From: Flavobacteriales bacterium
GTDB lineage: Bacteria; Bacteroidota; Bacteroidia; Flavobacteriales_F; PHOS-HE28
Assembly: GCA_019638115.1 (NCBI GenBank)
Contig: JAHBUK010000001.1
Location: forward strand, 124,001-188,000
Direction of reading: 5' to 3'
DNA length: 64,000 bases
Position numbers and translations under genes: made by a program. Position 1 is the first letter of the stretch. Every line of letters starts with the position of its first letter. Positions 1-64,000 of this stretch are shown here, piece after piece. The notes under the pieces are model-generated. The model was not told the DNA's origin, searched no databases, and worked only from the letters and a program-made list of their open reading frames with translations.

Positions 1-3000
1 CCCCACCACCAAGGTTATGGTGTACTGCCCCCATGTGCTGTACGTATGGGAACCAGGCAACTGGGAAGTGCTGGTCGTGCCATCACCATAGTTCCATTGG
101 TACCACCATGCACCGGGGCCGCTGTTGTTCGTGATGTTCACCGTACTGTTCGGGAACTGCTGCTGGAAAGGTGTTGCTTGGAACGCAGCCGATGGTACCG
201 GATACACGTACACGTTCTGGGTGGCGACAGACGTACAACCATACGGCGAAGTCGCAGTGAGCGTGATGGTGTACACCTGATCCCCATTGGTGGTGTTCAC
301 ATAGGTGTAGGTTGGCTCATCCCCTACCAGGATATTGCCATCGCCCATGGTCCACAGGTAGCTGCTGGCGCCAATGCTCTGGTTGCTGATGCTCACCGGC
401 AATGGCGAACATGCCAGGGTATCCAGTGTGAAAGCGGCCAGTACCTGTGGATACACCTCGATGGTACGTTCCGTGGTATCGGTGCAACCGTGCTGTGAGA
501 TGGCCACCAATTGCGCGCTGAAGGTGACGGGATCAGGCGCTGAGCTTACGTAGCTGTGCGTGGTATTGCCCGGTGCGGCCAGCAGGCTCTGTCCATCCCC
601 GAAGGACCAGGCCAGTTGCGTGGCACCGATCGAAAGGTCCTGGAAGTTGACCTGCAACGGCTGGCAACCTGCTTGCGTGTTGGTGAGGAACTGAGCCAAT
701 GGCTGTGGGTGTACCAGGATCGGGGCGCGAGCAGTGTCCGTACAACCATATGCATTGCTCGCCACCAGCATGGCTTGGTAGGCTACATCGTTCAGGCCTT
801 GTGCTTGGTAAGCATGAGCTGGGGATGCCTGTGAGCTGAATTGACCATCCCCGAAGAACCACTGGTATCCATTGGCACCGGTGGAGGTATTGATGAACGA
901 GGCCAGCAAGGGGGAACATATCGTGTCCGGTGCCACGAACGCAGCGGTAACCGCTGGATGTACCTGAACTTGGGCTTGGGAAACACTGGTACAACCATGC
1001 ACCGATGTGGCAGTAAGACTGATGGGGAATGTGCTGGTAGCCGGCCCTGCGAAATTGTACCACGTGTGTTCGTGTACTGCGCCTGCATTGCTGGCACTTT
1101 GGCCATCGCCATAGTTCCACGTACTCTGCACAGCGCCCGTGCTCAGGTCGCTCAACTGCACCGTGAGCGGATGACAGCCTTCCGTTCCCGAAAGTGCGAT
1201 CTGTGCCGTGGGCAAGGGGAAAACGGTGACGGAGGCCGTGGCGCTACCGGAACAACCGAAGGCATTGGTGGCCACCAAACTGATGGGATACACCGCTGCA
1301 TCGGCGTCGTTGTTCACGAAGATGTGCGTTGGTGATGGCCCCGTACCGGTGGTACCATCGCCGAAATCCCATTGGTAAAGCACTGCGCCGATCACTGACG
1401 GCAAGGTGACCGTGAGCGGGCTGCAACCACTGTCCGGCTCGGCCACGAAGCTGAAATTGGGAAGCGGATAGACCGTTACCTGTGCGCTTACCGTGGATGT
1501 ACAACCAGCGGATGACGTGGCGGTAAGCGTGACGGTGTTCACCTGCAGCGAGTACGTGTTGTTCACATACACGTGCTGCGGTTGTGCCGCGGTGGAAGTG
1601 TTCCCATCCCCGAAGTCCCAGAAATAGCTGGTGGCACCCGTGCTGGTGTTGTTGAAGGCCACATCGAGCGGAGCGCAACCGGGCATCCCATTGTGCGTGA
1701 ATGCGGCCTGCACACCCGGGGCCACCGTAATGGTACTGGTGGTGATGTTACTGCAACCAAAGGGCGTGGAGGCGGTGAGCGTAACCGTGTACACCACATC
1801 GCTGGTGCCCGGATTGATGTAGGTGTGCGTAGGCGCCTCCTCCGTGGTGGACATGCCATCCCCGAATTCCCACAGGTAGTTGGTAGCACCTGTGCTTGCG
1901 TTCCCGAAGAACACGTTCATGGGCGAACAGCCCAATGTGGGCGTAGGCTCCATTACTGCTGTAGGTTGCGCCTGCACACTGATCCACTGCGTGCCGGTGT
2001 TGCCACAATATGGCGTGGTAACGGTAAGCGTAACCACATAGGTTCCAGCAGTGGCGTACTGGTGTCCGGGGCTCTCATCACTGGAAGTGTTCCCGTCGCC
2101 AAGATCCCATTCCCACTGAATGGCTTCATTGCCTGGCGCAGTTGTGATCACCGGAGTGAATTGTGCCGTTTGCCCGATGCACAGGTTCTGCACCTGGATC
2201 CCAACACCCGGTGGATCGAACACGTTGACCACCTGCGTGGCCACGCTGCTGCAGCCCTGGCCATTGGTAACGGTGAGGCTGATGGTATAGCTGCCCGCCG
2301 TGGTGTAATCGTGTGGTGGCGGATCGGCGAGCGTGCTGGTGGTTCCATCCCCGAAATTCCAGAGGTAGCTCTGACCGGGCGTGCTCGTGTTCGTGAAGGC
2401 GACCGTCAACGCATAACAGGCCGCATCGTTGTCCACATCGAACGCCGCTGTAGGACTGGGCAGCACGGTGATCACCACACTGGCCGTATCTGCGCAACCC
2501 GCTGTTGCCCCTTGTATGCTGGCCGTATAGCTTACCGTATAGGTGCCCGGGGTGTTGTAGGTGAACGACTGGTTACCGGCGCCGGTCCATTGGAAACCGT
2601 TCCCGGTCCCGAAATTCCATTGGAAGTAATTGGCACCACCATCGGTGGTCTGGATGAAATTCACGGTTTCACCGGCACAGATCGTCGTAGGCGCTGCGGT
2701 AAGTGTTACCGATGGAGGCGGCACGATGGTGATCTGGATGAAGGCCGTGTCGATGCCGCAGTAATTGCTGTCGAGCATCATCACCTCATAAGTACCGATG
2801 CCAGGGTACGCAATGGTGCGCGGGAAGGTGGGCGGCCAGGGGGTCCAGTCGATGATGGAATCCTGTCCGGTACCCCAGTAATCGCCGAAATTCCAGTACT
2901 CATAGCGCTGGAAGATGTTGCCCTGCATCAGGCAATTCCGGTTGGTGGTGTTCAGGTAGGTCACCTGGTTGTCCGGCCAGCATAGCAAGGTGGCGCTCGG

Positions 3001-3666
3001 GGTGATGGCCGCATCATCGATATCCCAGATGCGGATGGGATTGAAGGTGGCCAGGCTGGCTCCTCCCTGCAACGTGTTGCACGTGTTCTGTGCTGTGAGG
3101 CTCACCGTGGTCTCGCAATCCACCGTACCCTGCTGGTAGGTGTGCGAAATGGTCTGGCCCAGGTTGGTATGGTCGAAGGTGAGGTTGGGCGATCCGTCGC
3201 CGAAGTTCCAAACGAAGACCGTGTTGGGCGAAACGTTGGTACTGCTGTTGATGAACTCCACCGCATGCGGGGCGCACACCTGGGTGAGGCCGCCAACCGG
3301 TATCTGGATGGAAGCACTGGTGCTCTGTTCCATGGTGAGCGTACCGACCGTGGTGCACCCAGTGGCCACCACGGTGAACGTGATGGTGTATGTACCCACC
3401 GTTGCGGGGTAAACATGGCTTACGGTCTGCGGAGGCGCAATGGAAGCCCCTACATGGTCCGGCGTACCATCCCCCCAATTGATGGTGAAGGGACCCACGG
3501 TTTGTGGCGTGGCGATGAGCAGCGTGAAGTTGGTGCCCGAGCAACTATACCACTGAGGGTTGTTCGATGGAACACCGTAGTAGTCGTACAGCTGTGGGCA
3601 CTGTGCCTGGGCGAACCTGCCCAGCAACAGCAGCACAACAACGGCTATGAAAGAGCGTGAACGCAC
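1..3666 (-). CDS. Giant secreted PKD-repeat protein, 3' end outside window
   Basis: The frame is open from a GTG at 3666 to base 1, giving 1222 codons with the C-terminus outside the window. An in-frame TAA lies seven codons upstream of the GTG and no other start is nearby, so the GTG start is well supported. It begins MRSRSFIAVVVLLLLGRFAQA, a Sec signal peptide. After it come about 14 PKD-like Ig folds spaced roughly 250 bp apart, each marked by a W-x-F/Y-G-D-G type core, for example near 87, 345, 598, 847, 1110, 1350, 1608, 1858, 2095, 2348, 3195 and 3470, with degenerate copies near 2612 and 2890. Such proteins in Bacteroidota are usually exported by T9SS and act as adhesins or gliding-surface proteins. 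A CHU_C domain is expected at the missing end but cannot be seen. It is transcribed divergently from the flavoprotein gene at 3805. Confidence 0.9.
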   Translation of the reverse strand, partial: MRSRSFIAVVVLLLLGRFAQAQCPQLYDYYGVPSNNPQWYSCSGTNFTLLIATPQTVGPFTINWGDGTPDHVGASIAPPQTVSHVYPATVGTYTITFTVVATGCTTVGTLTMEQSTSASIQIPVGGLTQVCAPHAVEFINSSTNVSPNTVFVWNFGDGSPNLTFDHTNLGQTISHTYQQGTVDCETTVSLTAQNTCNTLQGGASLATFNPIRIWDIDDAAITPSATLLCWPDNQVTYLNTTNRNCLMQGNIFQRYEYWNFGDYWGTGQDSIIDWTPWPPTFPRTIAYPGIGTYEVMMLDSNYCGIDTAFIQITIVPPPSVTLTAAPTTICAGETVNFIQTTDGGANYFQWNFGTGNGFQWTGAGNQSFTYNTPGTYTVSYTASIQGATAGCADTASVVITVLPSPTAAFDVDNDAACYALTVAFTNTSTPGQSYLWNFGDGTTSTLADPPPHDYTTAGSYTISLTVTNGQGCSSVATQVVNVFDPPGVGIQVQNLCIGQTAQFTPVITTAPGNEAIQWEWDLGDGNTSSDESPGHQYATAGTYVVTLTVTTPYCGNTGTQWISVQAQPTAVMEPTPTLGCSPMNVFFGNASTGATNYLWEFGDGMSTTEEAPTHTYINPGTSDVVYTVTLTASTPFGCSNITTSTITVAPGVQAAFTHNGMPGCAPLDVAFNNTSTGATSYFWDFGDGNTSTAAQPQHVYVNNTYSLQVNTVTLTATSSAGCTSTVSAQVTVYPLPNFSFVAEPDSGCSPLTVTLPSVIGAVLYQWDFGDGTTGTGPSPTHIFVNNDADAAVYPISLVATNAFGCSGSATASVTVFPLPTAQIALSGTEGCHPLTVQLSDLSTGAVQSTWNYGDGQSASNAGAVHEHTWYNFAGPATSTFPISLTATSVHGCTSVSQAQVQVHPAVTAAFVAPDTICSPLLASFINTSTGANGYQWFFGDGQFSSQASPAHAYQAQGLNDVAYQAMLVASNAYGCTDTARAPILVHPQPLAQFLTNTQAGCQPLQVNFQDLSIGATQLAWSFGDGQSLLAAPGNTTHSYVSSAPDPVTFSAQLVAISQHGCTDTTERTIEVYPQVLAAFTLDTLACSPLPVSISNQSIGASSYLWTMGDGNILVGDEPTYTYVNTTNGDQVYTITLTATSPYGCTSVATQNVYVYPVPSAAFQATPFQQQFPNSTVNITNNSGPGAWWYQWNYGDGTTSTSQLPGSHTYSTWGQYTITLVVG

Positions 3667-3804
3667 GTGCGGATCGAGGGCTTAAGTGCGCATCTGTACG
3701 CAGTTCCATCCACAAAGGATACCTCGCCCCCGCACAACCCCTTGCCACCATTCCCGTATGAACGCCCGCCGGTACCCTTGACGATGGTCCGGCACCTACG
3801 GAAC

Positions 3805-5301
3805 ATGGAACGATACGACCTCTGTGTGATCGGCGGCGGCCCTGCTGGATACGCGGCCGCCATGCGCGCACTGGACCACAACAAACGAGTGCTATTGGTG
3901 GAGCGCGACCGCATCGGCGGAACGGGCATCTACAACGGGGCCCTGGCCTCCAAAACGCTTTGGGAGATCGCCCAACGGGTATCGAGCACCAACGAGTTGA
4001 TGCGCGAACGCGGTCGTGAGCCCTTCCGCTTGAGCTGGGAGGAGGTGCAACGCACCCTGCATGAGGCGGTGTTCGAGCGTAAATACCTGCACACCTGCCA
4101 CCTGCAAATGCTCGCATCACAGAACGATGGCCCACTGAAGGGCTTGTTCCGCCACGAGCGCGGCCATGCCAGCATGAGCGGTGAACACACCGTACTCATA
4201 CAACGCAATGGATTCCGTGAGGAGGTCCATGCCGAACACATCATCGTGGCCACGGGAAGCCGCCCAAGACAAGTGGCAGGCATCCCGGTGGATGAAAAGC
4301 ACATCCTCACCAGCGATGGCGTATTCAACCTGGATGAGCAGCCGCGCAGCATCGTCATCATCGGGGCAGGGGTGATCGGTTGCGAGTTCGCCACCATCTT
4401 CACCAACCTCGGCGGCACGCGGGTCCATCTCATCGACCGCGCTGAGCGCATCCTCCCCTTCGAGGACGCCGATGTTTCCGAACTGATCGCGCGCAACCTG
4501 GAACGGAAGGGGGTGGTGATCCACCGACAGGCCAAACTGGAGAAGATCCATGTGGTGGATGGGCAGGTGGAATACCTCCTCTCCTACCCCGATGGGCGCA
4601 CGGAGACCGTGCAGGTGGAGAAAGCCCTGCTTTCCGTGGGGCGTGTGCCGAACATCGAGGAGTTGGGATTGGACAAGGCAGGCGTACTGCTCGATCCCGC
4701 AAGCCAGGCACCACGCATCACCGGGACCAGCACCAGCGCACCGCACATCCACGTGGTGGGCGATGCCACCGGCAGCAACATGCTGGTGAACCTCGGTGAG
4801 ATGCAGGGACGCCACGTGGTGTCGTCGATCTGGGGAAGCGGGCAGGGCGCGCTGCAGTACGACAACGTGAGCACCATCATGTTCCTGGACCCTGAAGTTG
4901 CCGGCGTTGGGCTCAATGAGCAGAGCTGCCGCAAGCAAGGCATCCCGTACCGCGTTGCACGCATCGACTACTCCTGCATTGCACGGGCCATTGCCATGCG
5001 CAGGACGAAGGGCTTCTTCAAGCTGCTGGTAACCAACGACGATGAGATGCGTGTGCTTGGCATGCGCGCCGTGGGTGAACACGCTTCCTCCGCCATACAG
5101 GCCGTGGCGCTCATGATCCAGCTCGGCACACCGATCAATGAGCTGGCCTGCCTGGTGCATCCGCATCCCAGCATCACCGAGGGGGTGCAGGAATGTGCAC
5201 GCATGCTGCTGGGCCGCTCCATCTTCAAGCCGAGCGTGTTCGCAGACCGCATGCAGTGCTATACCTGGACCCCGGAACTGGCCGACCTCGTCGCTGCCTG
5301 A
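3805..5301 (+). CDS. FAD/NAD(P)-dependent oxidoreductase, lipoamide dehydrogenase/SthA-like, without redox cysteines
   Basis: A 498-residue flavoprotein of the pyridine nucleotide-disulfide oxidoreductase family. The FAD-binding dinucleotide fold is at the N-terminus (VIGGGPAGYAAA, residues 8-19). A second, NAD(P)-binding GxGxxG motif is mid-protein (IIGAGVIGCEFA). The dimerisation domain ends with the His-Glu dyad of the family (HPHPSITE, about His454 and Glu459). The motif that normally carries the active-site disulfide reads GGTGIYNGALASK at residues 38-50, so both cysteine positions are replaced by Gly41 and Ala46. A classical dihydrolipoamide dehydrogenase reaction is therefore unlikely. 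Soluble transhydrogenase (SthA) also departs from the CxxxxC pattern, so a transhydrogenase or diaphorase role is possible but unproven. The start was placed at MERYDL, directly before the FAD motif; an in-frame ATG at 3784 is an alternative. Confidence 0.85.
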   Translation: MERYDLCVIGGGPAGYAAAMRALDHNKRVLLVERDRIGGTGIYNGALASKTLWEIAQRVSSTNELMRERGREPFRLSWEEVQRTLHEAVFERKYLHTCHLQMLASQNDGPLKGLFRHERGHASMSGEHTVLIQRNGFREEVHAEHIIVATGSRPRQVAGIPVDEKHILTSDGVFNLDEQPRSIVIIGAGVIGCEFATIFTNLGGTRVHLIDRAERILPFEDADVSELIARNLERKGVVIHRQAKLEKIHVVDGQVEYLLSYPDGRTETVQVEKALLSVGRVPNIEELGLDKAGVLLDPASQAPRITGTSTSAPHIHVVGDATGSNMLVNLGEMQGRHVVSSIWGSGQGALQYDNVSTIMFLDPEVAGVGLNEQSCRKQGIPYRVARIDYSCIARAIAMRRTKGFFKLLVTNDDEMRVLGMRAVGEHASSAIQAVALMIQLGTPINELACLVHPHPSITEGVQECARMLLGRSIFKPSVFADRMQCYTWTPELADLVAA

Positions 5302-5502
5302 TCGCGCCCACACCCGTTCGTGAAGCCGGGCTTACCTTGCGCCGCCTTCCCAGAACCCCTGTAGCACCAGCCAGCTCGGGCCAGGTGTTGGAGGAAGGGA
5401 TCACGTGCAAATGATCAGTCCTCGCATCCATGCGGCCGGTCGCCGAACAATGCCCCTGAAGCCGCGTTCCGGGGAACGGTCCCTTCCTTCGCGGCAAGCA
5501 TC

Positions 5503-6393
5503 ATGAAACATTGGATCGGCGCGTTCCGCCTGCGCACGCTTCCACTGGCGGTGAGCAGCATCCTGGTGGGCAGTGGCCTGGCCGCATACTACGGTAACGT
5601 GCACTGGAGCGTGCTCGTTCCGGCCTTGATCACCGCCATTCTCCTGCAGGTGCTCAGCAACCTCGCCAATGACCTCGGCGACCACCTGCACGGCACCGAC
5701 AACGAACACCGGCAGGGACCACAGCGCAGTGTGCAAAGCGGTGCCATTTCACCGGCGGCCATGCGCCGTGCCATGGTGATCTGCGGCCTGCTCGCCTTCG
5801 CCAGTGGGATCGCCTTGGTCGTGCACGCCCTGGGTAGCAGCCTCGGCACACTGCTTTTCATCGCGCTTGGCCTGCTGGCCATAGCAGCCGCCGTGAAATA
5901 CACCTACGGCCGTTCACCTTACGGATATGCGGGACTGGGTGATATCAGCGTCTTCCTCTTCTTCGGTCTGGTGGGTGTGCTCGGCACCTTCTACCTGCAC
6001 ACCGGTACCTTCCATCCCATGCTGCTCTTCCCTGCCACATCCTTCGGCCTGCTGAGCGCCGGTGTGCTCAACGTGAACAACATGCGCGATATCCGCAACG
6101 ACAAGGCGAGTGGCAAGATCACACTGGCCGTACGTCTGGGGCTGGACCGTGCCAAGGGATACCACGGTCTGCTGATCGTGGGTGGCTTGCTCGGGCTCAT
6201 CGTGTTCACCGCAGTGGAGTTCCGCGCCATGCCGCAGTGGGCCTTCCTGATCACCACTCCAGCCTTGGCCGCACACCTCCGCACCGTGCTCGCCACACAC
6301 GACCCGGCCGCTTTGGACCCGCAGCTGAAAAAACTTGCACTCGGTACCTTCGCCACGGCCGTGGTGTTCTCCATGGGCCTTTGGATGGTGTAA
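5503..6393 (+). CDS. menA: 1,4-dihydroxy-2-naphthoate polyprenyltransferase
   Basis: A 296-residue UbiA-superfamily integral membrane prenyltransferase. It attaches the polyprenyl chain to 1,4-dihydroxy-2-naphthoate, giving demethylmenaquinone, in the inner membrane. The first aspartate-rich motif is visible as NDLGDHLHGTDN at residues 56-66, followed by the Q-R-S-V-x-S-G stretch typical of MenA. A second conserved region (NNMRDIRNDKASGK) sits near residue 195, and hydrophobic segments fill the rest. The stop overlaps the next start as TAATG at 6391-6395, so translation is probably coupled to menC. The identity is supported by menC and menE directly downstream. Confidence 0.95.
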   Translation: MKHWIGAFRLRTLPLAVSSILVGSGLAAYYGNVHWSVLVPALITAILLQVLSNLANDLGDHLHGTDNEHRQGPQRSVQSGAISPAAMRRAMVICGLLAFASGIALVVHALGSSLGTLLFIALGLLAIAAAVKYTYGRSPYGYAGLGDISVFLFFGLVGVLGTFYLHTGTFHPMLLFPATSFGLLSAGVLNVNNMRDIRNDKASGKITLAVRLGLDRAKGYHGLLIVGGLLGLIVFTAVEFRAMPQWAFLITTPALAAHLRTVLATHDPAALDPQLKKLALGTFATAVVFSMGLWMV

Positions 6394-7448
6394 TGCGCCA
6401 AGCACGCTGGATCGAACACACGCTCCACCCGCACTTCGAGCTGGGTACGAGCAAGGGCACCATAACGGACCGCACCGTGTGGTACCTGATCGCTTGGGAT
6501 GATGAACGCCCGGAAGTGAAGGGCATCGGCGAAGCGGCCCTCTTCCCAGGTCACAGCAAGGAGTTTCCTGCGGATGTGCGCTTGAAGCTGCTTGAGCTTT
6601 GTGCCCATACCGAGGACTGGGAGCAACGCCTGGAGCGGGACCTTGCACACGTGCCCAGTGTGCGCTTCGCCGTGGAACAGTGCCTGAGGGACCTGGCCGC
6701 CGGTGGCACCAAGGTGCTTTTCCCATCGGGCTTCACACTCGGTCGTGAAGCCATACCCATCAACGGACTGGTCTGGATGGGCGACAAAACCACCATGGCA
6801 CAACGCATCCGCGAGCAGATCGAGCAGGGCTGCACCACGGTGAAGATGAAGATCGGCGCGATCGGGATCGACGATGAACTGGACCTGCTCCGCGACGTGC
6901 GCCGGCGATACACGGCCGATGTGCTCACCTTGCGGGTGGATGCCAACGGTGCGTTCAGTGCCGCCGAAGCCCCGAAGGTGCTGGACCGCCTGGCCGAACT
7001 GCAGGTGCATAGCATTGAGCAACCCGTGGCACCCGGGCTCTACGAAGTGATGGCGGACCTCTGCGCCAACACGCCGGTGCCCATCGCCTTGGATGAGGAC
7101 CTCATCGGACTGAACCAATCCGACCTGAAGGATGACCTGCTGGACCACATCAAGCCGCAGTACATCGTGATAAAACCCAGCCTGGTAGGCGGTTTCCAAG
7201 CCACGCAGGAGTGGATCGACAAAGCTGCCCAGCGTGGCATCGGCTGGTGGATCACCTCCGCCTTGGAAAGCAGTATCGGGCTCAACGCGATCGCCCAGTT
7301 CACCGCCTCGCTCGGTGTCACCATGCCGCAGGGATTGGGCACCGGCAAGGTGTACCGCAACAACCTGCCGTCGCCACTGATGGCGGAAGGTGGTTTTCTC
7401 CGCTACCGCCCCGAAGTGGCGTGGGACCTCAGCACCATCGCCCCCTGA
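6393..7448 (+). CDS. menC: o-succinylbenzoate synthase (enolase superfamily)
   Basis: A 351-residue enolase-superfamily protein that dehydrates SHCHC to o-succinylbenzoate in menaquinone synthesis. The second Lys of the KMK motif (TTVKMKIG), the metal ligands in VDANG, SIEQP and ALDED, and the terminal-half lysine in VIKPS follow the family order. The family also contains dipeptide epimerases, but the position between menA and menE makes MenC the better call. The start at 6393 overlaps the menA stop by one base; earlier in-frame starts would lie inside menA. Confidence 0.93.
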   Translation: MRQARWIEHTLHPHFELGTSKGTITDRTVWYLIAWDDERPEVKGIGEAALFPGHSKEFPADVRLKLLELCAHTEDWEQRLERDLAHVPSVRFAVEQCLRDLAAGGTKVLFPSGFTLGREAIPINGLVWMGDKTTMAQRIREQIEQGCTTVKMKIGAIGIDDELDLLRDVRRRYTADVLTLRVDANGAFSAAEAPKVLDRLAELQVHSIEQPVAPGLYEVMADLCANTPVPIALDEDLIGLNQSDLKDDLLDHIKPQYIVIKPSLVGGFQATQEWIDKAAQRGIGWWITSALESSIGLNAIAQFTASLGVTMPQGLGTGKVYRNNLPSPLMAEGGFLRYRPEVAWDLSTIAP

Positions 7449-7459
7449 CCACGCCGGTC

Positions 7460-8569
7460 ATGAGCCAGTCCGACATGCCTGCGAACAACGCTGCCTTCCT
7501 GCACCTCACCATGGATGGCCAGCGCATGGATACCGCACAGGCGATCGCCCACTTCAAGGACTTGGCCTCCGAAGCGCCTTGGTGCCGACCTGTGGTGGAT
7601 ACCCTGCGCGACCTGAGCGATGAAGGGATGTGGGCCAGCACCAGCGGCACCACCGGCCCGCCCAAACGCTTCCGGCTACCACACGAAGACCTGATCAGCA
7701 GTGCAGAACTTACCGGCAAGACTTTCGGTTTGAAAGCTGGTGACCGGGCACTGCTCGCGTTGCCGTGCGACTTCATTGCGGGCAAGTTGATGCTGGTGCG
7801 CGCTTTTGTGTTGGGCCTCGACCTGCATTGCATCGATCCGCGCGGCAGCGTGCTGCAGAACCTTCGAACGAACGACCGCTTCCGCTTCGCTGCCTTGGTA
7901 CCCCTGCAATTGCACCGCATGTTGCTGGAGGACCGCAACCGCGTGGAACAGCAGTTCGAGACCATCCTGCTGGGCGGAGGGCCGGTGAGCAATGCCCTGA
8001 TCCAGGAACTGAAGGACTTGAAGGTGGATGTGTACCAGAGCTACGGCAGCACCGAGACCGTCACCCACGTGGCGCTGCGCCGCTTGAACGGACCGGTGCC
8101 CACGGAGCCTTTCACCGCGATCGGCGATGTGCATTTCGGTCGCGATCCGCGGGGCTGCCTGGTGGTTTACACGCCGCACCTGAGCGTGCCACAGCACGTC
8201 ACCAACGATCTGGCCGAATTGGAAAGTGATGTGCGTTTCCGATGGTTGGGCCGCTTCGACAACGTGATCCTGAGCGGTGGCAAGAAGATCTTCCCGGAAC
8301 AACTGGAGGCGCGCACACAGGGCCTCATCCCCCATCCGCATTACTTCACCGGTGTGCATGATGATGTGCTCGGACAGGCCGTGATGCTGGTGCTGGAGAC
8401 CGAACTGCCACAGAGCGAGGTGATGCCCCAGGTGATGGAACAGCTGATGGGCACCCTGCACCCACACGAATGGCCACGCCGGGTGCAGACCTTGGCGCGT
8501 TTGGAACGCACCAGCGGGGGCAAGGTCATCCGTCGCACGGAGGAAGCTCCCGGTACGTCACAAGCTTAG
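7460..8569 (+). CDS. menE: o-succinylbenzoate-CoA ligase (AMP-binding)
   Basis: A 369-residue member of the ANL adenylating family that activates o-succinylbenzoate with CoA. The AMP-binding P-loop SGTTGPPKRF, the QSYGSTET motif and the GRFDNVILSGGKK hinge region are in order, with a short C-terminal domain ending in the region of the catalytic lysine (SGGKVIRR). It is shorter than generic acyl-CoA ligases, as is usual for Bacteroidota MenE. It follows menC by 11 bp and is the last gene of the menA-menC-menE run. Its stop overlaps the stop of the convergent sulfotransferase gene by 4 bp. The other men genes (menF, menD, menB) are not in the window. Confidence 0.92.
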   Translation: MSQSDMPANNAAFLHLTMDGQRMDTAQAIAHFKDLASEAPWCRPVVDTLRDLSDEGMWASTSGTTGPPKRFRLPHEDLISSAELTGKTFGLKAGDRALLALPCDFIAGKLMLVRAFVLGLDLHCIDPRGSVLQNLRTNDRFRFAALVPLQLHRMLLEDRNRVEQQFETILLGGGPVSNALIQELKDLKVDVYQSYGSTETVTHVALRRLNGPVPTEPFTAIGDVHFGRDPRGCLVVYTPHLSVPQHVTNDLAELESDVRFRWLGRFDNVILSGGKKIFPEQLEARTQGLIPHPHYFTGVHDDVLGQAVMLVLETELPQSEVMPQVMEQLMGTLHPHEWPRRVQTLARLERTSGGKVIRRTEEAPGTSQA

Positions 8570-9564
8570 GTTCCGTCGGCAAAAAGCCGGTACAGGCGAT
8601 TGCGCAGGTAGGTGCGCAGGTCCTCACCCTTGGCCATGCGCCAAAAGCCCTTCATGAACAGCGGAGCATAGCCGAATCGAGGCATCAAGGCACCCAAGCT
8701 GGAACGCGCGATCAAACCCGCCTCCACGGGCAGGAGCTCTTTGCGCCAACCGCTGAGGCGGGCTGCGGAGACCCCTTTCATGGCCTGGCCGGTGGTGCTG
8801 TTCCCCGCCCATGCTTCGCCCATGCTGGTGGGCTGCAGCAGGCCATCCTCCCACGGGATATCCAGGAACAAGCAAACACGCTCCATGGTCGCCTGGGGAT
8901 CGGTCAACAGGTCCTCGTAGCGCAGCACATGCAGGTCCGGCAGGGTGCGCTCATAGAGCGCGGCATGGTGGAAGGCGAGTTCCAAGGTGCGCACGGGCTG
9001 CACCAGCGATGGGAAATGCCCTCCACGTTCAATGAACTTCCGGAAGGAGATCAGGTTCGCATGTGGATCGCGCACGATGAAGAGGAAGCGGGCCTTGGGG
9101 AACAGTCCCTTCAACCAATAGGCATGTTCGATGTTGTCCACGCTCTTCTCCAACAGGTGCCTTTCCCCCTGCGGCTCGGCCATGCCCAGGCTGCTGACCA
9201 GAGCGCGTGTATAGCTGAACAACGCCTCGCCGTTCACCGCTTCGCTCAAGTTCCGTTGAAGGTGGTCCACCAGTGCCGCCAGATCGAACCGGCCCGGCAG
9301 GAAGCTGTCGGCGCGTTCATCACCCGAGGTATCGTACTCCCGCACCACTGTTTCCATGCGCTGGATGCAGGCCTGCTTTCCGGGTTCCCCAGGCACGAGC
9401 TGCCGGCGGCGTGGATACATGGACGGCAGGCCCATGCAATACGGGAAGTGCATCTCGATCGGGGCTGCGAACAGTGCTGAATGGCCGTCCAGCAGGTTGC
9501 GCAGCAAGGAGGTGCCTGATTTGTGGGCACCCAGGATGAAGATCGGACGGTCGGAGAATTGCAT
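8566..9564 (-). CDS. Sulfotransferase family protein
   Basis: A 332-residue PAPS-dependent sulfotransferase. The 5'-phosphosulfate loop is near the N-terminus (FILGAHKSGTSLLRNLL). The 3'-phosphate-binding segment is FIVRDPHANLISFRKF in the middle, and a C-terminal helical part follows. The substrate is not readable from sequence; carbohydrate or lipid acceptors at the cell surface are plausible given the neighbouring polysaccharide genes. The start at 9564 (MQFSDRPIFIL) places the PAPS loop at the usual position; an upstream ATG at 9597 would add 11 residues. The gene is convergent with menE and overlaps its stop codon. Confidence 0.85.
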   Translation of the reverse strand: MQFSDRPIFILGAHKSGTSLLRNLLDGHSALFAAPIEMHFPYCMGLPSMYPRRRQLVPGEPGKQACIQRMETVVREYDTSGDERADSFLPGRFDLAALVDHLQRNLSEAVNGEALFSYTRALVSSLGMAEPQGERHLLEKSVDNIEHAYWLKGLFPKARFLFIVRDPHANLISFRKFIERGGHFPSLVQPVRTLELAFHHAALYERTLPDLHVLRYEDLLTDPQATMERVCLFLDIPWEDGLLQPTSMGEAWAGNSTTGQAMKGVSAARLSGWRKELLPVEAGLIARSSLGALMPRFGYAPLFMKGFWRMAKGEDLRTYLRNRLYRLFADGT

Positions 9565-9640
9565 GCGCTGACGGTCCGTCAAGTATAGCAATAGCACTGC
9601 ACGGCTCCGCTGGTGAATGCTCCCAGGAGCGATGCCCCGC

Positions 9641-10732
9641 TCAACGCATGTTGTTCAAAGCCTCGCGGTCCAGCGGCTCTTCGTCGTCGTCCTCCAGCGG
9701 TTTCACCGCCGTGTAGTTCCGCCATTTCTCCAGCACCGCCTGCATGTCCGCAGGCAGTTGGCTCTCGAAGTGCATGCGTTTTCCGGTGGCCGGATGATCG
9801 ATGGTGAGCGTGCGCGCGTGCAGGGCCTGGCGCGGCAGGATCCGGAAGCAGTTCTCCACGAACTGTTTGTATTTGGTGAAGGTGGTGCCCTTCAGCACGC
9901 GGTCGCCACCATAGGCCGCATCATTGAACAAGGGGTGTCCGGTGAACTGCATGTGCACGCGGATCTGGTGTGTGCGGCCGGTCTCCAGCTTGCACTCCAC
10001 AAGGCTCACGTAACGGAAGCGCTCCAGCACCTTGTAACGGGTAAGCGCCGGTTTGCCCTGGTCGCCTTCCACGTACACGGATTGCACGGTGCGGTCCTTG
10101 GTGCTGCGGCCGATGTTCCCTTCGATCTGTCCTTCATCCGCATCGAAGTCGCCCCACACCAAGGCCATGTAGCGGCGGTCGCTGGTGCGGTCGAAGAACT
10201 GGCGGGCGAGGTGCGTAAGAGCTTCCTCGGTCTTGCCGACCACCATCACTCCGCTGGTGTCCTTGTCCAGCCGGTGCACCAATCCGGGCCGTGGGATCTC
10301 AGCACCCGGTGTGGTGGGCAGCTTGCCGAAGTGGAAGAGCAATGCGTTCACCAAGGTCCCGGTCCAATTGCCATGGCCGGGATGTACCACCAGACCCGCC
10401 TGCTTGTCGATCACCAGGATGTGTTCATCCTCATACAGCACGTTCAGCGGAATATCCTCGGGCAGCAGCTCCACCTCCCGCATCGGGTAAGGCAACACGA
10501 TGCTGATCTCATCACCGGGCTTCACCTTCTGGCTGGGCTTCGCGGACTTGCCGTTCACCAGCACATTGCCGGCCTTGGCGGCCACCTGGATGCGGTTGCG
10601 CGAGGTGTTCGCCAGGCGGTCGAACAGGAACTTGTCCAAGCGTGTGAGCGACTGACCGGGATCGCACACGATCCGATGATGCTCGTACAGCTCCTGCTCC
10701 TCCCCGGCGGTATCCAACGTTTCCTCGATCAT
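9641..10732 (-). CDS. RluA/RluD-family 23S rRNA pseudouridine synthase
   Basis: A 363-residue protein with an N-terminal S4 RNA-binding domain (SLTRLDKFLFDRLANTSR onwards) and a pseudouridine synthase domain. The catalytic aspartate sits in PGLVHRLDKDTSGVMVV, and ETGRTHQIRVH is the second family motif. RluD-type enzymes modify helix 69 of 23S rRNA; the exact target among the RluA family cannot be fixed from sequence alone. The start at 10732 overlaps the upstream stop as TGATG, which indicates translational coupling with the T9SS protein gene. It is the last gene of a three-gene operon starting at 13811. Confidence 0.92.
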   Translation of the reverse strand: MIEETLDTAGEEQELYEHHRIVCDPGQSLTRLDKFLFDRLANTSRNRIQVAAKAGNVLVNGKSAKPSQKVKPGDEISIVLPYPMREVELLPEDIPLNVLYEDEHILVIDKQAGLVVHPGHGNWTGTLVNALLFHFGKLPTTPGAEIPRPGLVHRLDKDTSGVMVVGKTEEALTHLARQFFDRTSDRRYMALVWGDFDADEGQIEGNIGRSTKDRTVQSVYVEGDQGKPALTRYKVLERFRYVSLVECKLETGRTHQIRVHMQFTGHPLFNDAAYGGDRVLKGTTFTKYKQFVENCFRILPRQALHARTLTIDHPATGKRMHFESQLPADMQAVLEKWRNYTAVKPLEDDDEEPLDREALNNMR

Positions 10733-13002
10733 CAGCGCTGTATCATCAATCGGCCTTGTGCGATCATGCTTCCCTGGCCATCCATCACCCGTACCAAGTG
10801 CAGACCATTGGCCATTCCGATCGTTCCAAGCGCCATGCCCGGCTGCCACGGTGCGCGTTGCAACTCACGCCCCAAGGCATCGTGCACCACCACATACGCA
10901 CCGGCGCCAAGTTCCTGGTCCATGCGCAGTTGGTAGTGGTCCGTGGCCGGATTGGGGAACACCAACAGGCGCCCCTCCGGCAGCGGCAGTTCATCCACAC
11001 TGGTAAATGGGTCCACTGCCGATGCGAATACCGGCCGCATCATGAGCGAACCTTGGAAGGATGTGTTCTGCCAACTGCTGCCCACCCTGTAGAAGATCTT
11101 GTTGCTGTTGTTCCGGTTGCGATCGAAGCCCAGGTTCATGTTGGCCGCGCTTGTCTGCACCCAGCCGATGTAGATGGTACCCTCCACATGGATGGTGGAA
11201 TCCAGCGGGTACTCCACGAACTTGTTCAGGCCATCCAAGCGGTACTCCGGCGAGGAGAAGGAGAAGTTCTGGTGTTGGATCACCTCGGGTGAAAGGCTGG
11301 TCCAGACCGTGATCAGGAAATTGCCCTGCAAGGGTTGTTGCAAGGGTGGCTCATTGGCCATGGGGTTGAAGTACATGCGTATGGCACGCAGGGAATCAGC
11401 ACCCAGCAGATCAAAGCGGTAGGCCAGGCGGCCTCCGGAAACGTTCAGCCCATAACCCATCTCTGCGGAACCATCGTCATAAGCGTAGTAGTTGCTCAAC
11501 TCCTGCACGAAGGTGATGGTGTCGTTGTAGCGGTTCACGTCAGGCGTTGCGTTGGTGATGAACTGCACGCGCCAGAAAGCCGCATCGGTGCTCAGCGCGG
11601 GATCGTAGAAGAACTCATTGGGCGAGTTGTACACCGCGTGGGGCGCATTGAACACCGCGCTCGCATTGCCGGATGTATTGTTGCCCAGAATGGGTCCGGG
11701 AGCGGGCATTGGCCCACCATCGATCCCAGCCCGCATGCGCCAGGAGATGAAACGGTCCTCGTCGTCCAGGTTGCGCTGCACGGCATCAACGGATTGCGCC
11801 ATGTAAGCTTCAGGGGCTTGGCTGAAGCGATTGAAAGGGATGGAGGTGTAGGTACCCAACAGGCTGCTCTCCGGATAGAGGTAGGCCACGTCCACGAAGG
11901 TGGTGTCATCGAACGTGCGCTGTATACCGAGGCGCACATAGTCCAAATGCCAATGGTCGAATGAGCCGCTGAGGGTGGCGTAATTGAGGAAGCGCATCCG
12001 GAAGCCGTTCTGCAGGTAACGGAACTCCTTGATGGGGATCATGACCTGCTGGAAGGGCTGTACCACGTTCGTACCGGGGTAAGGTGTGCGCCAGACCCGG
12101 TTCCACGAATCCTCCGAGGGCGAATAGAACTCCAGCACCAGGCTGTCCTGCATTTGCGGGGTCTGGTCACCGCTCAGGCCTTGCGCTTGGTAGAGGAAGC
12201 TCAGGTAGACCGAATCCGCCACGGAATAGCTGAGGTTGATGGGAACGGAGGTGAGGTGGTCGGCAATGCCATAGGCCGCGTAGTTCGCATAATTGTATGG
12301 GTACCCCGTGCGTGCAAGACCGTCGAACGTGGCCACGCCGATGGTGGGTGGCGACACCGGGTAAGTGCCGTTCACATGCACGTCATCATCAGCCCACAGG
12401 GTCCAGGGCACCTGGCTGTTGTCCGCTTGGATGTACACACGTGGATCGGGCGCAACAACATAGACCAGCAAGGAATCCTGCACCAATTGTGGCGCGAATA
12501 GCGGAATGGTGACAGCCGGCGGCGCTTGCAATGTGTCGTAAACGTTGTATGGAGGCCAGGCAGTAACCGTCTCCTCCGTTGGAGGATAGACATTGAGGTT
12601 GCGAACGAGCACCATCACCTCGGGGAGCGGGACCGCCGTAATGATCACGGTGTCCGGCTGGCCAATATCCACAACGTAGGTGAACGTGGTATCCGTGGAA
12701 AAGGCCATATCGGGATCGGACAGACCGGCTACCTCAAGCGCGTAGATCGTTTGGTCGAGGCTCACGTCCGGATCGCTCGGTTGCGCCCACAGTTTGCGGG
12801 TACGATCCACCGAAAAGTCATCAACTATGGGCAGGACCTGCGTTGCGTTCTGATAGATGAAATAGCTCCGAACATTGGAGCGCTGCATCTCGCGGAGAGC
12901 CTCAGGCACTGGTCGTGCGGAGAGGGCTTTCAGTTCCTCGCCTTGGGATCGTGCGGAAAGTGCCAGTACCAAGGCACACAGGCCAAGTAGTGCTCTGCTC
13001 AT
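10732..13002 (-). CDS. Secreted protein with T9SS type A sorting domain
   Basis: A 756-residue exported protein beginning MSRALLGLCALVLALSARSQ, a signal peptide. The middle is rich in beta strands, aromatic residues and short repeats and matches no catalytic family I recognise. The last roughly 75 residues are a T9SS type A C-terminal domain: VFPNPATDHYQLRM, then VVVHDALGRELQR and a final LVRVMDGQG strand. The protein should therefore be exported by T9SS and end up on the surface or released. The start at 13002 forms an ATGA overlap with the PASTA gene and the stop overlaps the RluA-family gene, so all three are one transcription unit. Confidence 0.88.
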   Translation of the reverse strand: MSRALLGLCALVLALSARSQGEELKALSARPVPEALREMQRSNVRSYFIYQNATQVLPIVDDFSVDRTRKLWAQPSDPDVSLDQTIYALEVAGLSDPDMAFSTDTTFTYVVDIGQPDTVIITAVPLPEVMVLVRNLNVYPPTEETVTAWPPYNVYDTLQAPPAVTIPLFAPQLVQDSLLVYVVAPDPRVYIQADNSQVPWTLWADDDVHVNGTYPVSPPTIGVATFDGLARTGYPYNYANYAAYGIADHLTSVPINLSYSVADSVYLSFLYQAQGLSGDQTPQMQDSLVLEFYSPSEDSWNRVWRTPYPGTNVVQPFQQVMIPIKEFRYLQNGFRMRFLNYATLSGSFDHWHLDYVRLGIQRTFDDTTFVDVAYLYPESSLLGTYTSIPFNRFSQAPEAYMAQSVDAVQRNLDDEDRFISWRMRAGIDGGPMPAPGPILGNNTSGNASAVFNAPHAVYNSPNEFFYDPALSTDAAFWRVQFITNATPDVNRYNDTITFVQELSNYYAYDDGSAEMGYGLNVSGGRLAYRFDLLGADSLRAIRMYFNPMANEPPLQQPLQGNFLITVWTSLSPEVIQHQNFSFSSPEYRLDGLNKFVEYPLDSTIHVEGTIYIGWVQTSAANMNLGFDRNRNNSNKIFYRVGSSWQNTSFQGSLMMRPVFASAVDPFTSVDELPLPEGRLLVFPNPATDHYQLRMDQELGAGAYVVVHDALGRELQRAPWQPGMALGTIGMANGLHLVRVMDGQGSMIAQGRLMIQR

Positions 13003-13811
13003 GGATCTACGGTATTCACGGTATCGCCGCTCACCATTGGAGAATCCCAACCCGGTACTGGCCGCAATCCCAAGGTATCCGTGGTGAGCCAGACATCGAT
13101 GGAGCTTCCCAAGGTGATGCGGTTGTTGCCCGAGTTGGGGGATTGGCGAACTACCCGGGCGAACGCTGAATCGGCCACCGTATTGCAGCCCTTGCATTCC
13201 ACCACCAGGCCCACGTTGAGCGACGCCATGTTCAGCGCCATGCGCACATCGGTCATGGCCAGTCCACGCAGGTCAGGCACGGGCACCCGTTCGCCCTTCT
13301 CACCACTACCTAGCACAAGGGTGATGGCCTCTCCGCGGCGGATCCGCGCATCCGGGGCGATGGGCTCGCCTTTGTAAAGCTGCTCGATCACGCAATCCGT
13401 ACAGGGGTCCGGCTTGTACACCAGTTCCTTCACCTTCAGCCCCAGGATATCGGCAACGCTCAGGGCCTGGCGCTTGCTAAGGTCCACCAGGTTGGGCATG
13501 TTCATCATCTTGGGCTGGGATGCATTGATCACCAGGTACACCTTGCGACCGGGTTTCACCTCCACACCGGGGTCGGGGTCCTGGTCCACAACGGCGCCTT
13601 TGGCTGCGGCGGAAGTGTACACGGAATCGATGACCACGGCTTGTAGCTCCCGCTTCTTCAGCACCTCTTCCGCTTCCGCAAAGGAGAGGCCTTGCAGATC
13701 GGGCACCCGCATGGCCACATTGTGCAACGTGTAGAAGCGCAACCAGGCCCAACCTCCCAGCAACAACAGGAGCAGGACCAACAAGGGAAGGATCGGGCGG
13801 AGGATGCGCAT
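12999..13811 (-). CDS. Membrane-anchored PASTA domain protein
   Basis: A 270-residue protein with a short cytoplasmic start, one transmembrane helix (ILPLLVLLLLLLGGWAWL, residues about 7-24) and three PASTA domains. The domains begin at MRVPDLQGLSFAEAE, MPNLVDLSKRQALS and VPVPDLRGLAMTDVR. PASTA domains bind peptidoglycan fragments or beta-lactams in other bacteria. No kinase or transpeptidase domain is present, so this is an orphan PASTA protein facing the periplasm. From memory, Bacteroidota often place such a gene beside ddl and an RluA-family gene; here ddl lies just beyond one inserted sulfotransferase gene. The start was placed at MRILRPIL because an exact -7 box, TACATTTG on the minus strand, lies at 13840-13847. 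Confidence 0.88.
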   Translation of the reverse strand: MRILRPILPLLVLLLLLLGGWAWLRFYTLHNVAMRVPDLQGLSFAEAEEVLKKRELQAVVIDSVYTSAAAKGAVVDQDPDPGVEVKPGRKVYLVINASQPKMMNMPNLVDLSKRQALSVADILGLKVKELVYKPDPCTDCVIEQLYKGEPIAPDARIRRGEAITLVLGSGEKGERVPVPDLRGLAMTDVRMALNMASLNVGLVVECKGCNTVADSAFARVVRQSPNSGNNRITLGSSIDVWLTTDTLGLRPVPGWDSPMVSGDTVNTVDP

Positions 13812-13839
13812 GGACCGGGAGGGCCTGATGAAGGCGCCC

Positions 13840-13847
13840 CAAATGTA
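13840..13847 (-). promoter_or_regulatory. -7 box of the PASTA/T9SS/RluA-family operon
   Basis: TACATTTG on the minus strand, an exact match to the Bacteroidota TAnnTTTG element, 28 bp before the ATG at 13811. No clear -33 TTG is seen. Confidence 0.6.
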
Positions 13848-13905
13848 GCAGAGCCACGCCCTGCGCTCACGAAGGCAGCGGGGGATCTCCGTTATTTGAT
13901 GCCGA

Positions 13906-14865
13906 ATGAAGCGCCCTGGGATCATTGAGCGAGCGTTGGGCCGCGTGGGTCATTGGCAGCTGGCCCAACGGCTGTCCGCCATGCAAGGCAGGTTGCACGT
14001 GGACCCTTCCAAGGCCATTCTGCTGTTCGCCTCACCACGCGGAGGTTCCACCTGGCTGGAGGAGATGCTCAACACCATTCCCCGAACGGCCACCATTTGG
14101 GAACCCTTGGACATCCGCAATAACCCAGCGTTCAGGGAGGTCGGATTCTGGTGGCGGCAGCACATCCCGGAAGGTGTTGATTGGCCCGAGGCGGAAGCAC
14201 TTTTCGATGACCTCTTTGCGGGGCGCATGCTCTCCCCCTACCTCACCCAATCCACCACACCCCGAGCGCTGGAGGAGGCAGATCGATTGGTAGTGAAGTT
14301 CGTGCGGGGCAACCTGCTGCTCCCTTGGCTGGTGGAGCGCTTCCCGTTGCCCAAGCCGGTGCTGCTGATCAGGCATCCGTGTGCCGTGGTGGCCTCCATG
14401 ATAACCCATGGTGCTTGGAACAAACTGGAACCCGTCCCGCAAGTGATCCCGGCACACCCACATGACGGATTGCTCCGCGGCTACCAGGATGTTCTGGGAA
14501 ATGTGTCCACGATCGAAGAGCGATATGCATCGATCTGGTGCATGAGCAATGCGCACGTGCTTACCCACCCGAACAATGATCGGGCATGGACCACCGTGTA
14601 CTACGAAGATCTGATCATGGACACGGAAGCCACACTGCAACGCATCTTCGCCCCTTGGGGTATGGAGGTGCCGGAAGCAGCGTTGACCATGTCGCGCAAA
14701 GCGAGCCGCACAACGCGGGAGAATGCCCAGGTGCACGATCCGCAAGCCCAACTCCGCGCCTGGAAGAAAGCGCTGACGCCGGAGGCGCAGGAACGCATCA
14801 TCGCCATGGTGAAGCGCTTCGGCATCAACGCCTACGACCACGAGATCCTACCCCACAAGCGCTGA
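13906..14865 (+). CDS. Sulfotransferase family protein
   Basis: A 319-residue sulfotransferase-like protein, distinct in sequence from the ones at 8566 and 17941. The PAPS 5'-phosphosulfate loop is LFASPRGGSTWLEEML near residue 40, and the 3'-phosphate motif is VLLIRHPCAVVASMI near residue 155. The remainder is helical with no further domain. The acceptor is unknown. It lies between the divergent PASTA operon and ddl, two genes I would expect to be neighbours, so it may be an insertion into conserved housekeeping synteny. It precedes ddl by 19 bp on the same strand and may be co-transcribed. Confidence 0.82.
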   Translation: MKRPGIIERALGRVGHWQLAQRLSAMQGRLHVDPSKAILLFASPRGGSTWLEEMLNTIPRTATIWEPLDIRNNPAFREVGFWWRQHIPEGVDWPEAEALFDDLFAGRMLSPYLTQSTTPRALEEADRLVVKFVRGNLLLPWLVERFPLPKPVLLIRHPCAVVASMITHGAWNKLEPVPQVIPAHPHDGLLRGYQDVLGNVSTIEERYASIWCMSNAHVLTHPNNDRAWTTVYYEDLIMDTEATLQRIFAPWGMEVPEAALTMSRKASRTTRENAQVHDPQAQLRAWKKALTPEAQERIIAMVKRFGINAYDHEILPHKR

Positions 14866-14884
14866 GGAACATCCCAGCCAGCCC

Positions 14885-15868
14885 ATGCAAGCCAATAGCA
14901 AACCACGTATTGCAGTAGTGCGCGGAGGCTACTCCGGCGAATCCGTCATCAGCCACCAGAGCGCGGCGCGCATGCTCGCTGCCCTGGACCGCGAACGCTT
15001 CGACCCGTACTATGTGACCATCGAACGATCCGGATGGAGCTGCGAAAGCCCGGATGGGAGCGCGCAACCCTTCGACCGGGCGGAATTCCGAGGCGGCCCG
15101 GAGCTGAAGCGCTTCGACATGGCCTTGATCGCCATACACGGCACACCCGGTGAGGATGGGCTGCTGCAAGGATACCTGGACATGCTGAACGTGCCTTACC
15201 AAACAGGCGATGTCCTGAACATGGCCCTCACCTTCAGCAAATACGCCACCACCGCCCTGCTGCGACAACTCGGTTTCACCGTTGCGCCTTCCGTGTTGCT
15301 GCACCGCGATGACCGCGACGCCGTGGCCAAGGCCGCTACCATGGGCTTCCCCTGCTTCGTGAAACCCGACCGGAGCGGCAGCAGCCTGGGGGTAAGCAAA
15401 GTGAAACAGGCCTCGGAACTACGGAGCGCCCTGGAAGCAGCCTTCCGCGAATGCGCCAACGTGATGGTGGAGGCGGGAGTAGTGGGTCGTGAATTGACCT
15501 GCGGCGTGCTATCCTTGAACGGCAATGTCACGGCCATGCCCGTTTGCGAGATCCGCACCAGCCGTGAGTTCTTCGACTACGAGGCCAAGTACCACGCGAA
15601 CGACACGCAGGAGTTGGTGCCAGCGCCATTGACCGATGCGGAGACCAGCTTGGTGCAAGAGCGCAGTGTTGCCATTTACAAGGCCCTCAACTGCCGCGGC
15701 CTGGTGCGCGTGGACCATATGCTCACGGATGCCGGACTGGTGACGATCGAGGCGAACACGGTACCCGGCTTCAGTGCGGCGAGCATTTTCCCCAAGATGA
15801 TCGCCGCGGCCGGTATGCAGGTGGACGATGTGCTGAACGGGATCGTGCAAGCCAGCCTTGAACACTAA
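14885..15868 (+). CDS. ddl: D-alanine--D-alanine ligase
   Basis: A 327-residue ATP-grasp ligase that makes D-Ala-D-Ala for peptidoglycan. The N-terminal substrate loop is GGYSGESVISHQSA (residues 13-26), the ATP-grasp lysine and glycine loop is FVKPDRSGSSLGVSK, and the metal-binding end is TIEANTVPGFS. The length is normal for the family. The convergent rdgB stop lies 7 bp downstream. Confidence 0.95.
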   Translation: MQANSKPRIAVVRGGYSGESVISHQSAARMLAALDRERFDPYYVTIERSGWSCESPDGSAQPFDRAEFRGGPELKRFDMALIAIHGTPGEDGLLQGYLDMLNVPYQTGDVLNMALTFSKYATTALLRQLGFTVAPSVLLHRDDRDAVAKAATMGFPCFVKPDRSGSSLGVSKVKQASELRSALEAAFRECANVMVEAGVVGRELTCGVLSLNGNVTAMPVCEIRTSREFFDYEAKYHANDTQELVPAPLTDAETSLVQERSVAIYKALNCRGLVRVDHMLTDAGLVTIEANTVPGFSAASIFPKMIAAAGMQVDDVLNGIVQASLEH

Positions 15869-15875
15869 GCCTTGA

Positions 15876-16460
15876 TCAACGCCCTTTCATCCATTCCGCA
15901 AAACGGGCCATGGCCCTGCCGCGGTGGCTGATCGCGTTCTTCTCGCCGCGCTCCATCTCCGCGAACGTGAGCTCGCTCCCTTCCGGCCGGAATACGGGAT
16001 CATAGCCGAAGCCGCCTGCGCCGTTTTCCTCCGTGGTGATGGACCCGTCCACACGGCCTTCGAAGAGGTGCTCCGCCCCGGCTTCCACCCAAGCGATCAC
16101 GGTCCTGAAATGCGCCCTTCGGTCCACCGATCCTGAAAGGACATCGAGCAGCTTCCGCACATTGGCGCGATCGTCGCGCTCCGGTCCGGCGTAGCGGGCT
16201 GAATACACACCGGGAGCGCCACCCAGGGCATCCACCTCCAGGCCGGTATCATCCGCAATGCATGGAAGGCCGCATAGCGCGTGGGCGGTTCGCGCTTTCT
16301 GCAGGGCGTTTTCCTCCAGGGTGGAACCGGTCTCGGGCAGTTCCTCGCGGATACCTGCTTCAGCCAACGACAGCACCTGCCAGCCCGCGGGCATCATGGC
16401 ACGCATCTCCGTCACCTTTCCGGCATTGGCCGTACAGAGCACCAGTGTTCTTCCTTCCAT
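15876..16460 (-). CDS. rdgB: XTP/dITP diphosphatase (RdgB/HAM1)
   Basis: A 194-residue nucleotide pyrophosphatase that removes ITP and XTP from the nucleotide pool. Family motifs run in order: TANAGKVTEM at the N-terminus (phosphate binding), ETGSTLEENALQKA, DDTGLEVDALGG with the catalytic aspartate region, GFGYDPVF, and a C-terminal SHRGRA. The start was chosen at 16460 because the HAM1 motif begins immediately after it and an exact -7 box lies 7 bp upstream at 16468-16475. Confidence 0.95.
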   Translation of the reverse strand: MEGRTLVLCTANAGKVTEMRAMMPAGWQVLSLAEAGIREELPETGSTLEENALQKARTAHALCGLPCIADDTGLEVDALGGAPGVYSARYAGPERDDRANVRKLLDVLSGSVDRRAHFRTVIAWVEAGAEHLFEGRVDGSITTEENGAGGFGYDPVFRPEGSELTFAEMERGEKNAISHRGRAMARFAEWMKGR

Positions 16461-16467
16461 GGCGCAC

Positions 16468-16475
16468 CAAAGGTA
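16468..16475 (-). promoter_or_regulatory. -7 box of rdgB
   Basis: TACCTTTG on the minus strand, an exact TAnnTTTG match with only 7 bp between it and the rdgB ATG, so the mRNA leader would be very short or absent. It is back to back with the box at 16509. Confidence 0.6.
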
Positions 16476-16508
16476 TCGGGGCCACCTATCTCCGCTGAGG
16501 TGCGCGGC

Positions 16509-16516
16509 TATCTTTG
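16509..16516 (+). promoter_or_regulatory. -7 box of the flippase gene
   Basis: TATCTTTG, an exact TAnnTTTG match 56 bp before the flippase ATG at 16573. It faces away from the rdgB box 33 bp to its left, so the two promoters overlap in their upstream parts. Confidence 0.55.
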
Positions 16517-16572
16517 GCGCGGCCCGGAACAAGCTGTTTGACCGGCATTGACCCGCACGCCTCCCCGACCCA

Positions 16573-17916
16573 GTGGAAGATCCCAAGCAGGCAAGTCAGG
16601 ACCAGCGTCCAGCACGGACCCGCTTCGGTCGCATACGCAACCTGCTACCCGCTGTCAGTGAAGGTTCCTTCGCCTGGAATTCCCTCTTCACTTCGGCCCG
16701 CAGCCTGGTGATGATCCTGGCGCAGTTGATCTTCACACCGATCATCGTGAAGTTGTACGACCCGGAAGCGTACGGATCGTTCGGACTCGTCTTCTCCATG
16801 AGCGCCTTGTTGCTCACCGTGTTCACCCTGCAATACGACCGGGCCATCCTGCTGCCAAGCAACGAAGCCGACGTGCGCGGGCTGCAGGCGGTATCCAACG
16901 CCCTACCCTTCTATTTCTCGCTGCTCACCTTGCTTGTTCTGCTGGTGGCCAAGGACCCTTTGTTGGCCTTGTTCAATGCACAGGGTGTGGGTAATGGTGT
17001 ATACCTCATTCCCTTGCTGACCGTTTTGGGCGCATGGTCGCAGACCAGCCAAAAGATGGTGCAGGTGCGCTACCGCTACAAGGAGGGCTTCATCTACGGA
17101 AGCGCGATCGTTATCGGTGCCAAGTTGACGACCATCGCATACGGCTTTTTCATCGGGGGGCAGTTCATAGGCCTGGCCTTGGCGGAGTTCTTCAATCGCA
17201 TCGCATACCAGATCATCAATTACCGGTTGATACTCGGTCGAGAACCACTGCTCAGGCTGGATGACCTGAGGCTGAAGAAACACCTGGCCGTGATGCGGAA
17301 GTATGCCAGCTTTCCGCGATACGACCTGCCCGCCGTAGCACTGAACGCACTTTCCAACCAGCTCCCCATCTTTTGGATACCGCGCTTCTTCGGCCTGGCA
17401 CAGTTGGGCCAATACACCCTGGCCATGGGCTTGCTGGAAATGCCCATGCGCCTTTTCGGTTATTCGCTCTCCAACACGTTCTATCAGAAAGCCGCCCGCA
17501 CCTATGAACGACAGGGTAGCGCTGCACTGGTGGCGATCACGCAACGCATGATGTTGGGCATTGGCGCCGCTTCGCTTATACCCCTGATCATCATCGGCCT
17601 CTATGCGGAACCGGTCTTCATCTGGATCTTCGGAGAACGTTGGGCATTGAGCGGTGCACTTTCTTCCGCTTTGGCCATCTACTATTTCGCACGGCTCGTG
17701 GTGGAACCCGTTGTGCCGGTGCTGCGCGTGTTGAAAGCGCAACGCGGCTACTTCCGCTTCCAAGCGGGGCTCTTCGTTCTGCGCCTGGGCACCCTGGCAG
17801 TTGCCATGGCAGCTGAACTGGACCTGCTGCGTTCGATCTCCTTGTATGCCGTGAGCAATGCCTTGGGTTATGGTGCATTGGCCACCTACATCCTGATCCG
17901 TTTGCGCAAGGGATAA
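16573..17916 (+). CDS. Polysaccharide flippase, Wzx/PST type
   Basis: A 447-residue multi-spanning membrane protein of the polysaccharide transporter (PST/MOP) superfamily. After a polar N-terminus of about 45 residues come roughly 12-14 hydrophobic helices, with the family-typical start of the first helices (SARSLVMILAQLIFTPIIVKLYDPEAYG) and the second half beginning near FPRYDLPAVALNALSNQLP. It is expected to flip lipid-linked oligosaccharide units across the inner membrane. It opens the first polysaccharide block of the window; a second flippase gene lies at 42154. The convergent sulfotransferase gene ends 24 bp downstream. Confidence 0.87.
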   Translation: MEDPKQASQDQRPARTRFGRIRNLLPAVSEGSFAWNSLFTSARSLVMILAQLIFTPIIVKLYDPEAYGSFGLVFSMSALLLTVFTLQYDRAILLPSNEADVRGLQAVSNALPFYFSLLTLLVLLVAKDPLLALFNAQGVGNGVYLIPLLTVLGAWSQTSQKMVQVRYRYKEGFIYGSAIVIGAKLTTIAYGFFIGGQFIGLALAEFFNRIAYQIINYRLILGREPLLRLDDLRLKKHLAVMRKYASFPRYDLPAVALNALSNQLPIFWIPRFFGLAQLGQYTLAMGLLEMPMRLFGYSLSNTFYQKAARTYERQGSAALVAITQRMMLGIGAASLIPLIIIGLYAEPVFIWIFGERWALSGALSSALAIYYFARLVVEPVVPVLRVLKAQRGYFRFQAGLFVLRLGTLAVAMAAELDLLRSISLYAVSNALGYGALATYILIRLRKG

Positions 17917-17940
17917 GCGCCCAGACCAACGCGATCCCGA

Positions 17941-18783
17941 TCAGCCGCGGGGGGGCAGCAGCGGATAGATGCGCTGGGCCAACCTGTTCACCAGTTGGAA
18001 GCGCGCCAGTTTGCCGGCGAATGCTGGCCCTGCCTGAGCCAGATCACGCTCAAAGCGGGCCTTGGCCTGGGCATAGAGTTGCAGATCCCACCGGTACACC
18101 GATCGGAAGCGCTCCTCCAAGCCTTCCTCCAATGCCGGGTCGGGCCTGTCCTTGGTGCGGTTCTGCACTTGGTAGTGGCAATGGCGCTTCCAACCGAGCC
18201 CCTGCTGCATCAGCAGGATGGATGCATCGAAGGACTCCGTGAGCCCCACATGGTCCATGCGAGCCAACCACGCACTGGCCTTGTTGAAAAGCGCCTCATC
18301 CACGGATCGCTCCACGCGACCTCCGGGTTCGGGCGGGGCCACAGCATCCAGCACACCGCTCAAGTAGCGGGTCTGCATGTTGTCCACGCCACGCTCCACG
18401 CGATAATCGAGGTACTCCCGCAGGTCCTTCATCTTGATGAGGTCCTGGTGATGCTGGTTCCAATGCGCACGCCGGATGTAATAGAAGCCCGACTTGAACT
18501 GCTGGTAGGGATCGCGCATGAACGTGATGTAGCGCTTGGGGCGATTCACCAAGTGCTCCACCGTCAAGGCACAATGCCCGCTGAGCAGGTCAAGGGAGTC
18601 GCGTTCCTGCTGCGACATGGCCTCGAACCCTTGGATGGAGGCCCGGCGTTCCCGCTCGGTGGAAGCCACCTTGAACTGCGTGGCACCCCGGTATTGCCGC
18701 CCGATAATACCGTGCATGGTGCTGCCTGCGGTCTTCGGCACGTGTTCATACACCAAGGTGAAGGGCTGGCCGGGCTTGCTCAT
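17941..18783 (-). CDS. Sulfotransferase family 2 (heparan sulfotransferase-like)
   Basis: A 280-residue protein of the Sulfotransfer_2 type. The PAPS loop is YEHVPKTAGSTMHGII near residue 15, with the P-K-x-A/T-G-S/T signature of this group, and the 3'-phosphate motif is ITFMRDPYQQFKSGFYY near residue 95. This family includes uronyl/heparan 2-O-sulfotransferases, so a carbohydrate acceptor is likely, in agreement with the glycosyltransferases downstream. The start at 18783 is supported by an exact -7 box at 18790-18797, which would be inside the coding region if translation began three codons earlier. Confidence 0.82.
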   Translation of the reverse strand: MSKPGQPFTLVYEHVPKTAGSTMHGIIGRQYRGATQFKVASTERERRASIQGFEAMSQQERDSLDLLSGHCALTVEHLVNRPKRYITFMRDPYQQFKSGFYYIRRAHWNQHHQDLIKMKDLREYLDYRVERGVDNMQTRYLSGVLDAVAPPEPGGRVERSVDEALFNKASAWLARMDHVGLTESFDASILLMQQGLGWKRHCHYQVQNRTKDRPDPALEEGLEERFRSVYRWDLQLYAQAKARFERDLAQAGPAFAGKLARFQLVNRLAQRIYPLLPPRG

Positions 18784-18789
18784 GGCGGG

Positions 18790-18797
18790 CAAATGTA
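18790..18797 (-). promoter_or_regulatory. -7 box of the family 2 sulfotransferase
   Basis: TACATTTG on the minus strand, an exact TAnnTTTG match ending 6 bp from the ATG at 18783. It decides the start codon and predicts a near-leaderless mRNA. Confidence 0.6.
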
Positions 18798-18850
18798 GCG
18801 GTACCCTGAAATGAACGGGATCTCAGGCAACCCTGCTAAGGACCCGCCGT

Positions 18851-18858
18851 TACCTTTG
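18851..18858 (+). promoter_or_regulatory. -7 box of the glycosyltransferase run
   Basis: TACCTTTG, an exact TAnnTTTG match 67 bp before the glycosyltransferase ATG at 18926; divergent partner of the box at 18790. Confidence 0.55.
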
Positions 18859-18925
18859 GCCGGACAGCTCATCGCAGTGCCGATCGCATTTCGATCCCTC
18901 TGTGGTGACGTTCTCCGCGCACAGC

Positions 18926-20107
18926 ATGCGAGTGCTCCACATCACCAACTGGTACCCCAACGTCATCCAGCCGGGCGAGACCCCCTTCATCCGAAGGCAC
19001 ATTGAGGCGCTGGCCCCCCATTGCGAGAACGAGGTCTGGCATGTGGAGGTGCGCCAAGCCGGGGAAAGGCGCACCCTGAAGCACGGGCCCGCAGCGGACC
19101 GCACCTTCATCCGGATCAGCCCCCTGGAACGCTGGTACCTGATCGAATGGCTCAGCACCCTGATGGTGCTATGGATGTGGTGGACCCGCGACCGCTCAAA
19201 GCGCTATGACATTGTGAACTTCCACGTGGCCTATCCGCTGCTCACCCACCAGGGCCTGCTCCGCTTCTTCATCCGCAAACCCTTCGTGATCACCGAGCAC
19301 TGGACCGCCTACCACTTCCAGTTCAACACCGCAGCCAAAGGGCTGGACCGTATCCGGCGGATCTTCCACAAGGGCACTCCCCTGATCTGCGTATCGAACA
19401 CCCTGGCCGGTGACATCGCCGCCTTTGCCAAGTTGGACCGGCTTCCCGTGGCGATCATCGACAACGTGGTGGACAGCGCCATCTTCCATCCTGCCGAAGC
19501 CCCTGCACCCGTGCCGGGCCGCTTCTTCGGCATCGCCAGCTGGCGGGCCGTGAAACGATCGGACGTGATGATCAAGACGATCGCGATCCTCCGCAGACGC
19601 GGCCGCGATGCCGAACTGCGACTTGCAGGTGGCGGCAAAGGGCTGCAGGCCATGGAAAAGCTTATCGCCGAGCTGGGCCTTGAAGATCATGTGAAGCTGC
19701 TGGGGCAATTGGATGCGCAGCAGGTGGCCGACGAACTGCGCAACGCACACGCACTGATGCACTGCTCGGATTACGAGACCTACTCGGTGGTCTGTGCCGA
19801 ATCCTTGTGCTGCGGCACCCCGGTGTTCGTGTCCGACCTGGAAGCCGTGAACGAGTACCTGGAGGCGGACATGGGGCGCGCGATCGTGCCCAGCGACCCT
19901 GAAGTGTGGGCCGATGAGGTGGAAGCGCATTGGCAGTGGACCCTGGATACCGACCGTCGCTCCATATCCGAGCGCATGACCCGCCGGGCCGATGCAGCAT
20001 CCGTAGGCAAGCGCTACCACCAAGTGCTGCAACAGGTGGTCGCGAACAATGGGCGACTTCCCGTGGTGGACATCGCCGCCAATACACAGCCCGCAGCAAA
20101 GCTTTGA
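18926..20107 (+). CDS. Glycosyltransferase family 4 protein
   Basis: A 393-residue GT-B glycosyltransferase. The N-terminal acceptor domain starts MRVLHITNWYPNVIQPGETPF, and the C-terminal nucleotide-sugar domain holds the E-x7-E type motif in CAESLCCGTPVFVSD. The donor and acceptor sugars cannot be read. The start was placed at MRVLHI because the first beta strand begins there; a GTG at 18902 would add eight residues. It begins a run of four glycosyltransferase genes on the plus strand. Confidence 0.85.
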   Translation: MRVLHITNWYPNVIQPGETPFIRRHIEALAPHCENEVWHVEVRQAGERRTLKHGPAADRTFIRISPLERWYLIEWLSTLMVLWMWWTRDRSKRYDIVNFHVAYPLLTHQGLLRFFIRKPFVITEHWTAYHFQFNTAAKGLDRIRRIFHKGTPLICVSNTLAGDIAAFAKLDRLPVAIIDNVVDSAIFHPAEAPAPVPGRFFGIASWRAVKRSDVMIKTIAILRRRGRDAELRLAGGGKGLQAMEKLIAELGLEDHVKLLGQLDAQQVADELRNAHALMHCSDYETYSVVCAESLCCGTPVFVSDLEAVNEYLEADMGRAIVPSDPEVWADEVEAHWQWTLDTDRRSISERMTRRADAASVGKRYHQVLQQVVANNGRLPVVDIAANTQPAAKL

Positions 20108-20133
20108 CGCTCTGGTCACCCGGATCCTGAACA

Positions 20134-21216
20134 GTGAAGATGGAATTACGCGGCAAGCGCATCCTGCTCATCAGCCCGGAGCCTTGGGACGGTATCCACA
20201 TGAGCAAGCACCACCTGGCCCAGGCGCTCGCGGATAAAGGCAACACCGTGGTCTTTCTGGACCCACCGCACATGGTGCGCAGTATGGAACTGGCGGACAG
20301 GGATGGGATAACCGTTGTGCGCTACCGGCATTGGCTCAAAGGCATCAACAGCTTTCCGAAGCGCCTGCACTTGTGGTACTACCAACTCTTGATCCAGCGC
20401 ATAGCCGAGCGCAGCGGAGGGCCATTCGATATCCTCTGGTGCTTCGACACCAGCCGCATGCAGTGGTTCCCACAAGACATGGGCTACAAGTTGCTGCACC
20501 TCGCTGACTACAACATTCTGCACCAAGGAATGGGACTGGTGCGCACCGCGGACCGGGTGTTATGCACCGGCCAGGTGATCAAGGAGCACGTGGAGAAACT
20601 CACCGGCATACCTGTGGTGAACATCGGGCACGGACTGGACGAACGGTGGTGCATGGGAGCGGAAACGCTGCATATCCGAGAACAACAAGCCCCGTCAAGC
20701 GTGGTCTACGCCGGCCAATTGGCCATGCACTACCACGATTGGGAAGGCTGGCTGGATATCGCCACCGCCCATCCGGAATTGCACTTCAAGATCATCGGCC
20801 CCTATGATGGGCACCTGGCCGAGCCGGCGTTCCATCGCTTGCGCGAACTGCCGAACGTGCTTTTCACCGGGCCGATGAGCAAGGACGCACTGGTACCGGA
20901 ACTGCGTGCGGCGGACATCCTCTTCTTCGGCTTCCGGTCCGCCGCGCTGGCCAAGGAAAGGGCCAATCCGCACAAGGTGCTCGAATATCTTTCAACCGGC
21001 AACGTTGTAGTTGGCTCCTACACCTTGGAATATCTCGGCCATCCGGAACTGCTGTGCATGGCCCCGCAAGGCGCCCCGCTGCTCCCCACCTTCAACGCTG
21101 CGCTGGAGCGCTATCAAGCACTGAACAGCCCGGAGGCACGTGCCCGGCGCATAGCGTTCGCCCAAGCCAGGACCTTGAACCGGCTGATCGAGCGGATCGA
21201 ACAGCTGATCGCATGA
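20134..21216 (+). CDS. Glycosyltransferase (GT-B fold)
   Basis: A 360-residue glycosyltransferase-like protein. It opens MKMELRGKRILLISPEPWDG, a Rossmann start, and contains a central hinge (VVYAGQLAMHYHDWEGW). The C-terminal domain has HKVLEYLSTGNVVVGSY, where the glutamate and the Y-L-S-x-G turn correspond to the nucleotide-sugar binding loop of GT4 proteins. It lies 26 bp after the preceding glycosyltransferase and 47 bp before the next. The sugar specificity is unknown. An alternative start is the ATG at 20140. Confidence 0.8.
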   Translation: MKMELRGKRILLISPEPWDGIHMSKHHLAQALADKGNTVVFLDPPHMVRSMELADRDGITVVRYRHWLKGINSFPKRLHLWYYQLLIQRIAERSGGPFDILWCFDTSRMQWFPQDMGYKLLHLADYNILHQGMGLVRTADRVLCTGQVIKEHVEKLTGIPVVNIGHGLDERWCMGAETLHIREQQAPSSVVYAGQLAMHYHDWEGWLDIATAHPELHFKIIGPYDGHLAEPAFHRLRELPNVLFTGPMSKDALVPELRAADILFFGFRSAALAKERANPHKVLEYLSTGNVVVGSYTLEYLGHPELLCMAPQGAPLLPTFNAALERYQALNSPEARARRIAFAQARTLNRLIERIEQLIA

Positions 21217-21263
21217 ACGCTGAAGCGCTCTTCCATCCACTGTGAAGCACTACGTTCGTGGCG

Positions 21264-22622
21264 ATGAAGGTGCTGCTGATCGCGTTCGAGTTCCCACCCT
21301 GCAATTCGGGTGGATCGCATCGGCCGTTCAAGCAGGCCTTGGAATTGCAGCGCAGGGGGATCAAGCCCATCGTGCTCACACCCGACCCGGAGGCCTTTCC
21401 GGCTTCGCGCATCGACCGAAGCATGGAAGGCCCCGACCTGGATAGCCTCACCATCGTCCGATCCGGGATCAAGCCGCTTCCGGCTTGGAAAAAACTCTTT
21501 GCATCCAGCTTGTTCAACGGCATTGACACAGCGGTCGATCGTTGCATGGAGAGGATGCTTGTGGCGGTGGAATACATCCGCAGTGAACATCGGATCGATG
21601 CCGTGCTGTTGACCGCCCCTCCGTTCAGCATGGTGGAAGTGGGTTCGGCCGCAGCCCGAAAGCTCGGTGTACCCTTGATCCTTGACCTCCGTGACGCCTG
21701 GAGCCAATGGGGGGTGAGCCCCTACCCCAGCCGCCTGCACTATGGCCTGGTGCGCAGGAAGGAACGCCGAGCCCTTATGGAGGCGGATGCGATCATTGCC
21801 ACATCGGAGCAGACCATCGCAGATCTACAGAAGCTCTACCCGGATATGCCACACGGCAAGTTCCACCTCGTCACCAACGCGTTCGAGGGACCGCTGCCTC
21901 AACTTCCGGACACCCTTCCGATCCGACCGGCCAGCGTTGACCGGCCATTGGTGATCGGATACTTGGGCAGCTTCTACTACCAGCCTCATCTGCGTGCAAT
22001 GATGTTCACTCCTTGGTGGAAGAAGCGACCGCATCAATGGTTCCAGTTCGCACCGCGCCAGGAGGATTGGCTGTACCGCACTCCTTGGTATCTATTGCAG
22101 GCCTTGGCGGAGTTGCGCGAACAACGTCGAGCGGTGAAGGACCTCGTTCGCCTGATCATCGTTGGCGATCGGCCGCAATGGCTCAGCTCCATGATCGAGC
22201 GCCTTGGACTGCAGGACATGGTGGAACTGAAGCCACGCATGGAGCACGCTGCGGCACTCGCTTTCCAACAGGGATGCGATCTGCTGCTCAGCACTTCCTC
22301 CAAGGTGATCGGCGGGCGCGACTACAGCATCTCCGGCAAGACCTTCGAATACCTGCAGACCGGGAAGCCCATCCTTGCCTTCGTTTGTGAAGGTGCCCAG
22401 AAGGACCTGTTGGAACGCACCGGCATGGCGGTGATCTGCCCACCCGATGACCTGAATGGATCGGTGCGGACATTGGCCCGCTTGATCGATGGGGAATTGA
22501 GCCTGCGACCGGATAAAGCCGCGGTGGCCGACTACCACCTGAGTGCGACCGGGACGCGATTGGAAGCGGTGATACGCCAAGTGGTGTCGCAACGAACGAG
22601 CGCTTCAAGTACCCTTGCATAG
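21264..22622 (+). CDS. Glycosyltransferase (GT4-like)
   Basis: A 452-residue protein with a GT-B layout: an N-terminal MKVLLIAFEFPPCNSGGS with the glycine-rich acceptor loop, an ADAIIATSEQTIADLQKLYP hinge strand typical of GT4 proteins, and the C-terminal donor-site motif GKTFEYLQTGKPILAFV. It has an unusually long central section before the donor domain, with several tryptophans near residue 260. The GTG at 21258 is an alternative start two codons earlier. Role: addition of one sugar to the surface glycan built by this block. Confidence 0.82.
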   Translation: MKVLLIAFEFPPCNSGGSHRPFKQALELQRRGIKPIVLTPDPEAFPASRIDRSMEGPDLDSLTIVRSGIKPLPAWKKLFASSLFNGIDTAVDRCMERMLVAVEYIRSEHRIDAVLLTAPPFSMVEVGSAAARKLGVPLILDLRDAWSQWGVSPYPSRLHYGLVRRKERRALMEADAIIATSEQTIADLQKLYPDMPHGKFHLVTNAFEGPLPQLPDTLPIRPASVDRPLVIGYLGSFYYQPHLRAMMFTPWWKKRPHQWFQFAPRQEDWLYRTPWYLLQALAELREQRRAVKDLVRLIIVGDRPQWLSSMIERLGLQDMVELKPRMEHAAALAFQQGCDLLLSTSSKVIGGRDYSISGKTFEYLQTGKPILAFVCEGAQKDLLERTGMAVICPPDDLNGSVRTLARLIDGELSLRPDKAAVADYHLSATGTRLEAVIRQVVSQRTSASSTLA

Positions 22623-22651
22623 TACAAGAGACCACGGCGCATAGAACTCAC

Positions 22652-23476
22652 ATGGCACCAAACGATCCCTCCACTGCGCGGTTGGTAAGCATCCTCATGC
22701 CAGCGTACAATGCCGAGCGGTATATCGAAGAAGCGATCCGTTCCGTGCTGGCGCAGACCTATACCGATTGGGAGTTGTTGATCGTGAACGATGGGAGTAC
22801 CGATCGCACACCCGAGCTCATCGCCCAGTTCACCGACCCGCGGATCCGGGTGATCCACAAGACCAACGGCGGCATCGGCAGTGCGCGAAACACCGGATTG
22901 CGCCACGTGCGCGGCAGTTTCCTGTGTGGACTGGATGCGGATGATGTGATGCCCCCCGGCAGCCTGGCCGCACGCATGGCGGTTTTCGATGCGCATCCGG
23001 ACACGGACATCGTGGATGGACAGGTGGTATTCACGGATGCCACCTTGAAGAAGACCTTGCGCCTGTACCACCCTTCCTTCGAAGGTGATCCCTTCCATGA
23101 GGTGGTACGGCTTACAGGCACCTGTTTCATGGGTTTCAGTTGGATGGTCCGATGGGGCCCACAGGAGACGACCACCTTCCGCGAGGACATCTCGCACGGC
23201 GAGGACCTGGTGTTCTACCTCCACTATTCGCCGGGCAAGCGCTACCGTTACACTTCCGAGCCGGTACTGACCTATCGCCGCACGGGCACATCCTCGATGT
23301 CAGACCTGGACGGGCTGGAGCGCTCCTACCGTAAAATGGAGCGCCTGCTCCGCGAGCAGGGGGTCGCCACCAAAGAGGAAATGAGCTACTTCCACTGGAG
23401 GCGCAAACGCATCATGGCCGGATCCTACTGGCACGCCAAACGTCCGTTCAGCGCTATACGGGCCTACTTGTTCTAA
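22652..23476 (+). CDS. Glycosyltransferase family 2 protein
   Basis: A 274-residue GT-A glycosyltransferase. The N-terminal signature is VSILMPAYNAERYIEEAI followed by LLIVNDGSTDRTPEL. The metal-binding DxD equivalent is GLDADDVMPPG near residue 92, and a catalytic-base region follows in ISHGEDLVFYLHY. The C-terminal 50 residues are basic. It closes the plus-strand glycosyltransferase run, and the convergent epimerase gene ends only 3 bp away. Confidence 0.88.
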   Translation: MAPNDPSTARLVSILMPAYNAERYIEEAIRSVLAQTYTDWELLIVNDGSTDRTPELIAQFTDPRIRVIHKTNGGIGSARNTGLRHVRGSFLCGLDADDVMPPGSLAARMAVFDAHPDTDIVDGQVVFTDATLKKTLRLYHPSFEGDPFHEVVRLTGTCFMGFSWMVRWGPQETTTFREDISHGEDLVFYLHYSPGKRYRYTSEPVLTYRRTGTSSMSDLDGLERSYRKMERLLREQGVATKEEMSYFHWRRKRIMAGSYWHAKRPFSAIRAYLF

Positions 23477-23479
23477 GCG

Positions 23480-24445
23480 TCACCCCTTTGTCCTCGAACG
23501 TTCCAAGAGCGTGCGGAGACCATGTTCCAATGCCGTTCCGGGCACAACACCCAGCTCGCCCGCGAGCCGTGTGCTGTCCAGCACGTTGGCCGTTACAGCA
23601 CGTATGGGTACCGGGCGCGTGGCAATGCGGATACTGCTGCCCGTTATCCCTTCGATGAGTTCAATCAGGCCTTGCAGGCTTGTGCCGATCCCGGTGCCCA
23701 CGTTGTATGCCCCGCTTAACCGCGGTTCCAACAACACTGCCTGCAGCACGTCCACCATGTCGTCTATGAATACGTAGTCCCGCACCAAGGTCAGTTCGTT
23801 CCACACCTCAAGCACCTCCCCGGCCATGGCCCGCTGCAACCAGTGCTCCACCACGCCCTGGGGCCGATCACCCACTGAGGTGTTGCCATAGACGTTGCCC
23901 GGTCGCAGGATCACGTGTCGATAGCCGTGCAGGGCGGCATGCAGCTGAAGCTGTTGCTCGAAGGCCAGTTTGGTGACGCCGTATTGCATGACCGGCGCCA
24001 GGGGATGTGCTTCGGTGATGGGCAGGAATTGCGCCTCTCCATACACGGTACCACCGGAGGAGAGGAAGACCACCGCCCGGACGCCCGCCGCTGCAGCCCG
24101 GTCCAGCAGTGCTAACCCGGCCTCCACGTTCTCCCGCACATCGCGCGCGGGGTCCGTGGCAGCTGTGCTGGGCATCGAAGACCAGGCCATGTGCAGCAAC
24201 ACATCCGCGTCGCGCAGCAGGCCGTCCAGCGCATCACCGCCCTGTGGCCACGGACCGCCGATCGTGAACATGGGATAGTCCCGGGCAAGGGCTTCCACAC
24301 TGGCAGCGGATGAGCCCAGCACGCTGATATCAAGCCGGTCATTGGCAGGCAGGAACGCTCCCGGACCATCGTGCTGCTCGCCGGACAAACGCCGCAATAG
24401 CGCACGACCGATGAACCCGCTCCCACCTGTTATCACCACCTTCAT
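23480..24445 (-). CDS. NAD-dependent epimerase/dehydratase (extended SDR)
   Basis: A 321-residue extended short-chain dehydrogenase. The NAD-binding GxxGxxG motif is at the very start (MKVVITGGSGFIGRALLRRL), FLSSGGTVYGEAQ carries the serine region, the catalytic YxxxK is YGVTKLAFE, and the substrate-binding loop contains ILRPGNVYG. It is probably a nucleotide-sugar 4-epimerase or dehydratase supplying the glycosyltransferases around it. The start at 24445 makes an ATGA overlap with the upstream glycosyltransferase, so it is in the same operon (25662-27167, then 24442, then 23480). Confidence 0.87.
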   Translation of the reverse strand: MKVVITGGSGFIGRALLRRLSGEQHDGPGAFLPANDRLDISVLGSSAASVEALARDYPMFTIGGPWPQGGDALDGLLRDADVLLHMAWSSMPSTAATDPARDVRENVEAGLALLDRAAAAGVRAVVFLSSGGTVYGEAQFLPITEAHPLAPVMQYGVTKLAFEQQLQLHAALHGYRHVILRPGNVYGNTSVGDRPQGVVEHWLQRAMAGEVLEVWNELTLVRDYVFIDDMVDVLQAVLLEPRLSGAYNVGTGIGTSLQGLIELIEGITGSSIRIATRPVPIRAVTANVLDSTRLAGELGVVPGTALEHGLRTLLERSRTKG

Positions 24446-25665
24446 TGCAGCACCCGTTGCAACAAGGTTACCATTCCTTGGGTATCCCGGTGCCGCATAG
24501 CAGCAGCCAGGCATCGTTCACGGACCTGCTCCGCATCCTCCGACCGATAGCAGGACAACGCACGAACGAATCCTTCCACATCTCCCAATGGAAGGTCATC
24601 GATCACAATTCCAACATCCTCCTGTTCAGCGATCCAATGGTCATCGGAAACACCTTTCGGAATGATGATGGGGAGACCGGCAGCCCAGTAATAGGCGGTC
24701 TTCACCGGCGTGCGAAAGGCTTGAGAGGGCGTGGGGGGCACGGCGATCACACCCAGGTCCGCAGCCGACAGCCAGGCAGGGAGTTCGGCGGGTGGCACCG
24801 GAGGGATGACAACCAAGCGATCCGCCAAGCGCCGTCTTTCGGGATGGGCATCGATCACCTTCACCCACTCCTGCTGGGTGATGATCAGGAAGCGGGTCCA
24901 TGGAGCGGCGGCGGCCACCTGTTCCACGAACGCGAGATAGGCATCCACCCCATGGTATATGCCTCCGAACTTTCCGACATAGGCAATGACCTGATCGCTG
25001 CCAAAGCCATGAGCCTGCCGGATGCGTTCGCGGGCAGGCCCATCGAAGGCGGCTTGTCCAACCTCAATGGTGATGCCTTGCAACACCGGCTCCTGTTGGC
25101 GACCGGCGGCCATCACATGTTCGCGCACGGCCGTGGTGGGCACCACCAGTTCGTCGGCATGGCGCATTTGGAGCCGCTCCAGATATTGGGTCACGCGGTA
25201 CTTCAAAGAATTCCCGCCCCATACGCCCATTTCGAGCATGTACAAGCTGTGCGGCTCGAAACAAACGGTAACGCATTTCCCGTAGCCCAAGCTCTTGAGC
25301 AATACCGCATACGAACCCGCGAAGGACAGGTACCCCAGCAAGGTACGCTTCGCGAAAGGCCGCAGGAAACGTCGTGCAAGTCGCAATACCCGGAAGGCGA
25401 TGCGCACCTTCTGAAACCATTGCCGGCCTTCCACCCGATACGCAAGTGGGACCCAAGTGATGCGCAGATCTCGGAAGTGTTCCAGCTGTCGTTCAGGCAA
25501 GGCAGGAACTTCTCGTTCCTCCGTAAAAAGCAGCACCTGCCGATGCTTGTCCAAGGCTTGCAGCCGAAGCAGGTAGTCCAGCATCAAGGGGGCCACCAAA
25601 GCGTCCTCTATACCGTGTGAGCAGAGCACCACCAGGCCCGCCCCTTTCCTATCCGCCATGGTCAT
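24442..25665 (-). CDS. Glycosyltransferase (GT4-like)
   Basis: A 407-residue GT-B protein. The N-terminal acceptor half has an LVVLCSHGIEDALVAPL strand. The hinge strand QVIAYVGKFGGIYHGVDAYL resembles GT4 start-of-donor-domain sequences, and the donor motif is RTPVKTAYYWAAGLPIIIP. Specificity is unknown. The start at 25665 overlaps the stop of the upstream membrane-protein gene by 4 bp (ATGA); a second ATG at 25659 would leave a 2-bp gap instead. It is middle gene of a three-gene minus-strand operon. Confidence 0.82.
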   Translation of the reverse strand: MTMADRKGAGLVVLCSHGIEDALVAPLMLDYLLRLQALDKHRQVLLFTEEREVPALPERQLEHFRDLRITWVPLAYRVEGRQWFQKVRIAFRVLRLARRFLRPFAKRTLLGYLSFAGSYAVLLKSLGYGKCVTVCFEPHSLYMLEMGVWGGNSLKYRVTQYLERLQMRHADELVVPTTAVREHVMAAGRQQEPVLQGITIEVGQAAFDGPARERIRQAHGFGSDQVIAYVGKFGGIYHGVDAYLAFVEQVAAAAPWTRFLIITQQEWVKVIDAHPERRRLADRLVVIPPVPPAELPAWLSAADLGVIAVPPTPSQAFRTPVKTAYYWAAGLPIIIPKGVSDDHWIAEQEDVGIVIDDLPLGDVEGFVRALSCYRSEDAEQVRERCLAAAMRHRDTQGMVTLLQRVLQ

Positions 25666-27167
25666 GACCTGGACCGTGATGAACGTGAGCCCCGACCACC
25701 GTCGCGGCGCACCAATTTGCCGTTCTTACCCATCATCAGGCCCTGCGCTGCGAGGATGGGACCGGAGCCAAGCTGATATTCATTCACATCGAACTGAAGT
25801 CCCCGGCGTTTGCGATCCAAGGCCTTTTCACGCAGGTAGCGCAGCACATAGAGCATGCTGATGAAGAAGGGGACAAGAGGGATCTTGAACCGCACCAGAG
25901 CTCCGAAGTTCGGTGTTGTGATACCCACCATGAAGGCGAACATCACGGCGAAAAGAAAACACAAAAGCAAGATCGGAATGGCCCCAACACTGCGGAACAA
26001 GAAGAAAGGGCCCACCTTGAGCACTGTGAAAAAGGCCAAAAGCAGTACCCAGAGATTTTCCGATCCGCTCAATGCCATCACCACACTTCGGGCCTCCCAG
26101 ATGAACGGCCGGAAGAGTCCCGCAGTTGTGGCGACCGGGAACTTGGTGAGCAATCCCGTCCACGTGCCATCGAACTCACCAACGTCGAAGTAGTTTGCAC
26201 CGTATTGCTCAGATCGCTTCATATCGTTCTGGGTCACCTCTATGGTGTGAATGGCTTTGTCCAACGAGAACTTATCCAGCTTGTCCTCCAATTGCTGAAG
26301 AACCACCACCGTGCCCACCACCAGTGTAATGAACATGGCAGGCAATAGCACGAACTTGACCAAGGTGCTCTTCACCCGAACTACCGGGAAGTACAGCAAC
26401 CAGACCAAGGTGAGCGGGAAGAGCACCATGAAGATGTAGGGCTTGATGGTGATGATGGCCAAGCCCGATACCAGCAAGGCGATCCCGTTCGGTATGCGCG
26501 AACGTTTCTTGTAGAACAGCTCATCGGCCGCGCTTACCCACAAGCACACAAAAGCCAAGGTGAACGTATCCTTGAGAATGGCAGAGCCCCAGAATATCAA
26601 TGAAGGCATGAACAGGAACGCGATGGCGAACTTGCCCTGCAACTCAGGGAAATAGCTAACGAAGGTGCGGAACGCCTTCCAGACACCGATGTAGGAAAGG
26701 CTGGCCAACACCACGGTGCATACCAGGTAACTGTCAAAGGTGAACAAGGCGAGCACGCTGATCACCCGCACCACCATGTAGGTTCGGCTATCAAAATACA
26801 TGTAGCCGAACGGCCACCCGGTCTCAGGCGTAAAGAAGCGCCTATTCTCCACGTTATTATCCCCGAACAACACGGTGAGGTAGTCCAAGAAATCGATCTT
26901 GGCCAACTTGCTCATGGACACCGCCGAGTAGAAATAGGAAATGGTGTCGCCACCCTTGTAGTAGTAGAAGTAAATGAGGCTGAAGGCCACGCCGCCCAAG
27001 ATCTTTGCATACAGGCCCCAGAGGAAGTAGGCGTACTCCGGGTGCTGTTTGATCTCGACGTTCTTCTGCCGGGCGAAGTAGAGGTACAGGAAGAACAAAT
27101 AGCCAAGTGCCATCAAATACTCCCAATAGGAGATGTCGACATAACCTTGGTACTGGACGTAGAACAT
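25662..27167 (-). CDS. Multi-spanning membrane protein of the glycan locus, polymerase candidate
   Basis: A 501-residue protein with about ten to twelve hydrophobic segments and a basic, arginine- and serine-rich C-terminal tail of about 40 residues ending RGSRSSRSRS. A large loop follows the middle helices (LEDKLDKFSLDKAIHTIEV to FDVGEFDGTW). It matches no family I can name with certainty. Its size, topology and position next to glycosyltransferases fit a Wzy- or EpsG-like polymerase or ligase, but this is inference. The start at 27167 (MFYVQYQGYV) is preceded by a near -7 box, GACCTTTG, on the minus strand at 27177-27184. Base composition is somewhat AT-richer than the neighbours. Confidence 0.7.
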   Translation of the reverse strand: MFYVQYQGYVDISYWEYLMALGYLFFLYLYFARQKNVEIKQHPEYAYFLWGLYAKILGGVAFSLIYFYYYKGGDTISYFYSAVSMSKLAKIDFLDYLTVLFGDNNVENRRFFTPETGWPFGYMYFDSRTYMVVRVISVLALFTFDSYLVCTVVLASLSYIGVWKAFRTFVSYFPELQGKFAIAFLFMPSLIFWGSAILKDTFTLAFVCLWVSAADELFYKKRSRIPNGIALLVSGLAIITIKPYIFMVLFPLTLVWLLYFPVVRVKSTLVKFVLLPAMFITLVVGTVVVLQQLEDKLDKFSLDKAIHTIEVTQNDMKRSEQYGANYFDVGEFDGTWTGLLTKFPVATTAGLFRPFIWEARSVVMALSGSENLWVLLLAFFTVLKVGPFFLFRSVGAIPILLLCFLFAVMFAFMVGITTPNFGALVRFKIPLVPFFISMLYVLRYLREKALDRKRRGLQFDVNEYQLGSGPILAAQGLMMGKNGKLVRRDGGRGSRSSRSRS

Positions 27168-27271
27168 GGGCGCGACCAAAGGTCGTTGTTATCACTTCAC
27201 ATCGTTGACGGTGTCATCACCTTCAGGATGCCTTCATCGGCGCGTATCGGTCCACAGCTATTTTAGCGGCC

Positions 27272-28162
27272 ATGCCCAAGCCTTCACCCCGGCCTTGTCC
27301 GGCCTGCGGTTCTGCGGAACAACGCCCGATCCCGGAAATGTCCGCGAACCACTTGGTGCGTTGCAAGGCGTGTTGCATGGTGCATACGGCCATGGAGCCC
27401 ACAGAGGGGGAACTGGCGCAGTACTATGCGAACTATCCAGCGGTGACCGAGCTTTCGCCTGTGACCGCCAAGCGCTACAACGAGCTGCTTGACCGTTTCG
27501 AGCCCTATCGGAAGACCGGCCGCTTGATCGATGTGGGTTGCGGGTCCGGGCTCTTCCTGCGCGTGGCCGCCCAACGGGGCTGGGAAGTGCATGGCACCGA
27601 GTATGGTGAACGGCCCATTGCGGCCTGCAAAGCCCACGGCATCAAGATCCTGGAGGGTGCCCTTGACCCCGCGAACTACCCCCCGGGCCATTTCGATGTG
27701 GTTTGCTCCTTTGAAGTGCTCGAACACCTGGTCGACCCATCAAGTGAGCTGAACCGGATGGCGATCATCCTGCGGCCTGGCGGAATGCTCTATGCCACCA
27801 CCCCCAACTTCAATTGCCTTGCAAGGCGCATGGCCCCGTCCCAATGGAACGTGGCCAACTATCCTGAACACCTCACCTACTTCACTCCCAGAACTTTCAA
27901 GGGAATGATCACCAAGGCCGGTTTCCGGAACAAATGGCTCATGACCACGGGCTTCAGCGTGTACCGGTGGCGCACAGGCAAGGGTGGCGAAGGGAACAAG
28001 GCCCAGGCGAAGGCCACCCAGGAGAACCTCCGCCAAGCGCTGGAGAGCAAATGGCACCTGCGTTTGGCCAAGAACGCCGCGAACTTCATCTTCGACCTGC
28101 TCGGTATGGGCGACAGCATGAAGGGCGGCTTCGAGCGGATCGGGAGCGCCCCGGCCAAGTGA
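27272..28162 (+). CDS. Class I SAM-dependent methyltransferase with N-terminal zinc ribbon
   Basis: A 296-residue protein. An N-terminal four-cysteine zinc-ribbon-like segment (CPACGSAEQRP to CKACCMVH) is followed by a Rossmann methyltransferase domain with motif I LIDVGCGSGLFLRVA and an EVLEHL helix typical of Methyltransf_23 proteins. Such zinc-ribbon methyltransferases are common in polysaccharide clusters, where they methylate sugars, but the substrate here is unknown. It is convergent with rlmH, with a 3-bp gap. Confidence 0.83.
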   Translation: MPKPSPRPCPACGSAEQRPIPEMSANHLVRCKACCMVHTAMEPTEGELAQYYANYPAVTELSPVTAKRYNELLDRFEPYRKTGRLIDVGCGSGLFLRVAAQRGWEVHGTEYGERPIAACKAHGIKILEGALDPANYPPGHFDVVCSFEVLEHLVDPSSELNRMAIILRPGGMLYATTPNFNCLARRMAPSQWNVANYPEHLTYFTPRTFKGMITKAGFRNKWLMTTGFSVYRWRTGKGGEGNKAQAKATQENLRQALESKWHLRLAKNAANFIFDLLGMGDSMKGGFERIGSAPAK

Positions 28163-28165
28163 CGA

Positions 28166-28636
28166 TCAACCTTCGTGGTGATAGGGACTGCCCTGCAGGA
28201 TGCTGACGGCCCGGTACAGTTGCTCCGCGAAGAGCACACGGACCAATTGGTGCGGAAAGGTCATGGCGGAAAGTGACAAGAGCAGGTCCGCACGCTGGCG
28301 CACGGCGTCCGTAAGGCCATAGGCGCCGCCGATCACGAAGGCCACCTGTCGTACACCACCGTCCCGCCATCTCCCTAAATGTTCCGCGAACTTCTTGCTT
28401 TCCAGATGCTTGCCACGCTCATCGAGCACCACCAAACGCTCCCCTGGCTTGATGGCTTGAAGGATGCGCTCCCCTTCTGCACGTTGCTGGTGGGCGGGGT
28501 CTCCACGGCCGGCTTCAGGAAGCACCAGAACCTCCACCTGAAGGCTGCGCTCCAGCCGGTTCAGGTAGTGGGCCAAGCCGTCGGCAACAAAACCACGCTC
28601 CGTGCGCCCCACCAGTATCAACCGCACCTTTATCAC
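28166..28636 (-). CDS. rlmH: 23S rRNA (pseudouridine1915-N3)-methyltransferase
   Basis: A 156-residue SPOUT methyltransferase acting on 23S rRNA position 1915 in the assembled ribosome. Visible signatures are RLVVLDERGKHLESKKFAEHL, the SAM knot FVIGGAYGLTD, and the conserved end MTFPHQLVRVLFAEQLYRA. The start codon is GTG at 28636 (MIKVRLILVG); no ATG is in position. Confidence 0.95.
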   Translation of the reverse strand: MIKVRLILVGRTERGFVADGLAHYLNRLERSLQVEVLVLPEAGRGDPAHQQRAEGERILQAIKPGERLVVLDERGKHLESKKFAEHLGRWRDGGVRQVAFVIGGAYGLTDAVRQRADLLLSLSAMTFPHQLVRVLFAEQLYRAVSILQGSPYHHEG

Positions 28637-28710
28637 CTTTGCCTACTGTTGAAAGATTTTCGACCGAACGTGTCGGGCCGTGGCCCGGTATTTGCCAAAT
28701 TTCGGAACAA

Positions 28711-29121
28711 ATGACGAGCACCATGAACCGAACGGCATTGCTCCTCGCCGTCCTCCTATCCTCCTTCGGGCTCTTTGCCCAGGATGTGGTGAAGGACAAA
28801 GTGGTGCTGGCCATGAAGACCGGCAACTCCAAGGAGTTGGCTTCGTACTTCATCCCCAACATCGATCTTACGGTGAAGGAGAGCTCGGATGTGTACTCCA
28901 AAGCACAGGCCGAGCAGATCCTTCGCAAGTTCTTCAACGAGAACCCGCCGGTGGACATGGTCATCGAACACAGCGGCGTAAGCAAGTTCGGCGACCAGTA
29001 TTTCATTGGCATCCTGCGCACCCGCAATGCCTATTTCCGGGTCACCTTCTTCCTGAAGAAGACCGAGGCGGAACATCAGGTGAAACAGCTTCGCATAGAG
29101 GCCAGCAAGAACGACCTCTAA
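28711..29121 (+). CDS. DUF4783 secreted protein
   Basis: A 136-residue small exported protein with a signal peptide (MNRTALLLAVLLSSFGLFAQ) and a single mixed alpha/beta domain resembling the DUF4783 family, an NTF2-like fold found in Bacteroidota. The function of the family is not known. It sits between rlmH and nadC, which is the placement I recall from other Bacteroidota genomes, and that supports the call. The ATG at 28723 (MNRT) is the alternative start and would give the more typical signal peptide. Confidence 0.82.
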   Translation: MTSTMNRTALLLAVLLSSFGLFAQDVVKDKVVLAMKTGNSKELASYFIPNIDLTVKESSDVYSKAQAEQILRKFFNENPPVDMVIEHSGVSKFGDQYFIGILRTRNAYFRVTFFLKKTEAEHQVKQLRIEASKNDL

Positions 29122-29122
29122 G

Positions 29123-29965
29123 GTGCTTCCCGAAGGCAGTGAGGAACTGATCGTTCGCGGCCTGACCGAGGACATCGGGGAGGGCGACCACACCACCCTC
29201 TCCACCATACCAGCCGATGCGCGCGGAGCGGCTCGTTTGCTGGTGAAACAGAACGGTGTGTTGGCCGGCGTGGAACTGGCACAAGCAATAGCCGCCAAGG
29301 TGGACCCCGGGCTGGTGATGCGCGTGTACATGGAGGATGGGGCCGCCGTTCAGGTGAACGATGTGGCTTTCACTTTGATGGGCAGCTCGCGCAGCATTCT
29401 GATCGCCGAACGCCTGTTGCTGAACTTCATGCAACGCCTGAGCGGCATTGCCACCCAGACCCGCCGTTACGTGCAGGCGGTGGAGGGCACCGGATGCAGG
29501 GTGCTCGATACGCGCAAAACCACGCCCGGGCTGCGCGCGCTGGAGAAGTGGGCCGTGCGCATAGGCGGTGGGCACAACCACCGCATGGGCCTGTATGACA
29601 TGGTGATGATCAAGGATAACCATGTGGACATGGCCGGTGGCATCGCGCAGGCCATAGCAGCAGCCAACAAGTACCTGCACGAGCAGGGGCTTCAGCTGCC
29701 CATCGAAGTGGAAACCCGCAGCATTGACGAGGTGCGGCAGGTGCTTGCCGCAGGGCAGGTGCAACGCATCATGCTGGACAACTTCCAACCGCCCGATCTG
29801 AAAGAGGCCGTGAAGCTGATCGACAAGCGCTTTGAGACCGAGGCTTCCGGCGGGATAGTACTGGAGAACGTGCGCAGCTATGCCGAGACCGGTGTGGACT
29901 TCGTATCCATCGGCGCGCTTACGCACAGCGTGCCCAGCCTTGACCTCAGCCTGAAATCGATCTGA
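29123..29965 (+). CDS. nadC: Nicotinate-nucleotide pyrophosphorylase (carboxylating)
   Basis: A 280-residue quinolinate phosphoribosyltransferase, making nicotinate mononucleotide from quinolinate and PRPP in NAD synthesis. Family signatures are DIGEGDHTTLS near the N-terminus, LNFMQRLSGIAT, DTRKTTPGLRALEKWAV with the substrate-binding arginines, and GGGHNHRMGLYDMVMIKDNH. The C-terminus carries the family pattern MLDNF and the glycine turn in VDFVSIGALTHS. The start is GTG at 29123, one base after the upstream stop. Confidence 0.96.
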   Translation: MLPEGSEELIVRGLTEDIGEGDHTTLSTIPADARGAARLLVKQNGVLAGVELAQAIAAKVDPGLVMRVYMEDGAAVQVNDVAFTLMGSSRSILIAERLLLNFMQRLSGIATQTRRYVQAVEGTGCRVLDTRKTTPGLRALEKWAVRIGGGHNHRMGLYDMVMIKDNHVDMAGGIAQAIAAANKYLHEQGLQLPIEVETRSIDEVRQVLAAGQVQRIMLDNFQPPDLKEAVKLIDKRFETEASGGIVLENVRSYAETGVDFVSIGALTHSVPSLDLSLKSI

Positions 29966-30007
29966 GCTGCGCGCTTCGCCAGCCGCGCGATCCGCCATCT
30001 TTGCGTC

Positions 30008-30976
30008 ATGTCATTGGCGTTGAAGCTGAAAAAGAAGGTCCTCTACTCCAGAGCCTTCAGGCAGTTGGTCGGCTGGGCCAAACTCATCGTACCGCCCGGC
30101 TTCGAGGGCTTCAGCGTTTACGAGATCTCCCGCTTCTTCTTCAATGCGATCTTCGCCGGACAGATAACAACGCGCGCTGCGGCCATCGCATTCAAGCTCT
30201 TCGTGGCCTTCTTTCCGGCCATCATCGTGCTGCTCACCCTCATCCCTTATGTACCCATCCCCGATTTTCAGGCACGCCTGCTCGAAACCTTCGAGGAGAT
30301 GATGCCGCTGGAAGTGTTCCGCTTCATTGAGGGACAATTGCATGACCTGGTGGTGAAGAAGCACGGTACCCTGCTTTCCGTAAGCTTCCTGGTGGGGCTC
30401 TACCTGGCCAGCAACAGCATTGATGCCATCCTGCACGGATTCAGCGGAAGCACCAACCTCACCTTCTGGCACAGTGCCTTGAAACAACGCCTCCTGAGCC
30501 TCGCACTGCTGCTTGGCCTGACATTGCTCGCTGTGCTGGCCGTGCCCCTGTTGGCCTTCAGTGGCATGGTCGTCAACAAGCTCACTGCCATTGATTTCTT
30601 CGCCAGCCAACTGGAGGTCTTCACTTTCATCGCAGCCAAATGGGTGATCACCATACTCCTGGTGATCACGGCCGTTTCCCTGCTCTACTATGTAGGCGAC
30701 CCCTCCACAAAGCGCTTCCGGCTTTTCACCCCCGGGGCCTTGCTCACCGTTCTGCTCATCCTGCTGGTCTCGCAAGTGCTTGCATTCATCTTCAGCAACA
30801 TCACCGATTACAACGCCCTCTACGGTTCCATCGGGGCCATACTCGCCGTGCAGCTGTGGATCTACGTGAACATGGTGGTGCTGCTGGTCGGCTACGAGCT
30901 CAACATCAGCATCGCCAGGGCACGCGTGAAACGCAGCGAGCGATTGCAGGTCCTTTCATCCATCATACAAGAGTGA
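30008..30976 (+). CDS. YihY/BrkB family inner-membrane protein
   Basis: A 322-residue membrane protein with six hydrophobic helices in the YihY/BrkB pattern: an amphipathic start, TTRAAAIAFKLFVAFFPAII for helix 1, and the family motif ITDYNALYGSIGAILAVQLWIYVNMVVLLVG spread over the last two helices. The old name ribonuclease BN for this family was a misassignment; function remains uncertain. A near -7 box, CATCTTTG, lies at 29996-30003, only 4 bp before the ATG, the same layout as the exact box before the antiporter gene at 55845. Confidence 0.88.
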   Translation: MSLALKLKKKVLYSRAFRQLVGWAKLIVPPGFEGFSVYEISRFFFNAIFAGQITTRAAAIAFKLFVAFFPAIIVLLTLIPYVPIPDFQARLLETFEEMMPLEVFRFIEGQLHDLVVKKHGTLLSVSFLVGLYLASNSIDAILHGFSGSTNLTFWHSALKQRLLSLALLLGLTLLAVLAVPLLAFSGMVVNKLTAIDFFASQLEVFTFIAAKWVITILLVITAVSLLYYVGDPSTKRFRLFTPGALLTVLLILLVSQVLAFIFSNITDYNALYGSIGAILAVQLWIYVNMVVLLVGYELNISIARARVKRSERLQVLSSIIQE

Positions 30977-31063
30977 CTTCAACGCTCCGGACCTAGCCGC
31001 CCCCCACTTATTCTCGTAGCGAGTCACGAAGACCTCTCTTTGTTCGATCGGTCATCAGGACGA

Positions 31064-32053
31064 TCAATAATCCCTCGTGATCGGCTGCAGCCAATAGCGA
31101 CCAGCATCGTAGGCACCACTTGCAATGCTCTCAGGATCCGCCAGGACAATGAACGGAGTGCGGTAGGAGAAAGGCCCCCGTGTAAAAGGATTAACCATAC
31201 TTCCACAGCGCTTCAATGCGAGTCTCACTTTCGGATCCCCGGACAAGAAGGTATGAACTGAACGAGTACTGCGCTGCCGGAACAAGTAACCTACAACTGC
31301 ATGAACACAAATGTCAATGTTCGCATCATCCAGACTATCCAACCAAAGAATGAAGGCCCGCCCATCCGCTTCTATTCTGTAAACACACATACCTATTCCA
31401 GCACCGTTGACCACTACCAGCAAGTGTTTGTAAGCGATCATTGGGTGCCCAAATGTCCGCCAAAGTAGAACCTCCTTATCGACCACCTTGGCAATCGGCC
31501 TGACTTGCGCCCTATGGATCATAAAATAAGCATCCAATAAAGGATCTGCAGCATCGACGGAACAGACCTCCACATCCACTTTCTCGCGAAGCGTATTGGA
31601 CACCCTGAAGGCCCAAGGATAGATGAAGATATAACTCATCTCAACCAAGCATTGCCAGCCCAATTTCTGAGTAAATCCATTAATTGATGTTGGACCCGGA
31701 TATCCGATCAAATGAAGCTTTCCAGTCGTTTCCTGAATATGTGCACAAGTCGCTCTTGCCAAGCGCGGAAAAAGACCCTTACCCCTATGCTCAGGATGGG
31801 TCATTGTGTCCATGGACTGATGAATAAAGGCTGGCTCCCCATCGACCGTGTATCGCTCTGGCAGAACGCCATAGAATGCGGCAATGCGTCCCTCCTTCCT
31901 TGCCACAAAAGAGATCACCGGACCAGCCGGTCCTTCCAAATACTTCCACCTGAAATAATCCTCGCCGACATCCCTACCAAAGCTACGGGCGTAGATTTCC
32001 CTCAACTCGCTGATGTCGCGGTAATCGTATTGCACTATTTCGTAGTCCGCCAT
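31064..32053 (-). CDS. GNAT family N-acyltransferase
   Basis: A 329-residue protein with an N-terminal GNAT acetyltransferase domain of the GNAT_9 type: YDYRDISELREIYARSFG, then the acetyl-CoA loop MTHPEHRGKGLFPRLAR near residue 90, and YPGPTSINGFTQKLGW. The C-terminal half is a second related or degenerate domain. Together with the deacetylase directly upstream it suggests de-N-acetylation and re-acylation of a glycan amino sugar; this is inference. Codon use is clearly AT-richer than the rest of the window. It is preceded by the deacetylase gene with a 3-bp gap, so both are one operon. Confidence 0.8.
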   Translation of the reverse strand: MADYEIVQYDYRDISELREIYARSFGRDVGEDYFRWKYLEGPAGPVISFVARKEGRIAAFYGVLPERYTVDGEPAFIHQSMDTMTHPEHRGKGLFPRLARATCAHIQETTGKLHLIGYPGPTSINGFTQKLGWQCLVEMSYIFIYPWAFRVSNTLREKVDVEVCSVDAADPLLDAYFMIHRAQVRPIAKVVDKEVLLWRTFGHPMIAYKHLLVVVNGAGIGMCVYRIEADGRAFILWLDSLDDANIDICVHAVVGYLFRQRSTRSVHTFLSGDPKVRLALKRCGSMVNPFTRGPFSYRTPFIVLADPESIASGAYDAGRYWLQPITRDY

Positions 32054-32056
32054 GGT

Positions 32057-33004
32057 TCACAGATCATGTTGACGCAGTAACGCCCGATTAAGATAGAACA
32101 GTAATCGCTGCGAAGAGTCGTTCACAAGACCAATTCTTGGGATCAGTCTCACCCCATTGACATCCGGAGCACCCACGAACAGATTGGGATTAGTGGTGTA
32201 CACATTACAATAATCACATTCACCCAGAATCCGCAAAGTATCACCATTGAAGTGCTCCTTCTTACCAAAAGGTAGAGCGAAATGCTTCGAGTAATCCCCT
32301 GTTAGAGCTTTTATCAAACTCTTCCCTTTCGCGACCTGATCAGAAGTGACCTCTGACGAAGAGCCCCCCAGGACATAGTGGTCCCAGCTATGATCACCTA
32401 TGGTCACTCCCTCCTTGACTAGTTGTTCCAATTCTCCATATGACATGAACATCCCCGGAGGTGGCCTAACGGAACGATAGGCGCATCGGAATGTTTCTGA
32501 GAACACGCCTTTCTCCATTATGGCGCCAATGACATCCTCCGCACTTTCCTGTGAAGGATCATCATCCACTCCCACCGCGGCACGCAAGGATGCCAAATAC
32601 TGCTGATCCTGTGCATGAGCCAGTAGATCAACCATCCAGTTGTGCCCTTCCTCGACCGCAGCACCATTGATGAAGACAGCATATGGTAGCCCCATGGACC
32701 GAAGAACAGGTCTGGCCACCTTGAAAACACTCATGAATCCATCATCGAAGGTGATGGCCAATTTGTTCCTTCCTTTCCCTTCACCATTCACAATTTCATC
32801 CAAAGACACAACCTCAAAAAGCCCCCGGATCAATTCCATGTGATGTCTGAAATTATCGAGGGCAGTGGTATAAACTGGCGAATCCAATGGACCTATTCCA
32901 TCGGATATATGATGATAACACAGGATCACTTTGCGTCCTTTGGACAAGCCGATCGGATACCGACCAGATAGCGCCCGCTTCAGTATTCCCTTTGCTCCAT
33001 ACAT
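32057..33004 (-). CDS. Polysaccharide deacetylase family protein
   Basis: A 315-residue NodB-homology carbohydrate esterase 4 protein. The first catalytic motif is LAITFDDGFMSVFK, with the paired aspartates, and the metal-binding histidines are in TIGDHSWDHYVL. KVILCYHHISDG near the N-terminus is typical of the single-domain CE4 proteins in capsule loci. There is no signal peptide, so it may act on cytoplasmic or lipid-linked sugars. It has the same low-GC character as the acyltransferase it precedes. Confidence 0.88.
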   Translation of the reverse strand: MYGAKGILKRALSGRYPIGLSKGRKVILCYHHISDGIGPLDSPVYTTALDNFRHHMELIRGLFEVVSLDEIVNGEGKGRNKLAITFDDGFMSVFKVARPVLRSMGLPYAVFINGAAVEEGHNWMVDLLAHAQDQQYLASLRAAVGVDDDPSQESAEDVIGAIMEKGVFSETFRCAYRSVRPPPGMFMSYGELEQLVKEGVTIGDHSWDHYVLGGSSSEVTSDQVAKGKSLIKALTGDYSKHFALPFGKKEHFNGDTLRILGECDYCNVYTTNPNLFVGAPDVNGVRLIPRIGLVNDSSQRLLFYLNRALLRQHDL

Positions 33005-33103
33005 GTTGGCAACAGTTCATGTAAAACTAGCTGATCCTGCTCGACCTTGGAATTCTTTGAACCTCTTCGCCAAACTCCCCCACTTGTAGGTATTTTGGCT
33101 GCG

Positions 33104-36100
33104 ATGCGTGACCACATGACCTCGCTCTTGGTTTGCCTCTTAGGTCTTACCAGTTCATACGCGCAACCTTTCGATGACACCCGCCCACCCAACACTTTCC
33201 GCAACACGGACAACCCCGAATACTGGCGGAACCGGCCACCCTATCCGGGCTACTGGCAGCAGGATGTCCACTACCTCATCAAGGCCCGCGTGGACGATGA
33301 AGAGGACCTGATCCAGGGCGACCTAACCCTACACTACCACAACAATTCGCCCGATACGCTCCGGTACGTGTTCTTCCACTTGTACCAAGAGGCCTATGTG
33401 CCCGGCTCGTACATGCAGCGCCAAGCCTATGATCAGGGCTGGGATCCCCTGCGGAACGTGGGCGACAACTACGCCGGAACACGGATCAACACGCTCACCT
33501 GCGATGGCAACCCGCTACGCACCGAAAAGGACAACACCATCCTGAAGGTATGGCTGGAACGTCCCCTGGTGCCCGGGGAGCAGCTCACGTTCCGGATCGA
33601 CTTCACCACCCATTGGGCCAACGGACTGTGGCGGCGCATGAAGCTCTTCAACGCCTGGGGTAGCAAGCACTACGATGGTGTGCACTGGTACCCACGCATC
33701 GCTGTGTACGACCGCAAGTTCGGCTGGGACACCCAGCAACACCTGGGCAATGAGTTCTACGGTGACTTCGGCACCTTCGATGTGGAACTCGACTTCCCGC
33801 ACCATTACATCGTGGATGCCACCGGCGTGCTCCAGAACGAACAGGAGGTACTTCCCGCGGACCTCCGCGCTCGGCTCGACGTTGCGAACTTCAAGGACAA
33901 GCCCTGGAACGAGAAGCCCTCGGTGATCATCGCTCCGGAGCCCGGCAAGCGTAAGGTCTGGAAGTACCACAGCGAGAACACCCACGATTTCGCATTCACG
34001 GCCGACCCCACCTACCGCATTGGCGAGGCCACCTGGAACGGCGTGCGTTGCATCGCCCTCGCTCAGGAGCCGCATGCCAGCGGTTGGCAGAATGCAGCCG
34101 CTTACACCGCCAGCATCATCGAGGTGTTCAGCACCGACTTCGGCATGTACGCCTATCCCAAGATGATCGTGGCCGATGCCCGCGATGGCATGGAGTACCC
34201 CATGCTGACGCTGGACGGTGGTCGCGACCCCGACTACCGCGGATTGCTGGTGCACGAGGTGGGCCACAACTGGTTCTACGGCATGCTGGGCAGCAACGAG
34301 ACCTACCGCGCGTTCCTGGACGAGGGATTCACCCAATTCCTGACGGCGTGGGGTCTGGAGCGGATCGATGGTGATACGGTGGTGGTGGAGCCTTCGCGCA
34401 GCGCCTATGTGCAGCGCTACCGCCAAGCCCAACTGGCGCGCGAAAGCGAAGTGTACCAAGGATACATGCGGGACGCCGTGCGCAATGAACTGCCGCCGCT
34501 GAACGTGCACAGCGATGAGTTCGGGCATGTGGAAGGCTTGGGTGGTGGCTACGGCCATGTATACTACAAGACCGCTGTCATGCTCTACAACCTGCAGTAC
34601 GTGCTGGGCGACTCGCTCTTCCTCTCCGCCATGCGACATTATGTGGCGCAGTGGCGCATGTGCCACCCGTATCCGGAGGATATGCGGCAGAGCTTCATGG
34701 ACCACACGAAGGTGGACCTCAACTGGTTCTTCGACCAATGGTTGGAAACGGACAAACGCATCGACTACGCCGTGCGCGGCGTTACCCGCCGGAACAAGGA
34801 CAGCGCCCAGCGCATCACCTTGGTGCGCAAGGGCAGCATGCATATGCCGATCGACCTCCGCGTTACCGCCAAGGACGGCAGCCTGTACGACTTCCACATC
34901 CCGAACACTTGGTTCGAGAAGCGTACTGAGGCCACCGTGAAACCGCGCTGGATCGGCGGTGGTGACCTTCAGAAGCGCTACACTTTGTTCGTGGACGTGC
35001 CCAGCGGCATCGAGCAGGTGAGCATCGACCCCAGCGACCGGCTGGCGGACCACTACAAGCTGAACGACCACCTGAGCGTACCGGTGACCGTGAGCTTCGA
35101 CCACCACATCCGCAATGCGCCCGATCGCAAAGCCTACGAGGTGTTCGTACGGCCGGATCTCTGGTGGAACGGATACGATGGCGCCAAAGTGGGTGTGCAC
35201 CTGAACAGCGGTTACATGCGCCACAAGCACAAGGTGCACTTCAGCGCCTGGTTGAACAGCGGCCTCGGCCAACATCTTCCTCCCGACAATCCAGCATTGC
35301 AGGTGGACTCCATTCCGGGCAACACGGATACCGGTTTCGACCCCATCTCCTTCAACTTCCGCTACGAGAACGGCACCGAGAAGCTGCTGAAAGGTTCGGC
35401 CATGTTCGTGCACGCCCGCATGCTGGACGGCCTGCAACGCTACGGCGCCGGCTGGAAGTGGTTGCTGCCCAACGGACGCACCGAAGCACAGGCGGAGTTG
35501 CTCTACTTCATCCGCCAGGACAGTGCCTCGCTCACTTACCTGCTCTATCCGGAGCAATGGGAGCTGGACCGCTGGAACGGCGCACTTGACCTCTCACTGC
35601 GCCACCGCTACGACCATGCGCGCGGCGATGGCGACCTGAAATTGGAGCTGCGGAACGGTGCCGTGGGTGCTGCAGCAGGCTATGCCCAGGTGCGCCTCAC
35701 CGCCGTGAACGTGAACGAGCTTGGCCCCCTGCAACTGCGCACACGCGGCTTCGGTCAGTTCGGTACGGGCGCTACACCGCGCGAGAGTGCCCTTTACCTC
35801 GCAGGCGCTTCGCCCGAGGAGATGATGGAGAACAAGTACGTGCGCAGCATCGGTTTCGTGCCTTACGATTGGTTGGGCTATGGCGCTGACGTGAACCACT
35901 TCCACCACGGCGGTGGCTTGGGCCTCCGCGGCTATGCCGGCTACCTGGCACCCGAGGAACTGGAGAACGGCGAACTGGTGTTCACCCACTTCGGGAACAC
36001 GGGTCTTGCCGCCAGCGGTGAACTGGACCTGGATGGCCTGGTGAACTGGCGCCCCGGGAAACTGGCCCGATACCTGCACCTGGACGTGTACCTCTTCGGG

Positions 36101-36340
36101 GATGTGGGCATGATGGGATACAGGACCACCAACGCTGATGGAACGCAACTGCGCATGGCACAACCACGTGCGGATGCTGGCGCCGGGCTGGCCTTCACCG
36201 TGAAACGCTTCGGCCCGCTCAGCGACATCAAACCCTTCACCATCCGCTTCGACATGCCCTTGCTACTTTCAGCCCTGCCCGCCAGCGAAACCGAGCACTT
36301 CGGGTTCCGCTATGTGGTGGGCATCGGCCGTAGCTTCTGA
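33104..36340 (+). CDS. M1 family metallopeptidase fused to a predicted outer-membrane barrel
   Basis: A 1078-residue exported protein. A signal peptide (MRDHMTSLLVCLLGLTSSYAQ) is followed by the M1 N-terminal beta domain (roughly residues 25-290). The gluzincin domain carries the zinc site HEVGHNW at residues 384-390 and the third ligand Glu407 in NETYRAFLDEG, matching HExxH-x18-E. From about residue 650 to the end the sequence changes to alternating aromatic beta strands with a GLGLRGY motif (residues 939-944) and a final phenylalanine (YVVGIGRSF), resembling an Omp85/D15-type barrel. M1 enzymes without such a tail are about 600-900 residues. The role is probably an aminopeptidase tethered to the outer membrane. 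It lies 5 bp before the DUF2147 gene, likely co-transcribed. The start was chosen for the signal peptide; an ATG at 33116 is possible. Confidence 0.88.
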   Translation: MRDHMTSLLVCLLGLTSSYAQPFDDTRPPNTFRNTDNPEYWRNRPPYPGYWQQDVHYLIKARVDDEEDLIQGDLTLHYHNNSPDTLRYVFFHLYQEAYVPGSYMQRQAYDQGWDPLRNVGDNYAGTRINTLTCDGNPLRTEKDNTILKVWLERPLVPGEQLTFRIDFTTHWANGLWRRMKLFNAWGSKHYDGVHWYPRIAVYDRKFGWDTQQHLGNEFYGDFGTFDVELDFPHHYIVDATGVLQNEQEVLPADLRARLDVANFKDKPWNEKPSVIIAPEPGKRKVWKYHSENTHDFAFTADPTYRIGEATWNGVRCIALAQEPHASGWQNAAAYTASIIEVFSTDFGMYAYPKMIVADARDGMEYPMLTLDGGRDPDYRGLLVHEVGHNWFYGMLGSNETYRAFLDEGFTQFLTAWGLERIDGDTVVVEPSRSAYVQRYRQAQLARESEVYQGYMRDAVRNELPPLNVHSDEFGHVEGLGGGYGHVYYKTAVMLYNLQYVLGDSLFLSAMRHYVAQWRMCHPYPEDMRQSFMDHTKVDLNWFFDQWLETDKRIDYAVRGVTRRNKDSAQRITLVRKGSMHMPIDLRVTAKDGSLYDFHIPNTWFEKRTEATVKPRWIGGGDLQKRYTLFVDVPSGIEQVSIDPSDRLADHYKLNDHLSVPVTVSFDHHIRNAPDRKAYEVFVRPDLWWNGYDGAKVGVHLNSGYMRHKHKVHFSAWLNSGLGQHLPPDNPALQVDSIPGNTDTGFDPISFNFRYENGTEKLLKGSAMFVHARMLDGLQRYGAGWKWLLPNGRTEAQAELLYFIRQDSASLTYLLYPEQWELDRWNGALDLSLRHRYDHARGDGDLKLELRNGAVGAAAGYAQVRLTAVNVNELGPLQLRTRGFGQFGTGATPRESALYLAGASPEEMMENKYVRSIGFVPYDWLGYGADVNHFHHGGGLGLRGYAGYLAPEELENGELVFTHFGNTGLAASGELDLDGLVNWRPGKLARYLHLDVYLFGDVGMMGYRTTNADGTQLRMAQPRADAGAGLAFTVKRFGPLSDIKPFTIRFDMPLLLSALPASETEHFGFRYVVGIGRSF

Positions 36341-36345
36341 TCCAT

Positions 36346-36771
36346 ATGACCATGCGCAACCTCTTCACCCTTGCCCTGCTCCTGCTGATCGGCATCAGCG
36401 CCCATGCCCAATCCGTTACCGGCCGATGGACGACCATTGACGATAACACGGGCAAGCCACGATCCGTGGTGGAACTCACCGAAAAGAACGGCAAGCTCAG
36501 CGGCAGGATCGTGGAACTCTACGAGGTGGAGAAGCGCGACAAGCTCTGCGACAAATGCCCAGGCGACCGCCACAACCAGCGCGTGGTGGGGCTGGAGATC
36601 GTGCGGGACATGGTGAAGAGCGGTAAGGAATGGACCAAGGGCACCATCCTGGACCCTGAGACCGGCAAGGTGTACGATTGCAAGATCTGGCTGGAAGGTG
36701 GCGAACTGAAAGTGCGTGGCTATGTCGCGTTCTTCTTCAGGACACAGACCTGGGTGAAGGAGAGCAAATAG
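36346..36771 (+). CDS. DUF2147 secreted protein
   Basis: A 141-residue exported protein with a signal peptide (MRNLFTLALLLLIGISAHAQ) and a small beta-barrel DUF2147 domain: VTGRWTTIDDNTGKPRSVVEL, KLCDKCPGDRHNQRVVGLEI with two cysteines, and ILDPETGKVYDCKIWLEGG. Function is unknown, though the family is widespread in Bacteroidota and Proteobacteria. It is 5 bp downstream of the M1 peptidase-barrel gene. The ATG at 36352 is an alternative start. The convergent adhesin-like gene ends 2 bp away. Confidence 0.88.
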   Translation: MTMRNLFTLALLLLIGISAHAQSVTGRWTTIDDNTGKPRSVVELTEKNGKLSGRIVELYEVEKRDKLCDKCPGDRHNQRVVGLEIVRDMVKSGKEWTKGTILDPETGKVYDCKIWLEGGELKVRGYVAFFFRTQTWVKESK

Positions 36772-36773
36772 GA

Positions 36774-39700
36774 TCAGCGCAGCACCGTTACGTGCCCCAC
36801 CTTGGTGGTGGTGCCACGGCCGCCGCAGGAAGCGCGATGGCTGAGCACGTATACGTAGGTGCCATCCGGAACATCGCGGCCATTGTATCGACCATCCCAG
36901 CCCATGAGCGGATCGGTGCTGCTGTGCAAGAGCTCGCCCCAGCGGTTGTAGATCTCCAATAGGAAGCCGTCACTATCGGCACCCACCACCAGGAAGCGGT
37001 CGTTCACACCATCGCCTTGCGGGGTGAACACGTTGGGCACATAGCTGACCCCATCGGCACCGGGATCGGAGAAGACCAGCAAGGCTCCTGCGTGAGGACA
37101 GCCCAAGAGATCCACTGCGGTGTAGGTGTATTCGCCCTCGGGCAATGCGATATCCGCACTGCTGGAACCCGTGTTCCACAGGATGGCACCGAACACATCA
37201 GACCATTCGATGCTTGCGGTCTCACCAGGGCACACCAGCATGTCCTCCGGTACTTGCAGTGCAGAGGCGTAGGTGATCCGCACTGTATCCGAAACACTGC
37301 CGCACGCGTTGCTCATGTTAGCCCAATAGGTGCCGCTCTCCACCACTACTAGGAAGGCACCTTGGGAACCATCCTGCCAAACGATGGGGTCATTGCTGTT
37401 GGAAGATGCTTGCACGATGAACGCATCCGCAGTACACAGTACCGTGTCGCCGGGCAACGAGAGCATGGGCATGAAGGCCAGGCCGATGGTGATACTCGCT
37501 TGTGAAGTGCAGCCATCCACCACCACTTCCACGGAATAGACGCCCGGACCGGTGGCCTGGTAAGTGCTTGCCATGGTCCCGTCCTGCCAGGTGGAGGCCG
37601 ACGCGGGATGGCCTGAAACGAGCAACAGATCGACCACTTCGCATACGACCGTATCGGGGCCCAAGGAGACCAGCGGCAATGGGACCACTTCCACATCCAC
37701 GCTGTCAACACCCAAGCATCCCACTGCTCCCACTTGCACCCAATAGGTACCCGAGATCACCGGTGTATAGGTCTCTTCGGAAGAGCCATCCTGCCAAGTG
37801 TGCGGCAGACCGACCAAGCCTGTGCCCAGCGTCACTGCATCACCAGCGCAAAATGTCAGATCAGGGCCCAGGTCAACGATCGGTGGGTCGATGAAGGTGA
37901 CGGAGATGGTGTCGCTTGCGATGCAGCCTTGGTCGTCAAGTGTTACCCAATAAAGCCCTGTTGAACTCACCACGAATTGCGCGTCCGTGCTACCATCCTG
38001 CCACTCTATCGAGCCGGAGGTCGATCCAAGATCCAACAAAAGCGTGGAGCCCGAACAGAGTACAGTGTCCGCACCCAACTCGACCTCGGGAATTGCCACA
38101 ACCAACACCTCTACACTGTCCGTGGCTGAACATCCCACTGCTCCCACTTGCACCCAATAGGTACCCGACAACACCGGTGTATAAGTCTCTTCGGAAGAGC
38201 CATCCTGCCAGGTGTGGGGAAGACCGACCAAGCCTGTTCCCAGCGTCACTGCATCACCCGCGCAAAATGTCAGACCAGGGCCCAGGTCAACGACCGGTGG
38301 GTCGATGAAGGTGACGGAGATGGTGTCGCTTGCTGTGCAGCCTTGGTCGTCAAGTGTTACCCAGTAAAGCCCTGTTGAACTCACCACGAATTGAGCGTCC
38401 ATGATACCATCCTGCCACTCTATCAAGCCGGTGGTTGCTCCTATGTCCAACAAAAGCGTGGAGCCCGAACAGAGTACAGTGTCCGCACCCAACTCGACCT
38501 CGGGAGTTGCCAGAACCATGACCTCCACACTGTCCGTGGCTGTACATCCCACTGCTCCCACTTGCACCCAATAGGTACCCGATAACACCGGTGCGTAGGT
38601 CTCTTCGGAAGAGCCGTCCTGCCAGGTGTGCGGCAGACCGACCAAGCCTGTGCCCAACGTCACTGCATCACCAGCGCAAAACGTCAGATCAGGCCCCAGG
38701 TCAACGACCGGTGGGTCGATGAAGGTGACGGAGATGGTGTCGCTTGCGGTGCAGCCTTGGTCGTCGATCTGGACCCAATAAGTTCCTGTGTTGACAACCT
38801 CCAAGACCCCGTAGGTCGACCCATCCTGCCAAACGATGGAATCGAAAGAACCATCGATCTCCAGCAACAAAATGCCCCCCTGACATAGGGTCGTATCAGG
38901 CCCCAAAAGCACATTCACACCACCAACGACCACGGAAGCTGTACCAAACCCGCAGGATGTTGCGACCTCTACGGAATATGTTCCTGGCCCGCTCACTTCG
39001 TACATCGTTGTACTTGACCCATCCTGCCAGAGCACACTGGTGGCACATGGAACATCCACATTCAACAGGAACGGATAGTTCGGGCATGTGATGACTGGTG
39101 GCCCCAATTGAATGTCGATATCCTCCACCGGAATAGCAGCAGGCTCTCCCCCATGCGCAATGTTGGGAAGCCCTATGTCCGATGATGTTCCTGGGAGCAA
39201 GGCCAAACCCGCAACTTGATGATCGCACCCCACTCCAAGTACATCAGGTTGTGCGATCACATCGACGAATGATTGGGTCTGTCGAGCGAGGTAGATACGA
39301 CCGTCCGGACCAAGCTGCAGCATTCCGTACACATAGTTCCCGGGCATTGAACTCAACAGCAACGCTGACATTGACACCAGATCCACCTGGTACAGGCGAC
39401 TTGTCCCCCAGAAGGTGGACAGGTAAAGAAGAGCATCGTTTGGAGAGAACTGTATGCCATAAATGCCACCTGGTAGTCCCAATGCGGATACCATATTCAC
39501 CGGATCGCTGACCACACCTGTTGCTCGATCGAAGTTGAACATCTCACATAGATTGCAGAATGAGTTGGCCACCACGATCCTGTTCCCGTCCATCGACGAG
39601 CGCATTGGGCCGATCTCACATCCATTCCCATGAACGCTCCCTACCGTGGACGTAACAGGAACAGGGGAAAGTCCAGAAGCCGATAGGTGCCAAGCCAGGA

Positions 39701-40253
39701 ACGACGCACTACCACGTCCATGGCCAACCACCCAATAGTCGGTACCGTTGGAATGCCGGATCGCGGTAAGTTTCTCGGTCATGTTCCCATTTAGAAGAAT
39801 GCTTTGCTGCCCAGACACAACATCTCCCAAACCTCCGTCCAAACACATGTCCACCACTGAATACCTTAATGGCCCCGGGGCGAAGTGATCCGATGTGACA
39901 AAAACATAGTACGTACCACAAGTGCCGGGCATCTTCACGGCCAAAGCCGCCTGTGTGGAAGATGCTCCTCCCCCCAATCCTACCCCATTCGGCATAGGGT
40001 CGTTCAAGCGGTTCCAAATGGTCTCTCCGTTCGTATAGAACAGGATGTTGCCGGCCATGTCGGAAATGCATGCTGTTCCCTCCAAGGCAACAAGCGGACT
40101 GGATACGGCCACCGGTGCCGCTCCGGAAAAGTCGATGCCAGCATTATGCCCGAAATACCAGACATCATTGATCTGTGCTTGTGCACCGATGCTGAACAGC
40201 ATCGCAACAAGTACAATGAGCACTGATCGACCTGTGTATGTACAGATGCGCAT
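36774..40253 (-). CDS. Large T9SS type B (CHU_C) surface protein with Ig-like repeats
   Basis: A 1159-residue exported protein. The start at 40253 gives the signal peptide MRICTYTGRSVLIVLVAMLFSIGAQAQ. The N-terminal about 400 residues form a propeller-like region found in Bacteroidota surface proteins (INDVWYFGHNAGIDFSG onwards). Then come about nine Ig-like repeats of about 70 residues, each with a W-Q-D-G-S core and a cysteine near L-C-x-G. The C-terminal 85 residues are the CHU_C domain for type IX export: VPNVFTPQGDGVNDRF, EIYNRWGELLHSS, WDGRYNGRDVPDGTYVYVL. The probable role is surface adhesion or gliding. The repeats at 37720-38770 are almost identical at DNA level. The first third of the gene is closer to 50 percent GC than the rest. 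Confidence 0.9.
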   Translation of the reverse strand: MRICTYTGRSVLIVLVAMLFSIGAQAQINDVWYFGHNAGIDFSGAAPVAVSSPLVALEGTACISDMAGNILFYTNGETIWNRLNDPMPNGVGLGGGASSTQAALAVKMPGTCGTYYVFVTSDHFAPGPLRYSVVDMCLDGGLGDVVSGQQSILLNGNMTEKLTAIRHSNGTDYWVVGHGRGSASFLAWHLSASGLSPVPVTSTVGSVHGNGCEIGPMRSSMDGNRIVVANSFCNLCEMFNFDRATGVVSDPVNMVSALGLPGGIYGIQFSPNDALLYLSTFWGTSRLYQVDLVSMSALLLSSMPGNYVYGMLQLGPDGRIYLARQTQSFVDVIAQPDVLGVGCDHQVAGLALLPGTSSDIGLPNIAHGGEPAAIPVEDIDIQLGPPVITCPNYPFLLNVDVPCATSVLWQDGSSTTMYEVSGPGTYSVEVATSCGFGTASVVVGGVNVLLGPDTTLCQGGILLLEIDGSFDSIVWQDGSTYGVLEVVNTGTYWVQIDDQGCTASDTISVTFIDPPVVDLGPDLTFCAGDAVTLGTGLVGLPHTWQDGSSEETYAPVLSGTYWVQVGAVGCTATDSVEVMVLATPEVELGADTVLCSGSTLLLDIGATTGLIEWQDGIMDAQFVVSSTGLYWVTLDDQGCTASDTISVTFIDPPVVDLGPGLTFCAGDAVTLGTGLVGLPHTWQDGSSEETYTPVLSGTYWVQVGAVGCSATDSVEVLVVAIPEVELGADTVLCSGSTLLLDLGSTSGSIEWQDGSTDAQFVVSSTGLYWVTLDDQGCIASDTISVTFIDPPIVDLGPDLTFCAGDAVTLGTGLVGLPHTWQDGSSEETYTPVISGTYWVQVGAVGCLGVDSVDVEVVPLPLVSLGPDTVVCEVVDLLLVSGHPASASTWQDGTMASTYQATGPGVYSVEVVVDGCTSQASITIGLAFMPMLSLPGDTVLCTADAFIVQASSNSNDPIVWQDGSQGAFLVVVESGTYWANMSNACGSVSDTVRITYASALQVPEDMLVCPGETASIEWSDVFGAILWNTGSSSADIALPEGEYTYTAVDLLGCPHAGALLVFSDPGADGVSYVPNVFTPQGDGVNDRFLVVGADSDGFLLEIYNRWGELLHSSTDPLMGWDGRYNGRDVPDGTYVYVLSHRASCGGRGTTTKVGHVTVLR
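37720..38770 (-). repeat. 414-bp tandem DNA repeats inside the CHU_C protein gene
   Basis: Copies begin at 37720, 38134 and 38548 with a period of exactly 414 bp (138 codons); the third is cut off near 38770. Large stretches are identical between copies, including the block containing CCCACTGCTCCCACTTGCAC. Each unit encodes two Ig-like repeats, so loss or gain of units keeps the frame. Confidence 0.85.
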
Positions 40254-40455
40254 TTCTTCCTCAGGTCGACCCTTCGTGGTTAAAACTACCCAGTTCCCCT
40301 GAATATGGGTCGACATCATCCATTCAATTTCAGTTCTCAAGGTGCAACTTGAACTTTGTACTTCGAAGCGCCGACAATGGCCCGCCCCATCCACCCACTG
40401 ATATCATGATCTCTGACTTTGGCGATCCGCGCAGATATCTTGCGCTCCGAAGCTG

Positions 40456-41169
40456 ATGGACAAGGAATCTCACCTACCGCATTCCATGCACGACGCTCCC
40501 TCCTACCAAGGCGAGCGTTCCGACATCCTGAAGCACATCCGCACCTGTGAACGTGTGCTGGATGTCGGCTGCAACAACGGTGCTGTTGCCCGGGCCATAA
40601 AAAGGGATCATCGGAACGCCCGTGTATGGGGGCTGGAGATCAACCCGGATGCGCTCGCCAAAGCGCTACCCGACCTGGAACAAGGTTGGTGCATCGACCT
40701 GGACCGCACCGATGAATTGGAAGCAGCGTTGCAAGGGCTGGTGTTCGACCACATCATCGCAGGTGACGTGCTGGAGCACACAGTGCAATTCCAACACATC
40801 ACAGGCATCCTCTACAAGCATTTGGCACCGGGGGGTAGGATGATCGTGTCGGTACCCAACTATGGGCACTGGCATACCCTGTGGGTGTTCCTGACACGCA
40901 AGTGGCAGCGCAATGAACGCGGCATCTTCGACAAGACCCACCGAACGGTGATCATGTGGCGCAACCTACCTGAGTTCATCGCCGAATGCCCCAGCGCGGA
41001 ACTCAAGCTACTGAAGCGCAACTTCCGCTTCTTCGAGACGAACCGCTGGTGGAAATTGAACATGCTGATCACCTATGGCCTGTTCCCGCTGCTGATCATC
41101 CCCTACGTGAACGACTTCGTCACCATGGGCTACATCTTCTCGATCCGCAAACCGGACAACGCGGTATGA
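40456..41169 (+). CDS. Class I SAM-dependent methyltransferase (MetW-like)
   Basis: A 237-residue methyltransferase. Motif I is RVLDVGCNNGAVARAIK, an acidic end-of-strand 2 residue is in WGLEINPDA, motif IV is IIAGDVLEHTVQF, and PGGRMIVSVPNYGH is the post-motif strand. A hydrophobic stretch near the C-terminus (ITYGLFPLLIIPYVNDFVTMG) may associate it with the membrane. It overlaps the downstream glycosyltransferase start by 4 bp (ATGA at 41166-41169) and so probably modifies a sugar or lipid precursor of the second glycan block. Confidence 0.83.
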   Translation: MDKESHLPHSMHDAPSYQGERSDILKHIRTCERVLDVGCNNGAVARAIKRDHRNARVWGLEINPDALAKALPDLEQGWCIDLDRTDELEAALQGLVFDHIIAGDVLEHTVQFQHITGILYKHLAPGGRMIVSVPNYGHWHTLWVFLTRKWQRNERGIFDKTHRTVIMWRNLPEFIAECPSAELKLLKRNFRFFETNRWWKLNMLITYGLFPLLIIPYVNDFVTMGYIFSIRKPDNAV

Positions 41170-42146
41170 GCATCTCCGTGGTGATGGCCGTCCACAACGG
41201 CATGCGCTACCTGCCCGAGCAATTGGAAAGCGTGCTGCAAGGTGACCGCCTACCGGATGAACTGGTCGTGGTCGACGATGCTTCAACCGACGACAGTGCT
41301 GCATTCATCGCCGAACGCATGAAGCCGAATCCTGCGGTGCGCCTGAAAATGTTGAGGAACGAATGCAACCAAGGACCCACGCGGAGTTTCGTACAGGCGA
41401 TCCTCGCCAGTTCCGGAAGCATCGTGATGCCCTGTGACCAGGACGACCGTTGGATGCCTCATAAGATCGCCCGCATGGCGGCTTGCTTCGATGAACGACC
41501 GGACCTGCTGTTGGCCTATTCCGATGGGCTACTGACCGATGCCGATCTGGTGCCCGATGGACGCACCATATACGGCACACGCAAACACGCCCACCTGGAC
41601 CAAGGCATGGACCGCCCCCCTTTGGAAGTGGCCTCCAACCCGGATGTAAAAGGCTGCACCATGGCCTTGAACGGCGACTTCGTACGTGAGCTTTTACAGC
41701 GGACAGACCCGGGCTTCAGCACCTATTGGGGACATGACCATTGGGCCGCCTTGTTCGCTTGGGGAAGGGGGCCGGTGGTCGCCATCGCGGAACCGCTGCT
41801 TTGGCATCGCTTCCACAGCGCGAACGCGTCACGCGCAGAGCGCTTTTCATTGCTGCGTCCCGGCCAAGTGGCACGATACCTCAAGGCTGCCAAAGGGCAG
41901 GCTGCAGACCACTATGCCGAGCGCTATTGCATCGCATTGGATCAAGCACTGTCCATGGGAACCGACTTCCGCAAGGATCTGCTCGATGCCTTGCGCACGA
42001 TGCTCCACTACTCCGAACGACGCAGGGACCTTCACCGCCTCTCCATCCTCCAACGCGTTCCGGCAGCATGGCGCCTGCATCGGGAAGGTCTGTACCGCAA
42101 GCACTACAATGGCGTTGCCACGCTGGTCCGGGACGTCATCCTTTGA
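41166..42146 (+). CDS. Glycosyltransferase family 2 protein
   Basis: A 326-residue GT-A enzyme of the rhamnosyltransferase-like group. MSISVVMAVHNGMRYLPEQL and VVVDDASTDDS form the nucleotide-binding start, and PCDQDDRWMPHKI is the metal site. The start overlaps the upstream methyltransferase stop. A glycan-locus sugar transferase of unknown specificity; the convergent flippase gene ends 7 bp downstream. Confidence 0.87.
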   Translation: MSISVVMAVHNGMRYLPEQLESVLQGDRLPDELVVVDDASTDDSAAFIAERMKPNPAVRLKMLRNECNQGPTRSFVQAILASSGSIVMPCDQDDRWMPHKIARMAACFDERPDLLLAYSDGLLTDADLVPDGRTIYGTRKHAHLDQGMDRPPLEVASNPDVKGCTMALNGDFVRELLQRTDPGFSTYWGHDHWAALFAWGRGPVVAIAEPLLWHRFHSANASRAERFSLLRPGQVARYLKAAKGQAADHYAERYCIALDQALSMGTDFRKDLLDALRTMLHYSERRRDLHRLSILQRVPAAWRLHREGLYRKHYNGVATLVRDVIL

Positions 42147-42153
42147 CCACTGA

Positions 42154-43635
42154 TCAGGCTTTGTTGCGGAAGCGAGCGACCAACAACTCCAACTCCCCCA
42201 TCACTCCCAGCAGATACGCCACAGGCACGAACACCACGGCGATCAACCCGCTCCGGAGCACGATGTTGAGCAAGGGCCGATCGCTGAGCGGCAACCAGCT
42301 GAACACGGCGGCCAGCGCGGCCACCAATAGCAGCACTTTGGCCGTGCCCCAGGCGAAGGGCCATAGGCCATAACGCTGCTGCAGGTAGATGGTGCGGAAG
42401 GTGTTCACCAGCACCAGGGAGAGGAGGGTGGCATAGGCCGCACCGATGATGCCCATGGAGCGGATCAGGAAGAAGTTGGCCACCGCGTTCACTGCCAGCA
42501 TGCCGAAGCTGGACCAGGCATCCAAGCGGTAAGAGCGCGACATGGAAAGGATGCCCATGTTGAGGCCGACCATGCCGTTGAGCAGGTAGGCCAGCCCGAT
42601 CACCCAGGCCACCTTCGCGCCGCCGGCGTATTCCTCGGGCAGCACGGTGAAGAGGTCGTCGATGCTCATCCACATCAGCAGGAAGAGGAAGCCGCTGATG
42701 AGCGTCTGCACCAGCGAGGAGCGTTCGTAGAGTTGGCGGAGCAGCGGCATGTCACGCCGTTTCCAGGCATCGGCCACCAGCGGCATGGCGGCCTGGTTCA
42801 AGGCACGGCCGGGCGCTGCAATGACAGAACCGAAGTAGAAGGCCACCGCGTAATGCGCCACTTGTGTCAGTGCGTCCTTGCCCAACAACGCACCGATCAT
42901 CAACTGGTCCATGTTGCCGAGCACGATGCCCGCCAGGCTGGCCGAGAAGGTGAAGCTGCTGTACGTGACGATGCTGCGCCGCATGCGCCCCGGCAACCAC
43001 AGGTACGCAAAGCCCGGCGTGAAATGCCCCGAACGCCACAGATCGGCGACGAGCGCCAAGGTGCAGATCAGGAACACCGCCACGTAGATCGCCATGAAGG
43101 TGCCGAAGGGCATGGGCTTCCAGGCCTGCACCAGGATGAGCACGCTTTGCAGCAGGCGGAGCAGGAACTCGCGGATGAAGAGCGGTTGCACGGTGCGCCG
43201 CAACGAGCGGCTGTAACTGCGCAGCAGGATGAAGAAGATCTCGCCGAAGACCAGTGGAAGCACCAGCAGGCCGTACTGTCCGTAGAGGGCACCCTTGTCG
43301 CCGAACACGCCCGACAGCCAGCCGTGCAGCAGACCGAGCACCAGCATGGTGAGCAGGCCCACGGCGGTGCCGAAGAGCAGCAACATGGCCAGCAGGCCGC
43401 GGTGCTTGCGCAGCGGATCGCGGAAGTAGGGGAAGAAGCGGATCACCGTGTTCTCCATGCCCAGCTGCGCCACTTGGGCGGCCACGGTGACCAGCGCCAC
43501 CAGCACGCGCGTGAGGCCGAACTCGTCGCTCGCCAGCACCTTGGGGTACAGCAGCACCACGTTCACGAAGCCGAGCCCGATGCCCAGGTAAGTGAGCACG
43601 GTGTTCAACGCGGCTTGTCGTGCCAATGCACCCAT
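42154..43635 (-). CDS. Polysaccharide flippase / MATE-like membrane protein
   Basis: A 493-residue protein with about 14 hydrophobic helices, starting MGALARQAALNTVLTYLGIGLGFVN. It resembles PST flippases, with the early motif VVLLYPKVLASDEFGLTRVLVAL and a two-fold layout (second half from YSSFTFSASLAGIVLGNMDQL). This is the second flippase gene of the window and differs clearly from the one at 16573. It is preceded on the same strand by a glycosyltransferase gene, 80 bp away. Confidence 0.85.
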   Translation of the reverse strand: MGALARQAALNTVLTYLGIGLGFVNVVLLYPKVLASDEFGLTRVLVALVTVAAQVAQLGMENTVIRFFPYFRDPLRKHRGLLAMLLLFGTAVGLLTMLVLGLLHGWLSGVFGDKGALYGQYGLLVLPLVFGEIFFILLRSYSRSLRRTVQPLFIREFLLRLLQSVLILVQAWKPMPFGTFMAIYVAVFLICTLALVADLWRSGHFTPGFAYLWLPGRMRRSIVTYSSFTFSASLAGIVLGNMDQLMIGALLGKDALTQVAHYAVAFYFGSVIAAPGRALNQAAMPLVADAWKRRDMPLLRQLYERSSLVQTLISGFLFLLMWMSIDDLFTVLPEEYAGGAKVAWVIGLAYLLNGMVGLNMGILSMSRSYRLDAWSSFGMLAVNAVANFFLIRSMGIIGAAYATLLSLVLVNTFRTIYLQQRYGLWPFAWGTAKVLLLVAALAAVFSWLPLSDRPLLNIVLRSGLIAVVFVPVAYLLGVMGELELLVARFRNKA

Positions 43636-43715
43636 GGGTCTTGCACGGCCGGGCCGCGCTGGTTGCGAAAGTAGCTGCCCTGATCGGGGCGCGTCCGCTC
43701 AGCGTGGGGCAGTTC

Positions 43716-44996
43716 TCAACGGTCGGCCATGCGCTGCAACAGGGCGGCCAGATGCTGCGTGAGTGCCGCACGGGAATAGGCCACATCGGCGCGGGGAGCG
43801 GCGGAGGTGGGACCGAACAGCACCGATACCGCATTGCGCATGGCCTGCGCATCGTTGCGCGGCACCACGGCATGCTCCCCCCCCAGCACTTGCGCGATGT
43901 CCGCTTCGCGCGGCGCAATGCACAGCACCGGCTGTTGCACGCTGAGGTACTCGAAGACCTTCGCCGGCAGGAAGCCCATCACGTTGGGCGTGTCGTTCAC
44001 GGGTAGCAGGAGTACGCGGGCGCGTTGCATGTGGCGCAAGGCATCGGCATGGCTCACTTGGCCTGTACGCTCCACATGGCCCATCAGTCCTGCGGCTTCC
44101 AGGCTGCGCAGCACGCTGTGGTCCACACCGCCCACGAATCGGAGCACGAAGCGTTCGCGGAATGTGGCATCGTCCCGAACGCGCTCGGCCAGGGCCTTCC
44201 AGAGCTCAGGCACATCGCGTGTTGCGGTGATGCTGCCCACGTGTACCAAGCTCCAGCGTTCGTCCACCGCTTCCGGGGGCGTGGGCAGGTCGTCGGTGTC
44301 GTAACCGTTGGTGATCACCTCCACAGGCCGGCCGCCGATGGCTGCGAGTTCTTCGGCCCAGCGCCAGCTCACCGTAAGCACCGCATCGGCCTTGCGCAGC
44401 ACGTCGCGCTCCATCCTGCGGTGCAAGGCATCGGAGCGGTGCGTCAACTTCAGCTGGCCGTAGTAGTCGATGTTGGTCCAGGGATCGCGGAAGTCGGCCA
44501 GCCAGGGTATGCCCGTGAGGCGCTTCAACTCCCTCCCGATCAGGTGCAGGCTGTGCGGCGATCCGGTGGTGACGATCACGTCCACAGGATGCTCTTTCAG
44601 GTAACGGTGCAGCCGCTTCACGGAAGGGCGCACCCACCACACGCGGGCATCGGGGATGAAGAAGTTGCTGCGCACCCAGTTGGCGGCGTTCTCCTTCCAG
44701 GTGGGGCCTGCCTCCTCGCGGAGGAAAGCGGTCTGCAGGCGCTCGGTGGGCTTGCGGCCCGTGAAGCGTTTGTACCAGCTGTACGGTTCGGTGATCGGCG
44801 CCTTGATCACCTCGGCCTCGGGCGGAACGTCGCGCACCAAGGCTTCATCCAAGGCCTGCACTTCCGGGTTCTCCGGCGTGTACACCACGGGCTGCCAGCC
44901 GTTCTGCGGCAAGTACTTGGCGAACTTCAACCAGCGGTACACGCCCACACCGGCATTGGGTGGCCAGTAGTAGGCGATGATCAATACCCGCTTCAT
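43716..44996 (-). CDS. Glycosyltransferase family 4 protein
   Basis: A 426-residue GT-B enzyme. The glycine-rich N-terminal loop is MKRVLIIAYYWPPNAGVGVYR, a long acceptor domain contains WLADFRDPWTNIDYYG, the hinge strand is VLTVSWRWAEELAAIGG, and the donor motif is KVFEYLSVQQPVLCIAP. Such proteins with the FRDPW motif are common in Bacteroidota exopolysaccharide loci. It follows the YfhO gene on the same strand by 24 bp. Confidence 0.87.
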   Translation of the reverse strand: MKRVLIIAYYWPPNAGVGVYRWLKFAKYLPQNGWQPVVYTPENPEVQALDEALVRDVPPEAEVIKAPITEPYSWYKRFTGRKPTERLQTAFLREEAGPTWKENAANWVRSNFFIPDARVWWVRPSVKRLHRYLKEHPVDVIVTTGSPHSLHLIGRELKRLTGIPWLADFRDPWTNIDYYGQLKLTHRSDALHRRMERDVLRKADAVLTVSWRWAEELAAIGGRPVEVITNGYDTDDLPTPPEAVDERWSLVHVGSITATRDVPELWKALAERVRDDATFRERFVLRFVGGVDHSVLRSLEAAGLMGHVERTGQVSHADALRHMQRARVLLLPVNDTPNVMGFLPAKVFEYLSVQQPVLCIAPREADIAQVLGGEHAVVPRNDAQAMRNAVSVLFGPTSAAPRADVAYSRAALTQHLAALLQRMADR

Positions 44997-45020
44997 CCGG
45001 TCGCTTTCACTGGCCGGGCT

Positions 45021-47828
45021 TCAGGCTTCCCCGGGCGCGTCCTCGTTGCGCATGCAGCGGCGCACTTCCTTGCCCAGCAACACCAGGGCCAGCAGCAGCA
45101 CCAGGCCACTGGAGGCCAGCGCGATCGGGCGCGCTGTGTTGAAGGCCTTGCTCTGCACACGGAACTCCACCTTGTGCTCGCCCGCTGGCACGGCCATGGC
45201 GCGCAGCACGTAGTTGGCACGCACGTATTCGGCGGGCTGCCCGTCGATGGTCACCTGCCAATCAGGTCCGTACCAGATCTCGCTGAACACCACCACGCCG
45301 CCGTTGGCGGAGCGCACGGTGTATTGCAGGGCGTTGGTGGCGTAGCTGTCCAGCTCCACGGTGGCGGAGGGATCGGCACTGGCGCCGCTGTTGCCCATGG
45401 TGCTGCGGAAGCGCTCGTCAACCAGGGCGGTGCGTGCGGGATCGATGGCGCCGAGGCGCGTGATCTCGGCTTCCGCATCCTTCACCCACTCCACCTCATC
45501 CACGAACCACGCGGGGCCCAGCGCATTGAGATTGCGGATCGGCGGTCGCTCCGGGCTGTAGATCAGGTAGCGCGTGTTCAGCATGTTCAGCACACCTTCC
45601 TGCGCCAACAGGCTGTCCAGCTCTTCCTGCCGGCGGATGTTCTGCAGCGAGCCCGAGATGCGCTGCAATGACGGCGCCAGTTGGAACTCGATGAGCTCCT
45701 GGTAGCGCTTCAGCTTGGCGCCGTGGTAGCCACCCAGGCTCTTGTGGAAGTAGCTGGTACGCCCGTCGTTGAAGGGATTGCTAAGATTGAGCGTGCGGAA
45801 ATGCGTGCTGCGGCGCAGTTCGGCGAAGCGCAGCTGCATGTCCTCCTCGGGCCTGATCCCACGTCCGCCGCTGGCCTGCTTCTGCTCCTTCAAGCGCGCC
45901 AAGGCCTGGCGGTGTGCCTCCTCCAACTGCGGCGTGCTTTCCTGCTCCAGGATGGCGCGATCGGCGGCGTTGGGTTGGTGGGGGATCTCCGATGCCGTGG
46001 GCTCTTCCCATTTCGTATAGCGGCCGCGGTCCTTTTCGTTGTGTACATAGCGCTTGCCCACGACCGCCTCATCCACCAAAACCAGCGATCCAATGCCCAG
46101 CACCAGCACCACCTTGCCGATCTTCCGGCGACCGTGTAGGAACACCAACACCGCCGCTACCAGGGCAAAGGCGAAACCGCGCCACGCATCGCTGGAAACG
46201 AAATAGGCACGCACTTCCTTCAGCGAATGGATGAAGGTCAAGTACTGCGCTTCGGACTCAGGAGCCTGTTCGATCTGCTCGGTGAAGGCACTCCGCTCCT
46301 GCTCACTGATCAGGTCCACGAAGGTGCCTGGGGCGATGGCCATTACCAACAACACCAGCAGCAAGGCGCTCATGCCGATCAGCGAACGTTTCTCTGTAGC
46401 CTTGTCCCAGCCGCCGGCCTTCATCTGGCGATCCAGAAAAAGCACCCCGAAGAGCGGCACCACCAAGGCTACCAGCACAAGGATGATGGTGACCGCGCGG
46501 AACTTGTTGTAGCCCGGCACATGGTCCAGAAAGAAATCGGTGAGCGGCATGAAGTTGCGGCCCCACGCCAGCAGAATGGCGAGCACCAAGGCACCGAAAA
46601 GCGCATAGGCCAGCGTGTCGCGCCAGAGGAAAAGGCCGACCAAGAGATACATGATCAGCAGGCCGCCCACCACCACAGGCTGCTGCATCTGCATCAGCAA
46701 TAACAACAAGGGGACGATACCGAGCATCCACCAGCGTGCCTTGGCTTCGGCCTGGGCCAGCATCAGCACCATGAGCAGCACGGCGATGATGCCGATGTAC
46801 ATGGGTCCGGCCACGTAGGTCTGGTCGCCGGAATAGCGGTTCATCTGCGCGATGTTCTGGCGGAAGCGCGGATCGGCCTTGGCCATGGCATCGGGCTCGT
46901 TGCCGATGAGGCCCGTGTGCCCGCCCTTGGCATTGGGCACCAGCATGTTCAGCGTTTCATCGAGCCCGAAGCTGTAGTCGGTCACGTAGTCGCGGTCCAG
47001 GCCCTTGGTGCGGATGTCGGCAGCGGGCGAACCATCGGCGCGGATGGTGAGTTCGCTGGGGCCGCGCGTGGAATACTTACCGTACTCCCAGGTGCTCCAA
47101 AGCAGGCCGATGTTGCACAGCAACGCCAGCACCACCGCCGCAGCGCCCAAGCCGGAGCGTTTGGCGAAATCGCCGAGCTGCTTTTCGCGGAAGGCGCGCA
47201 GGGCCTCGGCCAGCACGAAGAGTGCCAGCAGCATGCCCAGGTAGTAGGTCACCTGCACGTGGTTCATGGTGATCTCGATCCCCAGGAAGAGCGCCAGCAA
47301 GGCGGCCCCCAGCAGCATGCGGCCACGGTACAGCATCCACACCGCGCCGAGCACCATGGGCATGTAGCCGATGGCGTTGGCTTTGCTCGTATGCCCCGTG
47401 GGCAGCAGGATGAGGAAGTAGGTGGAGAAGGCGAAGGCGATGGCCCCCACGATGGATAACCAGGGATCCACCTTGAGCATGCGCAGCAGCACGAACATGC
47501 CCACCAGGTAGAGGAAGAGGAAGCTGGCCGGGCGCGGCAGGAAGCCAGTGAAGAAGCTGTGGGCGGCATGCAGCAAGTTCGAACTCCACTTCACGCTGAT
47601 CTGGTAGGCCGGCATGCCGCTGAACATGCTGCCGGTCCACAGGGCCTCCTCACCGGTGCGCTCGCGGTGCTCCTCCACCTCGCGGGCCATGCCCTGCCAC
47701 TGCTTGATGTCGCCCATGGCCAGGCGCTTGCCTTCCAGCACGGGGCTGAAGTAGACCAAGGTGATGGTGTAGAACAGGGCGATGGCCGCCAGCACGGGCA
47801 GCGCTTTGGTCCAGGGGATGGCTTTCAT
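45021..47828 (-). CDS. YfhO family membrane protein
   Basis: A 935-residue protein with an N-terminal anchor helix (ALPVLAAIALFYTITLVYF), about a dozen further helices through residue 570, then a soluble periplasmic domain and a last helix near the C-terminus. It resembles the YfhO family, which in Bacillus is tied to glycosylation of lipoteichoic acid and has a GT-C-like fold. A glycosyltransferase role in adding sugars outside the membrane is likely but not shown. The early loop with GMAREVEEHRERTGEEALW and the MFSGMPAYQISVKW segment are conserved family features. The start at 47828 (MKAIPWTKAL) is preferred over 47834. Confidence 0.85.
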   Translation of the reverse strand: MKAIPWTKALPVLAAIALFYTITLVYFSPVLEGKRLAMGDIKQWQGMAREVEEHRERTGEEALWTGSMFSGMPAYQISVKWSSNLLHAAHSFFTGFLPRPASFLFLYLVGMFVLLRMLKVDPWLSIVGAIAFAFSTYFLILLPTGHTSKANAIGYMPMVLGAVWMLYRGRMLLGAALLALFLGIEITMNHVQVTYYLGMLLALFVLAEALRAFREKQLGDFAKRSGLGAAAVVLALLCNIGLLWSTWEYGKYSTRGPSELTIRADGSPAADIRTKGLDRDYVTDYSFGLDETLNMLVPNAKGGHTGLIGNEPDAMAKADPRFRQNIAQMNRYSGDQTYVAGPMYIGIIAVLLMVLMLAQAEAKARWWMLGIVPLLLLLMQMQQPVVVGGLLIMYLLVGLFLWRDTLAYALFGALVLAILLAWGRNFMPLTDFFLDHVPGYNKFRAVTIILVLVALVVPLFGVLFLDRQMKAGGWDKATEKRSLIGMSALLLVLLVMAIAPGTFVDLISEQERSAFTEQIEQAPESEAQYLTFIHSLKEVRAYFVSSDAWRGFAFALVAAVLVFLHGRRKIGKVVLVLGIGSLVLVDEAVVGKRYVHNEKDRGRYTKWEEPTASEIPHQPNAADRAILEQESTPQLEEAHRQALARLKEQKQASGGRGIRPEEDMQLRFAELRRSTHFRTLNLSNPFNDGRTSYFHKSLGGYHGAKLKRYQELIEFQLAPSLQRISGSLQNIRRQEELDSLLAQEGVLNMLNTRYLIYSPERPPIRNLNALGPAWFVDEVEWVKDAEAEITRLGAIDPARTALVDERFRSTMGNSGASADPSATVELDSYATNALQYTVRSANGGVVVFSEIWYGPDWQVTIDGQPAEYVRANYVLRAMAVPAGEHKVEFRVQSKAFNTARPIALASSGLVLLLALVLLGKEVRRCMRNEDAPGEA

Positions 47829-47874
47829 GCACAAGGGCCGCCGTGCGGCAAGGGTTTATGGCTGGTGGGGAAGC

Positions 47875-48141
47875 TCACTTCAACTCTTCGTATTCCGCAT
47901 CGCTCACACTGCCCCCGGGGGCAGCGTGGCCTGCATCGCGCGTATCACGCCGTACTTCGGGCGCCGCCGGTTCAATGCGCACATCGCCCTTGGGACGTGG
48001 CGGCGCATCGTTCCATTGCGCCCTGCGGCCGGCCTGTCCGGAAGCCATGCGGCCCTGGATCAGGCGGAGCACGAACCACACCAACAGCAGGATGCCGATG
48101 ATGCGCAGGGTACCCGTTACACTTGCTTCGGTAGCTTCCAT
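47875..48141 (-). CDS. DUF4834-like small membrane protein
   Basis: An 88-residue protein with one transmembrane helix (GTLRIIGILLLVWFVLRLIQG) and a charged tail ending SVSDAEYEELK. It matches the layout of DUF4834, small single-span proteins common in Bacteroidota with unknown function. The start at 48141 is supported by the exact -7 box at 48152-48159, 10 bp upstream. It is transcribed away from the helicase gene. Confidence 0.75.
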   Translation of the reverse strand: MEATEASVTGTLRIIGILLLVWFVLRLIQGRMASGQAGRRAQWNDAPPRPKGDVRIEPAAPEVRRDTRDAGHAAPGGSVSDAEYEELK

Positions 48142-48151
48142 GGCAGGCGGC

Positions 48152-48159
48152 CAAAGATA
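48152..48159 (-). promoter_or_regulatory. -7 box of the DUF4834-like gene
   Basis: TATCTTTG on the minus strand, an exact TAnnTTTG match 10 bp before the ATG at 48141. A one-mismatch box, TACCTTCG, faces the other way at 48190-48197 toward the helicase gene. Confidence 0.55.
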
Positions 48160-48271
48160 GGCGCGTGCTCCCGCCCGGCCCGATCGGCGTACCTTCGCGC
48201 TCCCGCCCCAGTTCCGGAGCGGCTTTGCACCGCGCTTTCCGGCGCCTTTTTCCCTGTCATCCCCCACTACC

Positions 48272-50137
48272 ATGGCGTCTTTTGGATCGCTCGGCCTCCG
48301 GGCCGAATTGCTTACGGCCCTTGCCGACATCGGCTTCACCGCCCCCACCCCTGTTCAGGAACAGGCCATCCCCCTGATGCTCAGTTCGGAGAAGGACGTG
48401 GTGGCCCTGGCCCAGACCGGCACCGGCAAGACCGCTGCTTTCGGCCTGCCCCTGCTCCACTTCATCGACCCGCAGGACCGTGCCATCCAAGCCCTGGTGC
48501 TGGCCCCCACCCGCGAGCTCTGCGTGCAGATCGCCAGTGACCTGGAGCGCTTCTCCAAGCACATGAAGGGCACCCGCGTTACCGCCGTGTATGGTGGTGC
48601 CAGCATCCGCGACCAGATCCGCGACATCCAACGCGGCACCCAGATCATCGTGGCAACCCCCGGCCGTCTGCTGGACCTCCTGGGCCGTGGCGCCGTGGAC
48701 CTCTCCGGCGTGGACATGGCCGTGTTGGACGAGGCCGACGAGATGCTGAACATGGGTTTCCAGGAGGACCTGACCGAGATCCTGCGCACCACGCCCGCCG
48801 ACAAGCGCACCTGGCTCTTCAGCGCCACCATGGGCCGCGAGGTGCGGGCCATTGCCAAAGGATACATGCGCGAGTTCGAGGAACTGCAGGTGGGCGAGCG
48901 CAACGCCACGGCCAGCGCCATCCAGCACCAATACTGCGTGGTGCAGTCCCGCGATCGATACACCGCCCTGAAGCGCTTCGTGGATGCGGACCCCGAGCTC
49001 TTCGCCATCGTGTTCTGCCGCACCAAGCACGAAACGCAGGAACTGGCCACCGCCCTGGTGAAGGACGGCTACAACGCCGACGCCATCCACGGCGACCTGA
49101 GCCAGGCGCAGCGCGACCACGTGATGGGGCGCTACCGCTCACGCAGCCTGCAACTGCTCATCGCCACGGACGTGGCCGCGCGTGGCATCGACGTGAACGA
49201 TGTGACACACGTGTTCCACTTCGACCTGCCCGGTGAGGCCGAGAGCTACACCCACCGCAGCGGACGCACGGCCCGCGCCGGTCGCAAAGGCATCTCGCTG
49301 AGCATCATCGGCGTGCGCGAGGTGAACAAGGTGCGCCAATTGGAGCGCATGCTGAAGACCCACTTCACCTACGTGCGCGTGCCCGGCGGCGGCGACATCG
49401 GCAAGGCCCAGGTGGTGGCCTACATGCACAAGCTGAAGAACGTGGAGGTGGACCACGAGGCGCTGGACACCATCCTGCCCACCGCACACGAGGAGCTCTC
49501 CAGCTTCAGCAAGGAGGAACTGATCGAACGCTTCATCAGCGTGGCCTTCAACCGCATCATCACCCAGTTCCGCGAAACGCCGGACCTGAACGTGGACATG
49601 AGCCGCAAGGACCACACCGTGCGCGATGAGCGCCCCAGCAGCCGCGAACGCTTCAGCACCGGTCGCCAGCTCTTCATCAACCTGGGCACCGCGGACGGTT
49701 TCGACAAGGGCAAGATGCTCGGCTACATCTGCGGCATCAGCGGCATCGGTGGCGAGCACATCGGCCGCATGCTCATCAAGGACGTGTACTCCTTCGTGGA
49801 CATCGAGCCCGGCATGTACGAGCAGGTGTTCAACTCCTTCCAGAACGCCAACTACAAGGGCCGCAAGGTGCGAGTGGACGAAGCGCAAGGCCCCGGCCAG
49901 AGCGCCCCGCCACGTGCCCCACGGCCGGAAGGTCCGCGCAGCGGTGGCTACCAAGGCGGTGGCCACAAAGGCGGCGGACAGGGCGGCTACCAAGGTGGCG
50001 GCCAGCGCGGCAAGTACTCCAATGAGCGCCCGCAGCGCGGCGGATACCGCGGTGGTGAGCAGCGCGGTGGCTACCAGAAGAAGGAAGGCTTCTACGAACC
50101 GAAGCCCAAGTTCCCGAAGAAGGAACGTCGTTCCTGA
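48272..50137 (+). CDS. DEAD-box RNA helicase with RGG-type tail
   Basis: A 621-residue ATP-dependent RNA helicase. It has a Q-motif start (PTPVQEQAIPLML), Walker A AQTGTGKTAAFGL, DEAD box VLDEADEML, SAT motif, and HRSGRTARAGRKG in the second RecA domain. A C-terminal DbpA-like RNA-binding domain (LFINLGTADGFDKGKMLGYI, ISGIGGEHIGRM) is followed by a glycine-rich tail of about 85 residues with repeated GGYQGG and GGYRGG units. It resembles DeaD/CsdA, which act in cold adaptation and ribosome assembly. The upstream 130 bp include a one-mismatch -7 box at 48190. Confidence 0.93.
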   Translation: MASFGSLGLRAELLTALADIGFTAPTPVQEQAIPLMLSSEKDVVALAQTGTGKTAAFGLPLLHFIDPQDRAIQALVLAPTRELCVQIASDLERFSKHMKGTRVTAVYGGASIRDQIRDIQRGTQIIVATPGRLLDLLGRGAVDLSGVDMAVLDEADEMLNMGFQEDLTEILRTTPADKRTWLFSATMGREVRAIAKGYMREFEELQVGERNATASAIQHQYCVVQSRDRYTALKRFVDADPELFAIVFCRTKHETQELATALVKDGYNADAIHGDLSQAQRDHVMGRYRSRSLQLLIATDVAARGIDVNDVTHVFHFDLPGEAESYTHRSGRTARAGRKGISLSIIGVREVNKVRQLERMLKTHFTYVRVPGGGDIGKAQVVAYMHKLKNVEVDHEALDTILPTAHEELSSFSKEELIERFISVAFNRIITQFRETPDLNVDMSRKDHTVRDERPSSRERFSTGRQLFINLGTADGFDKGKMLGYICGISGIGGEHIGRMLIKDVYSFVDIEPGMYEQVFNSFQNANYKGRKVRVDEAQGPGQSAPPRAPRPEGPRSGGYQGGGHKGGGQGGYQGGGQRGKYSNERPQRGGYRGGEQRGGYQKKEGFYEPKPKFPKKERRS

Positions 50138-50338
50138 TCAGGCTGGTTGCGGCAATTTCCTACTGAACGCTCCTTTCAGGGGAGCCTGGGTGGGCACGTG
50201 CAATGGTGCCACCGTGCGACATCGGTCCACATTGGGGCATGCACGCTCACAGCTACCCGCTCCTCGGTCTTGGCGCTGCTTCCCGATACTTCTCGGAAAA
50301 GAGCCAGCGGTCCACTTCACGGCACCGCCCGTGCTGGA

Positions 50339-52462
50339 TCAGTGGGTGACCACGAAACGCAGTGTGGCGCCCCGTGCAGTGCCCGTGCCCGGTTCCAACA
50401 CCAACAGGTAGCTACCTGCGGCATAGCTGGCGGTGCTTATGGTGAGCTGGTCGCCGCGCATGGCACCTGAGTGGACCACTGCACCGTGGGGAGAAAGAAC
50501 GCGATACTGGGTATCCAGTGGCCGATCGGCGCTAATGGAGACCATACCGGGTGCCTGCCCCAGCGACAGTGACGTGTGCCCTTCCAATTCGTTCACGGAA
50601 TTGAAGGCCGTACCCATGCAATTGCAGTCCTCGTCCAACAGGTCGTTCAGTGTTGCCGGATCACCATCATCGCAAGGGCTGCCGGGAAGGGCGCTGCCGC
50701 CCACCACACCTGCACAATCCGTAATGGAAGCTCCCTGCGCATCGGCCATGGCCCCCATGGAGAGCGCGTAGAACGAGCCGGTGTTGCCGGTGAGCAGTTG
50801 AACGGCACGCACCAAGTAGCGCTGACCAGGCACGAAGAACTCGCTGCTTGCGTAGGTGGTGCCGGTGATCAATTCCGGTCCCACGCGCACAAAAGAGCGG
50901 GTGGTGCTATCCACACGATGGATGACGTAGCCGGCAACAGCTTCTTGCGATGGTTCCCAATTGAAGTGCGTGTACCACCCTGTGCGCGACACCACGAGTT
51001 GGCTTGGCGGTGCCACTTGAACCTGCCGCAAGGTGGGGTCGCCCATCAGCGCCATGTGCGTGCGTGCCATGGATTGCCCCTGCCAACCGGCATTCTGCGG
51101 GCTATGCACTTGCTGCGTATTGTTCTGCGACATGCGTGTGCAGAAGCCGATCGTTTCGCCCATGGCCATGGGATAGAGGTACCAGTTGGGGATGGATGAC
51201 CAGACATGCGCAAGTGCATCACCGCTGCCCAAAAGCGCGCGCAGAAAATTGTCCTCGTTGTCCCAATCGCCGAAGTAGCTTCCGAAGGAAATGTTGAAGA
51301 TGCTTCTGATGTCCGCGTTGGCCACCTGTTGCGTGTTGATGCCCGATTGCGTGCCGGTGAACGTGATCTGGCCCTGTGTACCGATGGCCTGTGCTCCGGT
51401 GGAACAGTGATAGCTCCACAACTGAGCAGGACCGGACAGGGTGTTGATGAGCGGCCCCTGGGCCGTTCCGACCTCGCTGACGGCGGATGCACCTACGCAT
51501 GCGGAAAGCGCCATGTGCCCCGACTGTGCCAGTGGATAACCGGTCCATTGCAGGTCATCGAAAAGCACGGCCGTTGCAGGCACGGTGTGTTCCTTCAGTT
51601 TCCAACGACGCGCTTTGGCGAGGTAATCCGCTGTGAGTTGGATGGCCCCGGCCGAGTAACTGGGCAGGTCCGTGAGATCCACCCTGCCGACCATCAGTTC
51701 CACCGCGCTGGGCAGGTCGCTCTGGTCGAATTTGCCATCGCCGGGCACGTTGCTGTTCCAGGCATAGGCACCGGTGGTGCTGTTCACTGTTGCGTCGGTC
51801 CACGTGCTGGTGAGCTCGCCGTAGAAGGCATCGCAGGGCCAGGCACCGCGGTGCTCGGCATGCCCATCCGGATTGATGTTGCCCGTGTACGGCACCGGCA
51901 CATGCCCCAGCACATACACCGTACTCAGGCCCGGAACCGATTGCCAGATGTCCATGATCGATTGCCGCACGCTTGCCGGATCGGCGGAGAGTGCCACATC
52001 CTGGCGAAGTACCCACCATCCGTCCGACCAGAGATCTTGCTCCAATTGCAGCACCTCCGCAGCCAGTTGATCGGCAACATCCTCAGCCACCAACAGCACA
52101 AGTGCACCACGGTCTTCCTGCGCCGCCACCCGGATACCCGAACGGATGTAGCCATGACCGGTGCCTGAAGCACTGCGCACCACCTTGTAATCGTAGGGTT
52201 CACCGACCACCACGTCACTATCCGTCCATTGGTTGGCGGCCCCACCCAGTTGGGCAACAGCCGTTCCCCATGTGGTGGTCTGCGGTGATTTGCGGTAGAT
52301 GACGAAGGACGTGCTTCCCGTAAGGGGTTCCCAGTGCAGGGTAAGGGACGGTGGCACTTCAGTGACCGTGGCACTGAGCTTCACGGCCGTACGTTCCGAA
52401 TTGGATTGACCACAGGCAACACAAAGCACAAAGGCAGAAGATCCTAAAAGGGAAACGCGCAT
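50339..52462 (-). CDS. T9SS type A secreted protein, gingipain-fold-like without catalytic Cys
   Basis: A 707-residue exported protein with a signal peptide or lipoprotein-like start (MRVSLLGSSAFVLCVACGQS) and a fibronectin type III domain (LHWEPLTGSTSFVIYRKS). A central domain follows with VYVLGHVPVPYTGNINPDGH and VELMVGRVDLTDLPSY, laid out like the caspase-like fold of C25 (gingipain) peptidases. The expected Gly-His-Gly and Ala-Cys positions read LWSYHCSTG and ISFGSYFGD, so the usual dyad is not evident and peptidase activity is doubtful. A second Fn3 domain, the CDDGDPATLNDLLDEDCNC motif seen in Bacteroidota secreted proteins, and a C-terminal type A sorting domain follow. The start at 52462 was chosen for the signal peptide. 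Confidence 0.82.
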   Translation of the reverse strand: MRVSLLGSSAFVLCVACGQSNSERTAVKLSATVTEVPPSLTLHWEPLTGSTSFVIYRKSPQTTTWGTAVAQLGGAANQWTDSDVVVGEPYDYKVVRSASGTGHGYIRSGIRVAAQEDRGALVLLVAEDVADQLAAEVLQLEQDLWSDGWWVLRQDVALSADPASVRQSIMDIWQSVPGLSTVYVLGHVPVPYTGNINPDGHAEHRGAWPCDAFYGELTSTWTDATVNSTTGAYAWNSNVPGDGKFDQSDLPSAVELMVGRVDLTDLPSYSAGAIQLTADYLAKARRWKLKEHTVPATAVLFDDLQWTGYPLAQSGHMALSACVGASAVSEVGTAQGPLINTLSGPAQLWSYHCSTGAQAIGTQGQITFTGTQSGINTQQVANADIRSIFNISFGSYFGDWDNEDNFLRALLGSGDALAHVWSSIPNWYLYPMAMGETIGFCTRMSQNNTQQVHSPQNAGWQGQSMARTHMALMGDPTLRQVQVAPPSQLVVSRTGWYTHFNWEPSQEAVAGYVIHRVDSTTRSFVRVGPELITGTTYASSEFFVPGQRYLVRAVQLLTGNTGSFYALSMGAMADAQGASITDCAGVVGGSALPGSPCDDGDPATLNDLLDEDCNCMGTAFNSVNELEGHTSLSLGQAPGMVSISADRPLDTQYRVLSPHGAVVHSGAMRGDQLTISTASYAAGSYLLVLEPGTGTARGATLRFVVTH

Positions 52463-52602
52463 GATCCGCTCGCTTGTTCGGTTCTGGGCCAGGTTGACCA
52501 TCGTAGAGGCTTGTAGGGAGGGGGGCAAAAATCGGGGCATACGGCCTACGGCGCAAGTAACGGTGGCCGCGCAGCTTGGGTACCCAGCGCTTCAACTTGC
52601 GC

Positions 52603-53274
52603 TCAATGGCCCACGTTCCGAAGTGCCTCTCGTTGGCTCAGTGGTGCCAATGGCTGCCGTGCCACAAAGTCCCTTACCTGGTCCGGGTCCGTGTACGCAA
52701 ATGCTCGCAGCGCCCAGCCAATGGCCTTGCGGATGAAGAAGTCCTTGTGCGCGGCATGCCGACGGATGTTGGCGAAGAGCAGGTCTGCATCGGTGTCCGC
52801 CTTCCATTTCAGCTGGAAGAGGATGGCCGTTCGGTTCAGCCACATATCCGGGCTTACGATCCAGCGCTCATTCCAGGGGACGATCTCGGCAGGGTGCCGC
52901 TTCAGGACCACACCCACCACATTGCTCGCCAGCAGGTCCACCGTATCCCACCAACTCTTGGTGGTGATGATCTCTTCGATGAGCGGCAAGTGCTCCGGGC
53001 CAAGCTTCTTCGCCATGCGCGAGAGCAGGTCCACGGCGCAGTAGTGCCACTCGCGCTCTTGTTGTGCGAAGGCCGAACGGCAGATGCCGGATAGTTCCGC
53101 GACGGGTGGCAGGCCGTAGGTGTCGATGTGCGCCTTCAGCAGGGCGCGCCGTTGTGGCGTCTTCAGCCCGACGAAGGGTGCGATGTCCTTCATGTAGCGC
53201 TGCATGGCGGCGGCGTTGGCGGGGTCGGCCGCGCGGCGGAAGGGATCGGTGAGGGGGGCGAGGTAGCTGTGCAT
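52603..53274 (-). CDS. DNA alkylation repair protein (AlkD-like)
   Basis: A 223-residue HEAT-like repeat protein of the DNA alkylation repair family. Signatures are YMKDIAPFVGLKTPQRRAL near the N-terminus, the W-x-Y-C-A-V-D-L helix (EREWHYCAVDLLSRMAKKLG), KSWWDTVDLLASNVVG, and FFIRKAIGWALRAFAYTDP. AlkD enzymes excise bulky or charged alkylpurines from DNA. The start at 53274 (MHSYLAPL) is preceded by CACCTTTG on the minus strand at 53282-53289, one mismatch from the -7 box. Confidence 0.92.
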   Translation of the reverse strand: MHSYLAPLTDPFRRAADPANAAAMQRYMKDIAPFVGLKTPQRRALLKAHIDTYGLPPVAELSGICRSAFAQQEREWHYCAVDLLSRMAKKLGPEHLPLIEEIITTKSWWDTVDLLASNVVGVVLKRHPAEIVPWNERWIVSPDMWLNRTAILFQLKWKADTDADLLFANIRRHAAHKDFFIRKAIGWALRAFAYTDPDQVRDFVARQPLAPLSQREALRNVGH

Positions 53275-53366
53275 CGCAGGGCAAAGGTGGGACGGATCAG
53301 CTACCGGCAGCGGCCTGCTGCATATCATGAGCGGCGAAGGAAACCGCCCCTTACTTTGTGCCTTCC

Positions 53367-54134
53367 ATGAACGCCATCCAACGCGGTTACTCCACCGGGC
53401 GCAAGATGCTGCTGAACATCCTGCGGCGGCTGAAAGCCTCGTTCATGGACTTGCTGCCGATCATTTTGGTGGTGGCCTTCTTCCAGGCCGTGGTGCTGCG
53501 CCAGCCGCTGCCCCAGGTGGGCGAGGTGATCTTCGGGGCATTCCTGGTGGTGGTGGGCCTGATGCTCTTCGTGCAGGGGCTGGAGATGGGGCTCTTTCCC
53601 ATAGGAGAGAACCTCGCCAGCGCGCTCACGCACAAAGGCAGCCTGTTCTGGCTGCTGGTCTTTTCCTTTTTCCTGGGCTTCGCCACCACCGTGGCCGAAC
53701 CGGCACTGATCGCCGTGGTGGACGAGGCGGCCCGTGTGGCCTCCAACGAAGGGCTTATCGCGGAAGGGGAAAAAGCCCAACGGAACTATGCCATTGGGAT
53801 GCGCATGGTGGTGGCTTTGGCCGTGGGGGCGTCCATCGTGCTTGGGGTGATCCGTATCCTGAAAGGCTGGCCCATCTACTGGTTCATCATGGGTGGCTAC
53901 GGTACCGTGGCGCTGTTCTCCTTCTTCGCACCGCGCGAGATCATTGGCCTGGCCTACGACCTGGGTGGTGTCACCACCTCCACCATCACCATCCCGCTGG
54001 TCACCGCATTGGGCGTTGGCCTCGCTGGCTCCATCAAGGGACGGAATCCATTGAAGGAGGGTTTCGGCCTCATAGCGCTAGCCTCGCTCGTGCCCATCGT
54101 GTTCGTGATGATCTACGGCATGATCCTGTTCTGA
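53367..54134 (+). CDS. DUF1538 membrane protein, first subunit
   Basis: A 255-residue protein with about six hydrophobic segments resembling one DUF1538 domain. Conserved features are [18 protein letters not shown] in the middle and [20 protein letters not shown] near the C-terminus, both repeated in the next gene. The family is predicted to be a transporter but has no known substrate. Members often contain two such domains in one chain of about 500 residues; here they are in separate genes, so the two products probably form a heterodimer. It begins a four-gene run with another DUF1538 gene, a PII-like gene and a CBS gene. The ATG at 53367 is preferred; a GTG at 53358 would overlap a TACTTTG box at 53352-53358. 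Confidence 0.85.
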
Positions 54135-54173
54135 TGTATGTGACCACCATGACCCCACGATCGCGTTGATGCC

Positions 54174-54938
54174 ATGAACGGCATGCTCTCCATAGTGCTT
54201 TCCACCCTGCTGGACATCGTGCCGATCCTGGTGCTGGTACTCTTCTTCCAGTTCGTGGTGCTGCGCAAACCGATCCCGCAGGCGCGCCGCGTGTTCCTCG
54301 GAAGTGTCTACGTGCTGCTGGGGCTGGCGCTCTTCCTGGTGGGCCTGGAGAAAGCGCTGTTCCCCTTGGGCCGCATGATGGCCAGCCAACTGTCCGAGGC
54401 TGAATTCCTGGGGGTGGCGGACCTGAGCGAGGCGCAGTGGCACGACTACTACTGGGTCTACATCTTCGCGGCGGCCATCGGTTACGCCACCACCATCGCC
54501 GAGCCCTCGTTGATCGCCGTGGGCATCAAGGCGGAAGCTGTTTCCGGCGGCAGCCTGAAGAACAAGGAGCTCCGCGTATTCGTGGCTTTCGGCGTGGCCA
54601 TCGCACTCGTGGTCGGCGTGTTCAGGATCATCACGGGCACCTACTTGGAGTACTACATGCTTGGCAGTTACCTGCTCGCCTTCGCACTCACGCTCTATTC
54701 GTCCAAGGACCTGGTGGCGCTGGCCGGCGATTCCGGCGGGGTCACCACCTCCACCGTCACCGTGCCCATCGTCACCGCACTGGGCCTGGGGCTCACCTCT
54801 TCCATCCCCGGCCGCGATGCCGCCCTGGACGGCTTCGGGCTTCTGGCCCTGGCCGATCCGCTGCCCATGACCGCCGTGCTTCTCTATGGGCTTTACCGCA
54901 AATGGATAACCCGAACCGCTAAGACCCCTTCCCAATGA
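54174..54938 (+). CDS. DUF1538 membrane protein, second subunit
   Basis: A 254-residue protein with six or seven hydrophobic segments, homologous to the product of the preceding gene. The same two motifs appear as YATTIAEPSLIAVGIKAE and SGGVTTSTVTVPIVTALGLG, and the start LSTLLDIVPILVLVLFFQFVVLR matches the start of the first protein. The glycine, threonine and serine-rich GGVTTST segments could line a conduction path; this is inference. It is 39 bp after the first DUF1538 gene and overlaps the PII gene by 4 bp (ATGA), which indicates coupled production. Confidence 0.85.
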   Translation: MNGMLSIVLSTLLDIVPILVLVLFFQFVVLRKPIPQARRVFLGSVYVLLGLALFLVGLEKALFPLGRMMASQLSEAEFLGVADLSEAQWHDYYWVYIFAAAIGYATTIAEPSLIAVGIKAEAVSGGSLKNKELRVFVAFGVAIALVVGVFRIITGTYLEYYMLGSYLLAFALTLYSSKDLVALAGDSGGVTTSTVTVPIVTALGLGLTSSIPGRDAALDGFGLLALADPLPMTAVLLYGLYRKWITRTAKTPSQ

Positions 54939-55282
54939 GATTCAAACTGATCTTCGTCTCGGTGCAGCAGGACCTCACTGAAAAGGTGGTGGACAAGGCC
55001 AAGGAGGCCGGTGCCACCGGCGCCACCATCATCCCCGCGCGGGGCATCGGTTCGCACGACAAGAAGACCTTCTTCGGCCTCACCATCGAGGGGCCGGTGG
55101 ACGTGGTGCTCTTCCTGGTGGAGGAGCACACCGTGGAGAAGATCATCGAGACGCTGGAAAAGAACTGCCGCATCAAGGAGCCCGGTGTGGGCATGGTGGC
55201 CGTGATCCCCATCGATCAAGTGGCCGGCATGGACACCCAACTGAAGATCTTCCGCGACCAGGCCCGCGACAAATACCTCTGA
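54935..55282 (+). CDS. PII-like nitrogen-regulator family protein
   Basis: A 115-residue protein of the PII (GlnB-like) signal-transducer superfamily. The ferredoxin-like core reads FKLIFVSVQQDLTEKVVDKA, then the glycine-rich ATIIPARGIGSH before a T-loop, and the C-terminal strand GVGMVAVIPIDQVAGM. The T-loop is short and lacks the uridylylated tyrosine of GlnB (Tyr51), so it is probably not controlled by GlnD. PII proteins bind ATP or ADP and often act by docking onto membrane transporters; coupling to the DUF1538 genes suggests this pair is its target. The stop of the second DUF1538 gene overlaps its start. Confidence 0.85.
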   Translation: MRFKLIFVSVQQDLTEKVVDKAKEAGATGATIIPARGIGSHDKKTFFGLTIEGPVDVVLFLVEEHTVEKIIETLEKNCRIKEPGVGMVAVIPIDQVAGMDTQLKIFRDQARDKYL

Positions 55283-55292
55283 ACACAACGCC

Positions 55293-55697
55293 ATGAGCAC
55301 TTCCAACAGCCCCATTGTCCGCGCCCGTGATGCCATGCGGCGTGACATCCACTTCATAGACGGCATGGCCTCGGCCAAAGAAGCCGCGGACCTGATGCGC
55401 GCCCACAAGGTGGAAGCGCTGGTGGTGAACAAACGCCACCCGGATGATGCCTACGGCGTGGTGAGCATGATCGACCTGCTGCATGGCGTGGTGGCCGCCA
55501 ACCGCCCGCCCCAGCAGGTGAACGTGTACGAGATCATGACCAAGCCCGTGATCACCGTGCCGGCCGACATGGACATCCGCTACGTGGTGCGCCTGCTGCT
55601 GCGCGCCAAGATCCGCCGCGCACCCGTGGAGGACAAGGGCGAGTACGTGGGCATGATCACGCTCACGGACCTGGTGATGGACGGGACCTTGTGTTGA
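55293..55697 (+). CDS. Tandem CBS domain protein
   Basis: A 134-residue protein consisting of two CBS motifs (a Bateman module). The first covers AMRRDIHFIDGMASAKEAAD to VVSMIDLLHG and the second EIMTKPVITVPADMDIRYVV to VGMITLTDLV. CBS pairs bind adenine nucleotides such as AMP or ATP, or cyclic di-AMP in some transporters. It follows the PII-like gene by 10 bp and likely adds a second nucleotide input to the DUF1538 transporter. The gene ends directly before the heptad repeat array at 55696-55777. Confidence 0.85.
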   Translation: MSTSNSPIVRARDAMRRDIHFIDGMASAKEAADLMRAHKVEALVVNKRHPDDAYGVVSMIDLLHGVVAANRPPQQVNVYEIMTKPVITVPADMDIRYVVRLLLRAKIRRAPVEDKGEYVGMITLTDLVMDGTLC

Positions 55698-55777
55698 GGT
55701 GTGAGGTGTGAAATGTGATTTGTGAGGTGTGATTTGTGAGGTGTGAGGTGTGAGGTGTGAGGTGTGAGGTGTGAGGT
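55696..55777 (+). repeat. GAGGTGTGAG heptad repeat array before the antiporter promoter
   Basis: Six perfect tandem copies of TGTGAGG run from 55735 to 55776, preceded by degenerate copies from 55696. A complementary piece, TCACACCTCACC, lies at 55809-55820 and can pair with GTGAGGTGTGA of the array. The array starts on the CBS stop codon and ends 56 bp before the -7 box at 55833. Confidence 0.85.
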
Positions 55778-55832
55778 AGCGCCTCCTTCACAGTTCAGCT
55801 ATCACCCTTCACACCTCACCTATCCTTCCCGG

Positions 55833-55840
55833 TACCTTTG
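55833..55840 (+). promoter_or_regulatory. -7 box of the antiporter gene
   Basis: TACCTTTG, an exact TAnnTTTG match with only 4 bp (CGCC) between it and the ATG at 55845, so the mRNA is probably leaderless. This box also fixes the start codon. Confidence 0.65.
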
Positions 55841-55844
55841 CGCC

Positions 55845-57377
55845 ATGTCCATCAGCATCGAACAACTACTGCTCATTGGTGCCCTGCTGCTGCTTTCCAG
55901 CATTCTGGCCAGCAAGACCAGCGGCCGCTTGGGGGTGCCCTCGCTGCTCCTGTTCATGGGTGTGGGCATGCTGGCCGGCACCGATGGCCTGGACATCATC
56001 GACTTCCAAGATGCCAGGCTGGCGCAGTTCCTCGGCATCATCGCGCTGATCTTCATCCTCTTCAGCGGCGGTATGGACACGCGCATGGAGAGCGTGCGTC
56101 CGGTGCTCCTGCGGGGCCTCAGCCTGAGCACGATCGGCGTGTTGCTCACGGCGCTCATCGTGGGGATCAGTGTGCCCCTGTTCACGGCCCTGAGTTGGAA
56201 GGAAGGGTTGCTACTGGGCGCCATCATCTCCAGCACCGATGCGGCGGCGGTGTTCACCATCCTGCGCAGCAAAGGCATGGGCCTGAAGGGCAACCTGCGC
56301 GAAACACTGGAGCTGGAGAGCGGCAGCAACGATCCCATGGCCTACTTCCTCACCACGGCCATGCTCTCCCTGCTCACCAATGTGGAAACTTCCACCTGGA
56401 GCCTGGTGCCCATGTTCTTCATGCAGATGGGTGTTGGTGCGCTGATGGGCTGGGGCATGGGCGTGCTCACCACCCGTGTCATCAACCGCATCAAGCTCGA
56501 TTTCGATGGCCTCTACCCCGTGCTTCTGCTGGCCATGGTGCTGCTCACCTTCGCCGCCACCGACGTGGTGGGCGGCAACGGCTTCCTGGCCGTCTACATC
56601 GCGGGCATCATCCTGGGCAACGACGACTTCATCCACAAGAAGAGCCTGATCCGCTTCTACGACGGCCAGGCCTGGCTGATGCAGATCGTGATGTTCCTGA
56701 CCCTGGGCCTGCTGGTGAACCCAACGGACATCGTGCCCGTGATCGGCGCGGGTGTGGGCATCTCCTTCGTGCTCATCTTCCTTGCGCGACCCTTGGCCGT
56801 GTTCATTTCGCTGCTGCCCTTCGGTGTCAGCCGCGCCCGGCGGGTCATGATCTCGTGGGTGGGCCTGCGCGGTGCGGTGCCCATCATCTTCGCCACCTAC
56901 CCCTTGGTGGCAGGTCTGGAGAACGCTTCGCTCATCTTCAACATCGTGTTCTTCATCGTGCTCACCTCCGTTATCCTGCAAGGCACCACACTGCCCCTGA
57001 TGGCCAAATGGCTGGACCTGGAACGCCCGGAATCCGCGCGGCCGCCTTCGCCCTACGACCTGGAGATCAGCACCGAACTGCGCGGAGAACTGCGCCGCCT
57101 GTACGTGCCCTTGGGCAGCCCAGCCGTGGGCAAGACCATGATCGCATTGCATTTCCCACTGGGCGTACTCGCCACCCGCATCGAACGCGGCGGCATACAC
57201 ATCTTCCCTTCAGGCACCACCCGCATCGAGCCGGAGGACCGCATCACGGTGATCACCGCACGTCCACGCGACCTGTTGAGCCTCACCCGGCGCTGGGGCA
57301 TGAGCTACCTGCCCCCGGAAGTGGGCACCGCACCAAGGAACGAGGATGGTCGTTTGGCTGAGGATGTGATCGGGTGA
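55845..57377 (+). CDS. CPA1 cation/proton antiporter with C-terminal RCK_C-like domain (NhaP2/CvrA-like)
   Basis: A 510-residue monovalent cation/proton antiporter. About twelve or thirteen helices are followed by a cytoplasmic TrkA_C-like domain (roughly residues 405-495, LRGELRRLYVPLGSPAVGKT onwards). The CPA1 ion site is ELESGSNDPMAYFLT, with the Asn-Asp pair, and VGLRGAVPIIFATYPL carries the conserved helix 11 arginine region. It is closest in layout to NhaP2/CvrA, which moves K+ or Na+ out in exchange for protons. The regulatory tail may sense nucleotides or ligands. It has its own promoter box at 55833 but follows the DUF1538-PII-CBS cassette directly, suggesting a shared theme of ion homeostasis. 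Confidence 0.9.
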   Translation: MSISIEQLLLIGALLLLSSILASKTSGRLGVPSLLLFMGVGMLAGTDGLDIIDFQDARLAQFLGIIALIFILFSGGMDTRMESVRPVLLRGLSLSTIGVLLTALIVGISVPLFTALSWKEGLLLGAIISSTDAAAVFTILRSKGMGLKGNLRETLELESGSNDPMAYFLTTAMLSLLTNVETSTWSLVPMFFMQMGVGALMGWGMGVLTTRVINRIKLDFDGLYPVLLLAMVLLTFAATDVVGGNGFLAVYIAGIILGNDDFIHKKSLIRFYDGQAWLMQIVMFLTLGLLVNPTDIVPVIGAGVGISFVLIFLARPLAVFISLLPFGVSRARRVMISWVGLRGAVPIIFATYPLVAGLENASLIFNIVFFIVLTSVILQGTTLPLMAKWLDLERPESARPPSPYDLEISTELRGELRRLYVPLGSPAVGKTMIALHFPLGVLATRIERGGIHIFPSGTTRIEPEDRITVITARPRDLLSLTRRWGMSYLPPEVGTAPRNEDGRLAEDVIG

Positions 57378-57401
57378 ACGCTTAGTGCAGGTCAGGAAAG
57401 T

Positions 57402-57485
57402 GAGGGAAGAGAAGGAGGCAAGGGTGGACCGCTCTGAGTGAACTGTGGCGTTGGGTCCCCCTCCCTTGCCTCCTTCTCTTCCCTC
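57402..57485. repeat. 23-bp perfect inverted repeat between convergent genes
   Basis: Left arm 57402-57424 (begins GAGGGAAGAGAAGG) and right arm 57463-57485 (ends TCTTCCCTC) are exact reverse complements over 23 bp, separated by 38 bp. It starts 24 bp after the antiporter stop and could fold in RNA from either strand, so it may act as a bidirectional terminator, though there is no U-run. Confidence 0.85.
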
Positions 57486-57617
57486 TCCTCCTTCTCCTCC
57501 CTCTCCTCCTTCTCCTCCTTCTCCTCCCTCTCCTCCTTCTCCTCCCTTACCTCCCTCTCCTCCTTCGCCTCCCTCTCCTCCTTCTCCTCCTTCTCCTCCC
57601 TTACCTCCCTCTCCTCC
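57485..57617 (+). repeat. 9-bp polypyrimidine minisatellite CTCCTCCYT
   Basis: About fourteen tandem 9-bp units of CTCCTCCTT or CTCCTCCCT, with variants TACCTCCCT and CGCCTCCCT, run from 57485 up to the end of the LOG-family gene. One strand is almost entirely pyrimidine, so triplex or slipped structures are possible. It is not inside a gene; the long open frame across it is a by-product of the repeat. Confidence 0.85.
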
Positions 57618-57621
57618 CCTC

Positions 57622-58170
57622 CTACCCCACCCGCACCACGTTCGCCAGCAACGCGTTCACCAGCACCTCCACATCGGTGGCGGCCATCACGCGTGTGGCA
57701 TCGTGAAGGAAACCGTCCTGTTCCATGCGGGCCATCTGCGTCAACAGCCCATCGTAGTAGCCATTCACGTTCAGCAGGCCCATGGGCTTGGCGTGCAGGC
57801 CCAGTTGGCGCCAGGTGAGCAGCTCGAAGAGTTCGTCCATGGTACCGAAACCGCCGGGCAGCGCGATCACCGCCTGGCTGCGTTGGTGCATCACCATCTT
57901 GCGCTCGTGCATGTCCTGCACCATGATCAGCTCGGTGATGCGGTCGTGAGCGAGTTCCTTGTGCGTCATGAAGGTGGGGATCACGCCCACCACGCTGCCT
58001 CCGGCTTGCATGGCGGCATCGGCCACGGCGCCCATCAAACCTACATGGCCACCTCCGTACACCACACCGATGCCGCGTTGGGCCAGCGTGCGACCCACGG
58101 TGCGCGCGGCTTCCATGTAGATGGGATCATGACCGGTGGAGGCTCCGCAGAAGACGGCGATGTGCAACAT
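57622..58170 (-). CDS. LOG family protein (TIGR00730)
   Basis: A 182-residue Rossmann-fold protein of the LOG family. The phosphate-binding motif PGGFGTMDELFELLTW is the family signature, preceded by VFCGASTGHDP at the N-terminus and VVYGGGHVGLMGAVADAAM. LOG enzymes cleave cytokinin riboside 5'-monophosphates or other nucleoside monophosphates; the older label lysine decarboxylase is wrong. In bacteria the physiological substrate is uncertain. The stop lies against the 9-bp repeat tract, and a near -7 box (TACCTTGG, minus strand) precedes the start. Confidence 0.92.
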   Translation of the reverse strand: MLHIAVFCGASTGHDPIYMEAARTVGRTLAQRGIGVVYGGGHVGLMGAVADAAMQAGGSVVGVIPTFMTHKELAHDRITELIMVQDMHERKMVMHQRSQAVIALPGGFGTMDELFELLTWRQLGLHAKPMGLLNVNGYYDGLLTQMARMEQDGFLHDATRVMAATDVEVLVNALLANVVRVG

Positions 58171-58275
58171 GGTGCCAAGGTAGCAGCCTGTTCACCTTGC
58201 AGCCTTTCCATCCAACCCTCGACAAGATCCGGCTTGCGCCCCACCGAGCGGGGACGACCCCTCCAGCGCGCTTGC

Positions 58276-58887
58276 TTATCGGAACAGCACGAAAAAGAGC
58301 CACGACAAGCCAGCTACCAGCAGCGCAAGACCAACCCACAGCAGGATACCCGATGCGCTTGAAGGGCCGTCCATCTCGAAGCGGAACACCGTCTTGCCAA
58401 AAGCATCCTTGTCAAGCTTGATGTCCGAGGCTTGTTGCGGGAAGGAGATCATGGTGGTCTGCTGCACCCCACCCAGGTCCGGCGGGCTCTGCACCATCAT
58501 GAACTTGCGCTCGGCAAGTTCCGTGATCTGGGCATTCTTCTCATCCGACTCCAATACCCAGCGGCCTTTCTTGTCCACCTTGCAGATGCCGGGCGCCGCC
58601 AGCGATATGGTGAAGCTCCGCTCCATGTCGTTCTTCTCCAGCTTGAAATCCTCCAGGAAATAGCCCGGCATCGATCGTTCGATGTCGCGCTTCAGTGCGG
58701 AGGGGTTGTTCCCGAAATTCTGGTTCCACATCTGCCACTGCTGTGCTGGCAGCGTCATGGAGATGCTGATGGCCGCGTTGCCGAGCCCATCGATGTTCAT
58801 GTCGATCTTCTGCTGCAGGTTCTGTGCGCTCAGCAGGGCAGGCACGCTCAGCAGGGCGAAGAACAGGGTATTCCTCAAATGCTTCAT
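58276..58887 (-). CDS. Exported protein with C-terminal membrane helix, unknown function
   Basis: A 203-residue protein with a signal peptide (MKHLRNTLFFALLSVPALLSAQ), a soluble part of about 150 residues and a C-terminal helix (GILLWVGLALLVAGLSWLFFVLF). It should therefore be anchored with the soluble part in the periplasm. I recognise no family. It lies 12 bp downstream of the transglutaminase-like gene on the same strand and is probably made with it. Confidence 0.8.
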   Translation of the reverse strand: MKHLRNTLFFALLSVPALLSAQNLQQKIDMNIDGLGNAAISISMTLPAQQWQMWNQNFGNNPSALKRDIERSMPGYFLEDFKLEKNDMERSFTISLAAPGICKVDKKGRWVLESDEKNAQITELAERKFMMVQSPPDLGGVQQTTMISFPQQASDIKLDKDAFGKTVFRFEMDGPSSASGILLWVGLALLVAGLSWLFFVLFR

Positions 58888-58899
58888 GGTCGTTCAGGT

Positions 58900-60558
58900 T
58901 TAGCGGATGCTGGAAATGATGCTGCTCAATTGGGGCGTGTACTGCTGAAGGGCATAGTCGCCGGCACCGGCGGCCACGATGCGGATCCCTGCAGGACCAC
59001 GACCAGCCACACCGCTCCAAACCCACGAACCGGCGTTCGAATAGGTGACCCCTTGAAGCTGGTTGCCGTTGAGCTGGTATTGCAGTTGACTACCGTACTG
59101 TGCGAACAGCTGCTGCAGATAGCCCATCGCCTCATCCACGGAATTGGCAGGCACATCGTACACGGCGGCATTGGCCATCTGGTCGGGTGATTCCACCAAC
59201 AAGGTGTACACCGGCATTTGCGGAAAAGGACGTTGCCGCATGGACCACCCGGACGGCACGGTGAAAGACAACGGCCCCGACGTGCGTCTTCCGGATGCCA
59301 CGGAACCACCGTCGTTCCCGGAGTTGTTACCACCTCCGCTATTCCCACCACCTCCATTGCCGCTTCCCGCTGCAAGCAGGCGCTCATTGCCATTTGTGCG
59401 GAGCTCTCCGAAATTCTCCGCGATCTTGTCCACCTTCTGCTTCAGGAAGGTATCGTCGCCCAAGGCCATGCTGCGCACTCCACGCTGGTTCAGTGCGTGC
59501 ACATCAACAATGCTGTAACCCGGATGGCCCTGTTGCGCCATCTGCACGAACTCCTGGAGCTGCTTCTGGCCTTTCTGGAAAGCTTCCTCCGCGGAGGAGA
59601 TCCCGCCCAGGCCTTCGCCGTTGATACCCGTGGCTTCGATGGCGTAATACTGCCCCTGCATCTTGAAGCCGGGATAGGCATGTCCGGGAATGAGGAAGAT
59701 GATGGGGTCGATGCCCGCGGCCGACATGACACTGGCGTAGAAGCAGCTCAGTTCAATGCACAATCCGGTGTTGCCCGTGATCACTTCGCGAGGCAGGCGC
59801 AGGGTCTGCACCAGTGAGCTCACATCATCCGCGGATACCGGAATGCCCTTGGTACCGCTGTACACCATGTGCGACAAGAGTGTGGCCTCGTACAGGCTCA
59901 ACATGAACCGCGCGGCATCCTCGGGCTTCTGTGTGATGGAAGCCGCCTCTCCCTTCATCACCTTCTCCTGCACGATCTGCGTGTAGTACTTCACCACCGG
60001 ATCGCTGGGCGTCACAAAGCAGGGGATCAGGTCGTTGTTGTCGTACAGGTCCGCGTATCCACTGATCTCAGACCCCGGTATGTTGGAATACGCGAACTCG
60101 TTCCGGTTCATCATCTTGAAGGAGAACTCCTCCTCCACCGTGTCGCTCTTGCCCGCTCCATCCCAGTCTATGGAGATCTCCACTTTCTCCAGGCTCTCGG
60201 TGGTCTTCTTGGTGATGTCGTCGTTGAACTTCGGATAGCAGGCCACTACGCCGCTCTGCCCTGGGAACATGCGTCCGATCACGGATAGTTCGGTCCACTC
60301 GATGTAGCCTGGCACCCGGTATCGCACCCGCACGTTCTCCAAAGTGCGATCGGAAGTGTTCTTGATACGGGCCTTGAACAGGTAGTACTTGCCGTTCAGC
60401 GCCGAAGGGTCCGCATACACGTTGTGCACAGCGGGCATGATGTAGGGAGCCTTCTTGATCTCCACTTCCAGATCACCGCCGCCAGCAGGGAACAGGGCCA
60501 TGCCGGTAACGATGGCGCCGACGGCCAACAAAATCGAAGGGGGAAGCCATTTTTTCAT
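58900..60558 (-). CDS. Membrane-anchored transglutaminase-like protein
   Basis: A 552-residue protein with an N-terminal membrane segment (WLPPSILLAVGAIVTGMALF), a beta-rich domain (residues about 35-150), and a transglutaminase/protease-like core. In the core, Cys267 in TGLCIELSCFYA, His293 in LIPGHAYPGF and Glu308 in YYAIEAT are placed like the Cys-His-Asp/Glu triad. A glycine- and serine-rich linker (about residues 400-425) leads to a C-terminal domain of about 120 residues. The substrate is unknown; in Bacteroidota such proteins are often periplasmic. The start at 60558 (MKKWLPP) was preferred over an upstream start at 60588 because it is followed directly by the membrane helix. It is transcribed with the gene at 58276. 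Confidence 0.82.
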   Translation of the reverse strand: MKKWLPPSILLAVGAIVTGMALFPAGGGDLEVEIKKAPYIMPAVHNVYADPSALNGKYYLFKARIKNTSDRTLENVRVRYRVPGYIEWTELSVIGRMFPGQSGVVACYPKFNDDITKKTTESLEKVEISIDWDGAGKSDTVEEEFSFKMMNRNEFAYSNIPGSEISGYADLYDNNDLIPCFVTPSDPVVKYYTQIVQEKVMKGEAASITQKPEDAARFMLSLYEATLLSHMVYSGTKGIPVSADDVSSLVQTLRLPREVITGNTGLCIELSCFYASVMSAAGIDPIIFLIPGHAYPGFKMQGQYYAIEATGINGEGLGGISSAEEAFQKGQKQLQEFVQMAQQGHPGYSIVDVHALNQRGVRSMALGDDTFLKQKVDKIAENFGELRTNGNERLLAAGSGNGGGGNSGGGNNSGNDGGSVASGRRTSGPLSFTVPSGWSMRQRPFPQMPVYTLLVESPDQMANAAVYDVPANSVDEAMGYLQQLFAQYGSQLQYQLNGNQLQGVTYSNAGSWVWSGVAGRGPAGIRIVAAGAGDYALQQYTPQLSSIISSIR

Positions 60559-60664
60559 GTTCGGGAGGTCGGCAGGAAGGACCGACACCCCTCCATCGAG
60601 AAGTACCTGTGAACGTGAACAAGGATCACCGGAAATTCCTCTGGAACGTCTTTAAGCGAAGTGC

Positions 60665-61735
60665 TTACGCGAACAAATCCAACTGCCCCTGTGGCGGTCG
60701 CTGGAACAGGTCGGTACGCATGGCGGGCATGGTGCGCCCCGCGAAGGCCTTGCGCTGCACCACCCGGAACACCTGCCGCACGGTACTTGCGAACTCGCCC
60801 TCCCCTTTCATGCGCCGCCCGAACGCCGAGTCGCTCACCGCACCGCCGTGCATGGCCCCGATCTGCGCCAGCACCTTGGCCGCGCGCTCCGGGAAGTGGG
60901 TGTGCAACCATTGCTCGAACACGGGCTTCACCGCGCCGTTGGTGCGCACAACAGAGTAGCTCGCAGCACGCGCACCAGCATCAGCAGCGGCTTCCAACAA
61001 TTGCGGGATCTCCGGCTCGGTCAGCGCGGGAATGATCGGTGCGATCATGGCCATGGTTGGTACACCGGCGCGAGTAAGCTCAGCGATGGTGCGCAAGCGT
61101 TGCTGCCCGGTGCTGGTGCGCGGTTCAAGCACCCGGCGCAGGTCCTCGTTCAGGGTGGTGAGGCTTATGGCCACGGACACCAGTCCCTGCTTGGCGAGCT
61201 CGGTAGGCAGGTCGAGGTCGCGCAGTACGAGGGCGTTCTTGGTGATGATCCCTACTGGCTGCTTGAACTCCAGCAACACCTCCAGCAACTGCCGCGTGAG
61301 GCGCTCCTTGCGCTCCACAGGCTGGTAACAATCGGTGTTGCCCGAGAGCATGATCGGCTCCGGCACCCACTTCTTCGCCATTAAAGTTGCCCGCAGTAAC
61401 GCTGGTGCATTGCGCTTCACGATGATCACCCGCTCGAAGTCCAAGCCTGCGCTGTAGCCCCAGTACTCGTGCGTGGGCCGCGCGTAGCAATAGGCGCAGC
61501 CGTGCTCGCAACCCTGGTAGGGGTTCATGCTCCAGTTCATCGGGATGTCCGGCGAGCTCACCTTGTTCACCAAGGTCTTGGCATCATCGAACACGAAGCG
61601 CGTGGACGGATGCGCTTCCTCTTCCAAGGCATCCACGCCCTCCCAATGCACCACGCCGTAGCTCTGCTTCAGGAAGCGGTTGGCCACCTGCTCCACCGCT
61701 CCCCTGCCCTTGATGGCTTTGCCGTCGATCGCCAT
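60665..61735 (-). CDS. PA0069 family radical SAM protein
   Basis: A 356-residue radical SAM enzyme related to spore photoproduct lyase. The 4Fe-4S cluster motif is YQGCEHGCAYCYARPTHEY, with the SAM-binding GN motif in MLSGNTDCYQPVERK and a later VAISLTTLNEDL strand. An N-terminal KGRGAVEQVANRFL segment is typical of the PA0069 group. The reaction is not established. It ends with the -7-like TATCTTGG on the minus strand just upstream of its start at 61735. Confidence 0.9.
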   Translation of the reverse strand: MAIDGKAIKGRGAVEQVANRFLKQSYGVVHWEGVDALEEEAHPSTRFVFDDAKTLVNKVSSPDIPMNWSMNPYQGCEHGCAYCYARPTHEYWGYSAGLDFERVIIVKRNAPALLRATLMAKKWVPEPIMLSGNTDCYQPVERKERLTRQLLEVLLEFKQPVGIITKNALVLRDLDLPTELAKQGLVSVAISLTTLNEDLRRVLEPRTSTGQQRLRTIAELTRAGVPTMAMIAPIIPALTEPEIPQLLEAAADAGARAASYSVVRTNGAVKPVFEQWLHTHFPERAAKVLAQIGAMHGGAVSDSAFGRRMKGEGEFASTVRQVFRVVQRKAFAGRTMPAMRTDLFQRPPQGQLDLFA

Positions 61736-61787
61736 GTTCCCAAGATAGGAGCAGCGCTAATGCACTCCTTCGCAGGGGATAGCAGCG

Positions 61788-62030
61788 CTACACGGCATCC
61801 GCAATGAAGCGGACCACCAGATCGGTGGTGGTGTAGAACTGGCGGGCCAGCCCGGCGCCTTGCAGGGTCAACTCCTCCACGAACACGCGCCTCTTGGGTG
61901 ATCACCGCCGCGATGCGTTGCGGATGGCGTGCTGCGGCCAGTAGGACGATGGTGCCGCTGTGGCCGAAGAAGATGGCCCCTTCCGCACCAATTCCGGGGA
62001 CCGGGCATTCGGGACCGCACCCAAGTTGAT
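61788..62030 (-). pseudogene. Remnant of an alpha/beta hydrolase gene with frameshift
   Basis: Translation of the minus strand shows a nucleophile-elbow sequence FFGHSGTIVLLAAARHPQRIAAVI that breaks after VITQE. In the next frame it resumes as RRVFVEELTLQG and FYTTTDLVVRFIADAV, ending at a TAG at 61788. One extra base in GAGGCGCG would account for the shift. The N-terminal part of the hydrolase is absent, because upstream lies the promoter region of the T9SS gene at 62113. It fills most of the 377-bp gap between 61735 and 62113; the remaining bases show no gene. Confidence 0.65.
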
Positions 62031-62112
62031 CTTGAGAAATAGCGACTTCCCAATACCGATCACAACAAAATCGCGTTCACCTGCCTGGTGTATCCATCAT
62101 CTTTGTTCAAGA

Positions 62113-63597
62113 ATGCGCTTGGTCATCCTGTTCTGCTCCATTCTATGCCTTTCCGCTATGCAGGGCCAGGATACTTGCGATGTATCCACCAGTATTACCC
62201 CCGTTACGTGTCTGGGCGATAGCGATGGCTCCATTACCGTGAATACAGGCACTCCGAGCCTTTACTTCTTCACCTGGCTGCACGCCCCCACACTTATCAG
62301 TGCCACTGCAAGTGGTTTGCTTGCTGACGAATACACGGTGATCGTTACTGACACAAATGACTGTTTGAGCGTTCTAACGGTGCTTGTGGAGACAAGCATT
62401 CAACCTCCCTTGGGCACGATAACCACCACCAACATCAGTTGTGCCCCGAACAGTGATGGGTCCGTGAGCTTCACCCCGACCCCCGGTCCCTATACCTGGC
62501 AATGGGTGGACGATCCCGGCTTGACCGACGCCACACGCACAGGGCTGGGCCCCGGCACTTACTCGGTGATCATCCAGGGCGGTGTATGTCCCTCATTCGT
62601 ATCGGGTTTCTTGGACTACCCCAACATTGATATTCAGGGTGCGACCTCCTACTGCCCGGCCTCACCGCCCACGCTCTATGCAGCGCCGCTATGGGGCTTC
62701 TCGCCACAAGTGCATGTGTGGAACACCGGCAACACCACCGCCGCCTTCAACGTGGTACCCGGCACTGCTGGGCTGGTGGAAGTGACCGCCACGGACACCA
62801 CCATCGGATGCATAGTGGTTCAGAGCATCTTCCTCACCGTTCTGCCGAGCCCTACGGTCACCTTCACCGCACCGGATTCCGTTTGCGAGCGGGTGGATTT
62901 CATCATGAACACACTAAGCTCCGATGCCGACTCGATCATTTGGCGCTGGGGCACTTCGGGCATCAGCAACGAGACCGACCCCGTTGCCAACCTGGCCGCA
63001 CCATTCTGGCAACCCGTTTCCCTGCAGGGCTTCGATGCCTTTGGATGCGGCAACCAACCAGTGACCGACAGCATTTATGTGCGCCCCAGACTGAAGGCCG
63101 ACTTCACCGCGGAGCAGATACCCTGCACCACCCTGGTGGCCCTCAACTTCCGCAGCATCGCCGATTCTTGTGCCTTCTTCATCGGCGACAGCCTGGTGCT
63201 GAGCGATTGTTCGCGCTACCTCGAATTCGACTTCAGAGAATACGAGGAGTACGAGCTCGTCTTCTACTCCACCCAGCCCAACCGTTGCGACGATACCCTG
63301 GCCGTCAACATCGAGGTGCGTTTCGAGCCCACCCTCTTCCTGCCCACCGCTTTCACACCAAATGGCGACGGCATCAACGATGAATGGCCCGGACCGGTGG
63401 ACATTCCCGACGACGGCTTCCTACTGAACGTGTTCGATCGCTGGGGAAGCCTGTTATGGAGCACTACCGACACGAACGCGAAATGGGACGGCTCATCGCT
63501 GCCGAACGACGTGTACGTCTATACCATGCAGATGCGCGACCCCTGCCAACCGCGGCGAGTTATCGCCAAGAACGGGACGCTGATGCTACTTCGGTAG
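62113..63597 (+). CDS. T9SS type B (CHU_C) secreted protein
   Basis: A 494-residue exported protein with a signal peptide (MRLVILFCSILCLSAMQGQ). Two or three Ig/SprB-like beta domains follow, with repeated GDSDGSITVNTGTPS type turns. The C-terminal domain for type IX secretion is LFLPTAFTPNGDGINDEW, LNVFDRWGSLLWSTTD, WDGSSLPNDVYVYTM. It is likely a surface or gliding-associated protein. The start at 62113 follows CATCTTTG and gives the signal peptide; longer upstream frames run into the hydrolase remnant. Confidence 0.88.
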   Translation: MRLVILFCSILCLSAMQGQDTCDVSTSITPVTCLGDSDGSITVNTGTPSLYFFTWLHAPTLISATASGLLADEYTVIVTDTNDCLSVLTVLVETSIQPPLGTITTTNISCAPNSDGSVSFTPTPGPYTWQWVDDPGLTDATRTGLGPGTYSVIIQGGVCPSFVSGFLDYPNIDIQGATSYCPASPPTLYAAPLWGFSPQVHVWNTGNTTAAFNVVPGTAGLVEVTATDTTIGCIVVQSIFLTVLPSPTVTFTAPDSVCERVDFIMNTLSSDADSIIWRWGTSGISNETDPVANLAAPFWQPVSLQGFDAFGCGNQPVTDSIYVRPRLKADFTAEQIPCTTLVALNFRSIADSCAFFIGDSLVLSDCSRYLEFDFREYEEYELVFYSTQPNRCDDTLAVNIEVRFEPTLFLPTAFTPNGDGINDEWPGPVDIPDDGFLLNVFDRWGSLLWSTTDTNAKWDGSSLPNDVYVYTMQMRDPCQPRRVIAKNGTLMLLR

Positions 63598-63795
63598 CTC
63601 GGGCCCTCGCAGTCCTTCGCCATGGGCACCTGGCATGTAAAAGGCCCCTGCTCGCACACATGCGTGGCACCTCATTTCCTGAACGTGAGCAGTGACGGTA
63701 ACACCAACCGCGCATGAATTGCTGTTGATGGCGACACTGCTGGGGGGGCAAGGAGCGACACTGCCGGTCATAAGCCGAAAGCCATCCCCGCCTGC

Positions 63796-64000
63796 TCAAG
63801 TCAATTCCTCCAACACCGAACTCCCGCTCGATCCATCGCCACTGGTCCAGCGCCACTCCTCGTGCAAGCGGATGCGCCCGTCTGGCAGCAGCTCAGGCGT
63901 TGAGCGGCACACGCCCGTCATCAGCTCGCCGCGCTCGTTCACCTGGTGGTAGCGCATATCCAAGCGGCCTTCGTCATCCACCAAGGCGATCAGCTGACCG
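63796..64000 (-). CDS. Small conserved protein, 5' end outside window
   Basis: The frame enters from the right edge and ends at a TGA at 63796, giving 67 residues of the C-terminus. It contains LVDDEGRLDMRYHQVNERG, MTGVCRSTPELLPDGRI and EEWRWTSGDGSSGSS. I recall this pattern from small Bacteroidota proteins labelled n-acetylglutamate synthase, a label with no firm basis, so no function is claimed. The 198 bp between it and the T9SS gene contain no gene I can support. Confidence 0.7.
   Translation of the reverse strand, partial: GQLIALVDDEGRLDMRYHQVNERGELMTGVCRSTPELLPDGRIRLHEEWRWTSGDGSSGSSVLEELT

Follow-up and report, generated by a model that had tools for sequence, protein, structure and literature searches.

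A gene at 33104-36340 (plus strand) of the window, by which we mean the whole 64,000-nucleotide stretch of Flavobacteriales DNA analysed here, raises the question of what the long beta-rich tail of an M1 metallopeptidase is and where it would hold the enzyme. The original prediction for this locus was a surface or periplasmic protease fused to its own Omp85-like outer-membrane barrel. The frame is open throughout, from an ATG at 33104 to a stop at 36340, and encodes 1078 residues, in which the ORF, Pfam and structural models together delimit a signal peptide, an M1 aminopeptidase, a beta-sandwich and an Omp85-type barrel.

Domain layout and the M1 peptidase half

The protein starts with a type-I-like signal peptide (residues 1-20, 33104-33163), assigned from the sequence and the N-termini of homologues; at its predicted cleavage site, between SSYA and Q, the sequence has no lipobox cysteine. 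The N-terminal beta domain of the M1 part follows (approximately residues 53-324, 33260-34075), as judged from the secondary structure of the model and from M1 structural matches beginning at residue 51-53. The catalytic helical domain (approximately residues 325-550, 34076-34753) is identified by Pfam PF01433 at 381-546 and by matches to M1 structures in the PDB. In the full-length model, which has a pLDDT of 88.0, the M1 domains are followed by an all-beta sandwich at residues 555-660 or thereabouts (34766-35083), located between enzyme and barrel. This sandwich sits at the canonical position of an Omp85 POTRA domain, but in the full-length model it is all-strand and not POTRA-like, and no POTRA domain was found in the protein. 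The barrel itself covers residues 664-1078 (35093-36337), with its first strand near residue 679.

A Pfam search with the whole protein returned only Peptidase_M1 (PF01433), at E=1.4e-12 and above the Pfam cut-off, leaving the last 400 residues without a match; a sequence search against the PDB gave no useful match. The M1 part superimposes on solved aminopeptidases with Z scores of 26-28.5 and an rmsd of about 3 Å, the top match being tricorn factor F3 (Z 28.5, rmsd 2.8 Å, 462 residues). The zinc site anticipated in the original prediction is complete: the zinc-binding and catalytic motif HEVGHNW (residues 384-390, 34253-34273) contributes H384, E385 and H388, and E407 (34322-34324), the third zinc ligand, completes HExxH-X18-E. 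These residues are invariant in all 71 sequences of an alignment of homologues that share about 46-73% identity. So is the segment G362-M363-E364-Y365 (34187-34198), the counterpart of the exopeptidase motif GxMEN of M1 enzymes, in which the glutamate is kept in 71/71 and the last residue is Tyr in place of the textbook Asn. Y487 (34562-34564), also invariant in 71/71, is presumably the catalytic tyrosine of a V-x-Y-x-K motif, an assignment made by comparison with LTA4H, and K489 is equally conserved. Because the zinc site, the G-M-E-Y segment, Y487 and K489 do not vary among the 71 relatives, the enzyme is probably active across the whole family.

The tail as an Omp85-type barrel

The C-terminal 415 residues were modeled with AlphaFold2 from the 71 homologous tails, giving a mean pLDDT of 88.1 and a pTM of 0.83. 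The beta-strand tail that had been foreseen was modeled as a barrel, and no soluble beta-sandwich appears in its place. Reading the DSSP output, we count 16 strands, 11 ahead of a 77-residue loop and 5 behind it. This loop, L6 (residues 890-966, 35771-36001), is the longest and connects strands 11 and 12. The top 50 PDB matches of the barrel in Foldseek were exclusively BamA/BAM, TamA and Sam50/SAM entries, and the top 50 in VIA-align 2 were likewise all Omp85 proteins. The best VIA-align 2 match was Sam50 (Z 20.3, 4.2 Å, 302 residues), followed by BamA of E. coli and Deinococcus (Z 20.1), Flavobacterium johnsoniae (19.0) and Porphyromonas gingivalis (18.6). Pairwise sequence identity with BamA in these structure matches is just 11-15%.

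Two motifs are the most conserved in Omp85 proteins (Maier et al., 2015, PMC4490367): the tip of L6 carries (V/I)RG(Y/F), strand 13 carries (F/G)xDxG, and a salt bridge between Arg and Asp connects them. Both have counterparts here. GGLGLRGY (residues 937-944, 35912-35935) lies in L6 and corresponds to the lid-lock motif (V/I/L)RG(Y/F), with R942 conserved in 71/71 homologues, G943 in 70/71 and Y or F at 944 in 71/71. The original prediction had recognized this motif, but placed GLGLRGY at 939-944, one residue short of its actual span of 938-944 (LRGY 941-944). The same LRGY occurs in BamA of F. johnsoniae (PMC12611786). On strand 13, FGDVG (998-1002, 36095-36109) conforms to the FxDxG motif as defined in PMC4490367, with F998, D1000 and G1002 invariant in 71/71. 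From the motif positions, a lid-lock contact in space between R942 and D1000 is predicted. The last strand (36305-36337) ends in Phe1078, the outer-membrane beta-signal, and a terminal Phe is kept in 70/71 homologues. As the key residues are invariant across the 71 homologues, the motifs of the M1 half and of the barrel are not due to chance.

Kinship at the level of sequence profiles, a check proposed together with the original prediction, was seen with our own profiles but not with Pfam: the Omp85 model PF01103 matched none of the 71 homologues at E ≤ 1. We therefore pooled three barrel families (the window family, and the stand-alone barrels and second M1 lineage described below) into a superprofile and compared it with TamA/TamL-type Omp85 proteins from Bacteroidota, a set of five rows carrying a GG-N--RG(F/W) motif. 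The hhalign E-value, which is pairwise and carries no database-search correction, was 1.4e-7 over 235 columns; on the same scale, a BamA profile scored 5.9e-7 against this set and a FadL-type barrel control 0.07. In the pooled alignment, F-x-D-x-G of strand 13 and the regions of strands 14/15 are aligned; the RGY loop is not aligned residue by residue. Both the grouping into subfamilies and the pooling mattered: with an uncurated alignment of mixed Omp85 proteins the match was weak and local, and the direct profile match of the window family alone to BamA alone was not significant. Together, the fold matches, both lid-lock motifs and the profile match support the assignment of the tail as an Omp85-type barrel.

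Distribution, a second lineage and stand-alone barrels

Other long M1 proteins with the same tail, which the original prediction had suggested looking for, are numerous. A scan of GTDB genomes gave at least 579 coding matches; the full architecture is present in all of the best 80 of these at least 579, three of which stop early, at contig ends. Nearly all of 39 close genomes contain a full-length copy. Among the carriers is a cultured strain, Taibaiella soli R1-15 (locus L055). The expectation that such a tether would be uncommon thus does not hold for the Bacteroidota, in which the architecture is widespread. Two irregular copies were seen. In one genome, a 72-aa frame about 430 bases 3' of the full gene (G004:C1:1568481-1568591) covers the last strands once more, with 81% identity to residues 1042-1078, as a partial duplication. 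In another, a 614-aa frame (G026:C11:25102-26406) matches residues 630-1078 only and has no matching M1 part; it reflects fission, a frameshift or an assembly error.

When 395 genomes of the phylum were searched with a profile, 64 gave matches. Most of these were stand-alone barrels, about 400-460 aa long and belonging to one family (f40); frames of about 1000-1150 aa were found as well. The stand-alone barrels (around 420 aa) have their own signal peptide. They are homologous to the tail (loci L121-L149, e.g., L121:1486-2760; about 400-460 aa) and carry RG(Y/F) in 29/29 cases, and one locus (L140:1495-4150) holds two in tandem. Split halves with an adjoining M1 gene were considered and rejected, as no M1 gene lies within the loci of about 4 kb examined. 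None of the neighbour genes of the window was found in the 11-kb regions around stand-alone barrels.

A second, divergent lineage of M1-barrel proteins includes a paralogue in the same genome, outside the window (G000:C1:254931-257957; loci L083 and L157). Its better-conserved branch matches the window barrel with an hhalign E of 1.8e-26. The branch bearing the paralogue is much more distant, at 0.008 when compared directly with the window family and 2.9e-9 with the stand-alone barrels. RG(Y/F) is largely lost in this lineage, being present in 4/24 tails. A tree built from M1 domains recovers the window family as one group (support 100/100); in it, most barrel-less M1 proteins of 620 aa nest among barrel-bearing branches of the second lineage, with the reservation that the root is arbitrary and some branches are long. 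This nesting fits loss of the barrel, which would explain the M1 tree at least as well as the alternative of an ancestral 620-aa M1 protein to which barrels were added repeatedly. The nested 620-aa proteins (rows L082, L178, L182, L183 and L187-L192) are widespread in Bacteroidota.

Gene neighbourhood

Among 58 loci with sufficient upstream sequence, the gene lies 3' of nadC in 22, usually accompanied by rlmH and a BrkB/YihY gene and sometimes by DUF4783. This recurring nadC/BrkB-type context suggests old vertical inheritance. In the window, GNAT and polysaccharide deacetylase genes (31064-33004, minus strand) are inserted between the BrkB/YihY gene and the fusion; in the other 80 loci the deacetylase insertion occurs in none and GNAT in one. 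A DUF2147 gene (36346-36771, plus strand) starts 5 bases after the stop of the fusion gene and is probably co-transcribed with it. A similar ORF lies directly downstream on the same strand in the 9 closest relatives whose contigs reach that far (L001-L009). Further downstream (36774-40394) is a gene for a 1206-aa T9SS (CHU_C) protein that contains three copies of a 300-nt repeat at 414-nt spacing (37648-38775), 83-86% identical.

Location of the enzyme and role of the barrel

With the N-terminus assumed to be periplasmic, the outer loops of the barrel model total 165 residues (3, 29, 2, 21, 7, 77, 11 and 15) and the inner turns 45. Outer loops longer than inner turns are the usual asymmetry of outer-membrane barrels. 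Because the number of strands is even, and because of this loop asymmetry with LRGY between strands 11 and 12, both barrel ends would face the periplasm, and therefore so would the M1 domain unless it is translocated. By default we thus regard the enzyme as periplasmic, on the basis of strand number, loop lengths and the analogy with PlpD, the patatin-Omp85 (type Vd) protein of Pseudomonas aeruginosa, and not of the domain placement in the model. The best reading, to which we assign a probability of about 0.6, is a self-anchoring periplasmic zinc aminopeptidase of the outer membrane.

According to this reading, the protein would be exported by Sec, and BAM would fold the barrel into the outer membrane using the barrel's own C-terminal Phe beta-signal. 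Strand 1 would hold the M1 enzyme and the beta-sandwich in the periplasm, as the even strand number, the loop asymmetry and PlpD suggest. There, on the inner side of the outer membrane, the enzyme may trim peptides. Such peptides could arrive via TonB/SusCD-type importers or be leftovers of envelope proteases. Anchoring would be the main task of the barrel, which the L6 lid lock would keep shut.

An unlikely alternative is a factor for envelope quality control or biogenesis, in which the barrel still has Omp85 activity, with a lateral gate, and hands outer-membrane or exported proteins that are stalled or misfolded over to the peptidase. The lid lock and the strand-13/14 motifs are conserved far beyond the needs of a plain anchor, and the nadC/BrkB-type context in 22/58 loci, suggestive of old vertical inheritance, would suit such a role. 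However, M1 enzymes are exopeptidases that require free N-termini, the protein has no POTRA domain for client binding, and BAM/TAM genes are absent among the neighbours. Loss of RGY from most second-lineage barrels, including those in the same genome, further indicates that barrel function may be dispensable. Rather unlikely as well is that the barrel has a functional lateral gate or pore coupled with the built-in aminopeptidase, making the protein a one-chain proteolytic machine of the outer membrane; if so, the barrel would pass peptides or stalled termini of outer-membrane proteins directly to the active site.

That the M1 domain is passed through the barrel to the cell surface for digestion of external peptides, as in the original type Vd proposal, is improbable. 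PlpD was first interpreted in this way (PMC4104836), translocases such as FhaC do exist among Omp85 barrels, and Bacteroidota degrade external protein. The enzyme domain of PlpD was later shown to be periplasmic, though (PMC11116518), and the strand-13 motif of our protein is FxDxG, not the GxDxG of FhaC translocases; FxDxG is the insertase form found in BamA/TamA and is associated with tight closure of the barrel (PMC4490367). Translocation would also require some 600 residues to pass as a folded domain, and neither a cleavage site nor a T9SS domain is seen in the protein. Of the two locations left open by the original prediction, topology and PlpD thus favor the periplasmic one over the surface.

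It is very unlikely that the tail is some other 16-stranded outer-membrane barrel with a convergent RGY likeness, as the missing Pfam Omp85 match and the 11-15% identity with BamA might suggest, since the tail agrees with Omp85 in its number of strands, the position of L6 and the two signature motifs, since both programs list nothing but Omp85 among their top 50 structure matches, and since the profile match was calibrated against FadL. We also rejected the idea that the protein is one of the BAM subunits BamG/H/M/P of Bacteroidota, none of which is a peptidase.

Comparison with known systems

No description of this architecture, here called M1-Omp85, was found among open-access papers, although some sign of it may already exist in database annotations. 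It has stayed hidden because the Pfam Omp85 model misses the barrel and databases register an M1 peptidase only. Judged from the open-access literature, M1-Omp85 is a previously undescribed enzyme-Omp85 architecture; enzyme-Omp85 fusions as such are known. A survey of the superfamily distinguished ten subfamilies, with patatin and 'Metallo' (PF00149) fusions included (Heinz and Lithgow, 2014, PMC4104836); its main text leaves M1 unmentioned and has no occurrence of 'peptidase'. The 'Metallo' subfamily resembles M1-Omp85 in placing a metal-dependent hydrolase on an Omp85 barrel, but PF00149 is a calcineurin-like metallophosphoesterase (called a metalloprotease in the paper), unrelated to PF01433, and the Pfam search of our protein found PF01433 only and no PF00149. 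The survey's 'noNterm' proteins are like the stand-alone relatives of the M1-Omp85 barrel in consisting of barrel and signal peptide only; the window protein shares with them the absence of POTRA but bears an M1 enzyme.

With BamA, TamA, TamL and Sam50, M1-Omp85 has in common the 16 strands, RG(Y/F) in L6 and FxDxG on strand 13; it differs in having an enzyme and no POTRA, and is distant in sequence. It shares the N-terminal beta domain, the catalytic domain and the zinc and exopeptidase motifs with M1 aminopeptidases such as tricorn factor F3, IRAP, ERAP1, LTA4H and the two-domain M1 enzyme of Deinococcus. Larger M1 enzymes also have a C-terminal helical domain, which M1-Omp85 lacks; it has the outer-membrane barrel at that position.

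Omp85 proteins are viewed as insertases and translocases. M1-Omp85, carried by hundreds of Bacteroidota genomes, makes it testable whether enzyme-bearing barrels are mere tethers or still act on polypeptides, and is relevant to peptide processing at the outer membrane of these major degraders of protein and polysaccharide. The closest parallel is PlpD, which likewise has a signal peptide, an enzyme at the N-terminus and a 16-strand Omp85 barrel at the C-terminus. PlpD is a dimer, and its enzyme domain lies in the periplasm (PMC11116518). M1-Omp85 differs from it in its Bacteroidota host and in carrying a zinc aminopeptidase instead of the patatin phospholipase; PlpD's patatin domain and single POTRA are both absent. 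PlpD showed that the Omp85 scaffold has also been reused for carrying a periplasmic enzyme, and with M1-Omp85 this scaffold would bear a second, independent enzyme.
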